Shown in pieces: positions 1-64,000 of a DNA stretch of 64,000 nt. The first letter of the stretch is position 1. Every line of letters begins with the position of its first letter. The position numbers were made by a program, and so were the translations under genes. This stretch comes from Devosia faecipullorum (GTDB lineage: Bacteria > Pseudomonadota > Alphaproteobacteria > Rhizobiales > Devosiaceae): assembly GCF_015158295.1 (NCBI RefSeq), contig NZ_JACDXV010000003.1, positions 1 through 64,000 of the forward strand. The letters are read 5' to 3'. The notes beneath the pieces are model-generated. The model did no database searches. It was not told where the DNA came from and was given only the letters and a program-made list of their open reading frames with translations.

Positions 1-55
1 AACGACAAACCATCCAGCATCGGCGCTTGCAGCACCGCAAGCTCGCCGCATAACA

Positions 56-1705
56 TCAACCCAAAGACGAGGCCGATACTCCGCTAATCCAAGACCCAAA
101 CTGCGCCAAATGATCTGACGACGGACAACGGCGAACATCTAGGTCTTGCATGGCACGCATCAAACTGATCCGAGAAAACAAGGGGAGGTTGCCCGAATTC
201 AGATTGGCGTCCCTATGCGTTATGACGCCGAAGACAACCTTGAAGCGTAGCGCATCGATTGGCACCAGATAATCGGCGAGATTGTTTGCGCCGATCCGTT
301 CCGTGACAAGCTGCCGAAGCTTATTCCTCGACACTTCCTCAAGTTGAACAAGATCAATAGAGTTGACGCCTTGGTTGAACAGGTGGCTGAGCGACGAAGA
401 TCGGGTCGAGATTTTTATATGGTAGAGCGTCGCCGTTGGCTCTGCATCTCCAGGAAGCACGCCGACCTCGTAGAGGTCGCACGGCTCGATTTCAGTGCTG
501 CCCATTGGACGGATGTCGGTGCGGTCTAAACAAATGTATCGACCATTCCAGCCCGGAACAGCTTCATTGTAAGCGCCCTCGCTGTAGGCGCGCTTCCCGT
601 CCTTTTCCTCGTCGTGATCGTATGGGCAAAGTGGATTTGCTTCGCAACGAGCATCCAGATAGTTGCGTAGACGGTCTACGAACGCCTTCTCGGCCCTGTA
701 CCATTCACCTTCGCAAAGGTGATAGATGACGTCCTCCCCGTTCGGCTCAACGTCGAAGATGACCGACCTATAGATGCTGTATGTGGGACCAGCGGTGCCA
801 TCGCTGTCGGTCAGCATGACCCGCATCTGCTTTAGGTCTTCTAGGTCTAGCTCGGCCGGATCATGTGCTGGCTGGACATACTCATAAAACGCACCCAATG
901 CGATGTCCGGATAAATGTCGCTCCGTCCGGCTCCCAGAAACATGCAGCAGGTGTTTCCACGATAATCCACGATGTCTGGTATCGTGAGTTCGACGTCTGC
1001 GCTTTGGACCCGAACCGCTGCCACCAAGAACGCATCGAGTTCTGCTATTTTGGAAGGGTCACGGACTGGCGCAATATTCTGGATATTCGGAAAGGCAGTC
1101 TTGTAGTCTTCGCTATCATAGAGGCCGAGTAGAGAAGCGCAAAGCTCAGGGAGCTGTGCCGAGGGTAGTTTTAGATTGATCTTGAGGGCGATTGAACCCG
1201 TAGCATTCTTAAAGAGTTCGGCGTGCTCCGCCTTCACCGCTCCGGTCAAACTGCGGATAATCTCGCTGTTACCGTCAAAGTCGAGGAAGGTCAGCTCCGT
1301 TGAGATTGGCACCTGTGTTCTCTTCCTAAGTGAGGGCCCAGGCGCCACCATGTCGGCACTTTTCAGCTTCGCTGGATCGATGCTGTTGAGGGATACCCTC
1401 AAGCCAAAATCATAAACATAGGCATGATCCTTCAGGTGGTGGGCAACATGGCCGAACGCGAGTACGAAATTCCGCTCGCCAACTGGCAAGAATAGCAGCG
1501 CGCCTTTGAAAACCTGGGTGAGGGGTTGCTCGACCTGAAAGTACTGACGCCACCACGGGGTGGTTGGCTCATCATCAAGTACAAACAGCGTCGCCCCCTC
1601 TGGCAGGTTGCCCGCATTCGCGACAGGCAAATCTTCCTTGAGAGTATTCTCAGCGTCGAAGCCAACTTTAAGTAGGTAAATCGAAAATGGGCGTGACTTC
1701 GCCAT
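56..1705 (-). CDS. DUF6119 / TIGR04141-type sporadically distributed protein
   Basis: A 549-residue protein that resembles the TIGR04141 (DUF6119) family, whose members occur patchily and often in defence islands. Visible hallmarks are an N-terminal stretch reading FSIYLLKVGFDAENTLKE, a central hydrophobic core, and a conserved-looking C-terminal section around LYHIKISTRSSSLSHLFNQG followed by a late segment KVVFGVITHR. I see no signal peptide, membrane segment or classical catalytic motif. The gene is transcribed away from hsdR; the 110 bp between the two starts must hold both promoters. The biochemical role of the family is not known to me, and a defence function here is inferred only from the neighbours. 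Confidence 0.8.
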   Translation of the reverse strand: MAKSRPFSIYLLKVGFDAENTLKEDLPVANAGNLPEGATLFVLDDEPTTPWWRQYFQVEQPLTQVFKGALLFLPVGERNFVLAFGHVAHHLKDHAYVYDFGLRVSLNSIDPAKLKSADMVAPGPSLRKRTQVPISTELTFLDFDGNSEIIRSLTGAVKAEHAELFKNATGSIALKINLKLPSAQLPELCASLLGLYDSEDYKTAFPNIQNIAPVRDPSKIAELDAFLVAAVRVQSADVELTIPDIVDYRGNTCCMFLGAGRSDIYPDIALGAFYEYVQPAHDPAELDLEDLKQMRVMLTDSDGTAGPTYSIYRSVIFDVEPNGEDVIYHLCEGEWYRAEKAFVDRLRNYLDARCEANPLCPYDHDEEKDGKRAYSEGAYNEAVPGWNGRYICLDRTDIRPMGSTEIEPCDLYEVGVLPGDAEPTATLYHIKISTRSSSLSHLFNQGVNSIDLVQLEEVSRNKLRQLVTERIGANNLADYLVPIDALRFKVVFGVITHRDANLNSGNLPLFSRISLMRAMQDLDVRRCPSSDHLAQFGSWISGVSASSLG

Positions 1706-1815
1706 TGCTTGCCCCCCGGTCGCAATGTTTCTTTGGGTGCATTCCCCGAATACGGACAGCCATTAGGCGCATAAAGTTATGGCCAGGCAAGTGTTTACTC
1801 TGCTAGCTCTGACCC

Positions 1816-4209
1816 ATGATGTCGACAGGGGGTAGTGCCGCCGTGAAAGAAGCGACAGCGCGGATCAAGATCAACAAGATGTTGGAGGAGGTTGGTTGGC
1901 GGTTTTTCGCGGACGCCAACGGGCCGGCCAACGTCGTCCTCGAGCCCAATGTGAAAGTCGCTTATTCTGACATCGATGCGCTAGGTGCCGACTTTGAGAA
2001 GCTGGCTGATGGCTTCATTGATTTCCTTCTTCTGGACCAAGACGGAAAGCCGCTGATTGTTCTAGAGGCCAAGTCGGAGAGCAAAAACCCACTGCTCGGC
2101 AAGGAGCAGGCACGGAAATATGCCCGATCACAGAATGCTCGCTTTATCATCCTCAGCAACGGCAATATCCACTACCTCTGGGACCTTGAGCAGGACAGTC
2201 CCGTCGTTATCTCCAAGTTTCCCGGGCCGGGCGAGATCAAGAACCACTATGCTTTTGAGCCCAACGCTGAGCGGCTGTCTGCGGAGCCCGTGGATCGCGA
2301 TTTCATCGTTCTCACCCAGATGCCAAGCTACGCCAGCGAGGCCGCATGGAAGAATGAGCAAGAGCGTTCGGCCTTCATCGAGAAAGCGAAGCTTCGCTTT
2401 CTGCGCGACTACCAAAAGCGCGCCGTCACGCGCGTGCAGGAAGCTGTAAGGGAGGGCTCAACTCGTTTCCTATTCGAAATGGCGACTGGCACCGGCAAGA
2501 CCCTCACCTCAGCCGCTGTGATCAAGCTGTTCCTAAAGACCCGAAATGCGAAGCGCGTTCTGTTTCTGGTTGACCGGTTGGAGCTCGAGGTCCAGGCCGA
2601 TAAAGCGTTCAAAGAGCTGCTCAGGAACGACTTCACGTCCATCATCTACAAGGAGCAGCGCGATGATTGGCGCAAGGCGGACATCGTCGTGACGACTGTT
2701 CAGTCGCTGCTCTTCAATGACAAGTATCGCCGCTTCTTCGCGCCAACCGACTTCGATCTGGTCATTTCCGACGAGGCTCATCGCTCAATTGGCGGTAATG
2801 CCCGTGCCGTGTTCGAGTATTTCATCGGGTACAAGCTCGGATTGACCGCCACACCGAAGGATTTTCTGAAGCAATCGAAATCTCACAACCCCACGCGCGA
2901 TCCTCGCGAGACCGAGCGCCGAATGATGCTCGATACCTACCGCACCTTTGGCTGCGAAACTGGAGAGCCAACCTTCCGCTACTCGCTGCTGGACGGGGTA
3001 AAGGACGGCTTCCTAATCAATCCGTACGTCGTTGATGCACGGACATCCGTGACCACTCAGCTCCTTTCGGATCGGGGCTTCGTCATTGATGTTGCAGATG
3101 ATGATGGAAACACGGGCCAAGAGACTTTCGCCGTCAGAGATTTTGAGAAACGCTTTTTTGCCGAGGCAACTAACGGCGCATTTTGTCAGACCCTGCTGAA
3201 GAACGGATTGCGCGACCCAATTTCGGGCGAGTTTGGCAAGACCATCGTGTTCGCGGTAAGCCAGAATCACGCTGCCAAGCTCACTCAGATACTCAATGAA
3301 ATGGCTGATCAGCTGTGGCCAGGCAAATACCAGTCGGATTTCGCCATGCAGGTCACCAGTCAGGTCCCCGATGCCCAGCGCATGACAATCAACTTTGCCA
3401 ACAACAATCTGGGCGGGCACAGTGCGTTCACGGCGGACTATCGCACCAGCAAGGCGAGAGTCTGCGTCACTGTGGGAATGATGACCACCGGCTATGACTG
3501 CCCCGACATTCTCAACCTTGCGCTGATGCGACCTATTTTTTCGCCGTCCGACTTTGTCCAGATGAAGGGTCGAGGAACGCGGGGTCACAACTTTGCTGAC
3601 CAGGTGGTTGACCCGACGAAAAAAACCTCGCTCGGCCGGGTGGCCAAGAAGGAGTTTCGTCTCTTCGACTTCTTCGCCAGCTGCGAGTATTTCGAAGAGA
3701 AGTTCCAATACGACGAAGAGCTGAAGCTCCCCCAAATCGCCGCAGCACCATTGGGGATTGGCGGCGATCAAGGCAGCGTCGCCACCGGTCGGAGCACCTT
3801 CGAGTTCACCGAGCCGGATCAGGTCGTCTATCAGGTCGAGCAGCAGGTTGGCCCGCAAGGGATGCGCGTCGATCGCGAGCTCTTCCAGAAGTTCGAGCAG
3901 ATTGCCCGGTCTGACCAGCAACTGTCCGACTTCGTAGATCAGCAGAATTGGGACGCAGCAGCCCGTCGCGTGATCGAAGAGCTATTCGACAAACCAAACG
4001 ACTACTTTAACCTCGAACGGTTGCGCCAAGCTGCCGGTGTGGATCGTCGCATTTCGATAAGAGAATTGCTGGAGAAGGCCTTTGGGCACATCTCGAAATT
4101 CAAGTCGAAAGATGAGCTAATCGAAGACGAGTTCCGCAAGTTCGTACTCGACCAAAAGCCAGAAGAAGCAGACCGCCTCAGGCAAATTCGCTATTTCTTC
4201 GAGGCCTAA
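1816..4209 (+). CDS. hsdR: Type I restriction enzyme R subunit (HsdR), C-terminus lost to a stop codon
   Basis: ATP-dependent translocase and nuclease subunit of a type I restriction system. The N-terminus holds a PD-(D/E)xK nuclease: Asp69 (or 74), Glu84-Ala-Lys86 and a QxxxY motif at 98-102. The helicase follows: Walker A ATGTGKT at 223-229, DEAH at 319-322, LTATP at 343-347, and a second RecA-like domain near residues 460-610. The frame stops at TAA 4207-4209 after 797 residues, but 54 further in-frame codons encode a typical HsdR C-terminus, so the product is about 55 residues short. ATG 1819 is an equally possible start. It is followed by the fused methylase/specificity gene. Whether the shortened subunit still joins the complex is unknown; the C-terminal region of HsdR contacts the methylase core in characterised systems. 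Confidence 0.92.
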   Translation: MMSTGGSAAVKEATARIKINKMLEEVGWRFFADANGPANVVLEPNVKVAYSDIDALGADFEKLADGFIDFLLLDQDGKPLIVLEAKSESKNPLLGKEQARKYARSQNARFIILSNGNIHYLWDLEQDSPVVISKFPGPGEIKNHYAFEPNAERLSAEPVDRDFIVLTQMPSYASEAAWKNEQERSAFIEKAKLRFLRDYQKRAVTRVQEAVREGSTRFLFEMATGTGKTLTSAAVIKLFLKTRNAKRVLFLVDRLELEVQADKAFKELLRNDFTSIIYKEQRDDWRKADIVVTTVQSLLFNDKYRRFFAPTDFDLVISDEAHRSIGGNARAVFEYFIGYKLGLTATPKDFLKQSKSHNPTRDPRETERRMMLDTYRTFGCETGEPTFRYSLLDGVKDGFLINPYVVDARTSVTTQLLSDRGFVIDVADDDGNTGQETFAVRDFEKRFFAEATNGAFCQTLLKNGLRDPISGEFGKTIVFAVSQNHAAKLTQILNEMADQLWPGKYQSDFAMQVTSQVPDAQRMTINFANNNLGGHSAFTADYRTSKARVCVTVGMMTTGYDCPDILNLALMRPIFSPSDFVQMKGRGTRGHNFADQVVDPTKKTSLGRVAKKEFRLFDFFASCEYFEEKFQYDEELKLPQIAAAPLGIGGDQGSVATGRSTFEFTEPDQVVYQVEQQVGPQGMRVDRELFQKFEQIARSDQQLSDFVDQQNWDAAARRVIEELFDKPNDYFNLERLRQAAGVDRRISIRELLEKAFGHISKFKSKDELIEDEFRKFVLDQKPEEADRLRQIRYFFEA

Positions 4210-4374
4210 ATCCGCGATCCGAAAGTGCGGGCGTTGATTGACGCAGGGCATTTTGGCGACCTGAACGTCAACCCAACCTTCACGACCCGCGACCTAAAGG
4301 AAGTGCCTGTGCCATGGCGCAAGCGCATCCCCGAATACATCAAGGACTATGTGTCCCTGAACCCCTTCCTTTGA
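4210..4374 (+). pseudogene. hsdR: Separated C-terminal coding tail of hsdR
   Basis: Reading on in the hsdR frame after the TAA gives 54 sense codons and then TGA at 4372-4374. The translation begins IRDPKVRALIDAGHFGDLNV and ends RIPEYIKDYVSLNPFL, which matches the usual end of HsdR proteins (…Y-I-x-D-P-x-V-R… and …IPEYIKDYVSLNxF). The stop falls where family members have the Tyr of the 'Y-I-x-D' step, so TAC or TAT to TAA is the simplest explanation. There is no separate start codon or ribosome site, so this tail is probably not translated. Confidence 0.85.
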
Positions 4375-4386
4375 CGAAAGACTGAT

Positions 4387-6996
4387 ATGCTCGACACCGA
4401 CACCAAACGTCGCATCGACACTTGCCGTGATATCCTCGTCGGTAAGGTGCCCGACCCGAAAAGCCAGGTCGAGCAGATCACCATCGCCCTCATCTACAAG
4501 TTCATGGACGACATGGACCTTGAGGCCGAAGAGTTGGGCGGCGAACGCCGCTTCTTTACGAAGGAGTTCGAGCGTTTCCGCTGGGCGAAACTGGTAGCCC
4601 CCGGTGTTTCTGGCCAGGACATGCTAAACACCTATGCCGAAGCGCTGACCAACATGGTGCAGAACGAGCACCTACCCAAACTCTTCCGCGACATATTCCG
4701 CAACGCGTATCTGCCTTACCGCGACCCCGAGACGCTGCGCGCCTTCCTGCGCGAGATAGATACCTTCAGCTATGATCACAGCGAACGGCTGGGTGATGCC
4801 TTCGAATACCTGCTTTCGGTTCTGGGCAGCCAAGGCGACGCGGGTCAGTTCCGCACGCCGCGCCACATCATCGATTTCATGGTCGAGATCATCGACCCGA
4901 AGAAGAACGAGGTCATCCTGGACCCGGCCTGCGGGACGGCGGGCTTCCTAATCTCGGCCTACAAGCACATCCTGAAACGGAACTCGACCGGGGTAGGCAA
5001 TGGAAACGGTACCAGCACCGAGGGCGACGCCGCCGAACAGGCGCTGGAAAGCCCGATGCGCTATTCGGGCGATTTGTTACAGCCCGAAGACCGGGCCCAC
5101 CTTGCCCGCAATATCAAAGGCTATGACATCTCTCCCGACATGGTTCGCCTGTCGCTGGTCAACCTTTACCTGCATGGCTTTGCCGACCCGAAGGTCGAGG
5201 AATACGACACTCTGACCAGCGAAGACAAATGGACCGAGATGGCTGACGTCGTTCTCGCCAACCCGCCCTTTATGTCGCCAAAAGGCGGGATCAAGCCGCA
5301 CACCCGCTTCCAAGTTCAATCCAAGCGCAGCGAAGTGCTGTTTGTCGACTATATCGCCGAACACCTGACCCCGAACGGCCGCGCCGCCATTGTCGTGCCC
5401 GAGGGGATCATCTTTCAGAGCCAAAGCGCCTATGTGGCCCTACGCAAGATGCTGGTCGAAAACCACCTCGCTGCTGTCATCTCGCTGCCCGCGGGCGTTT
5501 TCAACCCATATTCAGGCGTCAAGACTTCGATCCTTATCCTTGATCGCGCATTAGCCAAGGCGAGTAAGCACGTTGCTTTCTTCAAGATTGAAAAGGATGG
5601 ATTCAGCTTGGGCGCGCAGCGGAAGGCCGAGAAAGGCTCTCAACTGCCGCAGGTGAAGGCTGAGCTTGGGGCTTGGTTGCTGGCCGCGCGGGCTGGTGCC
5701 GGTGAGGGGTTGGAAAGCAACCTCGGAAGCGCGGTGGAGCGGGCACGTCTCGCAGAAGGCGGGGATTACAACCTGAGCGTCGAGCGCTATCGAGCGGCAG
5801 AGGCAGGCCAAATTTCAAGGTGGCCGATAGTAAAACTTGGTGAACATTGTGAATTTCGCACCGGCGGAACGCCAGCGTCAACGGTTGCAGAATACTACAC
5901 GGATGGCCAGGTGCCTTGGCTGGTATCTGGGGACATTCACAAGCGCGAAATCTTTGACTGCGAAAGGCGCATCACCCAAGCTGGCGTGGACAACTCAAAC
6001 GCACGACCCCTTCGGCGCAATTCAGTTTTGATTGCGCTCAACGGGCAAGGGAAGACCCGAGCAACAGTTGCGCTTTTGCGAATGGACGGCGCAACATGCA
6101 ACCAGTCCCTTGTCGCAATGTATCCCCTCAACGACGAAAACCTGGTCCCAGAGTTCCTGTTCTGGACGTTGCGTTCGAAGTATCAAGAAATCCGAGACAT
6201 CACCGGGGACAACCAACGAAGCGGTCTAAACATCCCCATTCTGAAAAGCATCGAAATTCCTCTGCCGCCGGTTGACGTGCAGCGCGAGATTGTGGCTGAG
6301 GTCGAGAGGTATCAGCGCGTCATCGACGGTGCCCGCGCCGTTCTAGACAATTATCGCCCCCACATCCCCGTTGACCCTGAATGGCCGATGGTGGAACTCG
6401 CGGCGGTGTTTGACGCGCTTGAAGGCGGGGTCAGCGTAAATTCCGAGAACCGGGCGAAGCTACCAGGCGAGGTGGGAGTGCTGAAAACCAGCGCCGTTAC
6501 GTCGGGAGTATTCAACCCAGATGAGCACAAAGCTGTATTGCCAGAAGAAGTGGACCGGGTGAAATGCAGCCCTCGAAAGGGCGCGATCATCATAAGCCGC
6601 ATGAATACTGAGGCCCTCGTTGGGGCAAGCGCGTATGTTGACGATGACTATCCCGACCTGTTTCTGCCGGATCGCCTGTGGCAGACGGTCATTTCCCGAA
6701 GGGATGTCAGTGCTAAATACATTCAAACGGTCATTTCTTCCGATGAATATCGAGCACGAATTTCCTCGATCTGCGGTGGAACCAGCGGAAGTATGAAGAA
6801 TGTCGCAAAGTCGCAACTTCTGAAAATCAAGGTTCCACTTCCCGACTACGATATTCAACAGAGCATTCTTATCGATATCGAAGCCGAACAGGAAATTGTT
6901 CGCGGCAATCGCGATCTAGAGGCCCGCTTTCAAAAAAAGATCGACGCCGCAATTGCCCGTGTCTGGGGTGAGGCCAGTAGTGATGGAGCAGACTGA
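4387..6996 (+). CDS. Fused type I DNA methylase and specificity subunit (HsdM-HsdS)
   Basis: One 869-residue protein joins two subunits that are usually separate. Residues 1 to about 475 are HsdM: an N-terminal HsdM_N helical domain, S-adenosylmethionine motif I DPACGTAGF at 179-187 and the catalytic N6-adenine motif NPPF at 292-295. From about residue 478 two target recognition domains follow, TRD1 (starting RWPIVKLGEHCEFRTGG) to about 640 and TRD2 (starting EWPMVELAAVFDALEGG near 664) to about 835, each ending in a coiled-coil-like helix. The protein should methylate a bipartite adenine-containing site and guide HsdR. ATG follows the end of the hsdR tail by 12 bp. The stop overlaps the next start (TGATG). 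Confidence 0.92.
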   Translation: MLDTDTKRRIDTCRDILVGKVPDPKSQVEQITIALIYKFMDDMDLEAEELGGERRFFTKEFERFRWAKLVAPGVSGQDMLNTYAEALTNMVQNEHLPKLFRDIFRNAYLPYRDPETLRAFLREIDTFSYDHSERLGDAFEYLLSVLGSQGDAGQFRTPRHIIDFMVEIIDPKKNEVILDPACGTAGFLISAYKHILKRNSTGVGNGNGTSTEGDAAEQALESPMRYSGDLLQPEDRAHLARNIKGYDISPDMVRLSLVNLYLHGFADPKVEEYDTLTSEDKWTEMADVVLANPPFMSPKGGIKPHTRFQVQSKRSEVLFVDYIAEHLTPNGRAAIVVPEGIIFQSQSAYVALRKMLVENHLAAVISLPAGVFNPYSGVKTSILILDRALAKASKHVAFFKIEKDGFSLGAQRKAEKGSQLPQVKAELGAWLLAARAGAGEGLESNLGSAVERARLAEGGDYNLSVERYRAAEAGQISRWPIVKLGEHCEFRTGGTPASTVAEYYTDGQVPWLVSGDIHKREIFDCERRITQAGVDNSNARPLRRNSVLIALNGQGKTRATVALLRMDGATCNQSLVAMYPLNDENLVPEFLFWTLRSKYQEIRDITGDNQRSGLNIPILKSIEIPLPPVDVQREIVAEVERYQRVIDGARAVLDNYRPHIPVDPEWPMVELAAVFDALEGGVSVNSENRAKLPGEVGVLKTSAVTSGVFNPDEHKAVLPEEVDRVKCSPRKGAIIISRMNTEALVGASAYVDDDYPDLFLPDRLWQTVISRRDVSAKYIQTVISSDEYRARISSICGGTSGSMKNVAKSQLLKIKVPLPDYDIQQSILIDIEAEQEIVRGNRDLEARFQKKIDAAIARVWGEASSDGAD

Positions 6997-7742
6997 TGGA
7001 CGAGGCTCTGGAACTGGGCACTTATCTGCCTCAGTCATTTGCAAATACCAATGAGCAAGCCTATCTTGATTTTCTCTGGTCTGCGTTTCAGACGAACTAC
7101 GAAGCGGGGCGCTACGAATTCGCGAGCCTCGCCTTTCATCTGCTTTACATGAGCTTTGTTAGCTTCTCGATCTGGCAAATTCGACTCGCTCGGCCTTTGC
7201 CCTTCGCAATGGCGATGGTCGGATTCGATAAGAGTGAGAGCGCGCTGATGGCATGCGAAAGCCCTTTCAAGTTCTACGACCAGCTAAAAGAGAGCCAGAT
7301 TTTTCGGTTTCTGAAACTCATTGGCTGTTCCAACCAGCAAGTGGGTGAGTTCGCAAAATTCGTTAAGCGCCGCAATAAGATAGCGCATCCGACCGGAACG
7401 GTCTTCTTCAATGATCAAGCTGAAATAGATGCTGAGATTGCGGACATGATGAAGGAGGTTCGCAACATCGAGGCTCATATGCAGCCGGTGATCGCGGAGC
7501 TCTACGAAGCCTTTCTGCGGGGCGAAAGCGCCGATCCTGAGTCGCGTCAGTACTCTGATTTGGCAGACGAAGTTCGAGTCAACCTTGTCCATGTGAACTA
7601 CATGTCCAGCGCTGACATCGCATATTGTCGTGATTTCGACCTGTCCGCACTGGAGGGGCAGCCATTGCACGACGAGATGCTGCTTTTGCATGACGCCTTG
7701 GTGGCCATCTATCCACCGGACGAGATGGGGGAAGCAGCGTGA
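6996..7742 (+). CDS. HEPN-like protein coupled to the type I system
   Basis: A 248-residue protein with no family name that I recognise. It is mostly helical in character and contains R126-NKIA-H131, which fits the R-x(4-6)-H active-site motif of HEPN-domain RNases and related proteins; the motif sits after a long helix-rich segment, as HEPN domains usually show. The start ATG overlaps the preceding TGA and the stop overlaps the following GTG, so translation is coupled to the methylase and nuclease genes. A role as a toxin-like RNase effector or as a structural partner is possible; sequence alone does not decide. An acidic C-terminal quarter follows the HEPN-like part. Confidence 0.6.
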   Translation: MDEALELGTYLPQSFANTNEQAYLDFLWSAFQTNYEAGRYEFASLAFHLLYMSFVSFSIWQIRLARPLPFAMAMVGFDKSESALMACESPFKFYDQLKESQIFRFLKLIGCSNQQVGEFAKFVKRRNKIAHPTGTVFFNDQAEIDAEIADMMKEVRNIEAHMQPVIAELYEAFLRGESADPESRQYSDLADEVRVNLVHVNYMSSADIAYCRDFDLSALEGQPLHDEMLLLHDALVAIYPPDEMGEAA

Positions 7743-8779
7743 CATCCTTATACGGTATCGTTGGCAACCAGCTTCTTCCCGCGAAGCGGCGGGCGCTCAC
7801 CAGGGAAAGCTTGATCGAGGACTGGCTCGCCGGTGATCCCACCCTTGCCGGGCTCGACGCGATGATTGTCGGACGACAGGTGCCTACCGACCACGGGAAG
7901 TTCATCGATCTACTCGCTATGGATGCCTCGGGGGCGCTCATCATCATCGAGCTGAAAAAAGACCGGACGCCGCGCGAGATCGTCGCCCAGGTTTTGGACT
8001 ACGCTTCATGGGTCCGCACGCTCACCACTCCCGAAATTTACGAACGCGCAGAGAAGTACCTCAATCAGCGCTTGGCGACAGCGTTCCGCGAGAAGTTCGG
8101 CGAACCGATACCGGATCAATTGAACGCCACACATTCCATGTTGATCGTTGCTAGCGAGCTCGACCCGGCGTCTAAGCGGATCGTGGAATACCTGTCTGAG
8201 GAACATGGCGTTGCGATCAACACTGTGTTTTTCAACGTTTTCGAGGCAAACGGGCAAGAGTGGCTGACAACGGATTTCCTGCTTGATCAGGAAGAGGTCG
8301 AAGAGCGCTCCGAACGCAAGGTTCGCGCTCCGTGGTCCGGCTACTTTTTTGCCAATGCTGGTCTCAACGAAAGCAGGACTTGGGAAGACTATCGCAAGTA
8401 TGGCTTCATAGCGGCGGGCGGCGGAGAATTCTATTCAGGCCGCTTGGGCCAGCTGAGCGTCGGCGACGAGCTTTTCCTCTTTGACAAAGGAAATGGCTAC
8501 CTGGGCCATGGTGTCGTTACCGAAGAAAAGACCCCAGCCGCTGACTTTCAGACGCCGGATGGTCCACTGCTCGAACAACCACTGCTTGGCCGCAACTTGG
8601 GACACGACGCCGACAATCCGGAGCTCGCCGAATATGTTGTGGGAATCGACTGGAAACACACCATCGAGCGCCCCCAGGGGAAGTGGTTCAAAGGCGCCTT
8701 CGCCAACCAGAACATTGTCTGCAAGCTTCGAGATCAGGCAACCGTGGATTTCCTGAAGTCGGAGTTTGGGCTGGAGTAG
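7739..8779 (+). CDS. NucS-like PD-(D/E)xK nuclease with C-terminal EVE/PUA-like domain
   Basis: 346 residues, starting at GTG 7739, which overlaps the stop of the upstream gene. The N-terminal half has the nuclease pattern Asp57, Glu71-Leu-Lys73 and a QxxxY motif at 84-88, as in DUF91/NucS-type endonucleases. The C-terminal part from about residue 198 (WSGYFFANAG, then YRKYGFIAAGGG, GDELFLF and GYLGHGVV) resembles a PUA-fold EVE-type module of the kind that reads modified bases. Such a nuclease-reader arrangement would fit a modification-dependent restriction enzyme, but that is inference. It closes a four-gene run with hsdR, hsdMS and the HEPN-like gene. The next 211 bp to the convergent integrase contain nothing I recognise. 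Confidence 0.75.
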   Translation: MTSLYGIVGNQLLPAKRRALTRESLIEDWLAGDPTLAGLDAMIVGRQVPTDHGKFIDLLAMDASGALIIIELKKDRTPREIVAQVLDYASWVRTLTTPEIYERAEKYLNQRLATAFREKFGEPIPDQLNATHSMLIVASELDPASKRIVEYLSEEHGVAINTVFFNVFEANGQEWLTTDFLLDQEEVEERSERKVRAPWSGYFFANAGLNESRTWEDYRKYGFIAAGGGEFYSGRLGQLSVGDELFLFDKGNGYLGHGVVTEEKTPAADFQTPDGPLLEQPLLGRNLGHDADNPELAEYVVGIDWKHTIERPQGKWFKGAFANQNIVCKLRDQATVDFLKSEFGLE

Positions 8780-8990
8780 AAGAGCGCAGGGGTTTGCATA
8801 TCGACTGCGGATGCTGCTTGGGGCTAGATCGCCCATCTGTGTTTTCTGGATTGCCATCGCCTTGGCCCTCGACGTCTTTGCGATTGGCGGTACCTCATCA
8901 GACCCGCTGGTTTTGATCAACTCACGCCACTGCGACGTGCCGCTTACTGGTCCTGAAGAGCGGGCTGCTGCCCAGTGCCGGTTACCACGC

Positions 8991-10685
8991 TCAGGCCCTT
9001 GCCAAAGCGTCGAAATCGAGCCCCATGAAGATGCTCGGGTCGAAGCCATCTGGGAATGGCAGATTGGCGAGCAGCGGCGCATCGGTCGGATCGACAACGA
9101 GGTCGCCATAGTCCTCATGGGTGTCACGGCGGGAATGGCCGGCCTGCACGCGGCGGGAGTATTCGGTGACCCCCGCCTCCCGCATCCGGGTCGTGCACTG
9201 GTGCCGGAACCCGTGATAGGAGCCACCCGTCTCGGCTTCCTTGAGCAACTTATTCGCGGCCTTCTGCATCGCGTCTTCAGGGTCGTCGCATTGGTTCATG
9301 CGCTCGAAGATGAAACCCGGTTGCCGCATGGCCCAATCAACAAAGCCGATCTCATCGAAAAACCGATGCATGATGAAGCCGTCTAGCGAAGCCGCCGTCT
9401 TATAGCCATTGTTCTCCAACGCCCCGTCTTCGTCACGAAAGTGCTGATCGAGGCTCGCCACCACATAGTCGCCCACACGCCGGATGTTGGGTCCCTGCAA
9501 TCGCGTAAGCAGCCCGATGCGCCGCCCGGTCCAGAAGCCAAGCGGCAGGATCAGCGCCTTGTGCAACTCGCCCGATTCCACCCCGAGATGGAACGCCTTC
9601 GCCACCTTTGCTATGGCAGGTGCCTTGCGACGCTTCGGCTCCGCGAAGATTGACGGATAGAAAAGCCGTGCACCCGCAAAAGGATCGGTGACGCCCGCGT
9701 TGGCAGCGGCAAGCGCCGTGATCGCCTTGATGTCGGCGAGATAATGGCCGCTGACCGTGTTGCGCGCCATGACTCCATATTGGTGCTTGTCGTTCATCGC
9801 GAGGATTTCCAATGCGGTCTTACCCTCGAACGCTTTCACGTCGTCGCGCTCAGGCGGCCAATATTGCAACTGGTTGAGATAGGCTTGGAGATCGGGAGCG
9901 CCATAGTCACTGATGGGCTTATCTCCCATCAACGAGGCGAACAGTTCGGCGCGTCCACGAATCGAATGAATATCGCCACTTTCTTTGCCGCCATTGGCGG
10001 CAATTCTGGTGTCGAGATAGGTTTTGGTCGCAGCACGGAAAGTCGGGACCGAGGACGACGCACCATCAACGGTGGCGGCGATGGCGTTGGCCTGCCGTTC
10101 CAAGGCCGTGGTCAGGCGCTCCATCGCCATAGCCAGAGGCCCCACGTCGGATGGCCCCGCCCCTGCCGCACTCTCCCCACGCATCTTATCAATGGCACTC
10201 TGGCGCAGTCGGTCGGCGTTTTCCGCCACGTAGCGCGATGTCGGCTCTTCCTTGTTGATTAGGATCAGGTCCCGCAAACCATCGATATAGGGGTCAGGTG
10301 CAGGATCGGATTTCGCCGCCATATCCAGCGACAATTCGAGCCCCCGAAAGAACCCCGTCCATTCGGCCATTGCCACAGGGGTAAGGTCAAACACCGATTG
10401 GTCTTCGACCTGCATCTCTTCGGCCATGCCACGCACCTTACTGGAAACACTCTCAGCCGCAGCCGCGAGCAGTCGAGCCCTTCGGTTCGCCTCGCGGATT
10501 GGCAACGCGCCTATTGAACAACGGAAAAAATGGATTCGCACATGTTTCTTGATGTCGGCGGGGACACGGACCTGAAACCGCCAGCCGGATCCATGCCGGG
10601 TCAGGTAGCGGGTCGATCGCTCGGTGGAGAGTCTGGGTACATTCGTGGGTACAATCATGGGTACGACGCTCGACGGAATGGCCAT
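8991..10685 (-). CDS. Tyrosine recombinase / phage-type integrase
   Basis: 564-residue site-specific recombinase. The N-terminus (YLTRHGSGWRFQVRVPADI) looks like the DUF6538 arm-type domain. The catalytic domain carries the expected residues: Arg388 or 389 in WTGRR, Lys429, His491-x-x-Arg494 in HGFRH, His517 in AGHSRR and the nucleophile Tyr526. All are present, so the enzyme may be active. The gene starts about 70 bp from the 3' end of tRNA-Ser and reads away from it, the classical layout of an island integrase next to its attachment site. It is the likely agent that brought in the genes at 56-8779. Confidence 0.93.
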   Translation of the reverse strand: MAIPSSVVPMIVPTNVPRLSTERSTRYLTRHGSGWRFQVRVPADIKKHVRIHFFRCSIGALPIREANRRARLLAAAAESVSSKVRGMAEEMQVEDQSVFDLTPVAMAEWTGFFRGLELSLDMAAKSDPAPDPYIDGLRDLILINKEEPTSRYVAENADRLRQSAIDKMRGESAAGAGPSDVGPLAMAMERLTTALERQANAIAATVDGASSSVPTFRAATKTYLDTRIAANGGKESGDIHSIRGRAELFASLMGDKPISDYGAPDLQAYLNQLQYWPPERDDVKAFEGKTALEILAMNDKHQYGVMARNTVSGHYLADIKAITALAAANAGVTDPFAGARLFYPSIFAEPKRRKAPAIAKVAKAFHLGVESGELHKALILPLGFWTGRRIGLLTRLQGPNIRRVGDYVVASLDQHFRDEDGALENNGYKTAASLDGFIMHRFFDEIGFVDWAMRQPGFIFERMNQCDDPEDAMQKAANKLLKEAETGGSYHGFRHQCTTRMREAGVTEYSRRVQAGHSRRDTHEDYGDLVVDPTDAPLLANLPFPDGFDPSIFMGLDFDALARA

Positions 10686-10752
10686 CGCCGAACGTCAAAA
10701 ACCCAATCGTATCAGGATGTTACAGCAGATCGCACAGAGTTGCGAAATGCGG

Positions 10753-10842
10753 TGGCGGAGAGAGAGGGATTCGAACCCTCGAGACGGTTCCCCGCCTACA
10801 CACTTTCCAGGCGTGCGCCTTCGACCACTCGGCCATCTCTCC
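10753..10842 (-). tRNA. tRNA-Ser (anticodon GGA)
   Basis: On the minus strand a 90-nt gene runs from GGAGAGA to TCTCTCC-G-CCA, with a paired 7-bp acceptor stem, GTTCGAATC in the T loop, a long variable arm typical of tRNA-Ser, and anticodon GGA in the loop context CTGGAAA. CCA is encoded. Its 3' end faces the integrase gene and is the likely attachment site of the island to the left. Confidence 0.95.
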
Positions 10843-11081
10843 GCATCGCCTGAATCGGACCCGGAGGGCAGAAACACAGCCCTGGACGGCCGTTGCGAGC
10901 GTGGCGCAATATACCCATGATCGGGGCGGGCGCAAGGGATCACTTCGATCACTGCACGATTGTTTTTCGCACACGGAATAGCGTCTTGTGACAATCGGCT
11001 TTGGCGTGGCAAAAGGGGCTGGCACCGTGAACATGAGCCGGGGGCGGATCGGCTTGACCTCGGCAAGTACAGGGACAGTGT

Positions 11082-11405
11082 ATGCGGCTCGTCTTCAGAC
11101 TATTGGGAACCTGGCTGATCGGCGTGGCGCTGATATTTCTTGTCATCGACGGGACAAAATCACTGGCCGCCAACGAAATTATCTTTGTCAGCCTGGAGCA
11201 GGCCTGGTCTCAATTGCACCCGCCCAGCCTTGAGGCGTTCGGCAGCTTTCTCGACAGCCGGTTCTTTGCCGATCTGCTGCGACCCATGCTGGCGGCGCTG
11301 CTGAGCTTTCCCGCCTTTGCCGTTCTGGCGGCGCCCGGCATCGCCCTGGCACTGGCCGGGCGTCGGCCGCGCCGCGACGGCTTCCTGCGCCAGGAGCAGA
11401 TCTAG
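11082..11405 (+). CDS. Small hypothetical membrane protein
   Basis: A 107-residue protein with two hydrophobic segments, residues about 7-26 (LLGTWLIGVALIFLVID) and about 78-97 (FPAFAVLAAPGIALALAG), and a short basic C-terminus. The ATG is preceded by AGGGAC at a suitable distance. I do not recognise a family. It is convergent with gyrB and stands alone between tRNA-Ser and gyrB, so its context says little beyond that it sits in the core rather than the island. Confidence 0.7.
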   Translation: MRLVFRLLGTWLIGVALIFLVIDGTKSLAANEIIFVSLEQAWSQLHPPSLEAFGSFLDSRFFADLLRPMLAALLSFPAFAVLAAPGIALALAGRRPRRDGFLRQEQI

Positions 11406-11516
11406 CGGTCGTGAAGGCGAGCCCGTCCCGACCGACTTTCAAGCGATTTCGTAGGACGACAGCGCCCGTGACGCCGGCCGAGACCGTGGCCTGAGCCACG
11501 GCCCCGTTCGAGTGCG

Positions 11517-13967
<2,451 letters not shown>

Positions 13968-14042
13968 TCAAATTCCGTTCTAGCGGAACAGGGGTGAATC
14001 CCCAAGAAAATTGGCCGTTTCGCCGGTATTTGCGGGGGATTT

Positions 14043-15158
14043 TCACCCCTGGCGAGCCAGCCGCCCGTCGCGCACGCCAATGTGCTGGGCCCGATCCTGC
14101 AAGGCCTCGAACAGCAGCGCGTCGGTGCCGGTGAGGAAGCATTGCGTTTCCAGCCCATCCAGCGCCTGAAACAAGGCGCTTCTGCGGTCGGGATCGAGAT
14201 GGGCGGCGATCTCGTCGAGCAGCAGGAACGGGGTGATGCCGCACCGCAGGCGGACCAGCCGCGCATGCGCCAGGACGAGCCCGATCAGCAGCGCTTTCTG
14301 CTCACCGGTCGAGCCCAGGGCCGCCGGCATGCCCTTCTGGGCATGGACGACTTCGAGATCGACGCGATGCGGTCCTGATGTGGTGCGTCCGGCGGCGCGA
14401 TCAAGGCCGCGCGCTGCATGCCAGCGCTGCGCCAAGAGGGCCTCGAGTTCGGCCGAGACCGTCGGCACCGGCTCCGCCTCCAGCAGCGGCGTCAGCGCCA
14501 ATTGGGCAGCGGGGAAATTGGTGTCATCAAGGCTCTCGGCGATCAGCGCCTGCAAATGCTGCAGGCTATCGCTGCGATTGAGATGGACCGCCGCGCCCAA
14601 TTCGGCCATTTGCGCCTCGAGGGCGGAGAGCCAGCGCGCATCGCCCCCCTCCTCGAGCAGCCGGTTGCGCTGGCGCATGGCCTTGTCGAAATCGGATACG
14701 GCGGCGGAATGGGCCGGGATCAGCGTCGTCACCAGCCGGTCGAGAAAGCGCCGCCGGTCGCCGGCCGGCCCGGAGAACAGGCCGTCCATGGCCGGAGTGA
14801 GCCAGAGCACGCGCAGGTAATCGCTCATCGCCTCGATGGAGCGGGCATTGGCGCCATTGATGCGCACCCGCCGCCCGCCATCGGGCAGGGCGCCGGTTCC
14901 GATATCGGCGGGGCCGTTTTCGGTCTCGATACTGGCGGCAACGGCCCATGGGAGGTCCGAGCCCAGCGATTGCAGATTATCGAAACTCGCCCCGCGCAAA
15001 CCGCGCCCGGGCGAGAGCACGGAGATGGCTTCAAGCAGATTGGTCTTGCCCGAGCCATTGGGGCCGGTCAGCACCACGTGGCGGGCATCGAGGTCGAGCG
15101 CCGCCGAGGCATAATTGCGGAAAGCGGTGAGGCGGAGGCGGGAGATGTGGCGGATCAT
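14043..15158 (-). CDS. recF: DNA replication and repair protein RecF
   Basis: SMC-like ATPase that helps load RecA at single-strand gaps (RecFOR pathway). The 371-residue protein has Walker A GPNGSGKTNLLE near residues 34-45, an ABC-type signature region (STGEQKALLIGLVLAHARL) and Walker B FLLLDEIAAHLD in the C-terminal third. Family length is about 360-390. It lies downstream of dnaN after a 198-bp gap that contains two hairpins, and upstream of gyrB, the ancestral order of this block. Confidence 0.97.
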   Translation of the reverse strand: MIRHISRLRLTAFRNYASAALDLDARHVVLTGPNGSGKTNLLEAISVLSPGRGLRGASFDNLQSLGSDLPWAVAASIETENGPADIGTGALPDGGRRVRINGANARSIEAMSDYLRVLWLTPAMDGLFSGPAGDRRRFLDRLVTTLIPAHSAAVSDFDKAMRQRNRLLEEGGDARWLSALEAQMAELGAAVHLNRSDSLQHLQALIAESLDDTNFPAAQLALTPLLEAEPVPTVSAELEALLAQRWHAARGLDRAAGRTTSGPHRVDLEVVHAQKGMPAALGSTGEQKALLIGLVLAHARLVRLRCGITPFLLLDEIAAHLDPDRRSALFQALDGLETQCFLTGTDALLFEALQDRAQHIGVRDGRLARQG

Positions 15159-15189
15159 GAGCAGAATTTCTCACCCCCGCCGCTCGCCA

Positions 15190-15210
15190 CCCTCGGGCTC
15201 GACCCGAGGG
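15190..15210. repeat. Short palindromic intergenic element in the recF-dnaN gap
   Basis: CCCTCGGG, a five-base centre (CTCGA) and CCCGAGGG form a perfect 8-bp hairpin, followed on the plus strand by TTCTTTC. Its sequence style (GGGTCGAGCCCGAGGGT on the other strand) matches the GC-rich palindromes scattered between genes in this window and in related bacteria. It may be a member of the same repeat family as those at 19472 and 35655. Confidence 0.5.
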
Positions 15211-15316
15211 TTCTTTCGGCTGTGGCAAACGCCTTCAAGTCAGGTCCGAAGGTGACGGTCCTGGATCGGGAAGGCCAGCCGCCTTGCGAGCATAGCTCTC
15301 CGGGCCTAGCCGTCTT

Positions 15317-15339
15317 AAATCGCTCCACTGGAGCGATTT
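15317..15339 (-). terminator. Hairpin downstream of dnaN
   Basis: AAATCGCTCC, loop ACT, GGAGCGATTT gives a perfect 10-bp stem 18 bp after the dnaN stop codon. On the minus strand it is followed by only a short T-rich stretch (the end of the stem itself plus AAGACG), so it is a weak intrinsic terminator at best; on the plus strand four T follow. It could attenuate transcription from dnaN into recF. Confidence 0.5.
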
Positions 15340-15356
15340 TCCCTGCGGGACGCCGC

Positions 15357-16478
15357 CTAGACCCGCATCGGCATCAGCACATAAAGCGCATTGGCGTCGC
15401 CCTCTTCCTTGACCAGGGTCGGGGAATTGGCGTCGTTGAACAGGAAGACGGCGTTTTCCGAGCGGATCTGGCCGATAATGTCGAGCAGATAGCGGGCATT
15501 GAAGCCGATCTCGAAGGCGTCAATATCGAAATCCACCGCCACTTCCTCGCTGGCCGTGCCGTGATCGGGATTGGTGACCGAGAGTTCGAGCAGGCCATTG
15601 CTGGCGGCGAGCTTGACCGCCTTGCCGCCGCGGTCCGAGGCAATGGTGGACACGCGGTCCACGGCGATGGCGAAGCCGGCGCGATCGACCAGCATCTGCT
15701 TGTCGTTGTTCTTGGGGGTCACCCGGTCGTAATCGGGGAAAGTGCCCTCGATCAGCTTGGAGAGCAGCACCACGGTGCCGACGGTGAAGCGGATCTTGGT
15801 GTCGGACACCTCGACCCTGACCGTGCCATCGACGCCGTCGAGCAGTTTCTGGACTTCGCCCACGGTCTTTTTCGGCACGATGATGCCGTTCATGCCCTCG
15901 GCGCCGGCGGGGGCGGCGATCTCGGCCCGGGCCATGCGGTGACCATCGGTGGCCACGGCGCGGAACAGGCTGCCATTGGCGGAATTTTCCACGGCATGGA
16001 AATAGATGCCGTTGAGATAATAGCGCGTCTCCTCATTGGAGATGGCGAATTGGGTGCGCTCGATCAATTCGCGCAGCGCGGCGGCCTCGATGTCGAATTC
16101 ATGGGCGAAAGCGCCCGACTTGAGATCGGGGAAACTGTCGGGAGAAAGACAGGCGAGGTTGAACCGCGAGCGCCCGGAGGTCAGCACCATGTTCTCGCCG
16201 CCATCGGTCTCGAGCTTGACCTCGGCCCCGTCGGCGAGCTTGCGCACGATTTCATAGAGCGTATGGGCGGGCACCGTGGTCGATCCGGGAATGGACACCA
16301 TGGCGGGCACGCTCTCGGTCACCTCGATATCGAGGTCGGTGGCGCGCAATTCGACCCGGTCGTCAGCGGCCTTGAACAGCACGTTGGCCAGGATCGGATA
16401 GGTGTTGCGGCGCTCCACCACCCGATGCACATGGCCCAGCGATTTGAGCAGATGATTGCGTTCGAGCGTGACTTTCAT
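15357..16478 (-). CDS. dnaN: DNA polymerase III beta subunit (sliding clamp)
   Basis: Ring-shaped processivity clamp of the replicase. The 373-residue protein has the three tandem clamp folds expected, beginning [20 protein letters not shown] and ending with the conserved YVLMPMRV tail, close to the canonical P-M-R-L/V end of the family. It lies between dnaA and recF on the minus strand, 126 bp after the dnaA stop codon. Start and length agree with the family. Confidence 0.98.
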
Positions 16479-16604
16479 ATTCCCAACCTACCCTGGCACC
16501 TGGAGCCGTCCACAAGACGACAAACCCCGACGAAGCGGGGCTTGGACATTTGCAAGACGGAACCGAAAAGGCAAGGGCAGGCGGCACTTTGCCGCCGTTT
16601 ATCC

Positions 16605-18056
16605 CTATTCTTCGAGCATGCGCTTGAGCAGTTCGATCTCCTGGCCCAGCTCGATATCGTCCTTGATCATCTGCTCGACCTTGCGCACCGAATGCAGCAC
16701 GGTGGTGTGGTCGCGGCCGCCGAAGCGCCGGCCGATTTCGGGCAGGGAGCGGGCGGTGAGCGCCTTGGCCAGATACATGGCGATCTGGCGGGGACGCACC
16801 ACGTCGCGGCTGCGGCGGGCCGAAAGCAATTCGTTGCGCGGCACCTTGTAATGGCGGGACACGGCTTTGAGAATATCCTCGATGCGGACGCGCTTGGCGT
16901 CGCGGGCGCGGATCAGGTCGGCCAGGGTCTTTTCGGCCAGCGGCACGGTGATGAGTTCGCCGGTCAGCTGGTTGGCGGCGACGAGGCGGTTGACCGCGCC
17001 ATCGAGATCGCGGCCATGGCTGACCACGGCGCGGGCGATATAATCGATCACCGCATTGGGAAATTGCATGCCGAAACGGGCATTCACCTGCTCGGCGCGG
17101 CGCTGCACGATGTCGCGGCGCAGGTCGAGATCGAAAGTGGAGATCGGCACGACCAGCCCGCCCGACAGGCGCGAGCGCACCCGCTCGTCCAGCATTTCCA
17201 GATCGCGCGGCGGCGCGTCGGCGGCCACCACGACCTGCTTGGCTCCGGTCAGCAGCGTGCCCAGGGTATGGCCGAATTCGGTGGCGGATTTTCCTTGCAG
17301 GAATTGCATGTCGTCGATCAGCAGCAGATCGACCCGGCGCAGCCATTCCTTGAAGCCGAGCGCGCTCTGGCGCTGCACGGCGGTGATGAAATGGTACATG
17401 AAATGGTCGGCCGTCAGATAGACGATGTTCTTGGACGGGTCGGCCTGGGAAACCTGATGGGCGATGGCGTTGAGCAGGTGCGACTTGCCCAGGCCCACGG
17501 TGGAATGAATATAGACCGGATTGAAGGTCACCGCATTGTTGATCGCCGCATTGGCGATCTGGCGGGCGACGCCGAAGGCCATTTCATTGGCGGTGCCGGC
17601 GACGAAGCTGTCAAAGGTCATGCGCGGATCGATGGCGCTGCCCGAAAGCGCGTCACCCCTGGCATTATCGCGCACAAGGCGCGGCGCAGCGGGCATGGAC
17701 GGGGCTGGAGCGGCGGCGGTCTCGGCAAGCTGGGAAGCGGGCGCCTCAGCGGCCGCCTCGGCAACGGGCGCAATGCGCGGACGGGCCTGGCCATTGACCC
17801 GCATGGTCACCTGCAGGCGCGCCATGTCGGGCAGATCGTGGCGGAATGCTTCCAGAATGCGTTCCGAATAATGCGATTGCACCCAGGAACAGAGGAAACG
17901 GGTGGGGGCGGACAGATGGACGAGATCGTCGACCAATTCCTCCAGTTCGAGCCGCGCGAACCAGGACGTGAACACGTCCTCGCCGACCGAAGCCTTGAGC
18001 CGGGCCCGCACCCGGGTCCAGAGATCGCGCTGGGTTTCGGAGGAGCCGTCGGACAT
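16605..18056 (-). CDS. dnaA: Chromosomal replication initiator DnaA
   Basis: AAA+ initiator that binds DnaA boxes and melts the origin. The protein shows domain I ([19 protein letters not shown]), a Pro/Ala-rich linker, the AAA+ core with Walker A VGLGKSH and Walker B LLIDDMQF, and the C-terminal DNA-binding signature [14 protein letters not shown]. The frame is open upstream to 18296; I chose ATG 18056 (483 residues) because domain I starts shortly after it and the length fits the family, but no strong ribosome site supports it. ATG 18155 or 18140 are alternatives. First gene of the dnaA-dnaN-recF-gyrB block. Confidence 0.95.
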
Positions 18057-18249
18057 GACAGGATTATCGCCTTTTGAAGAAGAAGGAAGGGAGGAGGCAT
18101 CGGCCAAATCGTCTCTTCCCGCAATCGCCTGTCGCATCATTGTCTCTAGCCCCATTCTGTTGCCGCCCGGTCCGCAAAGCCCGGCAATATTACTCTTGTT
18201 GTCCCGCCCTGCCCGGCCCGTCTCGGACCCATGGACACGGCTTCGCCCC

Positions 18250-18270
18250 TGCGCCCGCCAGGCGGGCGCA
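18250..18270. repeat. Perfect palindrome in the dnaA leader
   Basis: TGCGCCCGCC, a single A, GGCGGGCGCA: 10-bp arms with no mismatch. On the minus strand it lies about 195-215 bases before the chosen dnaA start. It could form a very stable RNA hairpin (9-bp stem, three-base loop) in the dnaA leader or serve as a dimeric protein-binding site. No T-run follows on the minus strand, so it is unlikely to be a simple terminator. Confidence 0.6.
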
Positions 18271-18487
18271 TTCATGCTGGACGGTGGTCGCTCCACCGCC
18301 TTTATTATTGACCTATCCCTTGATCCCGGCCTGACCCGGCCAGTGGTCCATCAAACGCCGCCAATCTTGATTTCGCCGGCCGCAAATCTGCGCGACCAAC
18401 AAAGTCTTCATCGGCAACTACTCCCCGGCGCTGCCGCCGGTACTGCCCCAAACCCAGGTCCGCTCGCGGTCCCGGCCGGCGCTTTGT

Positions 18488-18503
18488 GGGGCGGTTCCGC
18501 CCC
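18488..18503. repeat. GC-rich hairpin between rpsT and dnaA
   Basis: GGGGCGG-TT-CCGCCCC pairs over 6-7 bp and is followed on the plus strand by TCGTTTTCCTT, so it looks like a plus-strand intrinsic terminator. No plus-strand gene ends here, which leaves either a small unannotated transcript or chance. Confidence 0.4.
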
Positions 18504-18879
18504 TCGTTTTCCTTGCCGGCCAAGGTACATTAGAGGCACGAATTTGGACCCGCAACACGTGAATCGTTGAAATAGGGGCTTGACTCGGAAGGAAGGAAAT
18601 CCACACCCCGCGCCAGGAAAAACCACCCTCCGGCAAGGGCCTGTGACTCAAGGCAGATTCAAACCTCTAGTCCCTGCCGGCATGATGAAAAATTTATTCC
18701 ACCAATGGGGTCAACCCGGAGAAACCGAGCCCCGACACCATCAGAAAAATACCAAGCAAACCTTTGCGGTCCTTAAAAAAACCGTCGCCGGCACCAAACA
18801 TTCCATCAAAGAGGGAATTGTCGTGAAACGGTTACATGACAGCAGTGCGACGAAAAAGCTTGCCCTGCTACCATACAAC

Positions 18880-18902
18880 AAAAAAGGCCCCTTTCGGAGC
18901 CT
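18880..18902 (-). terminator. Intrinsic terminator of rpsT
   Basis: On the minus strand AGGCTCC-GAAA-GGGGCCT forms a 7-bp stem (one G-T pair) with a GAAA tetraloop followed directly by a run of six T. It starts about 50 bp after the rpsT stop codon. This is a textbook rho-independent terminator. Confidence 0.85.
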
Positions 18903-18953
18903 CTTTCCAGGTCTGCGGGGCCTCGTGCCGATAGCGGCGCGGCCCTCGGGCGA

Positions 18954-19220
18954 TCAGACCGCCAGAGCCTTAACGCGGCTATTGAGGCGAGACACCTTGC
19001 GCGAGGCCAGATTGGCATGGACGATGCCCTTGCCGGCGGCGCGATGGATTTCGGGCTCGGCAGCCTTGAGCGCGGCGAAGGCGATGGCGTGATCACCGGC
19101 GGTGATCGCTTCCTCGACCTTGCGGATGAAGGTGCGCATGCGGCTACGACGCGACTTGTTGACCGCGGTGCGGGCAGCAATCTTGCGGGTGGCCTTCTTG
19201 GCTGACGGCGTATTGGCCAT
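18954..19220 (-). CDS. rpsT: 30S ribosomal protein S20
   Basis: 88-residue basic protein, [18 protein letters not shown] at the N-terminus, with the helical [16 protein letters not shown] core and a C-terminal [19 protein letters not shown], all typical of bS20. It binds 16S rRNA in the small subunit body. It is a single-gene unit with its own terminator and with the long dnaA upstream region on its 3' side; rpsT next to dnaA is common in alphaproteobacteria. Confidence 0.98.
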
Positions 19221-19528
19221 TTGGTCCTCTTGAGCGTCTTGCCGGCCGGTTTAGCGCCTTGGGGCGCCAATACAGGCCGGAATAAAATGAAAGCGGCGGC
19301 ACGCTGCCGCCAAGTCGGTGGGTCTATAGGGGATAGGGGGGAAGGCGTCAACTGGATTCGGGACTGGATTGACGGCTTGATGCCCCAAGTCACCGCTCAC
19401 AACCCGCCCCATCGTCACCATCCGGCCACCCATGGACTTGATCCGGGGACCGGGTGGTCCATACCGCGAGATGGATTGCCCGGACAAGCCGGGCAATGAC
19501 CATGGGCAATGCGATGAGGCTAACGCCA
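19221..19528. other. Intergenic region between mutM and rpsT
   Basis: About 310 bp without a supported gene. It carries the rpsT promoter region and a palindromic repeat around 19430-19505 (see separate entry). Short open frames cross it on both strands but have no ribosome site or recognisable product. Confidence 0.6.
19472..19500. repeat. Dispersed intergenic palindrome, copy 1
   Basis: TGGATTGCCCGGACAAGCC followed by GGGCAATGAC makes an imperfect hairpin with arms ATTGCCCGG / CCGGGCAAT. The segment just upstream (CATGGACTTGATCCGGGGACC) also looks repeat-like. The same core recurs at 25473, 35655 and 35698 in this window, always outside genes, which marks it as a dispersed element rather than a gene-specific site. 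Confidence 0.75.
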
Positions 19529-20413
19529 TCAAGGCGCCTTCTGGCAGACGGGGCAATAAAAGGTCGAGCGGCCCGATTGCACGATCCGCCGCACGATACC
19601 GGTGCAGAGCGGGGTCGGGCAGGGATCGCCTTCCCGGTCATAGACGGCGAAATTGTGCTGGAAATAGCCCGCGCCCTCGACGCTGCGAAAATCGCGGATG
19701 GTGGAGCCGCCCACCTCGATGGCGGCGATCAGCACCTCGCGGATCGCGCCGGCCAGCGCGTCCAGCGCCGCTTTGGGCGCCCCGTCGGCCCGCACCAGGC
19801 TGCGCGCCTCGATATCGGGCAGGATATGGGCGCGGTGCAGGGCTTCGGCGACATAGATATTGCCCAGCCCGGCGACGATGCGCTGGTCGAGCAGCGCCGC
19901 CTTGATCGGCGCCTTCTTGCCCCGGAAGGCGGCGGCCATGCCGGCGGCGCTGAAATCATTGCCCAGCGGCTCGGGCCCCAGCCCCTCGAGATAGGGGCTC
20001 GCCGCTAGATCGTCATAGAGGTCGATGAAACCGAAGCGGCGGGGATCGGCATAGATGAGATGGCTTTCGCCATGCTCGGGATGGCTGAGCTGCCAGATCA
20101 TGTGATCGTGCTTGGGCTCGGTGCCGGGCTCGTAATAGCGCGGTGGCTTGTCGATGCCATGCTCGGCAAAGCGCCAGGAGCCGGTCATGCCCAGATGGCT
20201 GAGCAAGATCTTGCCGTTCGACATCGTCATCAGCAGATATTTGGCCCGCCGTCCCACATGGGTCACCCTCTGGCCCTCGAGCGCCGCCGCCAATCCCTGG
20301 GGGATAGGAAAGCGCAGGTCCGCCCGATTGAGCGTCACCTTGTCGATCCGCGCGCCCTTGAGCCAGGGCTCGAGCCCCCGGCGCACCGTTTCGACCTCGG
20401 GCAATTCAGGCAT
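19529..20413 (-). CDS. mutM: Formamidopyrimidine-DNA glycosylase
   Basis: Base-excision repair enzyme that removes 8-oxoguanine and formamidopyrimidines and nicks the strand. The 294-residue protein starts MPELPEVETVRRGLEP, giving the catalytic Pro2 and Glu3, has the helix-two-turn-helix region (RIVAGLGNIYVAEALHRA) and ends in the four-cysteine zinc finger (CPTPLC … FYCPVCQK). All family hallmarks are present. It is divergent from ubiE, with 98 bp between the starts, the arrangement found in many alphaproteobacteria. Confidence 0.97.
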   Translation of the reverse strand: MPELPEVETVRRGLEPWLKGARIDKVTLNRADLRFPIPQGLAAALEGQRVTHVGRRAKYLLMTMSNGKILLSHLGMTGSWRFAEHGIDKPPRYYEPGTEPKHDHMIWQLSHPEHGESHLIYADPRRFGFIDLYDDLAASPYLEGLGPEPLGNDFSAAGMAAAFRGKKAPIKAALLDQRIVAGLGNIYVAEALHRAHILPDIEARSLVRADGAPKAALDALAGAIREVLIAAIEVGGSTIRDFRSVEGAGYFQHNFAVYDREGDPCPTPLCTGIVRRIVQSGRSTFYCPVCQKAP

Positions 20414-20511
20414 GACAAAACTCCTTCACCCTGCGCGGCTTTGCGCATGGGCATTTTCCGACGCCTTATATATGGTGCGCGCAATTGCTTCGACCATCGA
20501 GGTCTCCTGCC

Positions 20512-21276
20512 ATGACCCAGCCCGGCCAAACCACCCATTTCGGCGAAAGAATTGTCGCGCTCGACGAGAAACAGGGATTGGTGGACAAGGTCTTCCATGA
20601 CGTGGCCGACCGCTACGACCTGATGAATGACCTGATGAGCGCCGGCGTGCACCGGCTCTGGAAAGACGCCATGGTGGCCGAACTGGCTCCACCCAAATCC
20701 GGTTCGCGGCCCTATCGGGTGCTGGACATGGCCGGTGGCACCGGGGATATCGGCGAGCGCATCGTCAACCGCTCGCTCGGCTATGCGCAGGTCGTGGTGT
20801 CCGACATCAATGCCGACATGCTGCGGGTGGGCGCGGAGCGCGCAAAGAGCTGGCGATATCCGGGACAGGTCAGTTTCGTCGAGGCCAATGCGGAGCAATT
20901 GCCCTTCGAGAGCAATAGTTTCGACGCCTATACGATCGCCTTCGGCATCCGCAACGTGCCGCGCATCCAGAAGGCGCTGGACGAGGCGCATCGCGTCCTG
21001 CGGCGCGGCGGCAGGCTCCTGGTGCTCGAATTTTCCCAGGTCGACGTGCCGGGGTTCGACGCGGTCTACAGGCTCTATTCGGACAATGTCATCCCGCCCA
21101 TGGGCAAGCTGGTGACGGGCGATGCCCAGCCCTATCAATATTTCATCGAATCCATCCGCAAATTCCCCGATCCGGCGGCTTTCTCCGCCATGATCGCCCA
21201 GGCCGGGTTCCGCCGGGTCAAGCATCAGAGCTTTACCGGCAATATCGCCACGCTGTTTTCGGGCTGGAAGTTCTGA
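20512..21276 (+). CDS. ubiE: Ubiquinone/menaquinone biosynthesis C-methyltransferase UbiE
   Basis: S-adenosylmethionine-dependent methyltransferase for the C-methylation step of ubiquinone synthesis. The 254-residue protein has motif [12 protein letters not shown], the conserved [19 protein letters not shown]-terminal signature and the UbiE-type [14 protein letters not shown] and [10 protein letters not shown] segments. The frame is open 27 bp further upstream, but ATG 20512 is preceded by GAGG at a good distance and matches the family start. It is followed 3 bp later by ubiB. Confidence 0.97.
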
Positions 21277-21279
21277 CGC

Positions 21280-22833
21280 ATGGGTCTGGGGTCCACATTC
21301 CGGCTGATCCATGCCGGCTGGGTGCTGGCCCGCGAGGGCGCGCTCTCCATCCTGCCGGCGGAATCGCTGCCGCCGATGCTGCGGCTGGGCATATCCATGG
21401 GGCGGTTGGTGGAGCGACGCTCGGTCCGCCAGACCGGCTCCATCGAAAAGCTCAATGCGGCGCTGCACAAGCTGGGGCCCAGTTTCGTCAAATTCGGCCA
21501 GACGCTGGCGACGCGCCCCGATATCGTGGGAGCACAGGCGGCGGCGGACCTGTCGGGCCTGCAGGACCGCATGCCGCCCTTCGATCCGGCGCTGGTGCCC
21601 GCCATTCTCGATACGGCGCTGGGCGCCAAGGCAAGCCAGCTCACCGAGATCAGCGCCCCGATCGCCGCCGCATCCATCGCGCAGGTGCATCGGGCCAAGC
21701 TGCGCCAGCCGGGGGAAATGCCGAAAATCGTGGCGGTCAAGATGCTGCGGCCCGGCGTTGCCGAGCGTTTTCACGCCGATACGCAGGCGCTTTATGCCGG
21801 GGCGCGGCTGGCTGAGACCTTTTCGCCCGCCAGCCGCCGGCTACGGCCCACCGAAGTGGTGCGCACACTCGACCATTCCATGCGGCTCGAACTGGATCTG
21901 CGGCTCGAGGCCGCCGCCATTTCGGAAATGGCCGAAAACATCAAGAATGACGAAGGCTTCCGCATCCCGCAGGTGCAATGGGACCAGGTGGCCGAGAACG
22001 TTTTGACCACCACCTGGGTGGACGGCATTCCGATCCGCGACCATGACGCAATCGATGCCGCCGGCATCGACCGCAAGGCGCTTGCCGCCAAGCTGTTGCA
22101 GGGCTTTTTGCGCCACGCCATCCGCGACGGCTTCTTCCATGCCGACATGCATCCGGGCAATCTGTTCGCCGATCCGAAAAGCGGCGACGTCATCGCGGTC
22201 GATTTCGGCATTATGGGGCGCATCGGCAAGTTCGAGCGCCGCTTCCTCGCCGACATCCTCTATGGCTTCATCACCCGCGATTACCGGCTCGTGGCCCAGC
22301 GCCATTTCGACATCGGCTATGTGCCCTCCCATCAATCGGTGGACGATTTCACCCTCGCCATCCGCTCCATCGGCGAGCCGCTGCATGGCCGCCGGGCGAC
22401 CGAGATTTCCATGGCCAAGGTCCTGGGCCAGCTCTTTGCCATCACCGACCTCTTTGAAATGCGCACCCGGCCCGAATTGGTGCTGCTGCAAAAATCCATG
22501 GTGCTGGTCGAAGGGGTGGCGCGTCACCTCGATCCCGAACTCGACATCTGGACCGTGGCCGAGCCGGTGGTGGGCGACTGGCTGCGGCGCGAGGAGGGCC
22601 CGCTGGGGCGGCTCGAAGACCTGGCCTCCCATGTCAGCCGGGCCGGCGAGGCGCTGGGCCGCGTGCCCGATCTCATCGCGCAGGCGCAATTGACCATGGC
22701 CGACCATCGCGCCCTGATGCAGCGCCCGCCGGACGGGCTGCTGCGCACCGCCATGCTGGCAGCGCTGGGCATGGCCGTGATCGCCCTGGCCGCCATTGCC
22801 TTTCTGGCGCTGCGCCTGGCCATTGCCGCCTGA
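21280..22833 (+). CDS. ubiB: UbiB-family atypical kinase for ubiquinone biosynthesis
   Basis: 517-residue ABC1/ADCK/UbiB protein needed for ubiquinone synthesis, inner membrane-associated. Visible motifs: KFGQTLATRPDIV (KxGQ motif), an Ala-rich nucleotide loop AAASIAQVHRAKL, the VAVKML lysine, FFHADMHPGNLF and VDFGIMG. Two hydrophobic C-terminal segments at about 488-515 anchor it in the membrane. It starts 3 bp after ubiE, so the two are one operon. In many relatives coaBC lies between ubiB and dut; here a small lipoprotein gene occupies that place. Confidence 0.96.
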   Translation: MGLGSTFRLIHAGWVLAREGALSILPAESLPPMLRLGISMGRLVERRSVRQTGSIEKLNAALHKLGPSFVKFGQTLATRPDIVGAQAAADLSGLQDRMPPFDPALVPAILDTALGAKASQLTEISAPIAAASIAQVHRAKLRQPGEMPKIVAVKMLRPGVAERFHADTQALYAGARLAETFSPASRRLRPTEVVRTLDHSMRLELDLRLEAAAISEMAENIKNDEGFRIPQVQWDQVAENVLTTTWVDGIPIRDHDAIDAAGIDRKALAAKLLQGFLRHAIRDGFFHADMHPGNLFADPKSGDVIAVDFGIMGRIGKFERRFLADILYGFITRDYRLVAQRHFDIGYVPSHQSVDDFTLAIRSIGEPLHGRRATEISMAKVLGQLFAITDLFEMRTRPELVLLQKSMVLVEGVARHLDPELDIWTVAEPVVGDWLRREEGPLGRLEDLASHVSRAGEALGRVPDLIAQAQLTMADHRALMQRPPDGLLRTAMLAALGMAVIALAAIAFLALRLAIAA

Positions 22834-22922
22834 GCAAATCCTTGAACAGGGGTTGAAGCCCTTCGATCCCGACGACATAACGTGAGCAAAGCCGGCACCT
22901 GCCAGGCATGAGGGAGACAGCA

Positions 22923-23522
22923 ATGCGTATAGAAACTCTGGGCCGGCTGGCCGGCATGGCCATTCTGGCAATCGGGCTGAGCGCCTGTGTCGATGTCAAT
23001 ATCGACGTCGCCCTTACCAGCCCGACAACGGCCCGCGCCACCATGACCCAGACCATGAGCGCCGATCTCTATGCCATGGTCAAGATGAGCGAAGAGAGCG
23101 GGGAAAGCAGCGAAGCCGGTTTCTGCGACGAAGGCACGCTCAGCGAGAATAGTGATGGCAGCGCCACCTGTTCCATCGTCGAGGAAGGCCCCTTCGCCGA
23201 TCTCGATCTCGGCCAGAACGAGGGCGGCGTGAGCTTTACCGATGCGGGCGGGGGCCTGGTCCGCGTCGCCCTGCCGACCGCCGACATGACCTCGGAACTG
23301 GGCGTGGACGACGAGATGGATGAAGAGACCAAGCAGATGATGCTCGCCTTCTTCGAAGGCCACAACATCACCGTCTCCTTTGCCGGCGCCGAAGTGGTGG
23401 ATACCAATATGACCCGCTCGGCCGACGGCAAGAGCGCCACCCACGCGATTCCCATGCTCGATCTGATCCAGGGAACATTGGATCTTCCCGCCGAGCTTTA
23501 CGCCGTCCTGCGGGCGCCCTGA
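22923..23522 (+). CDS. Putative lipoprotein of unknown function
   Basis: 199 residues, beginning with a lipoprotein signal: a short basic start, hydrophobic [13 protein letters not shown] and the lipobox LSAC, giving acylated Cys after cleavage. The start at ATG 22923 has GAGGGAGA in front. The mature part is acidic, with repeated Asp/Glu clusters ([16 protein letters not shown]), and contains no motif I know. The stop overlaps the start of dut (TGATG), so it is translationally coupled to it. The product is probably inner- or outer-membrane attached and periplasmic. Confidence 0.8.
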
Positions 23523-23983
23523 TGGGGGAACCCGTTATTGTCCGCCTGAAAGTGCTGCCGCATGGCGAGGGCCTGCCCCTGCCGGCGGCGGCAAGCGCGC
23601 TGGCCGCGGGAGCCGATCTGCGCGCCGCCCTCCCGGTCGGGGACAGGCTGGTTCTGGAGCCGAGCCGGCGCGCCGTCATACCCTGCGGCTTCGCCATGGC
23701 GCTGCCCCTGGGCCATGAGGCGCAGGTGCGCCCGCGCTCGGGGCTCGCCGCCCGCCATGGCATTACCGTTCTCAATTCGCCGGGCACGATCGATGCGGAT
23801 TATCGCGGCGAGGTGATGGCGATCATGATCAATCTGGGCGAAGAATCGTTCATAATCGAGCGGGGCGACCGTATCGCACAGATGGTCATCGCCCCGGTGG
23901 CGCAGCCGGTTTTCGTGGTGAATGATGATCTGGATGAAACTGAACGGGGTGCGGGCGGCTTTGGCTCGACGGGACGGATTTAG
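23522..23983 (+). CDS. dut: Deoxyuridine 5'-triphosphate nucleotidohydrolase
   Basis: Trimeric dUTPase that hydrolyses dUTP to dUMP and keeps uracil out of DNA. All five motifs can be read in the 153 residues: AGADLRAAL (1), [11 protein letters not shown] (2), [11 protein letters not shown] (3), [12 protein letters not shown] (4) and [11 protein letters not shown] (5). Length is standard. The start ATG overlaps the stop of the lipoprotein gene, and the 3' end overlaps the start region proposed for the DUF2259 gene. Confidence 0.96.
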
Positions 23984-24725
23984 AACGCCGGGGCGCGGCA
24001 TCGCTATTTTTCTCGCCCGGCTCGCCGCCATCCTTTTTGGGCTCCTCGCGAGCCTGCCCGCCCATGCCGGCGACCGGGCGCTGATCGATTATATCGGCTT
24101 TTCGAAAGATTTCCGCTATTTCGCCTTCGAGGAATTCGGCATCCAGGACGGCTCCGGCTTTGCCTATGCCAATGTCTATGTCATCGACCTGACCACCGAT
24201 TCCTGGGTTCTGGGCAGCCCGATCCGCATTCAGGCCGATAGCGAGGCGCGCAGTCTCGCCGAGGTCCGGGCCGAGGCGGCCGAGAGCGCGAAAAGCCATA
24301 TCGAGGGCTTCGGCATCGCGGTGCCGGTCGAGATCGCCGCCTTGATCGGCGACGGCGTCCCCGACAATGACGGGCGCAGTCTGGTCTTCGGCATGCCGAC
24401 CTATCTGCCGGGCCAGGTTTCAGGGCGCTATACGCTCCGGCTGTCGAGCTTTGCCGCAAGGGCCGCCAGCCCCTGCGCCGATTATTTCGGCAGCGAGCCG
24501 CTAGGCTTTGCACTCAATCTCGCCGATAGCGGCACGGATCGGCTGGTCCATCGCGATACGAACCTGCCGCGCTCGCGCGGCTGCCCCACCGACTATCGGC
24601 TGCATAGCGTGGTAACGCCGTTCATGGGCACAACCTTGTCCAATGCCATTGCCATCATTTCGGTCTATCCGGGCGGTTTCGAGGGACCGGACCGCCGGTT
24701 CCTGGCGGTGCCCCTTGGCCTCTGA
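23922..24725 (+). CDS. DUF2259 predicted secreted protein
   Basis: Matches the DUF2259 family of predicted secreted alphaproteobacterial proteins. There is a hydrophobic export signal ([21 protein letters not shown]) with a likely cleavage after AHA, then a mature part beginning [24 protein letters not shown], a typical start for the family. The translation start is uncertain: ATG 23922 gives a long basic leader overlapping dut by about 60 bp; ATG 23934 or a later non-ATG start near the signal would shorten it. The 3' end overlaps the following MoeB-like gene. Function is unknown. Confidence 0.75.
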
Positions 24726-25446
24726 GCCGCCGCTTTCGCCCGAAGAGACGCGGCGCTATGCGCGCCATCTGGTGCTCAAGGGCATGGGCGGGGCCGGGCA
24801 GCAAAAGCTCAAGGCGGCGCGGGTTCTGGTGGTGGGCGCCGGCGGGCTGGGCAGTCCATCCATCGCCTATCTCACCGCCGCCGGGATCGGGCATTTGAGC
24901 ATTGCCGACCCCGATAATGTCTCGCTCTCCAATCTGCAACGGCAGATTCTGCATGACAGCGCCGGGATCGGCCGCGGCAAGGCGGAAAGCGCCGGCGATT
25001 TCGTGCAGGCCCTCAATCCGCATGTGCAGCTCCGGCTCATTGCCGAGCCCATCCTGGCGGGCAATGCCGAAACCATCCTTGCCGGCCATGATCTGGTTCT
25101 GGACGGCACCGACAATCTCGCCACCCGCAATGTCGTGGCCACCGCCGCCGAAAAGCTCGGCATGCCGCTGGTTTCGGGCGCGGTGTCGATGTTTTCGGGG
25201 CAAGTCAGCGTATTCGCGCCGCATCTGGGTGGCCCGCGCCACGCGGCGCTCTATCCCGACGATGCCAGCGCCGACGCGCTGCCCTCCTGCGAGGCGAACG
25301 GCATTCTGAGCCCCGTCACCGGCATTATCGGCGCGCTGATGGCCATGGAGGCGATCAAGCTGATCACCGGCATCGGCACGCCCTTGATCGGGCGGCTATT
25401 GATCTATGACGGCAAGGGCGGCGGCTTCACCGAACTGGCCTATTAG
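24715..25446 (+). CDS. MoeB/ThiF-family adenylyltransferase
   Basis: E1-like enzyme that adenylates the C-terminus of a small sulfur-carrier protein for molybdopterin or thiazole synthesis. Visible: the nucleotide-binding loop VVGAGGLGSPSIAYL, the Arg-finger region SNLQRQILH, the LDGTDN loop and the catalytic-Cys segment PSCEANGILSPVTG. There is no rhodanese domain. The frame is open further upstream, but the family fold starts just after TTG 24715 (reading as start of [17 protein letters not shown]), giving 243 residues, the usual MoeB size. MoeB fits better than ThiF by length, but the two cannot be separated here. Confidence 0.82.
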   Translation: MASEPPLSPEETRRYARHLVLKGMGGAGQQKLKAARVLVVGAGGLGSPSIAYLTAAGIGHLSIADPDNVSLSNLQRQILHDSAGIGRGKAESAGDFVQALNPHVQLRLIAEPILAGNAETILAGHDLVLDGTDNLATRNVVATAAEKLGMPLVSGAVSMFSGQVSVFAPHLGGPRHAALYPDDASADALPSCEANGILSPVTGIIGALMAMEAIKLITGIGTPLIGRLLIYDGKGGGFTELAY

Positions 25447-25472
25447 AGCTCTTTGGCACAAGGCAACAGAGT

Positions 25473-25489
25473 TGGATTGCCCGGACAAG
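25473..25489. repeat. Dispersed intergenic palindrome, partial copy 2
   Basis: TGGATTGCCCGGACAAG is identical to the left arm of the repeat at 19472-19500; the right arm is degenerate (AAGGGCCATCC). It lies between the MoeB-like gene and fabB. Confidence 0.65.
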
Positions 25490-25528
25490 AAGGGCCATCC
25501 AGCAACCGCGATCCAATGTGGTGGAGTG

Positions 25529-25556
25529 AAAAGCCCCCGACGCCTCAGGCGTCGGG
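25529..25556 (-). terminator. Terminator formed around the fabB stop codon
   Basis: On the minus strand CCCGACGCC, loop TGA, GGCGTCGGG gives a perfect 9-bp hairpin followed by GGCTTTTC. The loop is the fabB stop codon itself, so the last codons of fabB form one arm of the terminator. Confidence 0.75.
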
Positions 25557-26771
25557 ATGCTTGAACACCAAAGCGGCATTGGTGCCGCCGAAGCCGAAGG
25601 AATTGGAGAGCACATAGCCCAGATCCGCGTTGTCGCGGCGCTGGCGCAGGATCGGCATATCCGCAAAAGCCGGATCGAGCGTTTCGATATTGGCGCTTTC
25701 GGCGATGAAACGATGCTTCATCATCAGGATCGAAAAGATCGATTCATGCACGCCGGTGGCGCCCTGGCTGTGGCCGGTCAGCGACTTGGTGGCCGAGATA
25801 GGCGGGCACTTGTCCTCATTGCCGAAGACGGCGCGCAGCGCTTCGATTTCCTTGAGATCGCCCACCGGGGTCGAGGTGGCGTGCGGATTGATATAGTCGA
25901 TGGGCGCCTTGACGTTGCGGAGCGCCATATGCATGCAGCGCTCGGCGCCTTCTCCCGAGGGGGCCACCATGTCGACGCCGTCCGAGGTCGCGCCATAACC
26001 GACCACTTCGGCCCAGATTTTGGCGCCGCGCGCCTTGGCGTGTTCGAACTCTTCGAGCACCAATACGCCCGCGCCACCCGAGATCACGAAACCGTCGCGA
26101 TTGGCGTCATAGGCGCGGCTGGCCTTTTGCGGATTGGCGTTGAAGTTCGAACTCATCGCGCCCATGGCGTCGAACAGGTCCGACAGCGTCCAGTCCAGAT
26201 CCTCATGGCCGCCGGCAAACACGATGTCCTGCTTGCCCAGCATGATCTGCTCATAGGCATTGCCGATGCAATGCTTGGAGGTCGCACAGGCGGCGCTGAT
26301 GGAATAATTGATGCCCTTGATGCCATACGAGGTGGCCAGGGTCGCCGAGGCGGTCGAGCCCATGGCCTTGGGCACGGCCAGCGGCCCGATGCGCTTGGGG
26401 CTGTTATTCTTGCGGGTAATGTCCGCCGCCTCGACAATGGTGCGGGTGGAGGTGCCGCCCGAGCCCATGACGATGCCGGTCATGGGATTGGAGATGTCGC
26501 CCGGCTCCAGCCCCGCATCGGCGATGGCCTGCTGCATGGCGAGATAATTCCAGGCCGCGCCCTTGCCCATGAAGCGGGTGACGCGCCGGTCAAGCACTTC
26601 GAAGGGATCGAGGCGCGGGTCGCCCTTGACCTGGCTGCGAAAGCCCAGTTCGGCATAATCCTCGGCAAAGACCACGCCCGGCCGGGCATACCGAAGGCTC
26701 TCGGTCACCTCGTCGAGGGAATTGCCGATCGAGGAAATGACACCCATGCCAGTAACGACAACCCGTCTCAT
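25545..26771 (-). CDS. fabB: 3-oxoacyl-ACP synthase I (FabB)
   Basis: Elongating ketosynthase of fatty-acid synthesis, needed for unsaturated chains together with FabA. The 408-residue protein has the active-site Cys in SAACATSKH, the two catalytic His in [11 protein letters not shown] and [11 protein letters not shown], and the closing [14 protein letters not shown]. It follows fabA on the same strand with 107 bp between. The FabB rather than FabF assignment rests on this pairing with fabA and on the SAACATS context. The usual fabI that follows in many rhizobia is not present next to it. Confidence 0.94.
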
Positions 26772-26878
26772 TTCAGTCTCACTTCAATCATTCGATGGTT
26801 CCGCGCTTGGACTTGCATCACATCAATATAGGAGCGCCGATGCCCCAGGCTAAGACCTGGCGCCATGCGACAAATGTC

Positions 26879-27385
26879 TCAGGCGTCAGTGAACAGGCCG
26901 ACGCGCAAATCCTTGGCTTCGTAGATCACCTGTCCGTCGGCCTTGACCCAGCCATCGGCGATCCCCAGCGTCAGGCGCGAGCGCATCACGCGCTTGAGGT
27001 CGATGCCATATTCGACGAGCTTGACGTCATCGGTCACCTGGCCCTGGAACTTGATCTCCCCGCCCAGAGCGCGGCCCTTGCCGGGCTGGCCGATCCAGGA
27101 GAGGAAAAAGCCGGTCATCTGCCAGACCGCATCCAGGCCAAGACAGCCGGGCATGACCGGGTCGCCGATGAAATGGCACTTGAAGAACCACAGGTCCGGA
27201 TTGACGTCCAGTTCGGCGCGCACGAAGCCCTTGCCATGGGCGCCGCCGGTTTCCTGGATCTCGGTGATACGATCGAACATCAGCATGGGCGGAGCCGGCA
27301 GGCGGGCATCGCCCTGCCCGGGCAATTCGCCGCGGCCATGGGCCAGCAATTCCTCATATCCAAATGCGTGTTGCCGCTCAGCCAT
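26879..27385 (-). CDS. fabA: 3-hydroxydecanoyl-ACP dehydratase/isomerase
   Basis: Dehydrates 3-hydroxyacyl-ACP and isomerises the C10 trans-2 product to cis-3, the branch point to unsaturated fatty acids. The 168-residue protein shows the hot-dog fold signature with catalytic His in [15 protein letters not shown] and Asp in GLDAVWQM. First gene of the fabA-fabB pair and divergent from irr, an order conserved in Hyphomicrobiales. Confidence 0.97.
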
Positions 27386-27536
27386 GATGGTCCCCGCTCT
27401 CGCTCAAGCCTCGTGTCGTATAGAGGTGAGGTTTGGGGGTCAAGACAGCCCAGCGGCGCGATCCGGCCTGCGGCAGCCCGGCAACTTGTGCGCCGGACCT
27501 GCCGACAGTATAAGAAAAGCAGGATTTTTGAACTTC

Positions 27537-28004
27537 ATGACGAGCATTCCCGGCCCAATGACTGACCGCAGCCTCGCCACCCGGCCTCATCCGTCCCGCA
27601 AACCCTGCCTGACGGCGGTTCTCCGCATGGCCGGCCTCCGGCCGACACGGCAGCGCGTGGCGCTGGCGGAATTGCTGTTCGGCGGCCCGCACCGCCATGT
27701 CAGCGCCGAGCAATTGCACGGCGAGGCCAGCACGGCCAATGTCAATGTCTCACTGGCGACCATCTACAATACCCTGCATCAATTCCATGAAGCAGGGCTG
27801 TTGCGCGAAGTCGCCATCGACGCCGCGCGCTCCTATTTCGATACCGATACCTCCGACCATCATCATTTCTATGTGGAAGATGAGCAGCGGATGATCGACA
27901 TCCCTCCCGACGCGGTCACCTTCAAGACCCTGCCCAAGGCCCCGGCCGGCATGGAAGTTTCCCATGTCGATGTGGTGATCCGCGTGCGCAAGGCGACGGC
28001 CTGA
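27537..28004 (+). CDS. irr: Iron response regulator Irr (Fur family)
   Basis: Haem-responsive Fur-family transcription regulator that in rhizobia controls haem and iron genes under iron limitation. The protein has the winged-helix DNA-binding part (LRPTRQRVALAELLFG … SLATIYNTLHQFHEAGLL) and the Irr-type His cluster SDHHHFYVEDE, the HxH region that binds haem. ATG 27537 gives 155 residues; ATG 27558 (148 residues) is equally possible. The Cys-Pro haem motif of the Bradyrhizobium protein is absent, as in many other Irr proteins. It is divergent from fabA with about 150 bp between. Confidence 0.93.
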   Translation: MTSIPGPMTDRSLATRPHPSRKPCLTAVLRMAGLRPTRQRVALAELLFGGPHRHVSAEQLHGEASTANVNVSLATIYNTLHQFHEAGLLREVAIDAARSYFDTDTSDHHHFYVEDEQRMIDIPPDAVTFKTLPKAPAGMEVSHVDVVIRVRKATA

Positions 28005-28114
28005 ACATCGGCTGTCAAGCACCTCTGTGTGCAATCCGCGACCTTGCGCCGTGGTGACAAAGCCCTCGCGCTTGCCCATATTGAGGCCGGTTTCAACAGC
28101 GTAAAAGGTGGTCG

Positions 28115-28948
28115 ATGCCCGAAAAGGTCAATCTGAACGCCTATTTCGAGCGAATCGGGTTTGCCGGTTCCATCGCCCCGACATTGGCGACCCTGGAGAT
28201 GCTGCATGCGCTGCATCCCGCCGCCATTCCTTTCGAAAACCTGACCCCGCTGATGGGCGAGAGCGTGAAGCTGGATCAGCCCAGCCTCGAACGCAAGCTC
28301 CTTGCCGACAGGCGTGGCGGCTATTGCTTCGAGCACAATCTGCTGTTTAGGCGCATGCTCGAGGATCTGGATTATTCCGTCCGCCCGGTGCTGGCGCGCG
28401 GCCAGTGGACCGATCCCGAGAACCAGCGGGCCAGCCATCTGGTGCTCCTGGTGGAAATCGGCGGCCAGACCTATCTGGCTGATGTCGGCCATGGCGGCCT
28501 GACCCTTACCGCGCCGCTGCGACTGCGCGCCGGGGTGGAGCAGACGACGCCGCACGAGACATTCCGGCTGGTCGGGGGCGATCCCGAATGGCGGCTCGAA
28601 GTGCTGATCGGGGAGGATTGGCGGCCGGTCTATGCCTTCATGCCCGATGCCGCCAGCGAAGAAAACATTGCCGCGGCCAATCAGGCCATGGCCGGCGCGC
28701 CCGATTCTCCCATGGTCACCGGGCTCAAGGTCGGCCTGTCGCCCGGCGGCAGGCGGCTCAAGCTGGCGGGCGCGACCTTTACCATCCAGCCCGTGGACGG
28801 CGACAAGGAGCAGCGCCTGCTGACCAGTATCGAGGCGTTGCGCTCGGTGCTGACCGAGGATTTCGGACTGGTCCTGCCCAATGACGAGCGGCTGGAACCG
28901 GCGCTGATGCGGCTCCTGCCCGATCCGCCGGTCACGGTGGAAGCCTGA
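28115..28948 (+). CDS. nat: Arylamine N-acetyltransferase
   Basis: Acetyl-CoA-dependent N-acetyltransferase acting on arylamines and hydrazines. The catalytic triad can be read in order in the 277 residues: Cys in RRGGYCFEHN, His in QRASHLVLLV and Asp in YLADVGHGG. The N-terminal YFERIGF … PFENLTPL region is also typical. Length is normal. It opens a same-strand run with the YdeI-like, DUF1697 and ribokinase genes, each separated by a few bases or overlapping. Confidence 0.95.
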   Translation: MPEKVNLNAYFERIGFAGSIAPTLATLEMLHALHPAAIPFENLTPLMGESVKLDQPSLERKLLADRRGGYCFEHNLLFRRMLEDLDYSVRPVLARGQWTDPENQRASHLVLLVEIGGQTYLADVGHGGLTLTAPLRLRAGVEQTTPHETFRLVGGDPEWRLEVLIGEDWRPVYAFMPDAASEENIAAANQAMAGAPDSPMVTGLKVGLSPGGRRLKLAGATFTIQPVDGDKEQRLLTSIEALRSVLTEDFGLVLPNDERLEPALMRLLPDPPVTVEA

Positions 28949-28951
28949 GCC

Positions 28952-29551
28952 ATGGCGCCGGTCGCGGTTCCACAGGAGAAACTGCGCGAATTCGCCGATT
29001 TTTCGGCTTTTTACGACTGGCTCGCCGAACATCATGCCAGCGCCGACGAGATCTGGATCCGCATCTACAAGAAAAGCTCGGGCCATGCCACGATCAGCCC
29101 GGGCGAAGCTATCGATGCCGTGCTGTGCTGGGGCTGGATCGACGCCATCAAGAAAAGCTGGGATGAGATTTCCTTCGTCCAGCGCTATTGCCCGCGCCGT
29201 CCGAAATCGGTGTGGAGCCGGGTCAATCGCGACAATGTCGCCCGCCTGAAAGAAGCGGGGCTGATGACCGAACATGGCCTGGCCCATGTCGAAAGCGCCC
29301 AAAACGATGGCCGCTGGGACGCCGCCTATGCCACGACCCAGACCCCGCCCGACGATCTTCTGGCCGCCATCGCCGCCGATCCGGCGGCGCAACGGACCTA
29401 TGATCGATTGACGGCGCAGAACCGTTTCGCCCTCACCTTCCGTACCATCAGCCTCAAGACCGCGGCGGGCCGGAAAAAGAAGATCGCGACATTGGTGGCC
29501 ATGCTGGCGCGCGGCGAGACCATCTATCCCCAGAAGCAGGAGCGGGAATGA
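28952..29551 (+). CDS. YdeI/OmpD-associated family protein
   Basis: 199 residues that match the YdeI (bacteriocin-protection) family: the N-terminal FADFSAFYDWLAEHHASADE, the hallmark AVLCWGWIDAIKKSWDE and QRYCPRRPKSVWSRVN, and the lysine-rich C-terminus (TAAGRKKKIATLV). The molecular function of the family is unclear. It starts 3 bp after nat and its stop overlaps the start of the DUF1697 gene (about 4 bp). Confidence 0.9.
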   Translation: MAPVAVPQEKLREFADFSAFYDWLAEHHASADEIWIRIYKKSSGHATISPGEAIDAVLCWGWIDAIKKSWDEISFVQRYCPRRPKSVWSRVNRDNVARLKEAGLMTEHGLAHVESAQNDGRWDAAYATTQTPPDDLLAAIAADPAAQRTYDRLTAQNRFALTFRTISLKTAAGRKKKIATLVAMLARGETIYPQKQERE

Positions 29552-30090
29552 TGGCGCGCTGGGGCGCGTTCCTGCGCGGCATCAATCTGGGCAAGCGGCA
29601 GATGAAGATGGCCGACCTCAAGGCCTGTCTGGAAACCGCCGGCTTCGAGGCGGTGAAGACCGTGCTGGCCAGCGGCAATGTCCTTGTCACTGCCGAGGGC
29701 AGCGAAGCCGAAATCCGCCAGCGCCTTGAAACTGCCATTGCCGATCAATTCGACTTCAAGGTTGGCGTGGTCCTGCGCTCGGACGTCCAATTGCAGGCCA
29801 TGCTGGCGCAAAATCCCTTCGTCGCGCTCGATCCCTTCGCCGATCTCACCCGGCATGTGCTGCTCTTTGAACGGCCATTGCCGGCCAAGCTGCACATAGA
29901 GGACCGGCCGGGCGACACCGAAATCCTGCGCGTGGATATGCGCGAGCTTTACATCGCCGCCTACAAACAGCCCAATGGCCGCTATACCGAGCATGTCGAA
30001 GATGTGCTGAAACCCCTTTACGCCGTGCTCGACAAAGGCAATCTCGACACGATGCGCAACTGGAACACGATAGAAAAGATTCTGAAATGA
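29548..30090 (+). CDS. DUF1697 family protein
   Basis: 180 residues with the DUF1697 signature at the start (WGAFLRGINLGKRQMKMADLK) and the VLASGNVLV motif in the middle, which define this common but uncharacterised family. It contains no signal or membrane segment, so it is likely cytosolic. Coupled by overlap to both neighbours (YdeI-like upstream, ribokinase downstream), so the four genes are probably co-transcribed. Confidence 0.9.
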   Translation: MMARWGAFLRGINLGKRQMKMADLKACLETAGFEAVKTVLASGNVLVTAEGSEAEIRQRLETAIADQFDFKVGVVLRSDVQLQAMLAQNPFVALDPFADLTRHVLLFERPLPAKLHIEDRPGDTEILRVDMRELYIAAYKQPNGRYTEHVEDVLKPLYAVLDKGNLDTMRNWNTIEKILK

Positions 30091-30983
30091 TCAGCGTTTT
30101 CGGCTCCACCAATCTCGACCAGATCGGCACCGTTTCCCGCCTGCCCAAGCCGGGCGAGACGGTGGCGGGGGGAACCTTTTCCATGGCCGCCGGCGGCAAG
30201 GGCGCCAATCAGGCGCTGGCGGCGCGCCGCGCCGGAGCCGAAGTGCGCCATGTCTCCGCCGTAGGCAATGACGCTTTCGCGGACCTCGCCACCGGCCTGC
30301 TGCGCGCGGGCGGGGTGGACCTTTCCGACCTGCGCCAGGCCGAGGCAGCCACCGGCATTGCCATGATCTTTGTCGATGCGGCGGGCGAAAACGTCATCGC
30401 CATCCTGCCCGGCGCCAATGGCACGATCGGCCCGGACGATGCCGAGCGCGGCCTTGCCGCTCTGGCCGAGGGCGACATCGTGCTGGTGCAGCAGGAAGTG
30501 CCGCAGGCGGCCACGCGACGCGCCCTCGAAATCGCCCGCCAGCGCGGCGCGCGCAGCGTGCTCAATACCGCACCCTATCTCGAAGACACCGCCGCACTGG
30601 CACCCATGGCCGACATCGTCATCGCCAATGAAACCGAATTTTCCCTGCTTTCGGGCCGCCCCATCGACGAGCTGGATGCGGCCATGGCCGATTGGGTCAA
30701 GCAGACCGGCCGCATCATCGTCGTGACCCTGGGGCCCGACGGCGCGCGCGCCGCAACCCCGGATGGCGCCATCGCCGTTCCCGCCCACAAGGTCGATCCG
30801 GTCGATACGGTTGGCGCGGGCGATACGTTTTGCGGCTATCTTGCCGCCGCGCTCGATGCCGGCCTTGATCTCGAAGCCGCCATGCGCCGCGCCGCTGTGG
30901 CCGGGAGCCTGGCCTGCCTCAAGCCCGGCGCCCAGCCCGCCATTCCTATGAAGACAGAGGTCGGCGCAATATTAGGGTCCTGA
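30087..30983 (+). CDS. rbsK: Ribokinase (PfkB family)
   Basis: Phosphorylates ribose to ribose 5-phosphate with ATP. The 298-residue PfkB-family protein has the substrate motif AAGGKGANQALAARRAGAEV and the catalytic signature DTVGAGDTFCGYLAA with the base Asp. Overall length and the N-terminal VFGSTNLD fit ribokinase better than other sugar kinases, although substrate cannot be proved from sequence. No ribose transporter is nearby. Its start overlaps the stop of the DUF1697 gene. Confidence 0.88.
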   Translation: MISVFGSTNLDQIGTVSRLPKPGETVAGGTFSMAAGGKGANQALAARRAGAEVRHVSAVGNDAFADLATGLLRAGGVDLSDLRQAEAATGIAMIFVDAAGENVIAILPGANGTIGPDDAERGLAALAEGDIVLVQQEVPQAATRRALEIARQRGARSVLNTAPYLEDTAALAPMADIVIANETEFSLLSGRPIDELDAAMADWVKQTGRIIVVTLGPDGARAATPDGAIAVPAHKVDPVDTVGAGDTFCGYLAAALDAGLDLEAAMRRAAVAGSLACLKPGAQPAIPMKTEVGAILGS

Positions 30984-31061
30984 CCGGATTTTCTGCGAAA
31001 ACCGTGAATTTGCTTTTCGGCCCGATGGAATATGCTCTCCTCCAGCATTGGGAGGATGTCC

Positions 31062-31427
31062 ATGCCCTACTTTCTTGCCGTCTACACGATGTCTCCGGAA
31101 AACCTGGCCCGCTTTTACGCCCTGCCCAAGGCCGAGCAGGAGCGGATCGACGCCACCGGCCTGCCGCTCTGGACGGATTGGGAGCAGCGCCATGCCAGCG
31201 CTCTCGCCAATCATGGCGGCATGGTGGGCAAGACCCTGCGCGTGACCGGGGACGGGATCGGGCCGCATAGCAACCAGTTCTGCGGCTATGTCATCGTCGA
31301 GGCCGAAACCATCGAGGCGGCGGCGCAGCTATTCCGCGACCATCCGCATTTTTCCGTCTTTCCCGGCGATGGGGTCGACATCATGCCCTTTCTGGCCGGG
31401 CCGGATCTGGGCAGCGGAGGCGCATGA
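31062..31427 (+). CDS. Small YCII-related hypothetical protein
   Basis: A 121-residue protein with the style of YCII/DGPF-like dimeric alpha-beta barrels: a Gly-rich centre NHGGMVGKTLRV and a late segment FCGYVIVEAETIEAAAQLF followed by HPHFSVFPG. I chose ATG 31062 because GGGAGG stands 7 bases before it; two other in-frame ATGs lie upstream. Function unknown. It is convergent with infC; their shared 3' region holds the infC terminator. Confidence 0.75.
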   Translation: MPYFLAVYTMSPENLARFYALPKAEQERIDATGLPLWTDWEQRHASALANHGGMVGKTLRVTGDGIGPHSNQFCGYVIVEAETIEAAAQLFRDHPHFSVFPGDGVDIMPFLAGPDLGSGGA

Positions 31428-31452
31428 AAAAAGCGGGCCTTTCGACCCGCTT
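31426..31452 (-). terminator. Intrinsic terminator of infC
   Basis: On the minus strand AAGCGGG, loop TCGAAAGG, CCCGCTT forms a 7-bp stem followed by a run of T. It lies about 25 bp after the infC stop and touches the stop codon of the convergent small gene. Confidence 0.8.
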
Positions 31453-31476
31453 CTGCATTTCATCGCTTGTGCCGCC

Positions 31477-32013
31477 TTACTTGGGCGCCAGCACCATGAC
31501 CATCTGGCGGCCTTCGGAACGCGGCTGGCTTTCGACCTTGGCCACGGCTTCGGTCTGCTCGCGAACCTTGAGCAGCAATTGCATGCCGATGTCCTGATGG
31601 GCCATTTCGCGACCACGGAAGCGCAGGGTCACCTTGACCCGGTCGCCCTCGCCGAGGAAGCGGTGCACCGCCTTCATCTTGGTCTCGTAGTCGTGGTCAT
31701 CGATGTTCGGACGCATCTGAACTTCCTTGACCTCGATCACCTTCTGCTTCTTGCGCGCTTCGGCCGCCTTTTTCTGCGCGGCATATTTGTAGCGCCCGAG
31801 ATCGAGCATCTTGGCGACCGGCGGCTGCGAATTAGCGGCGATCAGGACCAGGTCGAGACCCTGTTCCTGGGCTTCGGCCAGCGCCTCGCGCGTACGCACG
31901 ATGCCGCGGTTTTCCCCTTCCGCATCGATGAGCTGAACGTCGGGGCTGGTGATATCCTCGTTGGCAAGCGGCCCATCTTTCTGGGGCGCAACGGGTCTCA
32001 TGGGACGGCGAAT
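31477..32013 (-). CDS. infC: Translation initiation factor IF-3, probable ATT start
   Basis: IF-3 binds the 30S subunit and checks start codon-initiator tRNA pairing. The protein has the N-terminal domain (VQLIDAEGENRGIV), the Lys-rich linker KKAAEARKKQK and the C-terminal domain (MRPNIDDHDYE … KVTLRFRGREMAHQ). The first ATG is at 32001, but four codons upstream an ATT at 32011-32013 gives an N-terminus RRPMRPVAPQKDGP after Met, matching rhizobial IF-3 (RRPF…KDGP), and AAGGAAAG stands 6 bases before it. infC of E. coli also starts with ATT and is autoregulated through it. I therefore prefer ATT; 178 residues. Confidence 0.9.
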   Translation of the reverse strand: MRRPMRPVAPQKDGPLANEDITSPDVQLIDAEGENRGIVRTREALAEAQEQGLDLVLIAANSQPPVAKMLDLGRYKYAAQKKAAEARKKQKVIEVKEVQMRPNIDDHDYETKMKAVHRFLGEGDRVKVTLRFRGREMAHQDIGMQLLLKVREQTEAVAKVESQPRSEGRQMVMVLAPK

Positions 32014-32167
32014 GGCAAGCTTTCCTTATTCTGTTGTGAGGAGGGGCTGAAATCGGCCCTAAAATCGTGGTAGCGGCTCAAGAAGTCAACTGGCGCGGCA
32101 TGCGATTTCTTAGCTGTTGCGCTGGGGAGACGCCAATATTTCCTCGAGAGAAAGTCCCGTTGCGCCC

Positions 32168-32938
32168 ATGAGTTCCCTTAATCGGTTTCGTCTTTCGCTC
32201 GGCACGGGCTCCGAGAGGCGCGAGATTGCCGTGGAGCAGCGGCCCGGCGGCGGGCCCGGCCTGTTCTGGCTCAATGGTTTCCGCTCGGTCATGGCGGGCG
32301 CCAAGGCCACGGCGCTCGACGCCCTCGGCGCCGAACAGGGCCTCGCCGTTACCCGCTTCGACTATTCGGGCGACGGTCTTTCGGGCGGGCGCTTCGAGGA
32401 CGGCACGATCAGCCGCTGGCTGGAAGAGGCCGAGACGGTGCTTGAGCGCACGCAAGGTCCGCAAATCGTCTGCGGTTCCTCCATGGGCGGCTGGATCGCC
32501 CTGTTGCTGGCGCGGCGGCAATTGGCCAGGGGCATCCCGCTCAAGGGGCTGGTGCTGATCGCGCCGGCCATCGACGCCACGACGACGCTCATTCCTGCCC
32601 GGATGAGCGCGGCGCAGCAAAGCGATCTCGACCGCCAGGGCTTTTTCGAGCGCGACAGCCGCTATGGCGACGGTCCCTATCGCTATAGCCGGGACTTCAT
32701 GACGGACGGCGCCGGCCATGCACTGTTCGGCGGGGTGATCGAAACCGGCTGCCCGGTGCATATCCTGCAGGGCGGCGAGGATCCCGACGTGCCCCCCGCC
32801 CATGCGCAGAAATTGCTGGCCCATATCCTGCACGACCCGGTCACCTTCACCCTGATTCCCGACGGCGACCACCGCCTGAGCCGGGATCAGGATCTCGACC
32901 TGCTGCGGCAGGCAGTGCTGGCGATGGCAGGGCGCTAA
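32168..32938 (+). CDS. Alpha/beta hydrolase
   Basis: 256 residues with an alpha/beta-hydrolase fold. The nucleophile elbow is GSSMGGW (Ser), the acid is probably Asp in GGEDPDVPP, and the base His is in PDGDHRLSRDQDLD. An N-terminal PGLFWLNGFRSVM segment matches the oxyanion strand region. Similar proteins are annotated as carboxylesterases or palmitoyl-thioesterase-like; the substrate is not visible. The start is uncertain; ATG 32168 fits the fold start. It is divergent from infC. Confidence 0.85.
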   Translation: MSSLNRFRLSLGTGSERREIAVEQRPGGGPGLFWLNGFRSVMAGAKATALDALGAEQGLAVTRFDYSGDGLSGGRFEDGTISRWLEEAETVLERTQGPQIVCGSSMGGWIALLLARRQLARGIPLKGLVLIAPAIDATTTLIPARMSAAQQSDLDRQGFFERDSRYGDGPYRYSRDFMTDGAGHALFGGVIETGCPVHILQGGEDPDVPPAHAQKLLAHILHDPVTFTLIPDGDHRLSRDQDLDLLRQAVLAMAGR

Positions 32939-32979
32939 TCGCGGACCAAAGACATGCCCGCCGACGCGCGAGACACCAT

Positions 32980-33636
32980 TCAGGGCCGCGTGGTCATCAA
33001 TTTTGTCTTCTGCCGGCCTTCGGCGTCGAAATTGTCCGGGGCCAGCCAGCGCTCATATTCGGCGCGCAGGGCGGGCCATTCGCCATCAATGATCGAGAGC
33101 CAGGCCGTATCGCGGCTTTCGCCCTTGGCAATCATGTCCTGCCGGAACACGCCTTCAAGGGTGAAGCCGAAGCGCAGGGCGGCGGCTTTGGAGGGCGCGT
33201 TGTGTGCGTTGCATTTCCATTCGAAGCGCCGATAGCCAAGATCGTCGAAGGCGTGGCGAGCGAACAGATAGAAGGCTTCGGTGGCCAGCCGCGAGCGCGC
33301 CATGGGCAGGCCCCAATGGACGCCGCCGATTTCGATGGAGCCGTGTTCGGGGCGGATGCGCATCCAGCCCTGTTGGCCCACGGCTTTGTTGCTGGCCTTG
33401 TCGATCACCGCCACATGGCGGTCGGGGCCGGCATTGGCCGCTGCGATCCGCTGCTCCATCGCCGCCACGCTTTCGGGGGCGTCGGAGAGCAGCCAGCGAT
33501 AGCGCTCGGCCCCGCCGGGCAGGGTGGAAACGGCAAAAAGATCAGCCGCGTGGCGCATGTCGATCGGCTCCAGGCGCACATAGAGTCCATCGAGGATGAT
33601 CGGTTGGGGCGCGGCTTTCGCTGGCTGGACGCTCAT
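32980..33636 (-). CDS. GNAT-family N-acetyltransferase
   Basis: 218-residue acetyltransferase of the RimJ/RimL type: LYVRLEPIDMRHAADLF at the N-terminus, the central strand GSIEIGGVHWGLPMARSRLATEA that binds acetyl-CoA, and RRFEWKCNAHNAPSKAAALRFGF, the classical RimJ/L end. The target is unknown. Its start overlaps the stop of the upstream SDR gene by 4 bp, so it is the third gene of the queG-SDR-GNAT run. Confidence 0.9.
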   Translation of the reverse strand: MSVQPAKAAPQPIILDGLYVRLEPIDMRHAADLFAVSTLPGGAERYRWLLSDAPESVAAMEQRIAAANAGPDRHVAVIDKASNKAVGQQGWMRIRPEHGSIEIGGVHWGLPMARSRLATEAFYLFARHAFDDLGYRRFEWKCNAHNAPSKAAALRFGFTLEGVFRQDMIAKGESRDTAWLSIIDGEWPALRAEYERWLAPDNFDAEGRQKTKLMTTRP

Positions 33637-34505
33637 TTCTCGCTCTCCAGGATCTGCGCCAGCCCGGCGCGGTAATCGGGATATAAAAGCTCGATGCCCA
33701 GCGCCCGTTTGATGGCGCCATTGGAGACCCGCTTGTTGTCGCGGTAAAAGCTCTTCTGCATCGGGGTCATGGCCGTGGTCTCGAAGGGCAGGTCCGGCGG
33801 CACCTCCATGCCGATCAGGCCCGCCGCATGGGCGATGACGTCCTGGGGCGGCGCCGGCTCGTCATCGGCAAGATTGAAGGTGCCATCAAGCCGCTTTTCG
33901 GCCGCCAGCAGCGTGACGCGGGCAATATCATCGACATGGATGCGGTTGAACACCTGGCCGGGCTTGATGATCCGCCGCGCACTGCCCTCGCGCAATTTAT
34001 CGAAGCTGGACCGGCCGGGCCCATAAATGCCCGCCAGTCGCAGGATCGCCAGCCTGACGCCGCGCCGGGCGGCATAATCGCGCCATTGCTGCTCGGCGAT
34101 GACCCGATAGTCGGAGCGCATATTGCGCGGCACGAGGGGCGCGGATTCATCGATCCAGTCACCGCCGAAATCGCCATAGACTCCGACGGTGGAATAATAG
34201 CAGAGCCATTGCAGGTCGGGGGCGGCATCGAGGTCGGCGGCATGATGGCGCAGCACCGGATCGCCCTCGGCATCGGGCGCGGCCGAGAGGATGACGTGAC
34301 TGGTTCCCGATTGCAGCGCCGGCCCGACCTCGGGGCCCGGCTGCGTGCCGTCGAAAACCAGCGCGCGATGATAACAATCCGTTAACGCATTGGCCTTGTC
34401 GCGGGTTCTCACCGTTCCCGATATGTCAGCGAATTGCCCGCTCTCGTGCATGATCCGGGCGGCGCGCTGCGAGGAAAAACCGAGACCGAAGAAAAATGCC
34501 TGCAT
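33633..34505 (-). CDS. Extended SDR-family NAD-dependent epimerase/dehydratase-like protein
   Basis: 290 residues with an N-terminal dinucleotide-binding start FFFGLGFSSQRAA, a Tyr-containing LCYYSTVGVYGDFGG segment (the catalytic Ser/Tyr region) and LRLAGIYGPGRSSFD. The YeeZ-like subgroup fits. I place the start at ATG 34505 because it overlaps the queG stop (TGATG). The substrate is unknown. Confidence 0.88.
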   Translation of the reverse strand: MQAFFFGLGFSSQRAARIMHESGQFADISGTVRTRDKANALTDCYHRALVFDGTQPGPEVGPALQSGTSHVILSAAPDAEGDPVLRHHAADLDAAPDLQWLCYYSTVGVYGDFGGDWIDESAPLVPRNMRSDYRVIAEQQWRDYAARRGVRLAILRLAGIYGPGRSSFDKLREGSARRIIKPGQVFNRIHVDDIARVTLLAAEKRLDGTFNLADDEPAPPQDVIAHAAGLIGMEVPPDLPFETTAMTPMQKSFYRDNKRVSNGAIKRALGIELLYPDYRAGLAQILESEK

Positions 34506-35632
34506 CACACTGCGCCATCCCATTCCGCCCGGACGGTCTCGTCTTGTTCGAGCGCCAGGCGCGCCTGTCTTATCGTATCGGCCCGGTCCGGGTCGAGCCG
34601 CCGCAGCGCCCAGATCGCCGCGCCCCGCACCAGTGGCGAAGCATCGTCAAGCCGCTTCTCGACGGCGTCGATATAGGCGCAATTGTCCGAATTGCCGATG
34701 CAGATCAAGACATTGCGCAGGAAACGGGCATGGCCGATCCGCTTGACCGGCGATCCTGAAAACAGATCACGGAAGGCCGCATCGTCCAATCGCACCAGGT
34801 CCGCCAGGGATGGTCGCTCGAATTCGGGCCGGCTGCGCAGCCTCGCCTCCCGGCTCACCGAGGCGAATTTGTTCCAGGGACAGACGGCCAGGCAATCGTC
34901 ACAGCCATAGACCCGATTGCCCATGGGGCGGCGGAACTCACGCGGAATTTGATCTTTATGTTCAACGGAATAATAGGCGAGGCATTTTCGGGCATCGAGC
35001 CGGAACGGGGCGGGAAAGGCATTGGTGGGGCAGATATCGAGGCAGCGGGTGCAGGAGCCGCAATTGTCCTTGCCCGGCGCATCGGGCGGCAGGTCCAGCG
35101 TGGTGAGAATGGCCCCCAGAAACAGCCAGGAGCCGAACTGGCGGCTGACCAATACCGAATGTTTGCCCTGCCAGCCCAGGCCCGCCGCCTCGGCCAGAGG
35201 CTTTTCCATCAGCGGCGCGGTATCGACGAAGACCTTGACCCCTGCCCCGCTCCGCCGCGCCAACAGGCCCGCCAATTCCTTGAGCCGGCCCTTGATGATG
35301 TCGTGATAATCGCGATTGCGGGCATAGGCGGAAATATTGCCGATATCACTCTCGGCCAGAAGCGTCATCGGATCGGCTTCGGGGCCATAATTGATCCCAA
35401 GCAGAATGACCGAGCGAGCCTCGTCCCAGAGCCGGCGCGGATCGCCGCGCCGCGCCTCGGTTTCCGCCATCCAGACCATATCGGCATGCCAGCCCGCGGC
35501 CAGCGCATGGGAGAGTTTTTCCGGCAGGTCGGGGCGGGAATCGGCGCGGGCAATGCCAAAGGCATCAAAACCCAAGGCCTCGGCGCGGGTCTTGAGTTCG
35601 GCAATGAGCTTTTCTGCGGCGTCTGTCGCCAT
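34505..35632 (-). CDS. queG: Epoxyqueuosine reductase
   Basis: Cobalamin-dependent iron-sulfur enzyme for the last step of queuosine synthesis in tRNA. The 375-residue protein has two 4Fe-4S motifs (DNCGSCTRCLDICPTNAF and YGCDDCLAVCPWNKF) and the family ending with a HEAT-like helical stretch (GAAIWALRRLDPDRAD). The frame is open 51 bp further upstream, but that part is intergenic repeat sequence, so ATG 35632 (MATDAAEKLIAELK) is the better start. It lies between the FzlA-like and SDR genes on the same strand. Confidence 0.95.
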   Translation of the reverse strand: MATDAAEKLIAELKTRAEALGFDAFGIARADSRPDLPEKLSHALAAGWHADMVWMAETEARRGDPRRLWDEARSVILLGINYGPEADPMTLLAESDIGNISAYARNRDYHDIIKGRLKELAGLLARRSGAGVKVFVDTAPLMEKPLAEAAGLGWQGKHSVLVSRQFGSWLFLGAILTTLDLPPDAPGKDNCGSCTRCLDICPTNAFPAPFRLDARKCLAYYSVEHKDQIPREFRRPMGNRVYGCDDCLAVCPWNKFASVSREARLRSRPEFERPSLADLVRLDDAAFRDLFSGSPVKRIGHARFLRNVLICIGNSDNCAYIDAVEKRLDDASPLVRGAAIWALRRLDPDRADTIRQARLALEQDETVRAEWDGAV

Positions 35633-35654
35633 GAACGAAATCCATCCGCGCTCG

Positions 35655-35730
35655 TCATTGCCCGGCGCGGCCGGGCAATCCATCTGCCTATCCTAGCATG
35701 GACCTGCCGGACAAGCCGGGCGGTGACGAC
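35655..35730. repeat. Dispersed intergenic palindromes, copies 3 and 4
   Basis: TCATTGCCCGGCGCGG followed by CCGGGCAATCCA (35655-35682) is the inverted form of the repeat at 19472. A second, divergent copy follows directly at about 35698-35730 (CATGGACCTGCCGGACAAGC then CGGGCGGTGACGAC). The two lie head to head between fzlA and queG. Confidence 0.7.
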
Positions 35731-35746
35731 ACCCTGACACCGCGTG

Positions 35747-36427
35747 TCAGAAATCGAGATCGGCATAGCCCTTGGACGGCGGCATGGCGACGACGCGGTC
35801 GTTGAGCAGGGTGCGAAAGGCCGGGCGGGACTTGATGGCCGAATACCAGTCGCGCGTCTCCACCGGCACTTTCGACCAATCGATGTCGCCCATGTAGTCC
35901 AGCGTCGAAAAATGCGCGGCGAGGGCGAAGTCGGCAAGGCTGAGTTCGTCGCCGCCCAGCCAGTTGCGGCTGGCCAGCAGCCAGTTGAAATAGAGCAGGT
36001 GTTCGCCCAGATTGGCCTTGGCGGCGCGCAGCACCGACGGCTCGGGCGTGGCGCCGCGAATATCGCGCTTGGCGATCTTTTCCTCGACCAGATAGCGCGT
36101 CACTTCGTCATTGAGCTTGATCAATACCCATTCGACCAGACGCCACATTTCCGAGCGCGCCAGCGGATCGGCCGGAAACAACCCGCCCACCGCGTCGGGC
36201 GTATAAAAATCCTCCACCGCATGGATATTGGCCATGATGCCGATAATGGCGTCTTCGCTGTCGGTGAACAGAATGGGCAGGGTCGCGGCTGGATTGAGTT
36301 CGAGCAGGGCCTCCTCGCGCAGCCAGGGTTTGATCTCCTCCAGGTCCAGCGGCACGCCATATTCGGCGCACATCAGCCGGATGAGGCGCGAAGCGGGATC
36401 AAGAGGATGATGAACGAGGGTGGGCAT
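35747..36427 (-). CDS. fzlA: GST-fold protein, probable FtsZ-binding FzlA
   Basis: 226-residue glutathione S-transferase-fold protein. The N-terminal thioredoxin-like half begins TLVHHPLDPASRLIRLMCAE and the helical half ends with LSLADFALAAHFSTLDYMGD. The start HHPLDPASR and the overall pattern match FzlA, the GST-like FtsZ regulator of Caulobacter and relatives, better than detoxifying GSTs. Neighbours queG and uppP support a housekeeping role. The GST fold is clear; the FzlA name is an inference. Confidence 0.75.
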   Translation of the reverse strand: MPTLVHHPLDPASRLIRLMCAEYGVPLDLEEIKPWLREEALLELNPAATLPILFTDSEDAIIGIMANIHAVEDFYTPDAVGGLFPADPLARSEMWRLVEWVLIKLNDEVTRYLVEEKIAKRDIRGATPEPSVLRAAKANLGEHLLYFNWLLASRNWLGGDELSLADFALAAHFSTLDYMGDIDWSKVPVETRDWYSAIKSRPAFRTLLNDRVVAMPPSKGYADLDF

Positions 36428-36538
36428 GAACAAGCTCTGTTTGAGGAGAGGCCGGCCTTGCTCTCCCCGTCTTGGCGCTGTGGGCGAACACAGCTATGAG
36501 AATTGCAAACCGGCCTGTGAAACGAGTTAGGGGATCAG

Positions 36539-37351
36539 ATGAACGCCGATCAAGGTCTTTTTGTGCCCCTGGTGCTGGGAATTGTCGAAGGGCTTACCGA
36601 ATTCCTGCCGGTCAGTTCCACCGGCCATCTGCTTCTGGCCGGACACTTCTTCGGCTTGCGCCAGCCGGCGACCTTTATCGTGCTGATCCAGCTCGGGGCG
36701 ATCCTGGCGGTGCTGACGATTTATTTCACCAGACTCGCCATCCTGATCCGCGATGCCTTTTCGGGGAAAGCCTATGCCTGGCATTTCGCTCTGGCGGTAA
36801 TTCTGGCCAGCGTTCCGGGGGCTTTGGCCGGCGTGCTGTTCCGCGATTATATCCAGCAGGTGCTGTACGAAACCCCGCTGGTCATCTGCATATCGCTGCT
36901 GGTCGGCGGCGTCGTGCTGCTCGCGGTCGACCGCATGCCCAAGCGCGAAACCTATGACGACATCTATGATTTCCCCTGGCATCTGGCGCTGATCATCGGC
37001 CTCTTCCAGATGGTGGCGCTCATCCCGGGTGTGTCGCGCTCGGGCGCCACGGTGGTCGGGGCCATGCTGTTCGGGGCCACCAAGCGCTCGGCGGCCGAAT
37101 TCACCTTCTTCATCGCCCTGCCGATCATGATCGGGGCCTTCGGCTATGATCTCTACAAAAGCCGCGAGCTGATCGACATGAGCCTGGGGCTCAATATCGC
37201 CATCGGCTTTGCCGCCTCCTTCGTGGTCGGGGCGCTGGTGGTCAAATATCTGCTCGATTTCGTCTCGCGCCACGGCTTCGCGCCCTTCGCCTGGTGGCGG
37301 ATCGTGGTGGGCGGCGCGGGCCTGATCGCCATCCTCGGTTTCGGGCTTTAG
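36539..37351 (+). CDS. uppP: Undecaprenyl-diphosphatase (UppP/BacA)
   Basis: Integral membrane phosphatase that recycles undecaprenyl pyrophosphate for peptidoglycan synthesis and confers bacitracin resistance. The 270-residue protein shows the conserved GLTEFLPVSSTGH motif (Glu and Ser/His of the active site) and PGVSRSGAT, with about eight hydrophobic segments. It is divergent from fzlA and followed by a strong terminator. Confidence 0.97.
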   Translation: MNADQGLFVPLVLGIVEGLTEFLPVSSTGHLLLAGHFFGLRQPATFIVLIQLGAILAVLTIYFTRLAILIRDAFSGKAYAWHFALAVILASVPGALAGVLFRDYIQQVLYETPLVICISLLVGGVVLLAVDRMPKRETYDDIYDFPWHLALIIGLFQMVALIPGVSRSGATVVGAMLFGATKRSAAEFTFFIALPIMIGAFGYDLYKSRELIDMSLGLNIAIGFAASFVVGALVVKYLLDFVSRHGFAPFAWWRIVVGGAGLIAILGFGL

Positions 37352-37417
37352 ATTTAGGCCTTTCCGAGCCTGCCAGCGTCACCATCCGGATCAGAGAGGC
37401 AATCTGGCCTCCAAATA

Positions 37418-37449
37418 CAAAAAAGCCGCCCATCGGGCGGCTTCTTTTT
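37418..37449. terminator. Bidirectional terminator between uppP and lolA
   Basis: AAGCCGCCC, loop ATC, GGGCGGCTT is a perfect 9-bp stem, with A-run on the left and TCTTTTT on the right, so it can end transcription from both sides. It serves the convergent uppP (plus) and lolA-like gene (minus). Confidence 0.9.
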
Positions 37450-37461
37450 GCGGGCTATCGC

Positions 37462-38094
37462 TCAGCCATTGGCCGGGTCGCGGCTCTTATAGGTCGAGGG
37501 AATGGAGAAGAAGGCGGGCGGAATCTGCACATCCTTTTGCACGTCGTAGAGCGAAAAGGTCAGCTCGGCACCCGAGGGTTCGACCAGCGTCCATTGCGCC
37601 AGATCCTTGGTGTCGATGTCAAAGATCAGCGACACCTGCACCGTGCCGGCGACGGTATTGTCGATGACCGTCACCGACAGATAGCCGTCCGACAAAGTCA
37701 CATCGAGCACATTGGCATTGAGCAGGTCGATATTGCTTCCGAGGAATTGACGCAGCGGGATCGTGTCCTGCGGATAGGCGTAATAGGTTTCCTCGCGCCG
37801 GTCGAGCACGTAAAAGCCCCTGCCCTGCGAGACGATTTCCTCCCGGCTCGGCGGGGCATAGCGAAAAGTGACCTTGTCGGGGCGTTCGAGAAAGAAGGTG
37901 CCCTCGGTGCGTCCGCCATTGGTGTCGATCTGCAGGAAGCGCCCCACCATGGTGCGGATCGCCGAATTATGGGCATTGATCTCGGCAATGAGTTGCTGCT
38001 CTTCCGGGCTCAGCGCCCGATCCAGCGCCAGCGCCGGCAAGGCGGGAGCAAGAGCGGCGGCGAAACCAAGAATCAGGGCATGGCGTCGAATCAT
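37462..38094 (-). CDS. lolA: LolA-type outer-membrane lipoprotein carrier
   Basis: Periplasmic chaperone that carries lipoproteins from LolCDE to the outer membrane. The 210-residue protein has a signal peptide (ALILGFAAALAPALPALALD) and the LolA-type core (GRFLQIDTNGGRTEGTFFLERPDKV split over strands, then FYVLDRREETYYAYPQDTIPL and the LSLI-like TVQVSLIFD). The start at ATG 38094 sits just before the signal peptide; the frame is open a little further. Placement next to ftsK is common in rhizobia. Confidence 0.85.
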   Translation of the reverse strand: MIRRHALILGFAAALAPALPALALDRALSPEEQQLIAEINAHNSAIRTMVGRFLQIDTNGGRTEGTFFLERPDKVTFRYAPPSREEIVSQGRGFYVLDRREETYYAYPQDTIPLRQFLGSNIDLLNANVLDVTLSDGYLSVTVIDNTVAGTVQVSLIFDIDTKDLAQWTLVEPSGAELTFSLYDVQKDVQIPPAFFSIPSTYKSRDPANG

Positions 38095-38197
38095 GGAATA
38101 ACGTCCTCGCAAGGCATTGGTTCAGCGTAACCTAGGCAGCAATTACGGCAACAGGTGGAAAGTTCCCGTCCCCTTTGTCATCTGGAGATTTATCAGG

Positions 38198-38500
38198 ATG
38201 AAATCAATCGCACCCGCACTGCTTCTCGCCGCTTTGGCCAGTGCCCCGGCGCTGGCGGCGCTGCCGCCCCATTATCAGCGGCAGGCCGAATTCGTGGCGG
38301 CCCTTGGCGCGGCGGTCGAGGTTTTGGGCATTTCCAGCCCCGTGGATTCCATCATCCTGAGCGAACCCGACAGGTTCGAGGTCAAGGCGGGCAATTGCAC
38401 CCTTATCGTCACCATCGTCGATGCCGAGGACAAAGGCGCTGCGGGCATGGTCGGCCCGCGGCAATTCCGGGCCGAGGCGGGCGAAAAGCACTGCCAATAG
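38198..38500 (+). CDS. Small exported hypothetical protein
   Basis: 100 residues with a clear signal peptide (MKSIAPALLLAALASAPALA) and a short mature part containing two Cys (GNCTLIV and EKHCQ at the very end) that could form a disulfide. No family recognised. The start at ATG 38198 matches the signal peptide. It is convergent with ftsK and ends 5 bp before a strong hairpin. Confidence 0.75.
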   Translation: MKSIAPALLLAALASAPALAALPPHYQRQAEFVAALGAAVEVLGISSPVDSIILSEPDRFEVKAGNCTLIVTIVDAEDKGAAGMVGPRQFRAEAGEKHCQ

Positions 38501-38504
38501 CTTT

Positions 38505-38537
38505 CTGGCTCAGGCGCGAAGCCGGCGCCTGAGCCAG
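38505..38537. terminator. Long hairpin between the exported protein gene and ftsK
   Basis: CTGGCTCAGGCGC, loop of seven bases, GCGCCTGAGCCAG: a perfect 13-bp stem between two convergent genes. No T-run follows on either strand, so it may stop transcription poorly or act as an RNA-stabilising end. Confidence 0.6.
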
Positions 38538-38544
38538 TCAAGGT

Positions 38545-41277
38545 TCAATAGCCATCGGCATTGTTGCCGACGAGGATTTCGCGCTTGCCCGCATGATTGG
38601 CGGCGCTGATCACCCCTTCGCGCTCCATGCGCTCGATCAGGGTCGCGGCCTTGTTATAGCCGACGCCGAGACGGCGCTGCACATAGGAGGTCGAGGCTTT
38701 CTTGTCGGTCAGAACGATATGGACGGCCTTGTCGTAAAGCTCGTCGCCCGAGCCGCCGCCGCTTTCACTCGTGGCGTCGCCGCCGAACTCGCCGCCTTCC
38801 TCATCTTCCTCGGTGATATTGTCGAGATAGTCGGGCGTGCCCTGGCTCTTGAGGTGAGTGACCACGGCCTCGACCTCGGCGTCGGAGACGAAGGCGCCGT
38901 GCAGGCGCTTGGTGCGGCCGCCCGAGGCCATGTAGAGCATGTCGCCATTGCCCAGCAGCTGTTCGGCCCCCTGCTCGCCCAGAATGGTGCGGCTGTCGAT
39001 CTTGGAGGTCACCATGAAGGAGATGCGGGTGGGGAAATTGGCCTTGATCGTGCCGGTGATGACGTCCACGGACGGGCGCTGGGTGGCGGTGACGATATGG
39101 ATGCCGGCGGCGCGGGCCATCTGGGCCAGGCGCTGGATGGCGCCTTCGATGTCCTTGCCCGCGACCATCATCAGGTCGGCCATTTCGTCGACGATGATGA
39201 CGATATAGGGCAAGGGCTTGAGATCGAATTCCTCGCTCTCATAGATCGCCTCGCCGGTTTCGCGGTCGAAGCCGGTCTGCACGGTGCGGGTAATGGTGCG
39301 CCCTTCGCTGGCCGCCTCGGAGACGCGCTGGTTGAAGCCATCGATATTGCGCACACCGATCTTGCTCATCTTGCGATAGCGGTCTTCCATCTCGCGGACC
39401 GCCCATTTGAGCGCCACCACCGCCTTTTGCGGATCGGTGACCACCGGGGTCAGCAGATGGGGAATGCCGTCATAGATCGAGAGTTCGAGCATTTTCGGAT
39501 CGATCATGATCATGCGGCACTGCTCGGGCGTCATCTGATAGAGCAGGGAGAGAATGAAGGTATTGATGCCCACCGACTTGCCCGAGCCGGTCGTGCCGGC
39601 GATCAGCAGATGCGGCATGCGGGCGAGGTCGGCGATCACCGGCTCGCCGCCAATGGTCTTGCCCAGGCAGATCGGCAGCTTGCCCTTCATCTTCTCGAAA
39701 TCGGACGAGGCCAGCATTTCGCGGAAATAGACGGTCTCGCGGCTGTGATTGGGCAATTCGATGCCGATGGCATTGCGGCCCGGCACCACCGCGACGCGGG
39801 CGGAAATGGCGCTCATCGAGCGGGCAATGTCGTCGGCCAGCGAAATGACGCGCGATGACTTGATGCCCGGGGCCGGTTCGAGTTCGAACAGGGTGACGAC
39901 CGGACCCGGCCGGACATTGATGATGTCGCCCTTGACCCCGAAATCCTGCAATACCGCTTCGAGCTGGCGCGCCATGTCCTCGAGCCGGGCCGGCGCATGC
40001 TCGGGCAAGGGACCAGCGCGCTTGGGCTCGGCCAGCAGGCTGAGCGCGGGCAGTTCGAACCCATGCGGCTCGTCCAGAAGCGAACCCTGGGCCTCGCGGA
40101 ACACGCGTTGACCCTGCACCGGACGGGGCGCGGGCGCCGCCACCGGAACGCGCGGGGCCGCCGGATCGATGGGATGGAAGCGAGAATCGCCGCGCTGGGT
40201 GCGCGAGGGCACGGGCGCATCGGGCACGAAGGGCACGGCGTCGTCATCCGGCTCGTCGGGATAGTCGATGGCGGCATCATCGTAATCGGGCTGCGCCAGG
40301 ATGCGGGCGCTCGGCTCGAAACTCGGCTCGACAATAGGTTCAAAGCTCGGCTCGACCGGTTGGCGCGGCGCATGGATATGGCGCTGCGGCGCGACGATGA
40401 CCGGCTCGCGCTGCCCCATGTCCTCGGGAGCGCCATCCATGGCGGGCTCGGCGGCATGGGCGAAATCGTCCATGACTTCGGCGGCGCGGCGTTCTTCATG
40501 GGCGACGCGGGCGCGCCGGAAGGCGGTGCGCAGCGAATAGCCCATATGCACGATGGCGCCCATGGCCACTTCGACGACCGGATTGGGCTCGCGCTCGTCA
40601 TCGGCCTCCGCCCTGCGGGCGGTGCCCGGCTTGGGCGCACGGGTCGGCACGGTCGCGCCCAGGCCCATGGCAATCCAGAACAGCGCCAGGGCCGGCGCGG
40701 ACAGAATGATGGCAAAGAGCACGGAGGTGACCGGCTGCGGCTCGGACCCGGCAATCATGCCTGCGAGGAAGGTGAAGAGGCTCCCGGCCAGCCCGCCGAG
40801 CCCGGTGGGCAGGGGCCAGCTTTCGGGCATGGCGATGAAGGAGAAAACCCCCGAAAAGAGCAGGACCGCGCCCAGCCAGGCGGCAAGGCGCATGCCCATG
40901 CTTGTGACGGCATGGCGGCGCACCATGGCCCAGCCCCACAAGGCCAGCGGCACCACCATGACCAGACTGGCGAGCCCCAGAAACTGGAAGCAGAGATCGG
41001 CAATCACCGCGCCGGGAAAACCCAGCCAATTGGCGGCGACCTTATTGGTGGCCAGCGACAGCGAGGGATCGTCCACCGACCAGGAGGCCAGCGACACCAG
41101 GATCAGGGCGCACAAGGCCAGAACCAGCAGGCCCGCGAGGCGCAACGGAATATGAATGGCGATGGCCGGCGGCGGCTTCGGGGCGCTGGCGCTCCGGCCG
41201 GAAGAAGTTTTCCCGCGCCGCGTCGGGGCGGGACGGACATCGTCGATCATGGGAACGGGATGGCTGGGCATGGACAC
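38545..41277 (-). CDS. ftsK: DNA translocase FtsK
   Basis: Septum-anchored motor that moves chromosome ends into daughter cells and activates dimer resolution. The 910-residue protein has four to five N-terminal membrane segments (to about residue 210), a long acidic Pro-rich linker with the repeated phrase EPSFEP, then the motor with Walker [14 protein letters not shown] and Walker [14 protein letters not shown], and the C-terminal gamma winged helix ([20 protein letters not shown]) that reads KOPS sites. Domain order is complete and the length is normal for alphaproteobacteria. Confidence 0.97.
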
Positions 41278-41408
41278 GCATTACTCTTTGCCGGCCCGCA
41301 AACCGAGGATGGGCCGATATGGCCTCATGCTAACCCTGTGTGGTTAATCGCATGCTAACCATCGAGAAAGGGCCCGGATGGCGGCGCCCCGCCACCCGGA
41401 AATTCGAC

Positions 41409-42755
41409 TCAATTATAGGCGCGCTCGCCATGGGTGGAGAGATCGAGCCCGTCGCTTTCTCCGGTATCGGAGACGCGCAGGCCACCGAACAAAGCCTTGA
41501 CCACCAGAAGGGCGACAAGGGTCACCAGCGCCGACCAGACAATAGCGACAATGACCGCCAGTATCTGAGTCACCAACTGCCCGCCCATGGCATAGCCGTC
41601 GCCGCCAAAGCCCCCCAGAATCGGATCGGCGACGATCGCCGTGCCGATGGCGCCGATAATGCCGCCAATGCCATGAATGCCGAAGACATCGAGCGAATCG
41701 TCATATTTGAGCCAGGGCTTGAGGCTGAGTACGGCCCAGAGACAGACAAGCCCGGCAAGAGCGCCCAGCCCGAAGGCGCCCAACGTACCGGCAAAGCCGG
41801 CGGCCGGGGTGATGGCGACGAGCCCGGCAACGGCGCCGGAAAAGGCCCCCAGCGCCGAGGCATGGCCGCGAGTGAGCTTTTCGGCCAGGGTCCAGGCGAG
41901 AGCGGCGGCGGCCGGCGCGGTGATCGTATTGAGAAAGGCCTGGGCGGCAATGCCATTGGCGGCAAGGGCCGAGCCGGCGTTGAAACCGAACCAGCCGACC
42001 CAGAGCAGGCTCGCCCCGATAAAGACGAAGACCAGGTTATGCGGCGGGATCGGCTCCTTCATGAAGCCGAGGCGCGGTCCCAGCACGATGGCGGCGACCA
42101 GAGCGGCAATTCCCGAATTGATATGCACCACGGTGCCGCCGGCGAAATCGAGCGCCCCCATCTGGAAGAACAATCCGGCCTCCGACCACACCATATGGGC
42201 AATGGGCAAATAGGAGAAGGTGAACCAGAGGGCGAGGAACGCCATGACCGCGCCGAATTTCATCCGCTCGGCAATACCGCCGACAATGAGGGTGGCGGTA
42301 ATACAGGCGAACGTGAGTTGAAACACCACGAACACCAGTTCGGGAATGGTGCCGAACACCGCATCCGGGCCGGTCGCGCCGAGGAACAGATTGGAAAAAT
42401 CGCCGATAAAGGCCGAAAATCCACCGGTTCCAGACCCGGCAAAGGCCAGCGAATAGCCATAGCTCACCCAGAGCAGGGCGATCAGCGCAAAGCCGGCAAA
42501 GACCTGGGTGAGGATGGAAAGAATGTTCTTGGACCGCACCAGCCCGCCATAAAACAGGGCGAGGCCGGGAATGGTCATGAGGATGACCAGCAGGGTCGAG
42601 ACCAGCATCCAGGCGGTGTCGCCGGCGTCGATGGCAGCGACCGCCTCGAGGGCGGACGGCATTTCGGCGGCAATGTCCTGACCAAGCGCCGGCAGGGTCG
42701 ACAACAGGGCGGCCAGGGCGGCGCTTCCCAGGATTTTGGACGTCTTTATTGACAT
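41409..42755 (-). CDS. amtB: Ammonium transporter
   Basis: 448-residue Amt-family channel with an N-terminal signal-like segment (ILGSAALAALLSTLPALGQ) and eleven hydrophobic helices. The conserved pore parts are visible: GLALFYGGLVRSKN, the His of FAGGTVVHINSGIAALVA (first pore His) and the second His of FGIHGIGGIIGAIGTA. The frame is open further upstream over the glnK gene, but ATG 42755 has AGGA before it. It lies 25 bp after glnK, as in other glnK-amtB operons. Confidence 0.95.
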   Translation of the reverse strand: MSIKTSKILGSAALAALLSTLPALGQDIAAEMPSALEAVAAIDAGDTAWMLVSTLLVILMTIPGLALFYGGLVRSKNILSILTQVFAGFALIALLWVSYGYSLAFAGSGTGGFSAFIGDFSNLFLGATGPDAVFGTIPELVFVVFQLTFACITATLIVGGIAERMKFGAVMAFLALWFTFSYLPIAHMVWSEAGLFFQMGALDFAGGTVVHINSGIAALVAAIVLGPRLGFMKEPIPPHNLVFVFIGASLLWVGWFGFNAGSALAANGIAAQAFLNTITAPAAAALAWTLAEKLTRGHASALGAFSGAVAGLVAITPAAGFAGTLGAFGLGALAGLVCLWAVLSLKPWLKYDDSLDVFGIHGIGGIIGAIGTAIVADPILGGFGGDGYAMGGQLVTQILAVIVAIVWSALVTLVALLVVKALFGGLRVSDTGESDGLDLSTHGERAYN

Positions 42756-42780
42756 GATGTGAGTTCCTCGTGGAAGCGGC

Positions 42781-43194
<414 letters not shown>

Positions 43195-43399
43195 TCAATC
43201 CTTTGAAATTAAAAGACTTAATCACCAATCAACGGCGACCCAAGGTTTCCAGCGGCATGGCTCCAGGCAAGAAACCGCCTAAAAATAGCGCAACAACATC
43301 AATGTTGCTTATTTTTTAGACGCCACATTGCTGCGGCAAGCCTGCACTTGCTTTCGGCTTGTCGGGGACAGAAAAGAAACCAAATGACGGAGCGTGAAA

Positions 43400-44620
43400 A
43401 TGAGCCAGCCCCAGTCCCTTCGCTATGACGTCATCATCGTAGGCGGCGGCCCGGTCGGGCTGACCCTGGCTTTGGCGCTGGGGCGTTCGGCCCCGGGGAT
43501 ACGCCTGGCGCTGGTGGACCGGCGACCGCTCAGCGTGCCGCGCGACAATAGGGCTTCGGCCATTGCCGCCGGCATGCGCCATATATTCGAGGCGTTGGGC
43601 GTCTGGCCGGATATGGAGAAGCAGGCGCAACCCATTGCTGCCATGCGCATCACCGATTCGGGCCATGGCGATCTGGCGCGGCCGCTCTTTCTGCAATTTG
43701 ACGGCGAAATCGCGCCGGGCGAGGCCTTTGCCCACATGGTGCCCAATCAGGCCAGCGCCGCGGCCCTGATCAAAGCCAGTACGGGCCTGTTCGATCTTGT
43801 GGCACCGGCGACGATCAGCAATTGGTCCGGCGCCGGCGCCTTGGCGCGGCTGGACCTTGAAGACGGACGGACGCTGACAGCGCCGCTCATCATTGCCGCC
43901 GATGGCGCTCAATCGGGCCTGCGCCAGCGCGCCGGCATTGCCACCTGGAGCCATGATTACCGGCAGACCGGCCTGGTGGCGACGATTGCGCACGAATTGC
44001 CTCATGAGGGCATTGCCTATGAGCATTTCCGCCCTTCCGGCCCCTTTGCCAGCCTGCCCCTGCCCGGCAATCGCTCCTCGCTGGTCTGGTCGGAAGCCAG
44101 CGACGCCGCTCCGCGCTTCCTCGCCATGGAGCCCGAGGCGCTGGCGCTCGAAATCGAAGCGGTGATGGGATCGAGCCTCGGGGCGGTCACGCTGGAAGAT
44201 CAATTGGCCGGCTTTCCGCTGCGCCTGCAATTGGCGCGCGGCTTTATCGGTCCGCGCCTGGCGCTGGTGGGCGATGCCGCCCATGTGGTGCATCCCATTG
44301 CCGGTCAGGGCCTCAATCTGGGCCTCAAGGACGTGGCGGCGCTGGCCGAAGTGGTGGTGGACGCCATGCGGCTGGGGCTCGACCATGGCGAGGAAACGGT
44401 TCTGGAGCGCTACCAGGCCTGGCGGCGCCTCGACACCGCCTCCATGGCGGCGGTGACCGACGGCATGAACCGGCTGTTTTCCAATGACGCGGCCCCCTTG
44501 CGGGCACTGCGCGATTTCGGCCTGGGACTGGTGGATCGCGCCCTGCCGGTCAAGTCGGCCCTGATCCGGGCTGCGGCGGGCACGTCCGGCCCGCGCCTCT
44601 TGAGCGGGCTACCGATTTAG
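43400..44620 (+). CDS. UbiH/COQ6-family FAD-dependent monooxygenase
   Basis: 406-residue flavin hydroxylase of ubiquinone ring synthesis. It has the FAD Rossmann motif DVIIVGGGPVGLTLALALG near the N-terminus and the conserved LVGDAAHVVHPIAGQGLNLGL motif (here in two parts, GDAAH … GQGLN). UbiH, UbiF and UbiI homologues cannot be told apart from sequence here; in alphaproteobacteria this family often acts at more than one position. ATG 43400 has GGAG 7 bases before it. The stop overlaps the stop of the convergent Trm112 gene by 3 bases. Confidence 0.92.
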   Translation: MSQPQSLRYDVIIVGGGPVGLTLALALGRSAPGIRLALVDRRPLSVPRDNRASAIAAGMRHIFEALGVWPDMEKQAQPIAAMRITDSGHGDLARPLFLQFDGEIAPGEAFAHMVPNQASAAALIKASTGLFDLVAPATISNWSGAGALARLDLEDGRTLTAPLIIAADGAQSGLRQRAGIATWSHDYRQTGLVATIAHELPHEGIAYEHFRPSGPFASLPLPGNRSSLVWSEASDAAPRFLAMEPEALALEIEAVMGSSLGAVTLEDQLAGFPLRLQLARGFIGPRLALVGDAAHVVHPIAGQGLNLGLKDVAALAEVVVDAMRLGLDHGEETVLERYQAWRRLDTASMAAVTDGMNRLFSNDAAPLRALRDFGLGLVDRALPVKSALIRAAAGTSGPRLLSGLPI

Positions 44621-44853
44621 CGCAGGCCACGCGACAATCGCGCCAATTCCTCAGGATCGATTGAGCGCGCCTCATCGAGACTCAAGAGCGGCACGCCCCG
44701 CACGATGGGAAAGGCGAGGCGCGCGGCGACCGAAATCAATTCGCTGCGGTCTGCCGACAGGGTCAGCCGGGTCTTGGTCAGCGGACAGACCAGCATTTCG
44801 AGCATGCGCGGATCGAGCCGGAAGCGTTTTTCCTCGGCCGGGTCAGCCATCAA
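44617..44853 (-). CDS. Trm112-like zinc-ribbon protein
   Basis: 78-residue protein of the Trm112/UPF0434 family: RMLEMLVCPLTKTRLTLSAD then AARLAFPIVRGVPLLSLDEARS. Only one Cys (in VCPL) is visible, so a zinc site would be degenerate, as is common in this bacterial branch. It overlaps the LON-domain gene start by 4 bp (coupled) and converges with ubiH. Confidence 0.9.
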   Translation of the reverse strand: MMADPAEEKRFRLDPRMLEMLVCPLTKTRLTLSADRSELISVAARLAFPIVRGVPLLSLDEARSIDPEELARLSRGLR

Positions 44854-45509
44854 TTGAGCGGCGCAGCGGAGCCGCGCGCCATTTCATATTCGGTGATGGC
44901 GATCAGCGTCTCGGCCCGCGCCTCCAGCGAGGGCGCTTCCAGCAGAGCCTGCTTTTCGGCAGCGCCATGCGGGGAGACCATGCAGCAGAAATTGACCAGA
45001 TCCGCGGTGCCGGTACTCTCGATCTCTTCCCAATTGAGCTCGATATTGGCGAATTCGGCATAGTCGCGCATCATCTTGACGAAGCGGGCGCGATCCACCG
45101 CCTCCTCCCCGAAATCACGGGTGAAATCGGAGGCAAAGTCCGCGGCGCTGATTTCGGCCTGCCGGAACGGGCTACCCACCGCCAGTTCGCGCACTATTTT
45201 AAAGCGCGTCACCCCCTCAAGGATGATGAAATAGCGCCCGTCGCCGCTTTCCTCGAAATGGGTCAGCCGCCCCAGACAGCCGACATCCTCGAGCGGCGCC
45301 TGCCCCTTGGGGCTTTCTTCGCTGGTATCCTGGGGCTGGATCAGCCCGACCAGCCTCTCCCCGCCCAGCACCGCGTCGATCATCTCGATAAAGCGCGGCT
45401 CGAAAATATTGAGCGGACGATGGGCAAAGGGGAGCAGCAGCGCCCCGCTCAGGGGAAAGAGCGGCACCGAAACCGGCAGGTCGGAAGGCTGGGCGGGACG
45501 CCTGGGCAT
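44850..45509 (-). CDS. LON peptidase N-terminal domain protein
   Basis: 219 residues that match the stand-alone LON substrate-binding domain family: VSVPLFPLSGALLLPFAHRPLN at the start, FEPRFIEMIDAVLGG and the downstream LEDVGCLGRLTHFEE and YFIILEGVTRFKI strands. There is no ATPase or Ser-Lys protease domain. The gene lies 16 bp after the thioredoxin-like gene and overlaps the Trm112-like gene, so all three are one transcription unit, an order conserved in rhizobia. Confidence 0.92.
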   Translation of the reverse strand: MPRRPAQPSDLPVSVPLFPLSGALLLPFAHRPLNIFEPRFIEMIDAVLGGERLVGLIQPQDTSEESPKGQAPLEDVGCLGRLTHFEESGDGRYFIILEGVTRFKIVRELAVGSPFRQAEISAADFASDFTRDFGEEAVDRARFVKMMRDYAEFANIELNWEEIESTGTADLVNFCCMVSPHGAAEKQALLEAPSLEARAETLIAITEYEMARGSAAPLN

Positions 45510-45525
45510 GAACGAAGTTCCCCGC

Positions 45526-46467
45526 TCAGGAAAACAGCGCGGTGGAGAGCAGTCGCCGGCCCTTGAGCGTGGCCGGGTCTTTCGGACCCCAGGCCTCGAA
45601 CAGCTCCAGCAGCTTCTTGCGGGCGCCGTCCTCGTTCCAGGTCCGATCCTTCCTCAGGATCGTCACCAGCGCCTCGGCGGCCTCGATCTTCTTGCCCTCG
45701 GCATTGAGCACGATGGCCAGGTCGAACCGGGCCTGGTGATTGTCCGGATCGGCAGCAAGGGCCGTTTCCAGCGCCGATGCTTCGGAAAGACCCGAGGCTT
45801 CCTCCTTGAGGCGGATGGCATTGATCAGCGCCGCATAGGCGTCGCTGCCGCGCTTGTCCTCGGGCAACAGGTCAAGAACCGCCTGGGCCTGATCGGCCTC
45901 TCCGGCGCCCATATAGAGGCCGGCCAGCCCGATAATGGCTTCTTCATGGTCCGGCACGCGCTGCATGATCATGTCATAGATCTGCGCCGCCTGTCCCAAT
46001 TCGCCCGCGTCGCGCGCCGCCTCGGCCATTTTGAGGGCCTCGGCGATCTGGCTTTCCAGCGAATCGGCTGGCGGCTGCGGCGCTCCGGCGGCAGCGATGA
46101 CCTTTTCGGCGAAACGGCGCACCTCGCCCTCCGGCATGGCGCCCATGAAGCCATCGACCGGACGGCCGCCGGCAAAGGCGAAGACGGCGGGAATGGATTG
46201 CACGCCCAATTGTCCGGCAATCTGGGGATGCTCGTCGATATTGATCTTGACCAGCCGGATCTGACCGGCCTTTTCGGTCACCACCTTTTCGATGGCCGGA
46301 CCGAGCTGGCGGCAGGGTCCGCACCAGGGAGCCCAGAAATCGACCAGCACCGGCACCTCGCGGGAGGCATCGATGACATCGGCCTTGAAGCCGGCATCGC
46401 TGCCATCGCGCACCAGATCCGCTGCATTGGGCGCTGCTGCGGGGACGCCATCGAGAGAAACAGTCAT
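45526..46467 (-). CDS. Thioredoxin-TPR co-chaperone (CnoX/YbbN-like)
   Basis: 313 residues: an N-terminal thioredoxin domain with active site WAPWCGPCRQLG, then tetratricopeptide-like helices (DAYAALINAIRLKEEASGL, FDLAIVLNAEGKKIEAAEA) and a Trp-rich end. The layout matches CnoX (YbbN), a chaperedoxin that holds substrates during oxidative stress. Unlike E. coli CnoX, whose motif is SxxC, the CxxC is complete here, so redox activity is possible. First gene of the Trx-LON-Trm112 run. Confidence 0.88.
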   Translation of the reverse strand: MTVSLDGVPAAAPNAADLVRDGSDAGFKADVIDASREVPVLVDFWAPWCGPCRQLGPAIEKVVTEKAGQIRLVKINIDEHPQIAGQLGVQSIPAVFAFAGGRPVDGFMGAMPEGEVRRFAEKVIAAAGAPQPPADSLESQIAEALKMAEAARDAGELGQAAQIYDMIMQRVPDHEEAIIGLAGLYMGAGEADQAQAVLDLLPEDKRGSDAYAALINAIRLKEEASGLSEASALETALAADPDNHQARFDLAIVLNAEGKKIEAAEALVTILRKDRTWNEDGARKKLLELFEAWGPKDPATLKGRRLLSTALFS

Positions 46468-46661
46468 AGCAAACAGCTTTCAATCAGGTTCAGGGCTTGC
46501 AATACGGGCCTTTTTGCCCCCAGCGGCGGGCCGGTGGCAAGCCCTCTTTCCCACAGGCCGGCGAGAAGATGACGGTCACGCAAAAAACTGGGTTGCAATC
46601 GGTCCAGCGATTAGGCATATAGCGCCCGTCGCCGCCACTACAAGGGCCGGAGACATGGAGC

Positions 46662-46736
46662 GCGGGTGTAGCTCAGGGGTAGAGCATAACCTTGCCAAGG
46701 TTAGGGTCGTGGGTTCGAATCCCATCGCCCGCTCCA
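46662..46736 (+). tRNA. tRNA-Gly (anticodon GCC)
   Basis: 75 nt with a 7-bp acceptor stem GCGGGTG … CGCCCGC-T-CCA (one mispair region typical of plus-strand reading), D loop AGCTCAGGGGTAGAGC, anticodon GCC in the loop CTTGCCAAG, T loop GTTCGAATC and encoded CCA. It is followed by a short inverted repeat and a terminator. Accessory DNA begins shortly after, so this tRNA may mark another integration point. Confidence 0.95.
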
Positions 46737-46741
46737 AAAAC

Positions 46742-46761
46742 CCTCTTGTTAGATCAAGAGG
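46742..46761. repeat. Short inverted repeat after tRNA-Gly
   Basis: CCTCTTG, loop TTAGAT, CAAGAGG: a perfect 7-bp hairpin six bases after the tRNA CCA. It may help 3' processing of the tRNA transcript. Confidence 0.5.
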
Positions 46762-46769
46762 TTACGATC

Positions 46770-46805
46770 AAAAGGCCGGGCCAAGCGCTCGGCCTTTCGT
46801 TTTTC
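46770..46805 (+). terminator. Intrinsic terminator after tRNA-Gly
   Basis: AAAGGCCG … CGGCCTTT forms an 8-bp stem followed by CGTTTTT on the plus strand, a clear rho-independent terminator for the tRNA-Gly transcript. Confidence 0.8.
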
Positions 46806-46944
46806 TGGGCAGCACCGGGGCAACACTTGAGCGACACGCTGTCGTCGCCAAAATATGGCGGAAACCAAGCGTTTTCGACATACCGTCCGACGTGACCGAA
46901 GAACCTCGACTTATTGTTGGCGCTGGCGACCTGCGGTCGACGAC

Positions 46945-47548
46945 GCCAACAATGACTGCATTCCCACGTGCGTCGGCATCGGCTCGACGAAGAGCCTGGC
47001 TCAGCTCGCCAACAAGGCAGCCAAAGAAGGTGTCGGCCGGCGTACTAGACCTCATAGACCCTGCTGATCCGGCTCGCGTTATGGCCGATTTCCCGGTGGG
47101 TGACCTCTGGGCGTTGGTCGCGCCAGCCATTTGAAGCCTGGCGCCTCGGCATACGGTTGGCAGTCAGTTGCTCTACATGGAGGCGAAACTGGCGCGTCAG
47201 ATCATGACAATTGCCGGAGAGCGCATCATCCACGAACTCAATGGCCGCCCATGCATTGGTCTCGAAACGGTGGCCCCACGGCGTAAGGGATGCGCCGTCA
47301 TTCGATCGCCCGGCCGGCGGTTGGAGGCGAAGGTCGAGATGGAGCAGGCAGTCGGCGGCTACGCCACCCGCTTGGGCGAGAAGATTCGGTGCCGTGGCTT
47401 GGCGACCGACTTCATACACACGTCCCAGTTCAACGACGACGACGGGCCCCAGCGCAACGTCTCCATGACCGTGGACATCCCGGAGGCCTCCAAATGACAC
47501 CTTGACGCTGATCAAGGCCGCCAGGCGTGCCGTGGACGCGCTTACTGC
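46945..47548 (+). pseudogene. umuC: Decayed umuC (DNA polymerase V) remnant
   Basis: Reading across three frames gives a contiguous UmuC-like protein: IPTCVGIGSTKSLAQLANKAAKEG, then after a shift GVLDLIDP … ADFPVGDLWAL, then GERIIHELNGRPCIGLE, RRKGCAVIRSPGRR and EQAVGGYATRLGEKIRC, and after a last shift NDTLTLIKAARRAVDAL. These are the middle and C-terminal motifs of UmuC, with at least two frameshifts and no N-terminal catalytic part. The 3' end runs straight into an IS3-type fragment. UmuC genes are common on plasmids and islands, so this may be the remnant of an older element next to tRNA-Gly. Confidence 0.85.
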
Positions 47549-47669
47549 ACCACACCGACCAGGGTAGCCAACATACATCCGAGCAGTTCCAGCGGCTGAT
47601 GGCTGACCATGGCATCACCTGCTCGATGAGCCGGTCTGGCAATGTCTGGGATAGCGCAGCGATGGAGAG
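47549..47669 (+). pseudogene. IS3-type transposase (OrfB) fragment
   Basis: An open frame of about 40 codons, LLHHTDQGSQHTSEQFQRL then MSRSGNVWDSAAMES, is the part of an IS3-family integrase core around the second catalytic Asp (HTDQGSQ) and the Glu (NVWDSAAME). Both ends are missing. The IS element at 47670-48726 abuts it directly, so the fragment was cut by that insertion or by later deletion. Confidence 0.88.
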
Positions 47670-47708
47670 TGGACTTGCTTCGGGAAAGTGGAGAATTCCC
47701 TATGAAGG

Positions 47709-48014
47709 ATGAGGAACTCGACGATGGTACAGAGACGATTTACGACCGAGTTTGAAGCTGAGGCTGTTCGTCTGGTGCAGACGAGCGGGCGCACGCGGCG
47801 CGAGGTCGCGGCCGATTTGGGGATCGGGCTTTCGACGCTGGTGCGCTGGATCGGCCGCAGCCGGGACCGGTTGATCGATAAGCCGCCCAAGCCCGGTACG
47901 GAAGATGTGGCGGCCAAGTTGGAACGGCTGCGCCGGGAGAATGAAATTCTTCGGCAAGAGCGCGACATCCTCAAGAAGGCCACCGCTTTTTTCGCCAAGG
48001 AGGGAAGTCGATGA
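47709..48014 (+). CDS. IS3-family transposase OrfA
   Basis: 101-residue DNA-binding part of the transposase: a helix-turn-helix domain (FEAEAVRLVQTSGRTRREVA … LGIGLSTLVRW) and a C-terminal leucine-zipper-like coiled coil (LERLRRENEILRQERDILK). It is intact. ATG 47724 is an alternative start. Its stop overlaps the orfB start (ATGA). Confidence 0.88.
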   Translation: MRNSTMVQRRFTTEFEAEAVRLVQTSGRTRREVAADLGIGLSTLVRWIGRSRDRLIDKPPKPGTEDVAAKLERLRRENEILRQERDILKKATAFFAKEGSR

Positions 48015-48697
48015 GGTTCATCTTCATCGATGCGAAGAAGGCAGAGTTCCCCATCAGCCGCATGTGCAAGCTGCTTGGCGTCAGCGCGAGCGGGTTCGAC
48101 GCCTGGAAGGATCGCCCGGCCTGTCAGCGCCAAGGGCAGGATATGGTGCTGCTTGCCCATATTCGATCAGCATTCAAGCTCTCCAATGGCACTTGTGGCA
48201 GCCCACGCATGACGCGGAAGTTGCGGGATAATGGTCATCCTGTCGGTCGCCGGCGCACGGCCCGACTGATGCGTGAGAATGATCTCGTCGCCCGCCGCAT
48301 TGTCGGCTGGGCCACCAGCGGCCGATTGCGTCGCGCTCTGCCTTTGTCGGCCCTCAAAAAGGCGCTGGTTATCCGCCAGCCAGAGGCCGGCCTGATCCAT
48401 CACTCGGACCGCGGCAGCCAATATTGTGCTGTGGACTATCAAGGCGATCTGCGCCGACACGGCATCCGCATCTCAATGTCGGGAAAGAGAAATTGCTACG
48501 ATAACGCCATGGTCGAGGCCTTCTTCAAAACCATCAAATCCGAGTTGGTCTGGCGCACACGCTTCCAGACAAGACAAGATGCCGAGCAGGCCATTGCTCG
48601 CTACATCGACGGCTTCTACAACCCTGTGAGGCGACACTCCGCCCTCGGCTATCAAAGCCCGGTACAGTTCGAGAACCGGACGCGACAAACGAGCTAA
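48011..48697 (+). pseudogene. IS3-family transposase OrfB with in-frame deletion
   Basis: 228 residues against about 280 in relatives. The N-terminal HTH_21-like part (ISRMCKLLGVSASGFDAWK) and the C-terminal core with HHSDRGSQYC (second Asp) and NCYDNAMVEAFFKT (Glu) are intact, but MRENDLVARR is joined directly to IVGWATSGRLRRAL. The missing stretch in full-length proteins holds the first catalytic Asp (the D-I-S-Y-I strand), so the enzyme should be dead. The deletion is in frame and falls at about 48285-48302. Confidence 0.85.
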
Positions 48698-48787
48698 TGC
48701 CTCTCCACTGAAGCGGGGAAAGTCCATTTGGCATATCAGCGGGGACAAAGTGAAAGCCCCCGCTCTGCATCGGTCGGGTGGAAGCCG

Positions 48788-49534
48788 TCAGTATGTTGTG
48801 CGTCCACCGGAGAGGTCGAACACCGACGCGGTGGTGAAGCTGTTGTCTTTGCTGACCAGCCAGGCCGCCATTGCTGCAGCTTCGTCGACTTCAAGGAACC
48901 GCCCGCGGGGAATGCGCACCAGCATGTAGTTGATGAATTCTTCTGTCAGCGTCTCAAGGATGCGTGTCTTGGCCGTGGCTGGGGTGATTGCATTGACCGC
49001 AATGTCGTATTTGGCCAGCTCCTTGCCCAGGGACTTGGTGAGCCCGATCACCCCGGCCTTGGCGGCGGAATAGGCAGACAGGTTGGGATTGCCCTCCTTG
49101 CCCGCGACTGAGGAGATGTTGACGATCCGGCCATAATTGGCTGCCTTCATCGACGGGATCACCACTTTATTGACGTAGAATGTGCCGTTCAAATTGATCT
49201 CGACAACCTTGCGCCATTCGTCCGGATCATAGTCTTCCAGCGACGCATTGTTGCCCGCAATACCCGCCGAATTGACCAGAATGGATACGCGCCCGACCTC
49301 AGTCTCGACTTCGGCATGCGCCTGGGTAAGCCCCGGGAGATCAGTAATATCCACGGTCTTGCTCGAGGCGCCCGCGCCGAGCGCCACCACGGCCTTGTCC
49401 AGCGCGACGGCATCCCGATCCCACAGGCTGACCTTGGCGCCGGACGCCAGAAACCGGTGTGCCATGGCAAAGCCCAGCCCCTGGGCGCCGCCGGTGATCA
49501 CGGCCACCTGGCCGTTCAAGTCAATATTATTCAT
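48788..49534 (-). CDS. SDR-family oxidoreductase (FabG-like)
   Basis: 248-residue classical short-chain dehydrogenase: cofactor motif TGGAQGLG at about 14-21, NSAGIAG, the catalytic Ser in NISSVAG and Tyr-x-x-x-Lys in YSAAKAG. Asp at the end of strand 2 (SLWDRDA) suggests NAD(H). It is the last gene of the minus-strand catabolic set and probably oxidises a hydroxy-acid or sugar intermediate; the substrate is not known. A 65-bp gap separates it from the Ldh-family gene upstream. Confidence 0.9.
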   Translation of the reverse strand: MNNIDLNGQVAVITGGAQGLGFAMAHRFLASGAKVSLWDRDAVALDKAVVALGAGASSKTVDITDLPGLTQAHAEVETEVGRVSILVNSAGIAGNNASLEDYDPDEWRKVVEINLNGTFYVNKVVIPSMKAANYGRIVNISSVAGKEGNPNLSAYSAAKAGVIGLTKSLGKELAKYDIAVNAITPATAKTRILETLTEEFINYMLVRIPRGRFLEVDEAAAMAAWLVSKDNSFTTASVFDLSGGRTTY

Positions 49535-49599
49535 GGCTGTTCCAATGTGAAGAAATCATACAAACTGTGTTGGGAAGTAAAAAGAGAAAAATCGTCTTC

Positions 49600-50655
49600 T
49601 TACAGTGGGTTAGGTACTTTTAAGCTGAAGCGCTCGCCAACTTTCTCCAACTGTGCTGGAATCTCAGGGTGCAGGTTGACACCCAGGGATTGGGCCGCCC
49701 GCTTTCTGGCCAGACCTGCCTCCCCGGGAACGCGAACCGGTTTGGCCGGATCGGCCGGGGTCGACGCATGACAGGCGTCGACCATGTAGCCACTCTCTTC
49801 GGTGAAGGCGTCCAGTCCGCCAAAGGCGCTCGGATCGATAACCTGCACCATCACCGATGCCCCGATTTTGCCGGCGGCGGGCTGCGACCGACCATAGCCG
49901 GACAGCGCACTGGTCATCGCCTCGACCCAGAGGCCGAGCGCAAAGCCTTTGTGGCCGGCGTCCATGCCACCAAGCGCCTGTACCGAGCCGCCGCCGTCAC
50001 CCAGCGGAATCGCGGCATCGTCGGTCGGCTTGCCGGTCTTGTCGAGCAACCACGCATGCGGCAGTTTCTGTCCGGCTCGCGCATGGCGCGCCACCACGCC
50101 GGCAGCGGTTACCGACATCGACACATCGAGCGCCACCAACCCGTCGCGCGTGGGCCAGCCGGCGGCGATGGGGTTGGGTGTCATGACCGAAGCCGAGCCG
50201 CCAAAGGGCGCGACAGAACGAGCATTGGGATCAGACGACATGATGATCGCCACCAGGCCCTGCTGAACCACCGGCTGGAGATAGGCAGCAAGGGCGGCGA
50301 TATGGTGGCTCTTCTGGATGGTGACCGTGCACATGCCATATTGGCGGGCGCGTTCCGACGCGAGCACCAGCGCCTGGGTAACCAGCCAGGGCCCAGGCAG
50401 GCGCTTGCCGTTCCAGGCGATGGCGGCACCGCGATCAGACAGAGTATCCGGGTCCCCGGTCGCGGCCATTGCCCCGCTCGCCAGTTCATCGGCATACAGC
50501 TCCAGCAGCGCGAGACCGTGCGTGCTGTGCCCCAGCAAATCCCCTTCCACAAGCACCTGTGCCATGACCTTTGCACGGCCAGAGGCCAGGCCGGTCTTTT
50601 CGAAGACTTCAGCAGCAAAATCGGTGAGTGCGGCTACGGAATATCGGCTCATCAT
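49600..50655 (-). CDS. Ldh-family (malate/L-lactate dehydrogenase type 2) oxidoreductase, copy A
   Basis: 351-residue NAD(P)-dependent dehydrogenase of the LDH2/MDH2 family, distinct from classical lactate dehydrogenases. Hallmarks: GHSTHGLALLELYADEL at the N-terminus, the catalytic His in QKSHHIAALAAYL and VAPFGGSASVMTPNPIA. Family members act on 2-keto or 2-hydroxy acids such as sulfolactate, ureidoglycolate or 2,3-diketogulonate. It overlaps its paralogue upstream by 4 bp, so the two are translated together. Confidence 0.92.
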   Translation of the reverse strand: MMSRYSVAALTDFAAEVFEKTGLASGRAKVMAQVLVEGDLLGHSTHGLALLELYADELASGAMAATGDPDTLSDRGAAIAWNGKRLPGPWLVTQALVLASERARQYGMCTVTIQKSHHIAALAAYLQPVVQQGLVAIIMSSDPNARSVAPFGGSASVMTPNPIAAGWPTRDGLVALDVSMSVTAAGVVARHARAGQKLPHAWLLDKTGKPTDDAAIPLGDGGGSVQALGGMDAGHKGFALGLWVEAMTSALSGYGRSQPAAGKIGASVMVQVIDPSAFGGLDAFTEESGYMVDACHASTPADPAKPVRVPGEAGLARKRAAQSLGVNLHPEIPAQLEKVGERFSLKVPNPL

Positions 50656-51719
50656 CCAACCTCGTGATGCGACGCGCCGGGTCGGTCAACGCCAAATTTC
50701 GTTAGCCATGGCTGCAGGGTGGCGAGCAGGCTCAGGGGTAGTTGCAGCCCGTCGGCATCAACCTGCCGTCGGCGCCCGAGCGCGCGTTCTCCGGGCATGC
50801 GCACTGAGGCGCCACCGGGCACGGGTTGGCTGGCGTGGCTGGCATCAACCAGACCTTGCATCTCATCGAGGAACATCTCCCGACCGGCAAAGTGGGCTGG
50901 ATTGATCAACTGCACAAAGACACCTTCGCCGAACATTTGGTTCGCGGTGGTGCGGCCATAGCCGCTGAGGGCCAAGGCCAGTGCCTCCACCATGATGCCC
51001 AAGCCAAAGCCCTTATAGCCAAGATCGGTCCCGCCCAGCGGCAACAGCGTTCCCTTTGGCGTGGCCGACAGCACCGCCGGGTTATCGCTGGCTTGCCCCT
51101 GATTATCCAGCAGCCACGGCCCCGGCAATCTATGGCCTTGAGCGGCATAGCCCATCGCTCCAGCATTGCTGATGGTCGAGGTGCAGAGATCAATCAGGAT
51201 GGGGTCGCCTCGCGTGGGAATACCGCAGGCCATGGGGTTGGAGGTCAGCACAGGCTCAATGCCGCCAAACGGCGCGACCGAGCGGACAGAGGGATCAGTA
51301 GTGGCCATGAGGCAGATGAGATCGTGCCGTGTAGCCGCCTCCAGATAGACCTGCAGCGCGCCGATATGGAAGCACTCGGCAATACTTGAGGTCACCACAG
51401 GATGGTGCTGCGCCCGGCGCGCCAGCTCGTCGATTGCCGCAGTCAGCACATAGGCTCCTGGGAGGCGATTGGCCTTCCAGTGAAATGTCGTCGCTGAATC
51501 GGACAGCACCTCTGGCGCGCCGCTCAACGCCATGCTGCCGGTTTCAATTTGTGTCAGATAGGGCGCCAGCAGCGCCAGGCCATGGGTGCGATGCCCCAGC
51601 CGGTCGGCGGCAACCAGCACATTTGCCACCGATGCCGCCAGTTGCTGTTCAAGACCTGCTGCCTCGAGCAACGTAGCAGCAAACGCCTCGGCGTCGCCAA
51701 CCGAAATGAGCACGCTCAA
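50652..51719 (-). CDS. Ldh-family oxidoreductase, copy B
   Basis: 355-residue paralogue of the downstream gene, with GHRTHGLALLAPYLTQI, the His region AECFHIGALQVYL and VAPFGGIEPVLTSNPMA. The two copies are clearly related but well diverged, so they likely act on different steps or stereoisomers rather than being a recent duplication. Overlaps the DapA-like gene by 4 bp upstream and copy A by 4 bp downstream. Confidence 0.92.
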   Translation of the reverse strand: MSVLISVGDAEAFAATLLEAAGLEQQLAASVANVLVAADRLGHRTHGLALLAPYLTQIETGSMALSGAPEVLSDSATTFHWKANRLPGAYVLTAAIDELARRAQHHPVVTSSIAECFHIGALQVYLEAATRHDLICLMATTDPSVRSVAPFGGIEPVLTSNPMACGIPTRGDPILIDLCTSTISNAGAMGYAAQGHRLPGPWLLDNQGQASDNPAVLSATPKGTLLPLGGTDLGYKGFGLGIMVEALALALSGYGRTTANQMFGEGVFVQLINPAHFAGREMFLDEMQGLVDASHASQPVPGGASVRMPGERALGRRRQVDADGLQLPLSLLATLQPWLTKFGVDRPGASHHEVG

Positions 51720-52657
51720 CGGATCAATCCAGGATCGAGGTCAGGAAAGAGTGCGCTCACCGACTGGCGGAGCGAAGCGAGGCCAAATTCGGTCGGCAGG
51801 ATGCCCGGCGCACGAATGGTGGTATCGGTGATGCCGAAACGTGCCGCAGCGAGCGCTTTGCCGTAGCATAGAAAGTTTTCCAGCGACTGGATCACGAAGA
51901 CCACCATCGGCAGCAACTGGCGATAAAGCGCCTCGGCCTCGGCTTGCCGGGCCGGATCAGCCGATGTGGCGTGATCAAAAATGCGCTTCTGGATATCGGC
52001 GCTTTCGCTGCCCGGTATCATGCCTGCGCATCCGGCACGGATGTTGTCGGTCAACTCCAGACCCGCCCGGCCATTGAACACGGCCAGTTTTCCCTCGGTT
52101 TCCTCAATGGCGCGCCGGATGAGCAGCGCCGGACCTTCGCCTTTCAATACGCGGAAATTGGCGTGACGCCGCGCCAATTCGACAATGGCAGCGTTGCTGA
52201 CGCCGATGCCGGTGTATTCGGGAGCATTTTGGATGCCGAACGGCACGCTGACGGCGTCGGCAACGCCGCTGAAAAAGCGGATATATTCCGCCTCGCCGAC
52301 GCCCCGCACCTGAGGCGGTTGCAGCACAATCCAGGCGGCCCCAGCATCCTGCGCATAGCGCGCAAAGTCTCGCTGCCCGTGAATGCTGTTTTCCGCGATG
52401 GTGACACAGAGCGGCACGCGCCCGGCCACATCCTCCGCAACCCAATCGACAACTTTACGGCGCTCGTCGGTGCTGAGCTTGTTGACCTCGGTGCCCAATC
52501 CAAGCAGCGCGATGCCGTCAACGCCAAAGCCGATGCAGCCTTCTACCTGCTTGCGCATGGCTGCGCGATCAAGCGCGCCATCGGGGCCGAAAAAGGCGAA
52601 CTGCATCGGGTACACACCGGAAAATACTGGCCCGGTGGATTGGGGCGAACTGGCCAT
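51716..52657 (-). CDS. DapA-family (dihydrodipicolinate synthase-like) lyase
   Basis: 313-residue TIM-barrel protein of the DHDPS/N-acetylneuraminate lyase family. The Schiff-base Lys172 is present (FRVLKGEG), but the usual Tyr of the YNxP motif is replaced by Gln143 (IQNAPEYTG), and the GxTGE loop reads GLGTEVNKLS. It therefore is a family member with an altered active site; aldolase or dehydratase action on a 2-keto acid is plausible. The start at ATG 52657 was chosen because the fold begins there; the upstream extension overlaps the GntR gene. Confidence 0.88.
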   Translation of the reverse strand: MASSPQSTGPVFSGVYPMQFAFFGPDGALDRAAMRKQVEGCIGFGVDGIALLGLGTEVNKLSTDERRKVVDWVAEDVAGRVPLCVTIAENSIHGQRDFARYAQDAGAAWIVLQPPQVRGVGEAEYIRFFSGVADAVSVPFGIQNAPEYTGIGVSNAAIVELARRHANFRVLKGEGPALLIRRAIEETEGKLAVFNGRAGLELTDNIRAGCAGMIPGSESADIQKRIFDHATSADPARQAEAEALYRQLLPMVVFVIQSLENFLCYGKALAAARFGITDTTIRAPGILPTEFGLASLRQSVSALFPDLDPGLIR

Positions 52658-52682
52658 GAAGAACTCGTGTTCGGAAGAAAGA

Positions 52683-53678
52683 TTAGGAGGTGGGCGTGAG
52701 ATAGGGCGGGTACCGGTCGGCATCGAGCGGCGGTAGTTTCTCGAGACGTGGAATATTGACCTTCGACGCCTGCTCAAGGTGATAGCGCAGCGCTTCGCCC
52801 GCTCGGTCAAAATTGCCTTCAAGCAAGCTGTTCATGACATTGAGATGCTGCGGCAGCGTGCCGTGGGTCACTTCGATGTCGTGATAGCGCTCGATGGTGT
52901 AGCTGGTCGAAATCAGCGGGCGTTGGCTCTCATTGATGATCTTGACCAACTGAGCATTGGGGCAACGGTGCACGATATCGAAATGCAGGTCGCGTTCAAT
53001 CTGGTCAATGAGCGCGAGATCGGCGTGTATTCCCCGCTGCATCGCTGTCACAAGGCGCTCCCAGCATTGGCGCAGAAAGCCCTGATCAATCGTCGGTGCC
53101 GCCAGTCGCAGCGCCTCGGGCTCCAGCAATTGGCGGATGCTGTAATGCTCGGCGGCCCGCTGTGCCGTCAGCCGCTCGACATACCAGCGCGCATGGCGGT
53201 CTTGCCTCACCAGGCCAACATGTTCCAGTTGGTTGAGCACCACGCTGGCGACGGTTCTGCTGGTCCCGTAAAAACTGGCCATCGCGGTCTGATTGACATG
53301 AAAGCGGCCAAACGCTGCGCAGGAGGACAGGACTTTTTCGACGTCGGGATAGATTCGCTCGGCGCCACCGGAAAAACCGAAATCATCGGTTTCCGGCACT
53401 TGGAGACCAGCATCGACCAGGTCAAGTCGCAGTGGCTCTGGCGCCTTATTGCCATAGCTGACCAGCATGCCTCTGCCCGCGTGGGTAACGACGCGCTGCT
53501 GCGCCAGCAATTGCTCGAGGGCAGAGCGAACCGGTGTGCGGCTGACCGAGAGCGCACGCGAAATTGCCGCTTCCCCCAACACCAGCCCTTCGGGAAGGGC
53601 ACGAGCATCCAGATGCGTGCGCAGCAAGTCGTAAACGACCTGTGTCAGCTGCTGGGGCTCTTCGCGTTCCTCGTCCAT
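52683..53678 (-). CDS. GntR-family regulator with FCD domain and an extra winged helix
   Basis: 331 residues. A GntR winged helix covers residues about 10-75 (AAISRALSVSRTPVRSALEQL). A second winged-helix-like segment lies at about 108-170 (MASFYGTSRTVASVVLNQLE … ARWYVERLT). The C-terminal FCD domain, from about 175, has metal-ligand candidates in LIDQIERDLHFDIVHRC and LRYHLEQA. FCD proteins bind small organic acids. It lies within the minus-strand catabolic operon and probably controls it and the divergent TRAP operon. Confidence 0.88.
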   Translation of the reverse strand: MDEEREEPQQLTQVVYDLLRTHLDARALPEGLVLGEAAISRALSVSRTPVRSALEQLLAQQRVVTHAGRGMLVSYGNKAPEPLRLDLVDAGLQVPETDDFGFSGGAERIYPDVEKVLSSCAAFGRFHVNQTAMASFYGTSRTVASVVLNQLEHVGLVRQDRHARWYVERLTAQRAAEHYSIRQLLEPEALRLAAPTIDQGFLRQCWERLVTAMQRGIHADLALIDQIERDLHFDIVHRCPNAQLVKIINESQRPLISTSYTIERYHDIEVTHGTLPQHLNVMNSLLEGNFDRAGEALRYHLEQASKVNIPRLEKLPPLDADRYPPYLTPTS

Positions 53679-53707
53679 GCTGGCGCCTTTCTCTACTCGA
53701 CCAGCGC

Positions 53708-54901
53708 TCAGGCGACATTAGGCAGACAGGACGGACCCAGCGCTTCAAAGTGCTTATAGGTCAGATGAAATTCCTGATGCCCCAAATCCTCCGAGCGCGT
53801 CGGGATCCCTGATGCCGTCTGCTCGATCACCGCAACAATTTCGCGAGCGATATCGTCAAGATCGGCCTCGCCACGTAGCACCTTGCCGGCATTGACATCC
53901 ATGTCATCACTCAGGCGATCATAGGTTTCGGGATTGGCGCATATTTTTACCACAGGAGCGATGGCCGAGCCGGTCACCGAACCACGGCCGGTGGTGAACA
54001 GGATGATGTGGCACCCGCAGGCCACCAATTCCACGATGCTGGCCGTGTCATTGATATTGGGCATGCCATATTTAACCGTGCCGTCGCTGACCATATCCAT
54101 CAGATAAAGACCACGGCCTGTGGGGACCACGCCCGGCGTGACCAGCCCGCTGATCGGGCGGTTGCCGGACTTGGCATAGGCGCCGACCGATTTTTCTTCA
54201 ATCGTCGATAATCCACCCGTGACGTTGCCACCGCCAAAGCTCGAATGGCCCATTTGGTCATAATAGCTGAGTGCCTTGGTCATGACGCGTGTGATTTCGG
54301 AGCCCAGTTCCGGGGTGACCGCGCGTGCAGCCATATGATCTTCACAACCGAACAGCTCACCCAATTCTTCGAACAGCACGGTTCCGCCGGCATCGACCAG
54401 AAGGTCGGAGGCGCGACCCACAGCCGGATTGGCAGTGAGAATGCTGGTGCCGTCTGAGCCGCCGCACTCGGTGCCGATGACCAGATCGCTAAGATAGACC
54501 GGTACGCGCGGCGTCTGCTGCATTTCGTTCAGCGCGCCGCGCACCCATTCGCGCCCAAGCTCGACCGTCGCGCGGGTGCCCCCGACGCGCTGAATGACCA
54601 AGCGCTTCACTGGCCGACCACTATTGTGGATGATTTCCTGCAGCTCGGCGCCACGGAACATTTCGCAGCCCAGCGACGCCAGTAGCACGCCGCCCACATT
54701 GGGATGGGTACATAGGGCTGCCAGCATGTCCTGCGCATATTCATTGTCGAAGCAGCCGGGGAAGCCAATGACCTGAACCCCATCTTCGACGAAGGGGGCG
54801 GCAATCACCTTGGCAACGTGATGTGCGCATTCCACGAGATAAACGACGAGGAGATGGTTGCGGATGCCTTTGCGGCCGTCCTGCCTCAGATAACCCTGCA
54901 T
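53708..54901 (-). CDS. UxaA-family (altronate dehydratase-like) large subunit
   Basis: 397-residue catalytic subunit of the GD_AH_C family, which covers altronate and galactarate dehydratases and (2R)-sulfolactate sulfo-lyase SuyB. It shows GRKGIRNHLLVVYLVECAHH, the loop GTECGGSDGTSILTANPAVG and TGRGSVTGSAIAPVVKICAN, the usual signature blocks with a metal-binding Cys. It pairs with the small SAF-domain gene just upstream. Separate small and large subunits are seen in SuyAB and some other branches, while UxaA itself is fused. Confidence 0.88.
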   Translation of the reverse strand: MQGYLRQDGRKGIRNHLLVVYLVECAHHVAKVIAAPFVEDGVQVIGFPGCFDNEYAQDMLAALCTHPNVGGVLLASLGCEMFRGAELQEIIHNSGRPVKRLVIQRVGGTRATVELGREWVRGALNEMQQTPRVPVYLSDLVIGTECGGSDGTSILTANPAVGRASDLLVDAGGTVLFEELGELFGCEDHMAARAVTPELGSEITRVMTKALSYYDQMGHSSFGGGNVTGGLSTIEEKSVGAYAKSGNRPISGLVTPGVVPTGRGLYLMDMVSDGTVKYGMPNINDTASIVELVACGCHIILFTTGRGSVTGSAIAPVVKICANPETYDRLSDDMDVNAGKVLRGEADLDDIAREIVAVIEQTASGIPTRSEDLGHQEFHLTYKHFEALGPSCLPNVA

Positions 54902-54916
54902 TGTGATCGCCGCTCC

Positions 54917-55204
54917 TTAGTGGTCGGTAATGTACCGACTGGCAACATTATGGATGTGGACGTGTTCGCCAGGCGTGATCGCGTGCCGCGCTACCCCGAC
55001 TGGCACGCCGCATTTGACTATGCTCTCGCCCGCAGCAATCGGGGCCAACGCGATTTTGTGGCCTGACGGCACCGACTGGGCGCAGGTCATTTGCCGACCT
55101 CCGACCAGCACGGCCTCGCCAATCATGAAATCACGCAACACCACCGCGACGTTGTCTTCGGGGGCAATGAGAATAGCTACTGGGGCATTCGAAAACTGGC
55201 TCAT
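54917..55204 (-). CDS. UxaA-family small subunit (SAF domain)
   Basis: 95-residue SAF-domain protein (DNVAVVLRDFMIGEAV, then PSGHKIALAPIAAGESIVKCG and ATPGEHVHIHN-like end) that partners the large subunit 15 bp downstream. Together they form the dehydratase or sulfo-lyase. It is the first gene of the minus-strand operon. Confidence 0.88.
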   Translation of the reverse strand: MSQFSNAPVAILIAPEDNVAVVLRDFMIGEAVLVGGRQMTCAQSVPSGHKIALAPIAAGESIVKCGVPVGVARHAITPGEHVHIHNVASRYITDH

Positions 55205-55217
55205 AAACGCATCTTGT

Positions 55218-55230
55218 ATGCAAAGTGCAT
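55218..55230. promoter_or_regulatory. Candidate operator palindrome 1 in the divergent promoter region
   Basis: ATGCA-AAG-TGCAT is a perfect inverted repeat 14 bp upstream of the small-subunit start and about 150 bp before dctP. Size and place suit a GntR/FCD-type operator. This is an inference from position and symmetry. Confidence 0.45.
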
Positions 55231-55278
55231 TAATGAGTCAATGTTGATTTCGACTGCAGGTGGAGTTGCGTTGATTAA

Positions 55279-55293
55279 ATTGCATTTGGCAAT
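55279..55293. promoter_or_regulatory. Candidate operator palindrome 2 in the divergent promoter region
   Basis: ATTGC-ATTTG-GCAAT is a second inverted repeat between the divergent operons, just before a TTGACA at 55303-55308 that could be a -35 box for the TRAP operon. No good -10 is visible at 17 bp. Confidence 0.4.
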
Positions 55294-55378
55294 CTAAAAT
55301 CGTTGACACAAAAATGTCGGCGTGCAGGATGCGGCTTGGAGTCGGCGTTCGACCGCTGGCCGCAATGGGAGGAAATAG

Positions 55379-56374
55379 ATGTTCGCATTTCGTGCACTGG
55401 CCGCGACAGGCATTGCGTTGGCAGGGCTATCACTCGGGGCCGCAACGCCGTCCCTTGCGCAGCAGAATTTACGCATTTCGCTGCAATATCCGGGCAACGA
55501 TATGATGGTTCCCCATATCCGTAATTTCGCTGAGAAGGTGGCCGAACGAACCGACGGCCAGATCACGTCGGAAATATTCACCGATTTCACACTGTTCAAG
55601 CAGGGGCAGGAGCTGCCGGCGATCCAGCGCGGCAATCTGGACATCGCGGTGCTCAATACCGGAGACATCGAACAACAGATCGCCGAATACACGATCTTCA
55701 GCTCGGGCTTCCTGTTCCGCGACCACGCCCATTTTCGCGCCGTGTTCGACGGCGAAATCGGTCAGGAATTCAACGAACGCCTTCTCAATGATTTGGGCAT
55801 CAAAGTGCTCGGCGTGCTCTATGGCGGCACTCGCCACATGCTGCTGCGTGATGATCGGGAGGTGACCGGCCCCGCCGATCTCGCCGGCGTCAAGCTGCGC
55901 ATGCCTGGTGCCCCCGCCTGGCAGACCTTAGGGAAGGGCCTGGGTGTTACCCCCACCCCGATGGCTCTGGGCGAAGTCTATCTCGGGCTGCGTACCGGTG
56001 CAATTGATGGCCAGGAAAACCCACTCGGCATCATTCGCGCCTTCAAGATGGAAGAAGTCACCAAGCAGCTCATTCTCACCGGCCACATGATCCAGCCGGT
56101 GGTGTTCGTGCTGTCGGCCGACACCTGGAACAAGCTCACCCCGGAACAGCAGGACGTCGTCACCCAGGCCGCCAACGAGACGCTCGTTGAGCAAGACGAA
56201 GCGCGCCTTGCCCAGGAGCTGGACGATCTGGACTATCTGCGGGCCTATGGCCTCAAGGTTGCTGAGCCTGACCGCGAACCGTTCCGCGCCGCCGTTAATG
56301 CCAGCTTCGTTGAATCGGGTCTCGCCACGAGCTGGCCGGCGGGTCTGCTCAATCGCATCGCCGCAGTGCAGTAA
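55379..56374 (+). CDS. dctP: TRAP transporter substrate-binding protein (DctP-type)
   Basis: 331-residue periplasmic binding protein of a tripartite ATP-independent transporter. A signal peptide (LAATGIALAGLSLGAATPSLA) is followed by the DctP core, with the Arg-containing segment GGTRHMLLRDDREVTGPADLAG and GVTPTPMALGEVYLGL that usually binds the carboxylate of an organic acid ligand. It is the first gene of the plus-strand operon with dctQ, dctM and an enolase-superfamily enzyme, and divergent from the UxaA-type genes. Confidence 0.94.
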   Translation: MFAFRALAATGIALAGLSLGAATPSLAQQNLRISLQYPGNDMMVPHIRNFAEKVAERTDGQITSEIFTDFTLFKQGQELPAIQRGNLDIAVLNTGDIEQQIAEYTIFSSGFLFRDHAHFRAVFDGEIGQEFNERLLNDLGIKVLGVLYGGTRHMLLRDDREVTGPADLAGVKLRMPGAPAWQTLGKGLGVTPTPMALGEVYLGLRTGAIDGQENPLGIIRAFKMEEVTKQLILTGHMIQPVVFVLSADTWNKLTPEQQDVVTQAANETLVEQDEARLAQELDDLDYLRAYGLKVAEPDREPFRAAVNASFVESGLATSWPAGLLNRIAAVQ

Positions 56375-56385
56375 TCGAGGGCATC

Positions 56386-56853
56386 ATGAACAAGTCGCTT
56401 ACGAAAGGCGCTGAACTCATCGCCTCTGTCCTGCTCGCGGTGGTCTTCGTCATTTTCGTGGCGGCTGTCTTCATGCGCTACGTCCTGCATATGCCTCTGC
56501 CATGGGCGGACGAATTGTCGGTGATCCTGTTTTCGATCCTGATTTTCTTTGCGTCCGCCCTAGCGGTAAAGCCGTCAGAACAAATCCGCTTCGAAGTCGT
56601 TTACGAACTGCTGCCGCCGCCCGTTGCCCGCTTCGTCAGTATTGTGGCTAGTCTGGTTTTTGGCGGCATCTTCCTCGTCGCAGTCTGGCCCTGCCTAGAC
56701 TACACGATTTTTATGCTCCGGCAGCGTACGCCAGCGCTGAACATTCCTTACTTTTATGTCTTCGTTACCTTCCCGTTCTTCCTATTGGTCGTCGGCGTGA
56801 AGATGGTGTTGAGCGGCCTAAGGATCGCCCTCGGCCACGAGCAACCCGAATAA
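56386..56853 (+). CDS. dctQ: TRAP transporter small permease (DctQ-type)
   Basis: 155-residue membrane protein with four hydrophobic helices and the family motif FMRYVLHMPLPWADELSVIL near the second helix. It joins the binding protein's large permease partner to make the sodium-driven transporter. Eleven bases follow dctP; the operon reads on to dctM. Confidence 0.92.
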   Translation: MNKSLTKGAELIASVLLAVVFVIFVAAVFMRYVLHMPLPWADELSVILFSILIFFASALAVKPSEQIRFEVVYELLPPPVARFVSIVASLVFGGIFLVAVWPCLDYTIFMLRQRTPALNIPYFYVFVTFPFFLLVVGVKMVLSGLRIALGHEQPE

Positions 56854-56901
56854 GCACGAGATCCACGGCGCCGCCTTCGGATAGATACCGGGAGAATTCA
56901 A

Positions 56902-58194
56902 TTGAGTCTTTCATTCATCGCCCTGCTTGCGGTCATTGCCGTGGGCATGACCTTCCGCGTACCGATTGCCTTTGCTCTGCTTGCTGGCGGGATCGTCTAT
57001 CTGCTGGTGAGTGGGCAAGATGTTGGCCTGGTCGCCGAACAGGTCATGACTTCGACCTATGGCAATTACGTCATGCTGGCTGTCCCCCTCTTTATTCTAA
57101 CTGCCAACCTGATGAATGCCGCTAGCATTACCGATAGACTCTGGAACGCCATGAGCGCCATGGTCGGCCGCTTCCGGGGCGGCGACGCTCATGTGACGGT
57201 CATGGTCAACGCGGCAATGTCGTCGATGAGCGGCAGTGCCCTGGCCGACGCTGCTGGCCCCGGCCTTTTGGCGGTGCGTCAGCAGATTGCCCGCGGCTAC
57301 CCGCCTGGGTTTGCCGTGGCAGTATCGGCCGCAGCGGCAACGCTGGGCCCGATCATCCCACCTTCGATCGCCATGGTGCTTTACTGCGTCATTGCCAACA
57401 CCTCTATCTCAACGATGTTCCTCGGCGGCATCGTTCCAGGGCTGTTCATCTCGCTAACGTTGATGACCACCATTGCCATCGTGGCTCGCTGGCGCGGTTT
57501 GCCGGACGGCGTCAAAATGTCGGGCAGCCAGACCGTATGGGCCTTGCTGAATGGCATCCTGCCATTGACCGTTCCGGTGGTGATGCTGGGCGGCATCTGG
57601 GGTGGTGCCTTCACCCCAACGGAAGCTGCGGCCATCGGAGGGGCCTACGCTTTGCTGTTGGGATTTCTGTTGTTTCGCACGCTCAAATTCAGCATGTTGC
57701 TGGCCATCTTCACAGAATCCATGCGTGCTTGCGTCACCGTGATGCTGATGATCGCAGGCGCCTTCATCGTCAACTACGCGGTGGCTGCCGAGCATCTGGG
57801 TGACCTGCTGGCCATGTCGATCATCGACATGGACCTCAATTCCATCCAGTTCCTGCTCATCATCAACGTCATCTTTCTGCTGGCCGGCTGCTTCCTGGAT
57901 ACGACGGTGTTGTTGCTGGTCGTCGTTCCACTATTGCTGCCAACGGTGACCGCGCTCGGCATCGACCCGGTGCATTTCGGTGTCGTTATTATCGTCAATA
58001 TCGTGATCGGACTGGTGACGCCGCCCTACGGCATGTTGCTCTTCGTGCTCGGATCGCTGACCAAAACGCCCGTCATCCTGATCTTCAAGGAAATCTGGGT
58101 GTTCATTATCCCCCTCTTCCTCGCACTGCTCACGCTCGTATTGGTGCCTGACATCGTGCTGTGGTTTCCCAATTTGGTGGAAGGCCCCCGCTAA
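56902..58194 (+). CDS. dctM: TRAP transporter large permease (DctM-type)
   Basis: 430-residue permease with about twelve membrane helices, the pore signature MSGSALADAAGPG and the motif LGPIIPPSIAMVLYC. The start codon is TTG at 56902, supported by GGGAG 7 bases before it and by the family's N-terminal SFIALLAVIAVGMTF. Completes the dctPQM transporter for a small organic acid. Confidence 0.94.
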   Translation: MSLSFIALLAVIAVGMTFRVPIAFALLAGGIVYLLVSGQDVGLVAEQVMTSTYGNYVMLAVPLFILTANLMNAASITDRLWNAMSAMVGRFRGGDAHVTVMVNAAMSSMSGSALADAAGPGLLAVRQQIARGYPPGFAVAVSAAAATLGPIIPPSIAMVLYCVIANTSISTMFLGGIVPGLFISLTLMTTIAIVARWRGLPDGVKMSGSQTVWALLNGILPLTVPVVMLGGIWGGAFTPTEAAAIGGAYALLLGFLLFRTLKFSMLLAIFTESMRACVTVMLMIAGAFIVNYAVAAEHLGDLLAMSIIDMDLNSIQFLLIINVIFLLAGCFLDTTVLLLVVVPLLLPTVTALGIDPVHFGVVIIVNIVIGLVTPPYGMLLFVLGSLTKTPVILIFKEIWVFIIPLFLALLTLVLVPDIVLWFPNLVEGPR

Positions 58195-58221
58195 CCGCCC
58201 CCAATTCATCGAGGTTACGTA

Positions 58222-59391
58222 ATGCCCCGTATTGATCTAGTCGAAATCACTGAAATCGCATGGGATATGCCCAATGTCAGCATGGACTCGAGCGGTTTCA
58301 ATATCGTCTGCGACCCCGGCGCCAAGACCCAACTGACCAAATTTGTCGTAGTTATTGGCACCAATGATGGTTCGCGCGGCGAATATGTGGCGCAATGGGG
58401 GGGCACCAAGACCTCGCTATCTCAGGTACTCGCGACGGCCCCCCACCTGATTGGCCGGAACGCGCTTGAGCGCGAATTATTCTACGACGATTTCAAACGC
58501 TCGATGCGGCATCTGGACCGCATGGGGCTTGGTTTGATCGACATCACCCTATGGGATCTGGCGGGCAAACGCAGCAACCAGTCGGTGTCACAAATGCTCG
58601 GCGGTTATCGCAAGCGTCTCCCGACCTATGCCAGCACCTACCATGGGGATCGCAATGGCGCGCTATCGTCTCCCGAGGCCTATGCCGAATTCGCCGAACA
58701 ATGCTACGATATGGGCTATCGCGCCTTCAAAATGCATGGCTGGACCGAAGGCAATGCAGTCGAGGAAGCGGCCGCCGTGCGACTGCTTGGCAAACGGGTC
58801 GGCGACCGCATGGCGCTCATGCTGGACCCTGCCTGCGAACTCCGCACCTTCCATGACACACTGATGGTCGGACGCGCCTGCGATGACGCCGGCTTCATGT
58901 GGTACGAAGACCCGATGCGTGATGGCGGGCACTCGGCACAGCTCTATCGCAAACTCCGCCAGATGATCCGGACGCCGCTTCTGCAAGGCGAGCATATTCG
59001 TGGCCTAGAGTTGAAGGCCGACTTGATCGCTGCCGAAGGCACCGACTTTCTTCGGTCGGACCCGGAATACGACATGGGGATCACCGGGGCGATGAAGATT
59101 GCTCATTTGGGCGAGGCCTTTGGCCTCGACGTGGAAATCCACGCGTCAGGCCCGGCACACCGCGCCTGTATGTCGGCGATGCGAAACTCCAACTATTACG
59201 AACTCGCTCTGGTCGCTCCGAAATGTGGCAATGCAATTGCCCCAGTCTATGCCGACGACTATTCCGACGAACTCGATGGTGTCGACGAAGATGGCTGCTT
59301 CCCCGTCCCCGAAGGCCCGGGCCTGGGTGTCACCTACGACTGGGAGTGGATCAAGGCGCACACGGTCGCAACGCACAGTTTTGGTCGATGA
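58222..59391 (+). CDS. Enolase-superfamily (mandelate racemase/muconate lactonizing-type) enzyme
   Basis: 389 residues. Metal ligands are visible in order: Asp in ALMLDPACE, Glu in WYEDPMRDG and Glu in LQGEHIRGL. The catalytic base is Lys in FKMHG (a K-x-H pattern), and the opposite His is in EIHASGPAH. This is the mandelate-racemase subgroup, most of whose members dehydrate acid sugars. Placed as the last gene of the TRAP operon, it probably dehydrates or racemises the imported acid before it reaches the divergent enzymes. Confidence 0.9.
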   Translation: MPRIDLVEITEIAWDMPNVSMDSSGFNIVCDPGAKTQLTKFVVVIGTNDGSRGEYVAQWGGTKTSLSQVLATAPHLIGRNALERELFYDDFKRSMRHLDRMGLGLIDITLWDLAGKRSNQSVSQMLGGYRKRLPTYASTYHGDRNGALSSPEAYAEFAEQCYDMGYRAFKMHGWTEGNAVEEAAAVRLLGKRVGDRMALMLDPACELRTFHDTLMVGRACDDAGFMWYEDPMRDGGHSAQLYRKLRQMIRTPLLQGEHIRGLELKADLIAAEGTDFLRSDPEYDMGITGAMKIAHLGEAFGLDVEIHASGPAHRACMSAMRNSNYYELALVAPKCGNAIAPVYADDYSDELDGVDEDGCFPVPEGPGLGVTYDWEWIKAHTVATHSFGR

Positions 59392-59529
59392 GAAAGGATC
59401 AAAGGATGCGTGTGCATACGGTGAGAAGTTAGGCCACGGAGCGGCGGCATTTGCGCTGATGCGGGCGGCGTAAAAGTCGTCCGGTGGTTAGGCTGGTTTC
59501 CTTTGCGGGAGCCGCCGGGGATCTTCGCA

Positions 59530-59596
59530 GTGGAGGTTTATGGGGCGGTTCGGCGGTTTGTGTTCGTGGAGGGTCACAGTCGGCGGGAGGCGGCTC
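59530..59596 (+). pseudogene. IS21-type transposase (IstA) N-terminal fragment
   Basis: VEVYGAVRRFVFVEGHSRRE followed by AA is the usual start of IstA (start codon GTG or ATG). It is cut after about 22 codons by the IS3-type element at 59597. No further istA or istB sequence follows on the right flank, so the rest of the IS21 copy is lost. Confidence 0.75.
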
Positions 59597-60280
59597 TGAA
59601 CCGCGCCGGGTTTGCCGGAGGCTCTAACTCCCAAGTAGGATAGAGCCTGATGAGCAAGACAACGAACAAGTTTTCTCCCGAGGTGCGGACCCGGGAGTTG
59701 CGGATCGTGCTGGAACATGGCGGGGGTATCCGTCGCGCTGGGCGGCCGTGGTTTCGGTTTCCCAGAAGATCGGCTGTTCGGCCCACACCCTGAGCAATTG
59801 GGTGAAGAAGGCCGAGGTCGATGGTGGTCGGCGTGCTGGCGTGCCCAGCGAGGTATCCGAGAAGCTCAAGGCGTTGGAGCGGGAGAACCGGGAGCTGCGG
59901 CAGGCTAACGAGATCCTACGCAAAGCCTCCGCATATTTCGCCCATACGTCTCCATCAAGTACACCGAGCGGCTGGCCAAAGCTGGCATCGAACCTTCAGT
60001 GGGCAGCGTCGGTGACTCTCATGACAACGCCTTGGCCGAGACTATCAACGGTCCCTACAAAGCCGAGGTCATCCATCGACGCGGACCCCGGCGCAGCTAT
60101 GAAGCGGTAGAGTTCGCCACGCTTGAATGGGTCGACTGGTTCAACAATCGGCGCCTGCTCGAGCCGATCGGAAACATCCCACCAGCCGAAGCCGAGGCAA
60201 ATTACTACGCCGCACTGGATCAATCGGCCATGGCCGCATAACTTAGACCAAACAGCCTCCGGCAAACCAGGCGCGGTTCA
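59597..60280 (+). mobile_element. IS3-family element with large internal deletion
   Basis: The ends are nearly perfect inverted repeats: TGAACCGCGCCGGGTTTGCC at 59597 and, inverted at 60280, TGAACCGCGCCTGGTTTGCC; 26 of 27 positions match. The element is only 684 bp, roughly half of a full IS3-type copy. It contains a frameshifted orfA and only the C-terminal end of orfB. With intact ends it could still be moved in trans by a related transposase. No target duplication is visible. Confidence 0.88.
59650..60241 (+). pseudogene. Fused remnants of IS3-type OrfA and OrfB
   Basis: orfA starts [20 protein letters not shown], then one base is lost near 59726, and the frame continues [20 protein letters not shown] and LREVREL-like [20 protein letters not shown]. 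At about 59941-59948 it joins the end of orf[40 protein letters not shown] and LEWVDWFNNRRLLEPIGNIP. The catalytic Glu (ALAETING) remains, but both Asp positions are gone, so no active transposase can be made. Confidence 0.85.
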
Positions 60281-60526
60281 GTTTGCATTTCTGGGCTATT
60301 GTGAAATTGTCAGGTTGGGGTCCGCGGCCCCATTTCGGCTCCACAAATGGTTGCGACGTCCACAACCGCAGGCGCCCCAAGCATGTCGGCCTGCCATCTT
60401 CGGCACCCTTTGCAGATCATTGCCGGCCCGGCGCGTCCGGACGCCGGGCCACCGCTAACATCGGAGCTGCCACAGGCGGTGTGTCGCGGAATGCATGCGA
60501 TCAGCGGGAGACATGTTCCTTTCAAC
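60281..60526. other. Intergenic region between the IS remnant and the Lrp-type gene
   Basis: No gene supported. It contains the 9-bp palindrome at 60425-60450. Short open frames on both strands have no recognisable product. Confidence 0.5.
60425..60450. repeat. GC-rich inverted repeat downstream of the Lrp-type gene
   Basis: GGCCCGGCG, eight-base loop, CGCCGGGCC: a perfect 9-bp stem 76 bp past the regulator's stop codon. There is no T-run, so it is at most a weak terminator for that gene. Confidence 0.45.
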
Positions 60527-60994
60527 CTATATGGGCAAGGGGCCATCATTTTTGACCTCCTCCATCACCGCATAGGTACGCGTTTCCTTTACGCCTGGCA
60601 GTGTGAGGATGACTTCGCCAAGAAACTGACGATACGTGGCCATATCGGCAATTCGCGTCTTGATCAGATAGTCAAAACCTCCGCCGACCATATGGCATTC
60701 GAGTACTTCTGGCGCATTGCGCACCGCCTGAGCGAAGCGGTCGAAAATGTCCGGGGTTGTCTTGTCAAGCAGCACTTCGATGAAGACCAGCAATCCGAAG
60801 CCCAATTGCTGCGGGTTGAGCTTGGCGCTAAAGCCCAAAATATAGCCGTTGCGACGCAGGCGCTTCAGTCGATCGCCCAGCGACGTTGCCGGCATGCCGA
60901 TACGACTTGCGAGGTCGGTATTGGATATCCGGCCATCCTCCTGCAACGCCTTGAGGATGCGTCGGTCAATAGCATCCAGATCCATCGTCGCCAT
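60527..60994 (-). CDS. Lrp/AsnC-family transcription regulator
   Basis: 155 residues: an N-terminal helix-turn-helix (DLDAIDRRILKALQEDGRIS … DLASRIGMPATSLGDRLKRL) and a C-terminal RAM domain (GGFDYLIKTRIADMATYRQF, then LPGVKETRTYAVMEE) that senses amino acids. ATG 60985 is an alternative start. It is divergent from the M24 hydrolase gene and probably controls that operon; Lrp-type regulators next to M24 hydrolases occur in ectoine-degradation loci. Confidence 0.92.
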   Translation of the reverse strand: MATMDLDAIDRRILKALQEDGRISNTDLASRIGMPATSLGDRLKRLRRNGYILGFSAKLNPQQLGFGLLVFIEVLLDKTTPDIFDRFAQAVRNAPEVLECHMVGGGFDYLIKTRIADMATYRQFLGEVILTLPGVKETRTYAVMEEVKNDGPLPI

Positions 60995-61278
60995 GCTCAA
61001 AGCCTCCCAAGCAGGATTAGACACGCACACATGTCGGCCACCCCTGACCTCACCGAATCAGCACAATCCGCGCACAACTTGCCCGTTCGTCGCGATTTGC
61101 TTTTAGGAAAAAGCCAAACCTCGCACTTGCAGAATGTAAATAAATTAGTTGATATTCTGACGGAAATACGTCACATTTCCGTGGAAAATGCGGCGATCGG
61201 GAGTGAATTGCCGCTATATATCCGGACGACAGTTTCCTACAATTGATAATGAAGTGTACTCGATCTCACGGCGTGCCC

Positions 61279-62463
61279 ATGTCCACCGACGTTGCCTCTT
61301 TTCCTGTCGCCCTCCCCTTTCCGGGCGAAGAGTTTGCCGCTCGTCGTGAGCGCATACTTGCCGAAATGCAGCGTCAGAAACTCGACGCCATCGTGCTTAC
61401 CAGTGCGCCGAATTATTATTACACGGCGGGACTGTCGTTTCAGGTCATCCTAGGACTGATGTCTTTGGTGCTGCGCAGCGATGGCCGTGGTTTCTGGATC
61501 GGCCGTCGCACCGAAATGGGCAATGTCCAGAGTTTCATCGCTGCTGCGGGCTGGTCTGAAATTGCCCGTGGCATTGCCGACGAAGAAGACACGTTTGCAG
61601 TGGCCGGCGAGGCTCTGGCCAAGATCGTGCCTGCGGGCGCCCGGGTGGGATTTGAGCTCGACGCACGCACCATCCCCTATAGTGGCATCCTGGCCATGGC
61701 CGGCGCCGTCTCCGGTCTGGAGATCGGCAATGCCTCGCCGATCGTCGAAGGGCTGCGTGCCGTCAAGACGGCAGCCGAGCTGGACGTGCTCGAAATGTCG
61801 GCGCAGATGACCGCTCGCGTTATCAAGGGCGCCGTCAGCAAGATCGTCGAGGGCCAGACCGACACCGAGCTGGCGCTCAACATTTTTGCCGGCATGGCGG
61901 CTGAAGGCAGCGATCCACTGCCATGCGTGCCGTTTGTCACTGCCGGTCCGCGCAGTGCGCTTGCGCACAGCACTTACGCCAATATCCCGATCAATCGTGG
62001 CGAGTTGATCACGGTCGAGACCGGGGCCGTCTACAAGAAGTATTGCGCACCGACCTATCGCATCGCCATGATCGGGCAGCCGAACGACGACCTGCGCCGC
62101 TTGCATGATGCATCGCGCGATGCCCTGTTGGCGGCTCTGGAAAAATTCGGGCCTGGCATGACCTCGCACGAGGGCGACCGGATCGTCCGGGACTCCATTG
62201 AACGCTCGGGCTACCTCGATTATTTCACCGTCCGCGCTGCCTACAGCATCGGCCTCGGCTTCTCGCCCAGCTGGGATGAGGATCACATCATGAAGCTGCG
62301 CCCCAATGACAATCGCGTCGTTCAGCCGGGCATGGTCTTCCACGTGGTGCCTGCGCTCTACAAGCCGGGCGCGGGGGCGGTCTGCTGCTCCAACACCGTT
62401 CAGATCACTGAAAACGGCGCCAAGGCACTGGTTCCGGTCGAGGCCGAACTGCTGGTCGTCTAA
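61279..62463 (+). CDS. M24-family (creatinase/ectoine-hydrolase-like) hydrolase
   Basis: 394 residues with a creatinase-type N-terminal domain (RERILAEMQRQKLDAIVLTS, then PNYYYTAGLSFQ) and the pita-bread domain. Two metal-site positions of true M24 aminopeptidases are altered: ETGAVYKKYCAPTYR has Glu where the first Asp is expected and Ala-Pro where the second Asp sits, while LAHSTYANIP keeps the His. Creatinase and ectoine hydrolase (DoeA) also lack the usual dimetal site. ATG 61249 is a possible earlier start. Operon with the two Liv-type ATPases. Confidence 0.85.
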   Translation: MSTDVASFPVALPFPGEEFAARRERILAEMQRQKLDAIVLTSAPNYYYTAGLSFQVILGLMSLVLRSDGRGFWIGRRTEMGNVQSFIAAAGWSEIARGIADEEDTFAVAGEALAKIVPAGARVGFELDARTIPYSGILAMAGAVSGLEIGNASPIVEGLRAVKTAAELDVLEMSAQMTARVIKGAVSKIVEGQTDTELALNIFAGMAAEGSDPLPCVPFVTAGPRSALAHSTYANIPINRGELITVETGAVYKKYCAPTYRIAMIGQPNDDLRRLHDASRDALLAALEKFGPGMTSHEGDRIVRDSIERSGYLDYFTVRAAYSIGLGFSPSWDEDHIMKLRPNDNRVVQPGMVFHVVPALYKPGAGAVCCSNTVQITENGAKALVPVEAELLVV

Positions 62464-62475
62464 CAAGGGCAGAAC

Positions 62476-63240
62476 ATGACTGCATTGCTGGAAGTCTCGG
62501 ACATCAGGAAGAGTTTTTTTGCTCTTGAAGTCCTCAAGGGTGTGTCTCTGACGATCGAGGAAGGCACTATTACGGGCATCATTGGTCCCAATGGTGCCGG
62601 CAAGAGCACCTTTTTCAACACGCTTGCTGGCGAGTTGTCGTCCGATTCCGGCTCCATCCGTTTTGCGGGTGAGGACATCACCAGGCGTTCCTCTTACGAG
62701 GTCGCTCGCCGCGGGATGGTGCGTAGCTTCCAGATCTCGCGCGGCTTTCCCAACCTGACCGTCATGGAGAGCCTGCTCGTCTATGGCAGCAACCAGCCGG
62801 GCGAAAAATTCTGGCCGGCGCTGCTGGGAACGAAGGCGGCGCGGCAGCGCGAAGACGAACTGGTCGAGAAGGCCCGCGGCATTGCCGAAAAGCTTCGCCT
62901 CAGCCATGTGCTCAACAACCTCGCCACCCAGATCTCGGGCGGGCAAAAGAAGCTCCTCGAAATTGGCCGCGCCCTGATGGCCGACCCACGGCTTATCCTG
63001 CTCGACGAACCCATGGCGGGCGTGAACCCCTCCCTTGGCAACGAGATCGGCGAGCAGATCCGGGCCCTGAACGCAGAGGGCTACACCTTTGTCATCATCG
63101 AACATGACATGAGCTGGGTCGGCAAACTCTGCAATCCGGTCATCGTGCTCGCAGACGGCAAGGTGCTGACGCAGGGCACCTTCGACGAGGTGATCTCGGA
63201 CCCGCGTGTCCAGGACGTTTACATGGGCATCGACGCATGA
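62476..63240 (+). CDS. livG: Branched-chain amino-acid-type ABC transporter ATPase (LivG-like)
   Basis: 254-residue ABC ATPase: Walker A GPNGAGKSTFFN, signature QISGGQKKLLEIGRALM and Walker B RLILLDEPMAGVNP, plus the LivG-type long insertion between Walker A and the signature. It starts 13 bp after the M24 gene and overlaps LivF (ATGA), so all three are one operon. Liv-type importers also carry amides and other small polar compounds. Confidence 0.93.
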   Translation: MTALLEVSDIRKSFFALEVLKGVSLTIEEGTITGIIGPNGAGKSTFFNTLAGELSSDSGSIRFAGEDITRRSSYEVARRGMVRSFQISRGFPNLTVMESLLVYGSNQPGEKFWPALLGTKAARQREDELVEKARGIAEKLRLSHVLNNLATQISGGQKKLLEIGRALMADPRLILLDEPMAGVNPSLGNEIGEQIRALNAEGYTFVIIEHDMSWVGKLCNPVIVLADGKVLTQGTFDEVISDPRVQDVYMGIDA

Positions 63241-63944
63241 GCCTTCTGACCATCAAGTCCGCCATCGCCGGCTATTCGCAGGCAGACATGATCCTCAAGG
63301 GCGTGGATTTCACCGTCAACAAGGGCGAGATCGTCGGCATTTTCGGCCCCAATGGCGCCGGCAAGTCCACCATGCTCAAGCTGGCCGCCGGCCTGCTCAC
63401 CCCGCGCGAGGGCAGGGTGGAGCTCAAGGGCGAGAATATCGGCGGGCTGTCGCCGCGCAATATTGCGCGCCGCGGCATGGTTTTTGTTCCGCAGGAAGCC
63501 AATGTCTTCACCTCGCTGACCGTGCGTGAAAACCTGGAAATGGGCGCCTTCCTCTACAAGGGCCGTCCGCGTCAGCGCATCGAAATGATGCTCGAAAAAT
63601 TCCCCGACCTGGGGCGTCTCCAGCACATCAAGGCGCGGGGGCTGTCAGGCGGCCAGCGCCAGGTGCTGGCTATGGCCACCGCCCTCTTGGTCGAGCCCGA
63701 AATCATGTTGCTGGATGAGCCGACGGCTGGTCTTTCCCCCATCGCCGTACTCGAACTCCTCCAGAACATCCGCGACATCAACAAGATGGGCATCACCATC
63801 GCCATCGTTGAGCAGAATGTCGCTGCGGCCCTGAAAATTCTCGATCGGGCCTACATCCTCGTCGACGGAAAAAATGCCGTCGACGGACCCGCTGCGGAAA
63901 TTGCCAGCGACCCAGAGGTCAAGCGCAAGTTCCTTGGCGGCTAA
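63237..63944 (+). CDS. livF: Branched-chain amino-acid-type ABC transporter ATPase (LivF-like)
   Basis: 235-residue partner ATPase: Walker A GPNGAGKSTMLK, signature LSGGQRQVLAMATALL, Walker B EIMLLDEPTAGLSP. It lacks the insertion seen in LivG, as expected for LivF. The start ATG overlaps the LivG stop by 4 bases. Liv permeases and the binding protein should follow to the right of the window. Confidence 0.93.
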   Translation: MSLLTIKSAIAGYSQADMILKGVDFTVNKGEIVGIFGPNGAGKSTMLKLAAGLLTPREGRVELKGENIGGLSPRNIARRGMVFVPQEANVFTSLTVRENLEMGAFLYKGRPRQRIEMMLEKFPDLGRLQHIKARGLSGGQRQVLAMATALLVEPEIMLLDEPTAGLSPIAVLELLQNIRDINKMGITIAIVEQNVAAALKILDRAYILVDGKNAVDGPAAEIASDPEVKRKFLGG

Positions 63945-63974
63945 GAGGGAACAAAGGAAGGAAGGAAGAACACT

Positions 63975-64000
63975 ATGAACAACCTGATCCAGCGCCGCAC
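63975..64000 (+). CDS. Partial gene at the window edge, likely Liv-type binding protein
   Basis: ATG at 63975 preceded by the purine-rich run GGAAGGAAGGAAGAA, a strong ribosome site. Only the first codons are visible (MNNLIQRR). Directly after livF in a Liv operon a binding protein (livK) or permease is expected; a basic start fits a signal peptide. This is inference from position. Confidence 0.5.

Follow-up and report, generated by a model that had tools for sequence, protein, structure and literature searches.

Does the run of four genes near the start of a Devosia faecipullorum contig act as one layered defence system, or is its third gene bound to the restriction enzyme in some other way? 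The window, the whole stretch of 64,000 nucleotides analysed (NZ_JACDXV010000003.1), carries hsdR, a fused hsdMS, a HEPN-like gene and the gene of a protein known as PDC-S11, in this order (Table 1). This gene content and its overlaps, described between 1816 and 8779 in a sequence-only reading, were confirmed. The conserved core is hsdR-hsdMS-HEPN. For the third gene, a role as a PrrC-like backup HEPN ribonuclease leashed by the type I restriction-modification (R-M) complex has about an even chance of being correct.

Table 1. Features of the locus, with positions in the window.
Feature	Position	Strand	Remark
hsdR, type I restriction subunit, 797 aa	1816..4209	+	alignment with 8 relatives
54 codons and a stop in the hsdR frame, past the hsdR stop	4210..4374	+	resembles the C-terminus of the relatives' HsdR
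hsdMS fusion, 869 aa	4387..6996	+	N6 methyltransferase, then two specificity stretches
HEPN-like protein, 248 aa, predicted RNase effector, third slot	6996..7742	+	motif, predicted model
R126-N-K-I-A-H131 motif of the HEPN protein	7371..7388	+	alignment of family members
PDC-S11 protein, 346 aa, optional fourth gene	7739..8779	+	4-nt overlap with the HEPN gene
PD-(D/E)xK (NucS/EndoMS-like) domain, residues 22-167	7802..8239	+
EVE/PUA-like domain, residues 200-344	8336..8770	+
Integrase (PHROG 1)	8991..10685	-	adjoins the tRNA gene; outside the described gene cluster
tRNA-Ser(GGA)	10753..10842	-	candidate integration site

The integrase and the tRNA-Ser gene give the restriction cluster the setting of a mobile island, and tRNA-Ser(GGA) is the likely integration site, judging from the adjoining integrase. 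A search of the window for att sites did not find the 3' end of tRNA-Ser repeated (over at least 14 nt); the window starts where the contig starts, so that the far end of the island lies outside the view of this search.

The 248-residue protein had been read as HEPN-like; the motif supports this, and the predicted fold does so tentatively. R126-x4-H131 agrees with the Rx4-6H motif of the HEPN superfamily, and the R, N and H of R-N-x3-H are invariant across the family members aligned. Structure prediction yielded a model whose best matches are HEPN-superfamily domains; the match is modest, and weak with Foldseek alone. RiboL-PSP-HEPN (PF18735) was the top Pfam match in eight of ten members tested, every one under the gathering cut-off (16.7 bits for the window protein and 17.3-23.5 for seven others versus 28.4), and the HEPN proteins of L018 and the remote locus L030 gave no PF18735 match. 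No HEPN model of PADLOC matched the five members tested, the AbiU2 profile did not match the window protein at E <= 0.1, and a PDB sequence search with the HEPN alignment profile returned nothing meaningful. Neither an ATPase domain nor a signal-sensing domain was detected in profile searches with the window protein. A relative of the window protein, P0044, is labelled 'HEPN AbiU2-like' by one source.

Two further identities were rejected. PADLOC matched the 248-residue protein to CRISPR Csn2 alone, and Csn2 also ranked first of two NCBIfam matches (E 0.0008 and 0.003); the resemblance is weak, covers about one third of the protein and lacks fold support. A HEPN/MNT toxin-antitoxin pair was discarded because no nucleotidyltransferase lies beside the HEPN gene in the window, the neighbours being hsdMS and PDC-S11. 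With no such antitoxin alongside, the Hsd proteins are therefore the nearest candidates for a leash.

Searches with the HEPN protein as bait placed hsdMS upstream in all 15 testable loci (genome contigs 10/10, plasmid 1/1, viral contigs 3/3, whole genome besides the window's 1/1), down to about 44% HEPN identity and in alpha-, beta- and gammaproteobacterial records. The two genes are directly adjacent in 14 of them; one ORF, itself bearing an RxxxxH motif, intervenes in L003. Coupling within the gene run is tight, with short overlaps or gaps. These tallies left out L006 (no upstream room) and L005 (too little downstream room), and absences were called on ORFs of at least 80 aa (at least 60 in one comparison) with BLAST at E 1e-4 or 1e-5. 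L019 in G731, a 40-residue HEPN match (E 5e-4), was dropped, its ORFs having no BLAST match at 1e-4. In the phage record MT836552, one place is 22% identical.

The constant company of hsdMS bears on the idea that the HEPN protein acts on its own as an abortive-infection or addiction toxin, has a separate trigger, does not touch the Hsd proteins and rides behind the R-M genes for shared expression and mobility. A free passenger should also occur alone. The sporadic distribution of HEPN loci (one genome among 385 of the class and two among 397 of the order, both counts including the window's) fits such a toxin, as do other defence genes in or after its slot and the replacement of the third gene while the chassis stays. 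Taken together, an independent toxin appears somewhat unlikely.

This replacement was observed with HsdR as bait. Thirteen viral-contig loci were found, from which L025 (a 99.99% copy of L024) and L033 (identical to L025, ending inside hsdR) were removed; the same contigs recur as L022/L035 and L015, L026 and L016, and L027 and L017. HEPN occupies the third position in five of the 11 usable loci, or six including the remote L030, and is absent from five. The position behind hsdMS is a variable slot, also found with PDC-S60, a NucC-like DUF6602 protein, TrlF/Ppl, a protein of no known kind, or nothing; several of the fillers are catalogued defence genes. HEPN is absent, too, from four enterobacterial plasmids opened and from G371 (of 56 plasmid records whose HsdR is 60-80% identical, five were opened). 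The flanks of L030 and L031 are 89-90% identical and enclose different cargo. Between L013 and L015, HsdR is 87% and HEPN 46% identical: the third gene can be replaced while HsdR hardly changes, and this speaks against a finely co-evolved contact. The correlation of HsdR and HEPN identities (r 0.49 over 15 loci, reached in 49 of 5000 permutations) is weak because of the third-gene swaps. The HsdR tree was built without L006, L008, L009 and L034, where hsdR is missing from the contig or in pieces.

A broader proposal sees in the whole HsdR-HsdMS branch a general chassis that senses and leashes, with a slot into which effectors are plugged. Any gene behind hsdMS (HEPN RNase, STAND-phosphoesterase PDC-S60, NucC-like nuclease, TrlF ATPase) would be silenced by the same Hsd complex and would fire upon blocked restriction. 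Exchange of one gene, sometimes with the specificity part, would then change the suicide weapon. This generalization is regarded as rather unlikely.

The window encodes the components of a type I R-M system: an R subunit with a PD-(D/E)xK nuclease and an SF2 helicase, an M part with an N6-MTase and an S part with target-recognition domains. HsdR has the nuclease motif D69...E84-x-K86, Walker A and the DEAH box; it is not full-length. An in-frame stop at 4207-4209 ends it about 55 residues short of its relatives, and all eight aligned relatives continue past this position. Against the EcoAI/FtnUII HsdR equivalog NF046051 (NCBIfam), it scored 218.2 bits, below the curated cut-off of 550. Because of the truncation, restriction of unmodified DNA, one step of the originally suggested layered action, may not take place in the window copy.

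The HEPN gene of the same strain is intact; therefore, full-length HsdR alone cannot be the silencer of HEPN. An intact HEPN motif next to a truncated HsdR is also difficult to reconcile with a HEPN protein that is switched on by restriction itself, by DNA translocation or cleavage products, as partner of the type I enzyme and not as backup for its failure. The tight linkage to type I genes speaks for such activation; the profile searches, which gave no sign of a signal-sensing domain, speak against it, and it is considered quite improbable.

The claimed PD-(D/E)xK plus EVE architecture of the 346-residue protein was borne out: an EVE/PUA domain accompanies a nuclease domain with an intact motif, as in EVE-type nucleases. 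The protein matched PADLOC PDLC04916 (PDC-S11) with E 2.7e-122 over residues 9-345 (profile 11-356 of 358), and its gene is already catalogued as a PADLOC candidate (guilt-by-embedding). PDC-S11 follows the HEPN gene in six of 16 testable loci and is absent from ten. The full four-gene order occurs in five loci (the window, L002, L004, L010 and L015), and L006, on a contig that begins at the HEPN gene, has its last two genes; in L002, from Rhizobium mongolense, hsdR is full-length and the HEPN motif residues are R127 and H132; the 4-nt overlap of HEPN and PDC-S11 is retained in all six. Linkage elsewhere is thus supported, with the four-gene order recurring in four other loci. Relatives of PDC-S11 were found in 89 plasmid records. 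Four were opened: within the stretch read, three have no R-M gene annotated, and the fourth is divergent from a type I operon. PDC-S11 as bait brought up four viral loci, of which L035 (= L015) has the gene run of the window, L036 has no room upstream, and L037 and L038 contain nothing related to HsdR, HsdMS or the HEPN protein of the window.

The four genes had been proposed to form a single composite system that acts in layers, on unmodified DNA, on modified DNA and on RNA. The recurring order and the conserved overlap speak for it; against it, the fourth gene is optional, already catalogued and, in three of the four plasmid relatives opened, without an annotated R-M neighbour in the stretch read. 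The four-gene unit was rejected on the tally of six in 16, and a composite system is judged highly improbable. PDC-S11 is better described as an optional addition to the run. Its predicted target is DNA with modified bases, so that it would act on phages that escape the type I enzyme through such modifications.

Silencing by the type I complex remains the favoured role for the third gene. Its product, a predicted HEPN ribonuclease, is likely kept silent by the R-M complex. A phage protein or DNA damage that disables the complex would probably release it, and the freed protein would likely cut cellular or phage RNA, stopping growth and phage multiplication. The gene order, the tight coupling, the invariant motif, the HEPN-like model matches and the third-gene exchange are observed; that the genes are co-transcribed, that the product cuts RNA and is toxic, that Hsd proteins silence it and what triggers it are inferences. 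The precedents of PrrC/EcoprrI and the R-M-linked HEPN clades (PMC3710099, PMC3014915) count in favour of the proposal. Against it count the modest fold match, the lack of the ATPase domain of PrrC and the fact that HEPN is not universal in the HsdR-HsdMS chassis.

The classic example of a latent RNase under the guard of a restriction enzyme is PrrC. The present HEPN family was found behind a single HsdR-HsdMS lineage and nowhere else, and its slot also takes unrelated defence genes. Such a family would reveal whether type I enzymes guard effectors in general, and with three genes the test is compact. Hypothetical genes immediately after hsdS or hsdMS merit reading as effectors.

The sequence-only reading could not name the arrangement. 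Two pairings within it are published ideas, namely HEPN with R-M (PMC3710099) and type I R-M with an EVE protein nearby (PMC7641849, 2020); the literature search found no paper on the whole operon or its slot, and nothing relevant on DUF6119. The 346-residue protein matches PADLOC PDC-S11 nearly end to end, the sole difference being the place behind a HEPN gene. Among the EVE-PD(D/E)XK and EVE-HNH modification-dependent nucleases, VcaM4I has an HNH nuclease, whereas the window protein has PD-(D/E)xK and its modification dependence is predicted. CoCoNuT (McrBC) and BREX-related systems share HEPN effectors coupled to DNA restriction machinery (PMC11090510, PMC12839542), but McrB, McrC, DUF499, PglZ and BrxC are not among the family matches of the four window genes. 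PMC3710099 (2013) reports linkage to R-M genes for at least 16 HEPN clades and proposes a PrrC-like multi-pronged defence; its Table 1 lists R-M operons for AbiU2, among others. The window family may itself be one of these clades; its protein differs by the sub-threshold PF18735 score and the missing AbiU2 match at E <= 0.1. PrrC with EcoprrI (type Ic R-M, E. coli) likewise places a HEPN-superfamily RNase gene within a type I R-M cluster, in the order hsdM-hsdS-prrC-hsdR, while the window HEPN gene follows hsdR-hsdMS. PrrC has an N-terminal ABC ATPase part; the window protein, with 248 residues, has no detected ATPase. PrrC is the closest tested precedent: EcoprrI keeps it silent, and the Stp peptide of T4 releases it (PMC3014915).

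The stop-start overlaps that the sequence-only reading had claimed for the last two of four consecutive genes are both present. The 248-aa gene starts inside the hsdMS stop (TGATG, 6994-6998), and the 346-aa gene overlaps the stop of the 248-aa gene (GTGA, 7739-7742). The 248-aa protein scored 16.7 bits against RiboL-PSP-HEPN, its sole Pfam match, below the threshold of 28.4; in PADLOC it yielded only a weak match to Csn2. In PADLOC, almost the whole length of the 346-aa protein matched PDC-S11 (E 2.7e-122). PDC candidates stem from a guilt-by-embedding approach, according to PMC12988326, which cites a 2024 preprint (Payne et al.).

Features of the four-gene run and its right-hand boundary
Feature	Position	Strand	Description
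gene run of four	1816-8779	+	hsdR, hsdMS, 248-aa gene, 346-aa gene
hsdR	start 1816, stop TAA 4207-4209	+	797 aa; Pfam ResIII/HSDR_N
hsdMS	second gene	+	869 aa; Pfam N6_Mtase and two Methylase_S stretches
HEPN gene (248 aa)	third gene	+	Pfam RiboL-PSP-HEPN only, sub-threshold
PDC-S11 gene (346 aa)	fourth gene	+	PADLOC PDC-S11; Pfam NucS_C sub-threshold
integrase	8991-10685	-	right-hand bound of region
tRNA-Ser	10753-10842	-	right-hand bound of region

The defence genes have a GC content of 0.52-0.57, versus 0.62 at 14000-64000 of the window. The left end of the island is out of view, because the contig starts with the window. The HEPN gene is absent from the 11 other genomes of the genus and from nine further genomes of the family in the sample. 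Divergent from hsdR lies a gene for a TIGR04141/DUF6119 'sporadically distributed' protein (56-1705, minus strand, E 1.1e-117). Locus L010 carries a homologue (11873-13756, 62% identity) on the other side of the same gene run.

Using the HEPN protein as query, 11 genome contigs, one plasmid, three viral contigs and one whole genome (G633) were found besides the window's own; a 40-residue match in G731 was left out. Conserved linkage in other genomes, the check proposed for the four-gene order, holds for hsdMS-HEPN and only in part for the last gene. All 15 testable loci have hsdMS upstream of HEPN (L006 was excluded, its contig starting at the HEPN gene), but PDC-S11 follows HEPN in only 6 of 16 (window included, L005 excluded). 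The core is therefore hsdR-hsdMS-HEPN, and the fourth gene is optional. The 4-nt HEPN/PDC-S11 overlap is identical in all six loci with PDC-S11; an AbiD/Abi_2 gene occupies this place in L011. At the junctions, genes overlap slightly or lie a few bases apart, and hsdMS directly adjoins HEPN in 14 of the 15 loci. The exception, L003, has an interposed 213-aa ORF (9360-9998) with its own RNALAH (RxxxxH) motif and no match in a Pfam search; judged by this motif, two HEPN-like genes possibly stand in tandem. hsdR is in pieces and hsdMS split into two ORFs in L009. In Rhizobium mongolense (L002:11832-15075), genes matching PADLOC NsnA, NsnB and NsnC lie directly behind PDC-S11.

The HsdR query recovered loci not selected for HEPN. 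Among 11 usable viral loci (of 13), the HEPN family occupies the slot behind hsdMS in five (L022, L023, L026, L027, L034), three of which were also recovered with the HEPN query. L030 carries a remote HEPN relative (27%), followed by DUF3644/PDC-S19. The other five lack HEPN at the slot: L031 holds PDC-S60, L029 a NucC-like DUF6602 protein followed by RadC, and L024, L028 and L032 have no gene directly behind on the same strand; L032 has a separate specificity gene after hsdM. Plasmids gave 71 records, 56 of them at 60-80% identity. HEPN stands behind hsdR-hsdMS on a Paracoccus plasmid. All four enterobacterial IncF plasmids opened (L014, L046, L047, L048) carry hsdR-hsdMS-TrlF/Ppl near finO, the assignment resting on the Ppl profile for L014 and on annotation and size for the other three. 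A near copy of this hsdR (at least 99% identity) occurs in 77 of 5426 complete E. coli genomes, always on plasmids. Among 397 genomes in the order, two (the window's and G633) encode a close HsdR, and each carries HEPN; among 385 in the class, only the window's and G371 encode one. The third gene of G371 (L040:9374-10447) encodes a 357-aa protein with nothing above the cut-off and weak matches to membrane-protein models only, a possible membrane effector. In the Paracoccus plasmid locus L013, two genes on the minus strand (together 10946-12501) face the HEPN gene, one for DUF6602 and one with sub-threshold SMODS/NTP_transf_2 matches; DUF6602 is also found in the third slot of L029.

Closely related loci differ in cargo. 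L030 and L031, viral contigs from one metagenome with 97% identical HsdR, are 89% identical along hsdR and the greater part of the methyltransferase region of hsdMS; beyond the slot they match once more, at 90% along 4.2 kb. Between these flanks, the specificity part and the cargo differ (remote HEPN and DUF3644/PDC-S19 versus PDC-S60). L013 and L015 match from hsdR to the hsdMS end, interrupted by a single stretch of about 490 bases. Their HsdR proteins share 87% identity, their HEPN proteins only 46%. L023 and L024 match upstream, across hsdR and downstream, with a mismatch over most of hsdMS; one has HEPN and the other lacks it, a phage terminase coming next in L024. A rapidly built HsdR tree of 23 rows requires three changes of the HEPN label, against a shuffled mean of 6.8, with 2 of 500 shuffles as low, a result inflated by near-copies.

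The Hsd complex would hold a lethal HEPN RNase silent, and a phage factor blocking restriction would free it. This PrrC-EcoprrI logic fits the gene order, its conservation and the missing antitoxin. Loose co-evolution and slot exchange keep alive a rival, in which HEPN is a passenger toxin with its own trigger and no contact to Hsd. The window's hsdR bears on silencing by Hsd as well. HsdR of eight relatives is about 55 residues longer at the C-terminus, and 54 codons past the window's stop, in the same frame and ending at 4374, resemble that C-terminus; the 177-bp gap before hsdMS therefore contains the former hsdR end. The in-frame stop may be a sequencing error. The nuclease and helicase motifs lie upstream of it, and the HEPN motif is intact despite it. 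Thus either the short HsdR still works, or HsdMS alone restrains HEPN, or the silencing model is wrong.

Among open-licence PMC papers (without supplements), none was found that names either the hsdR-hsdMS-HEPN run or the variable slot at its third position. The general ideas behind it are already in print, and the HEPN family may belong to a published clade. One relative of the window's HEPN protein is labelled AbiU2-like; AbiU2 in R-M operons is noted in PMC3710099. The same paper proposes for R-M-linked HEPN genes in general the logic of PrrC-EcoprrI, whose RNase is silenced by the Hsd complex and released by a restriction-blocking phage factor (PMC3014915).
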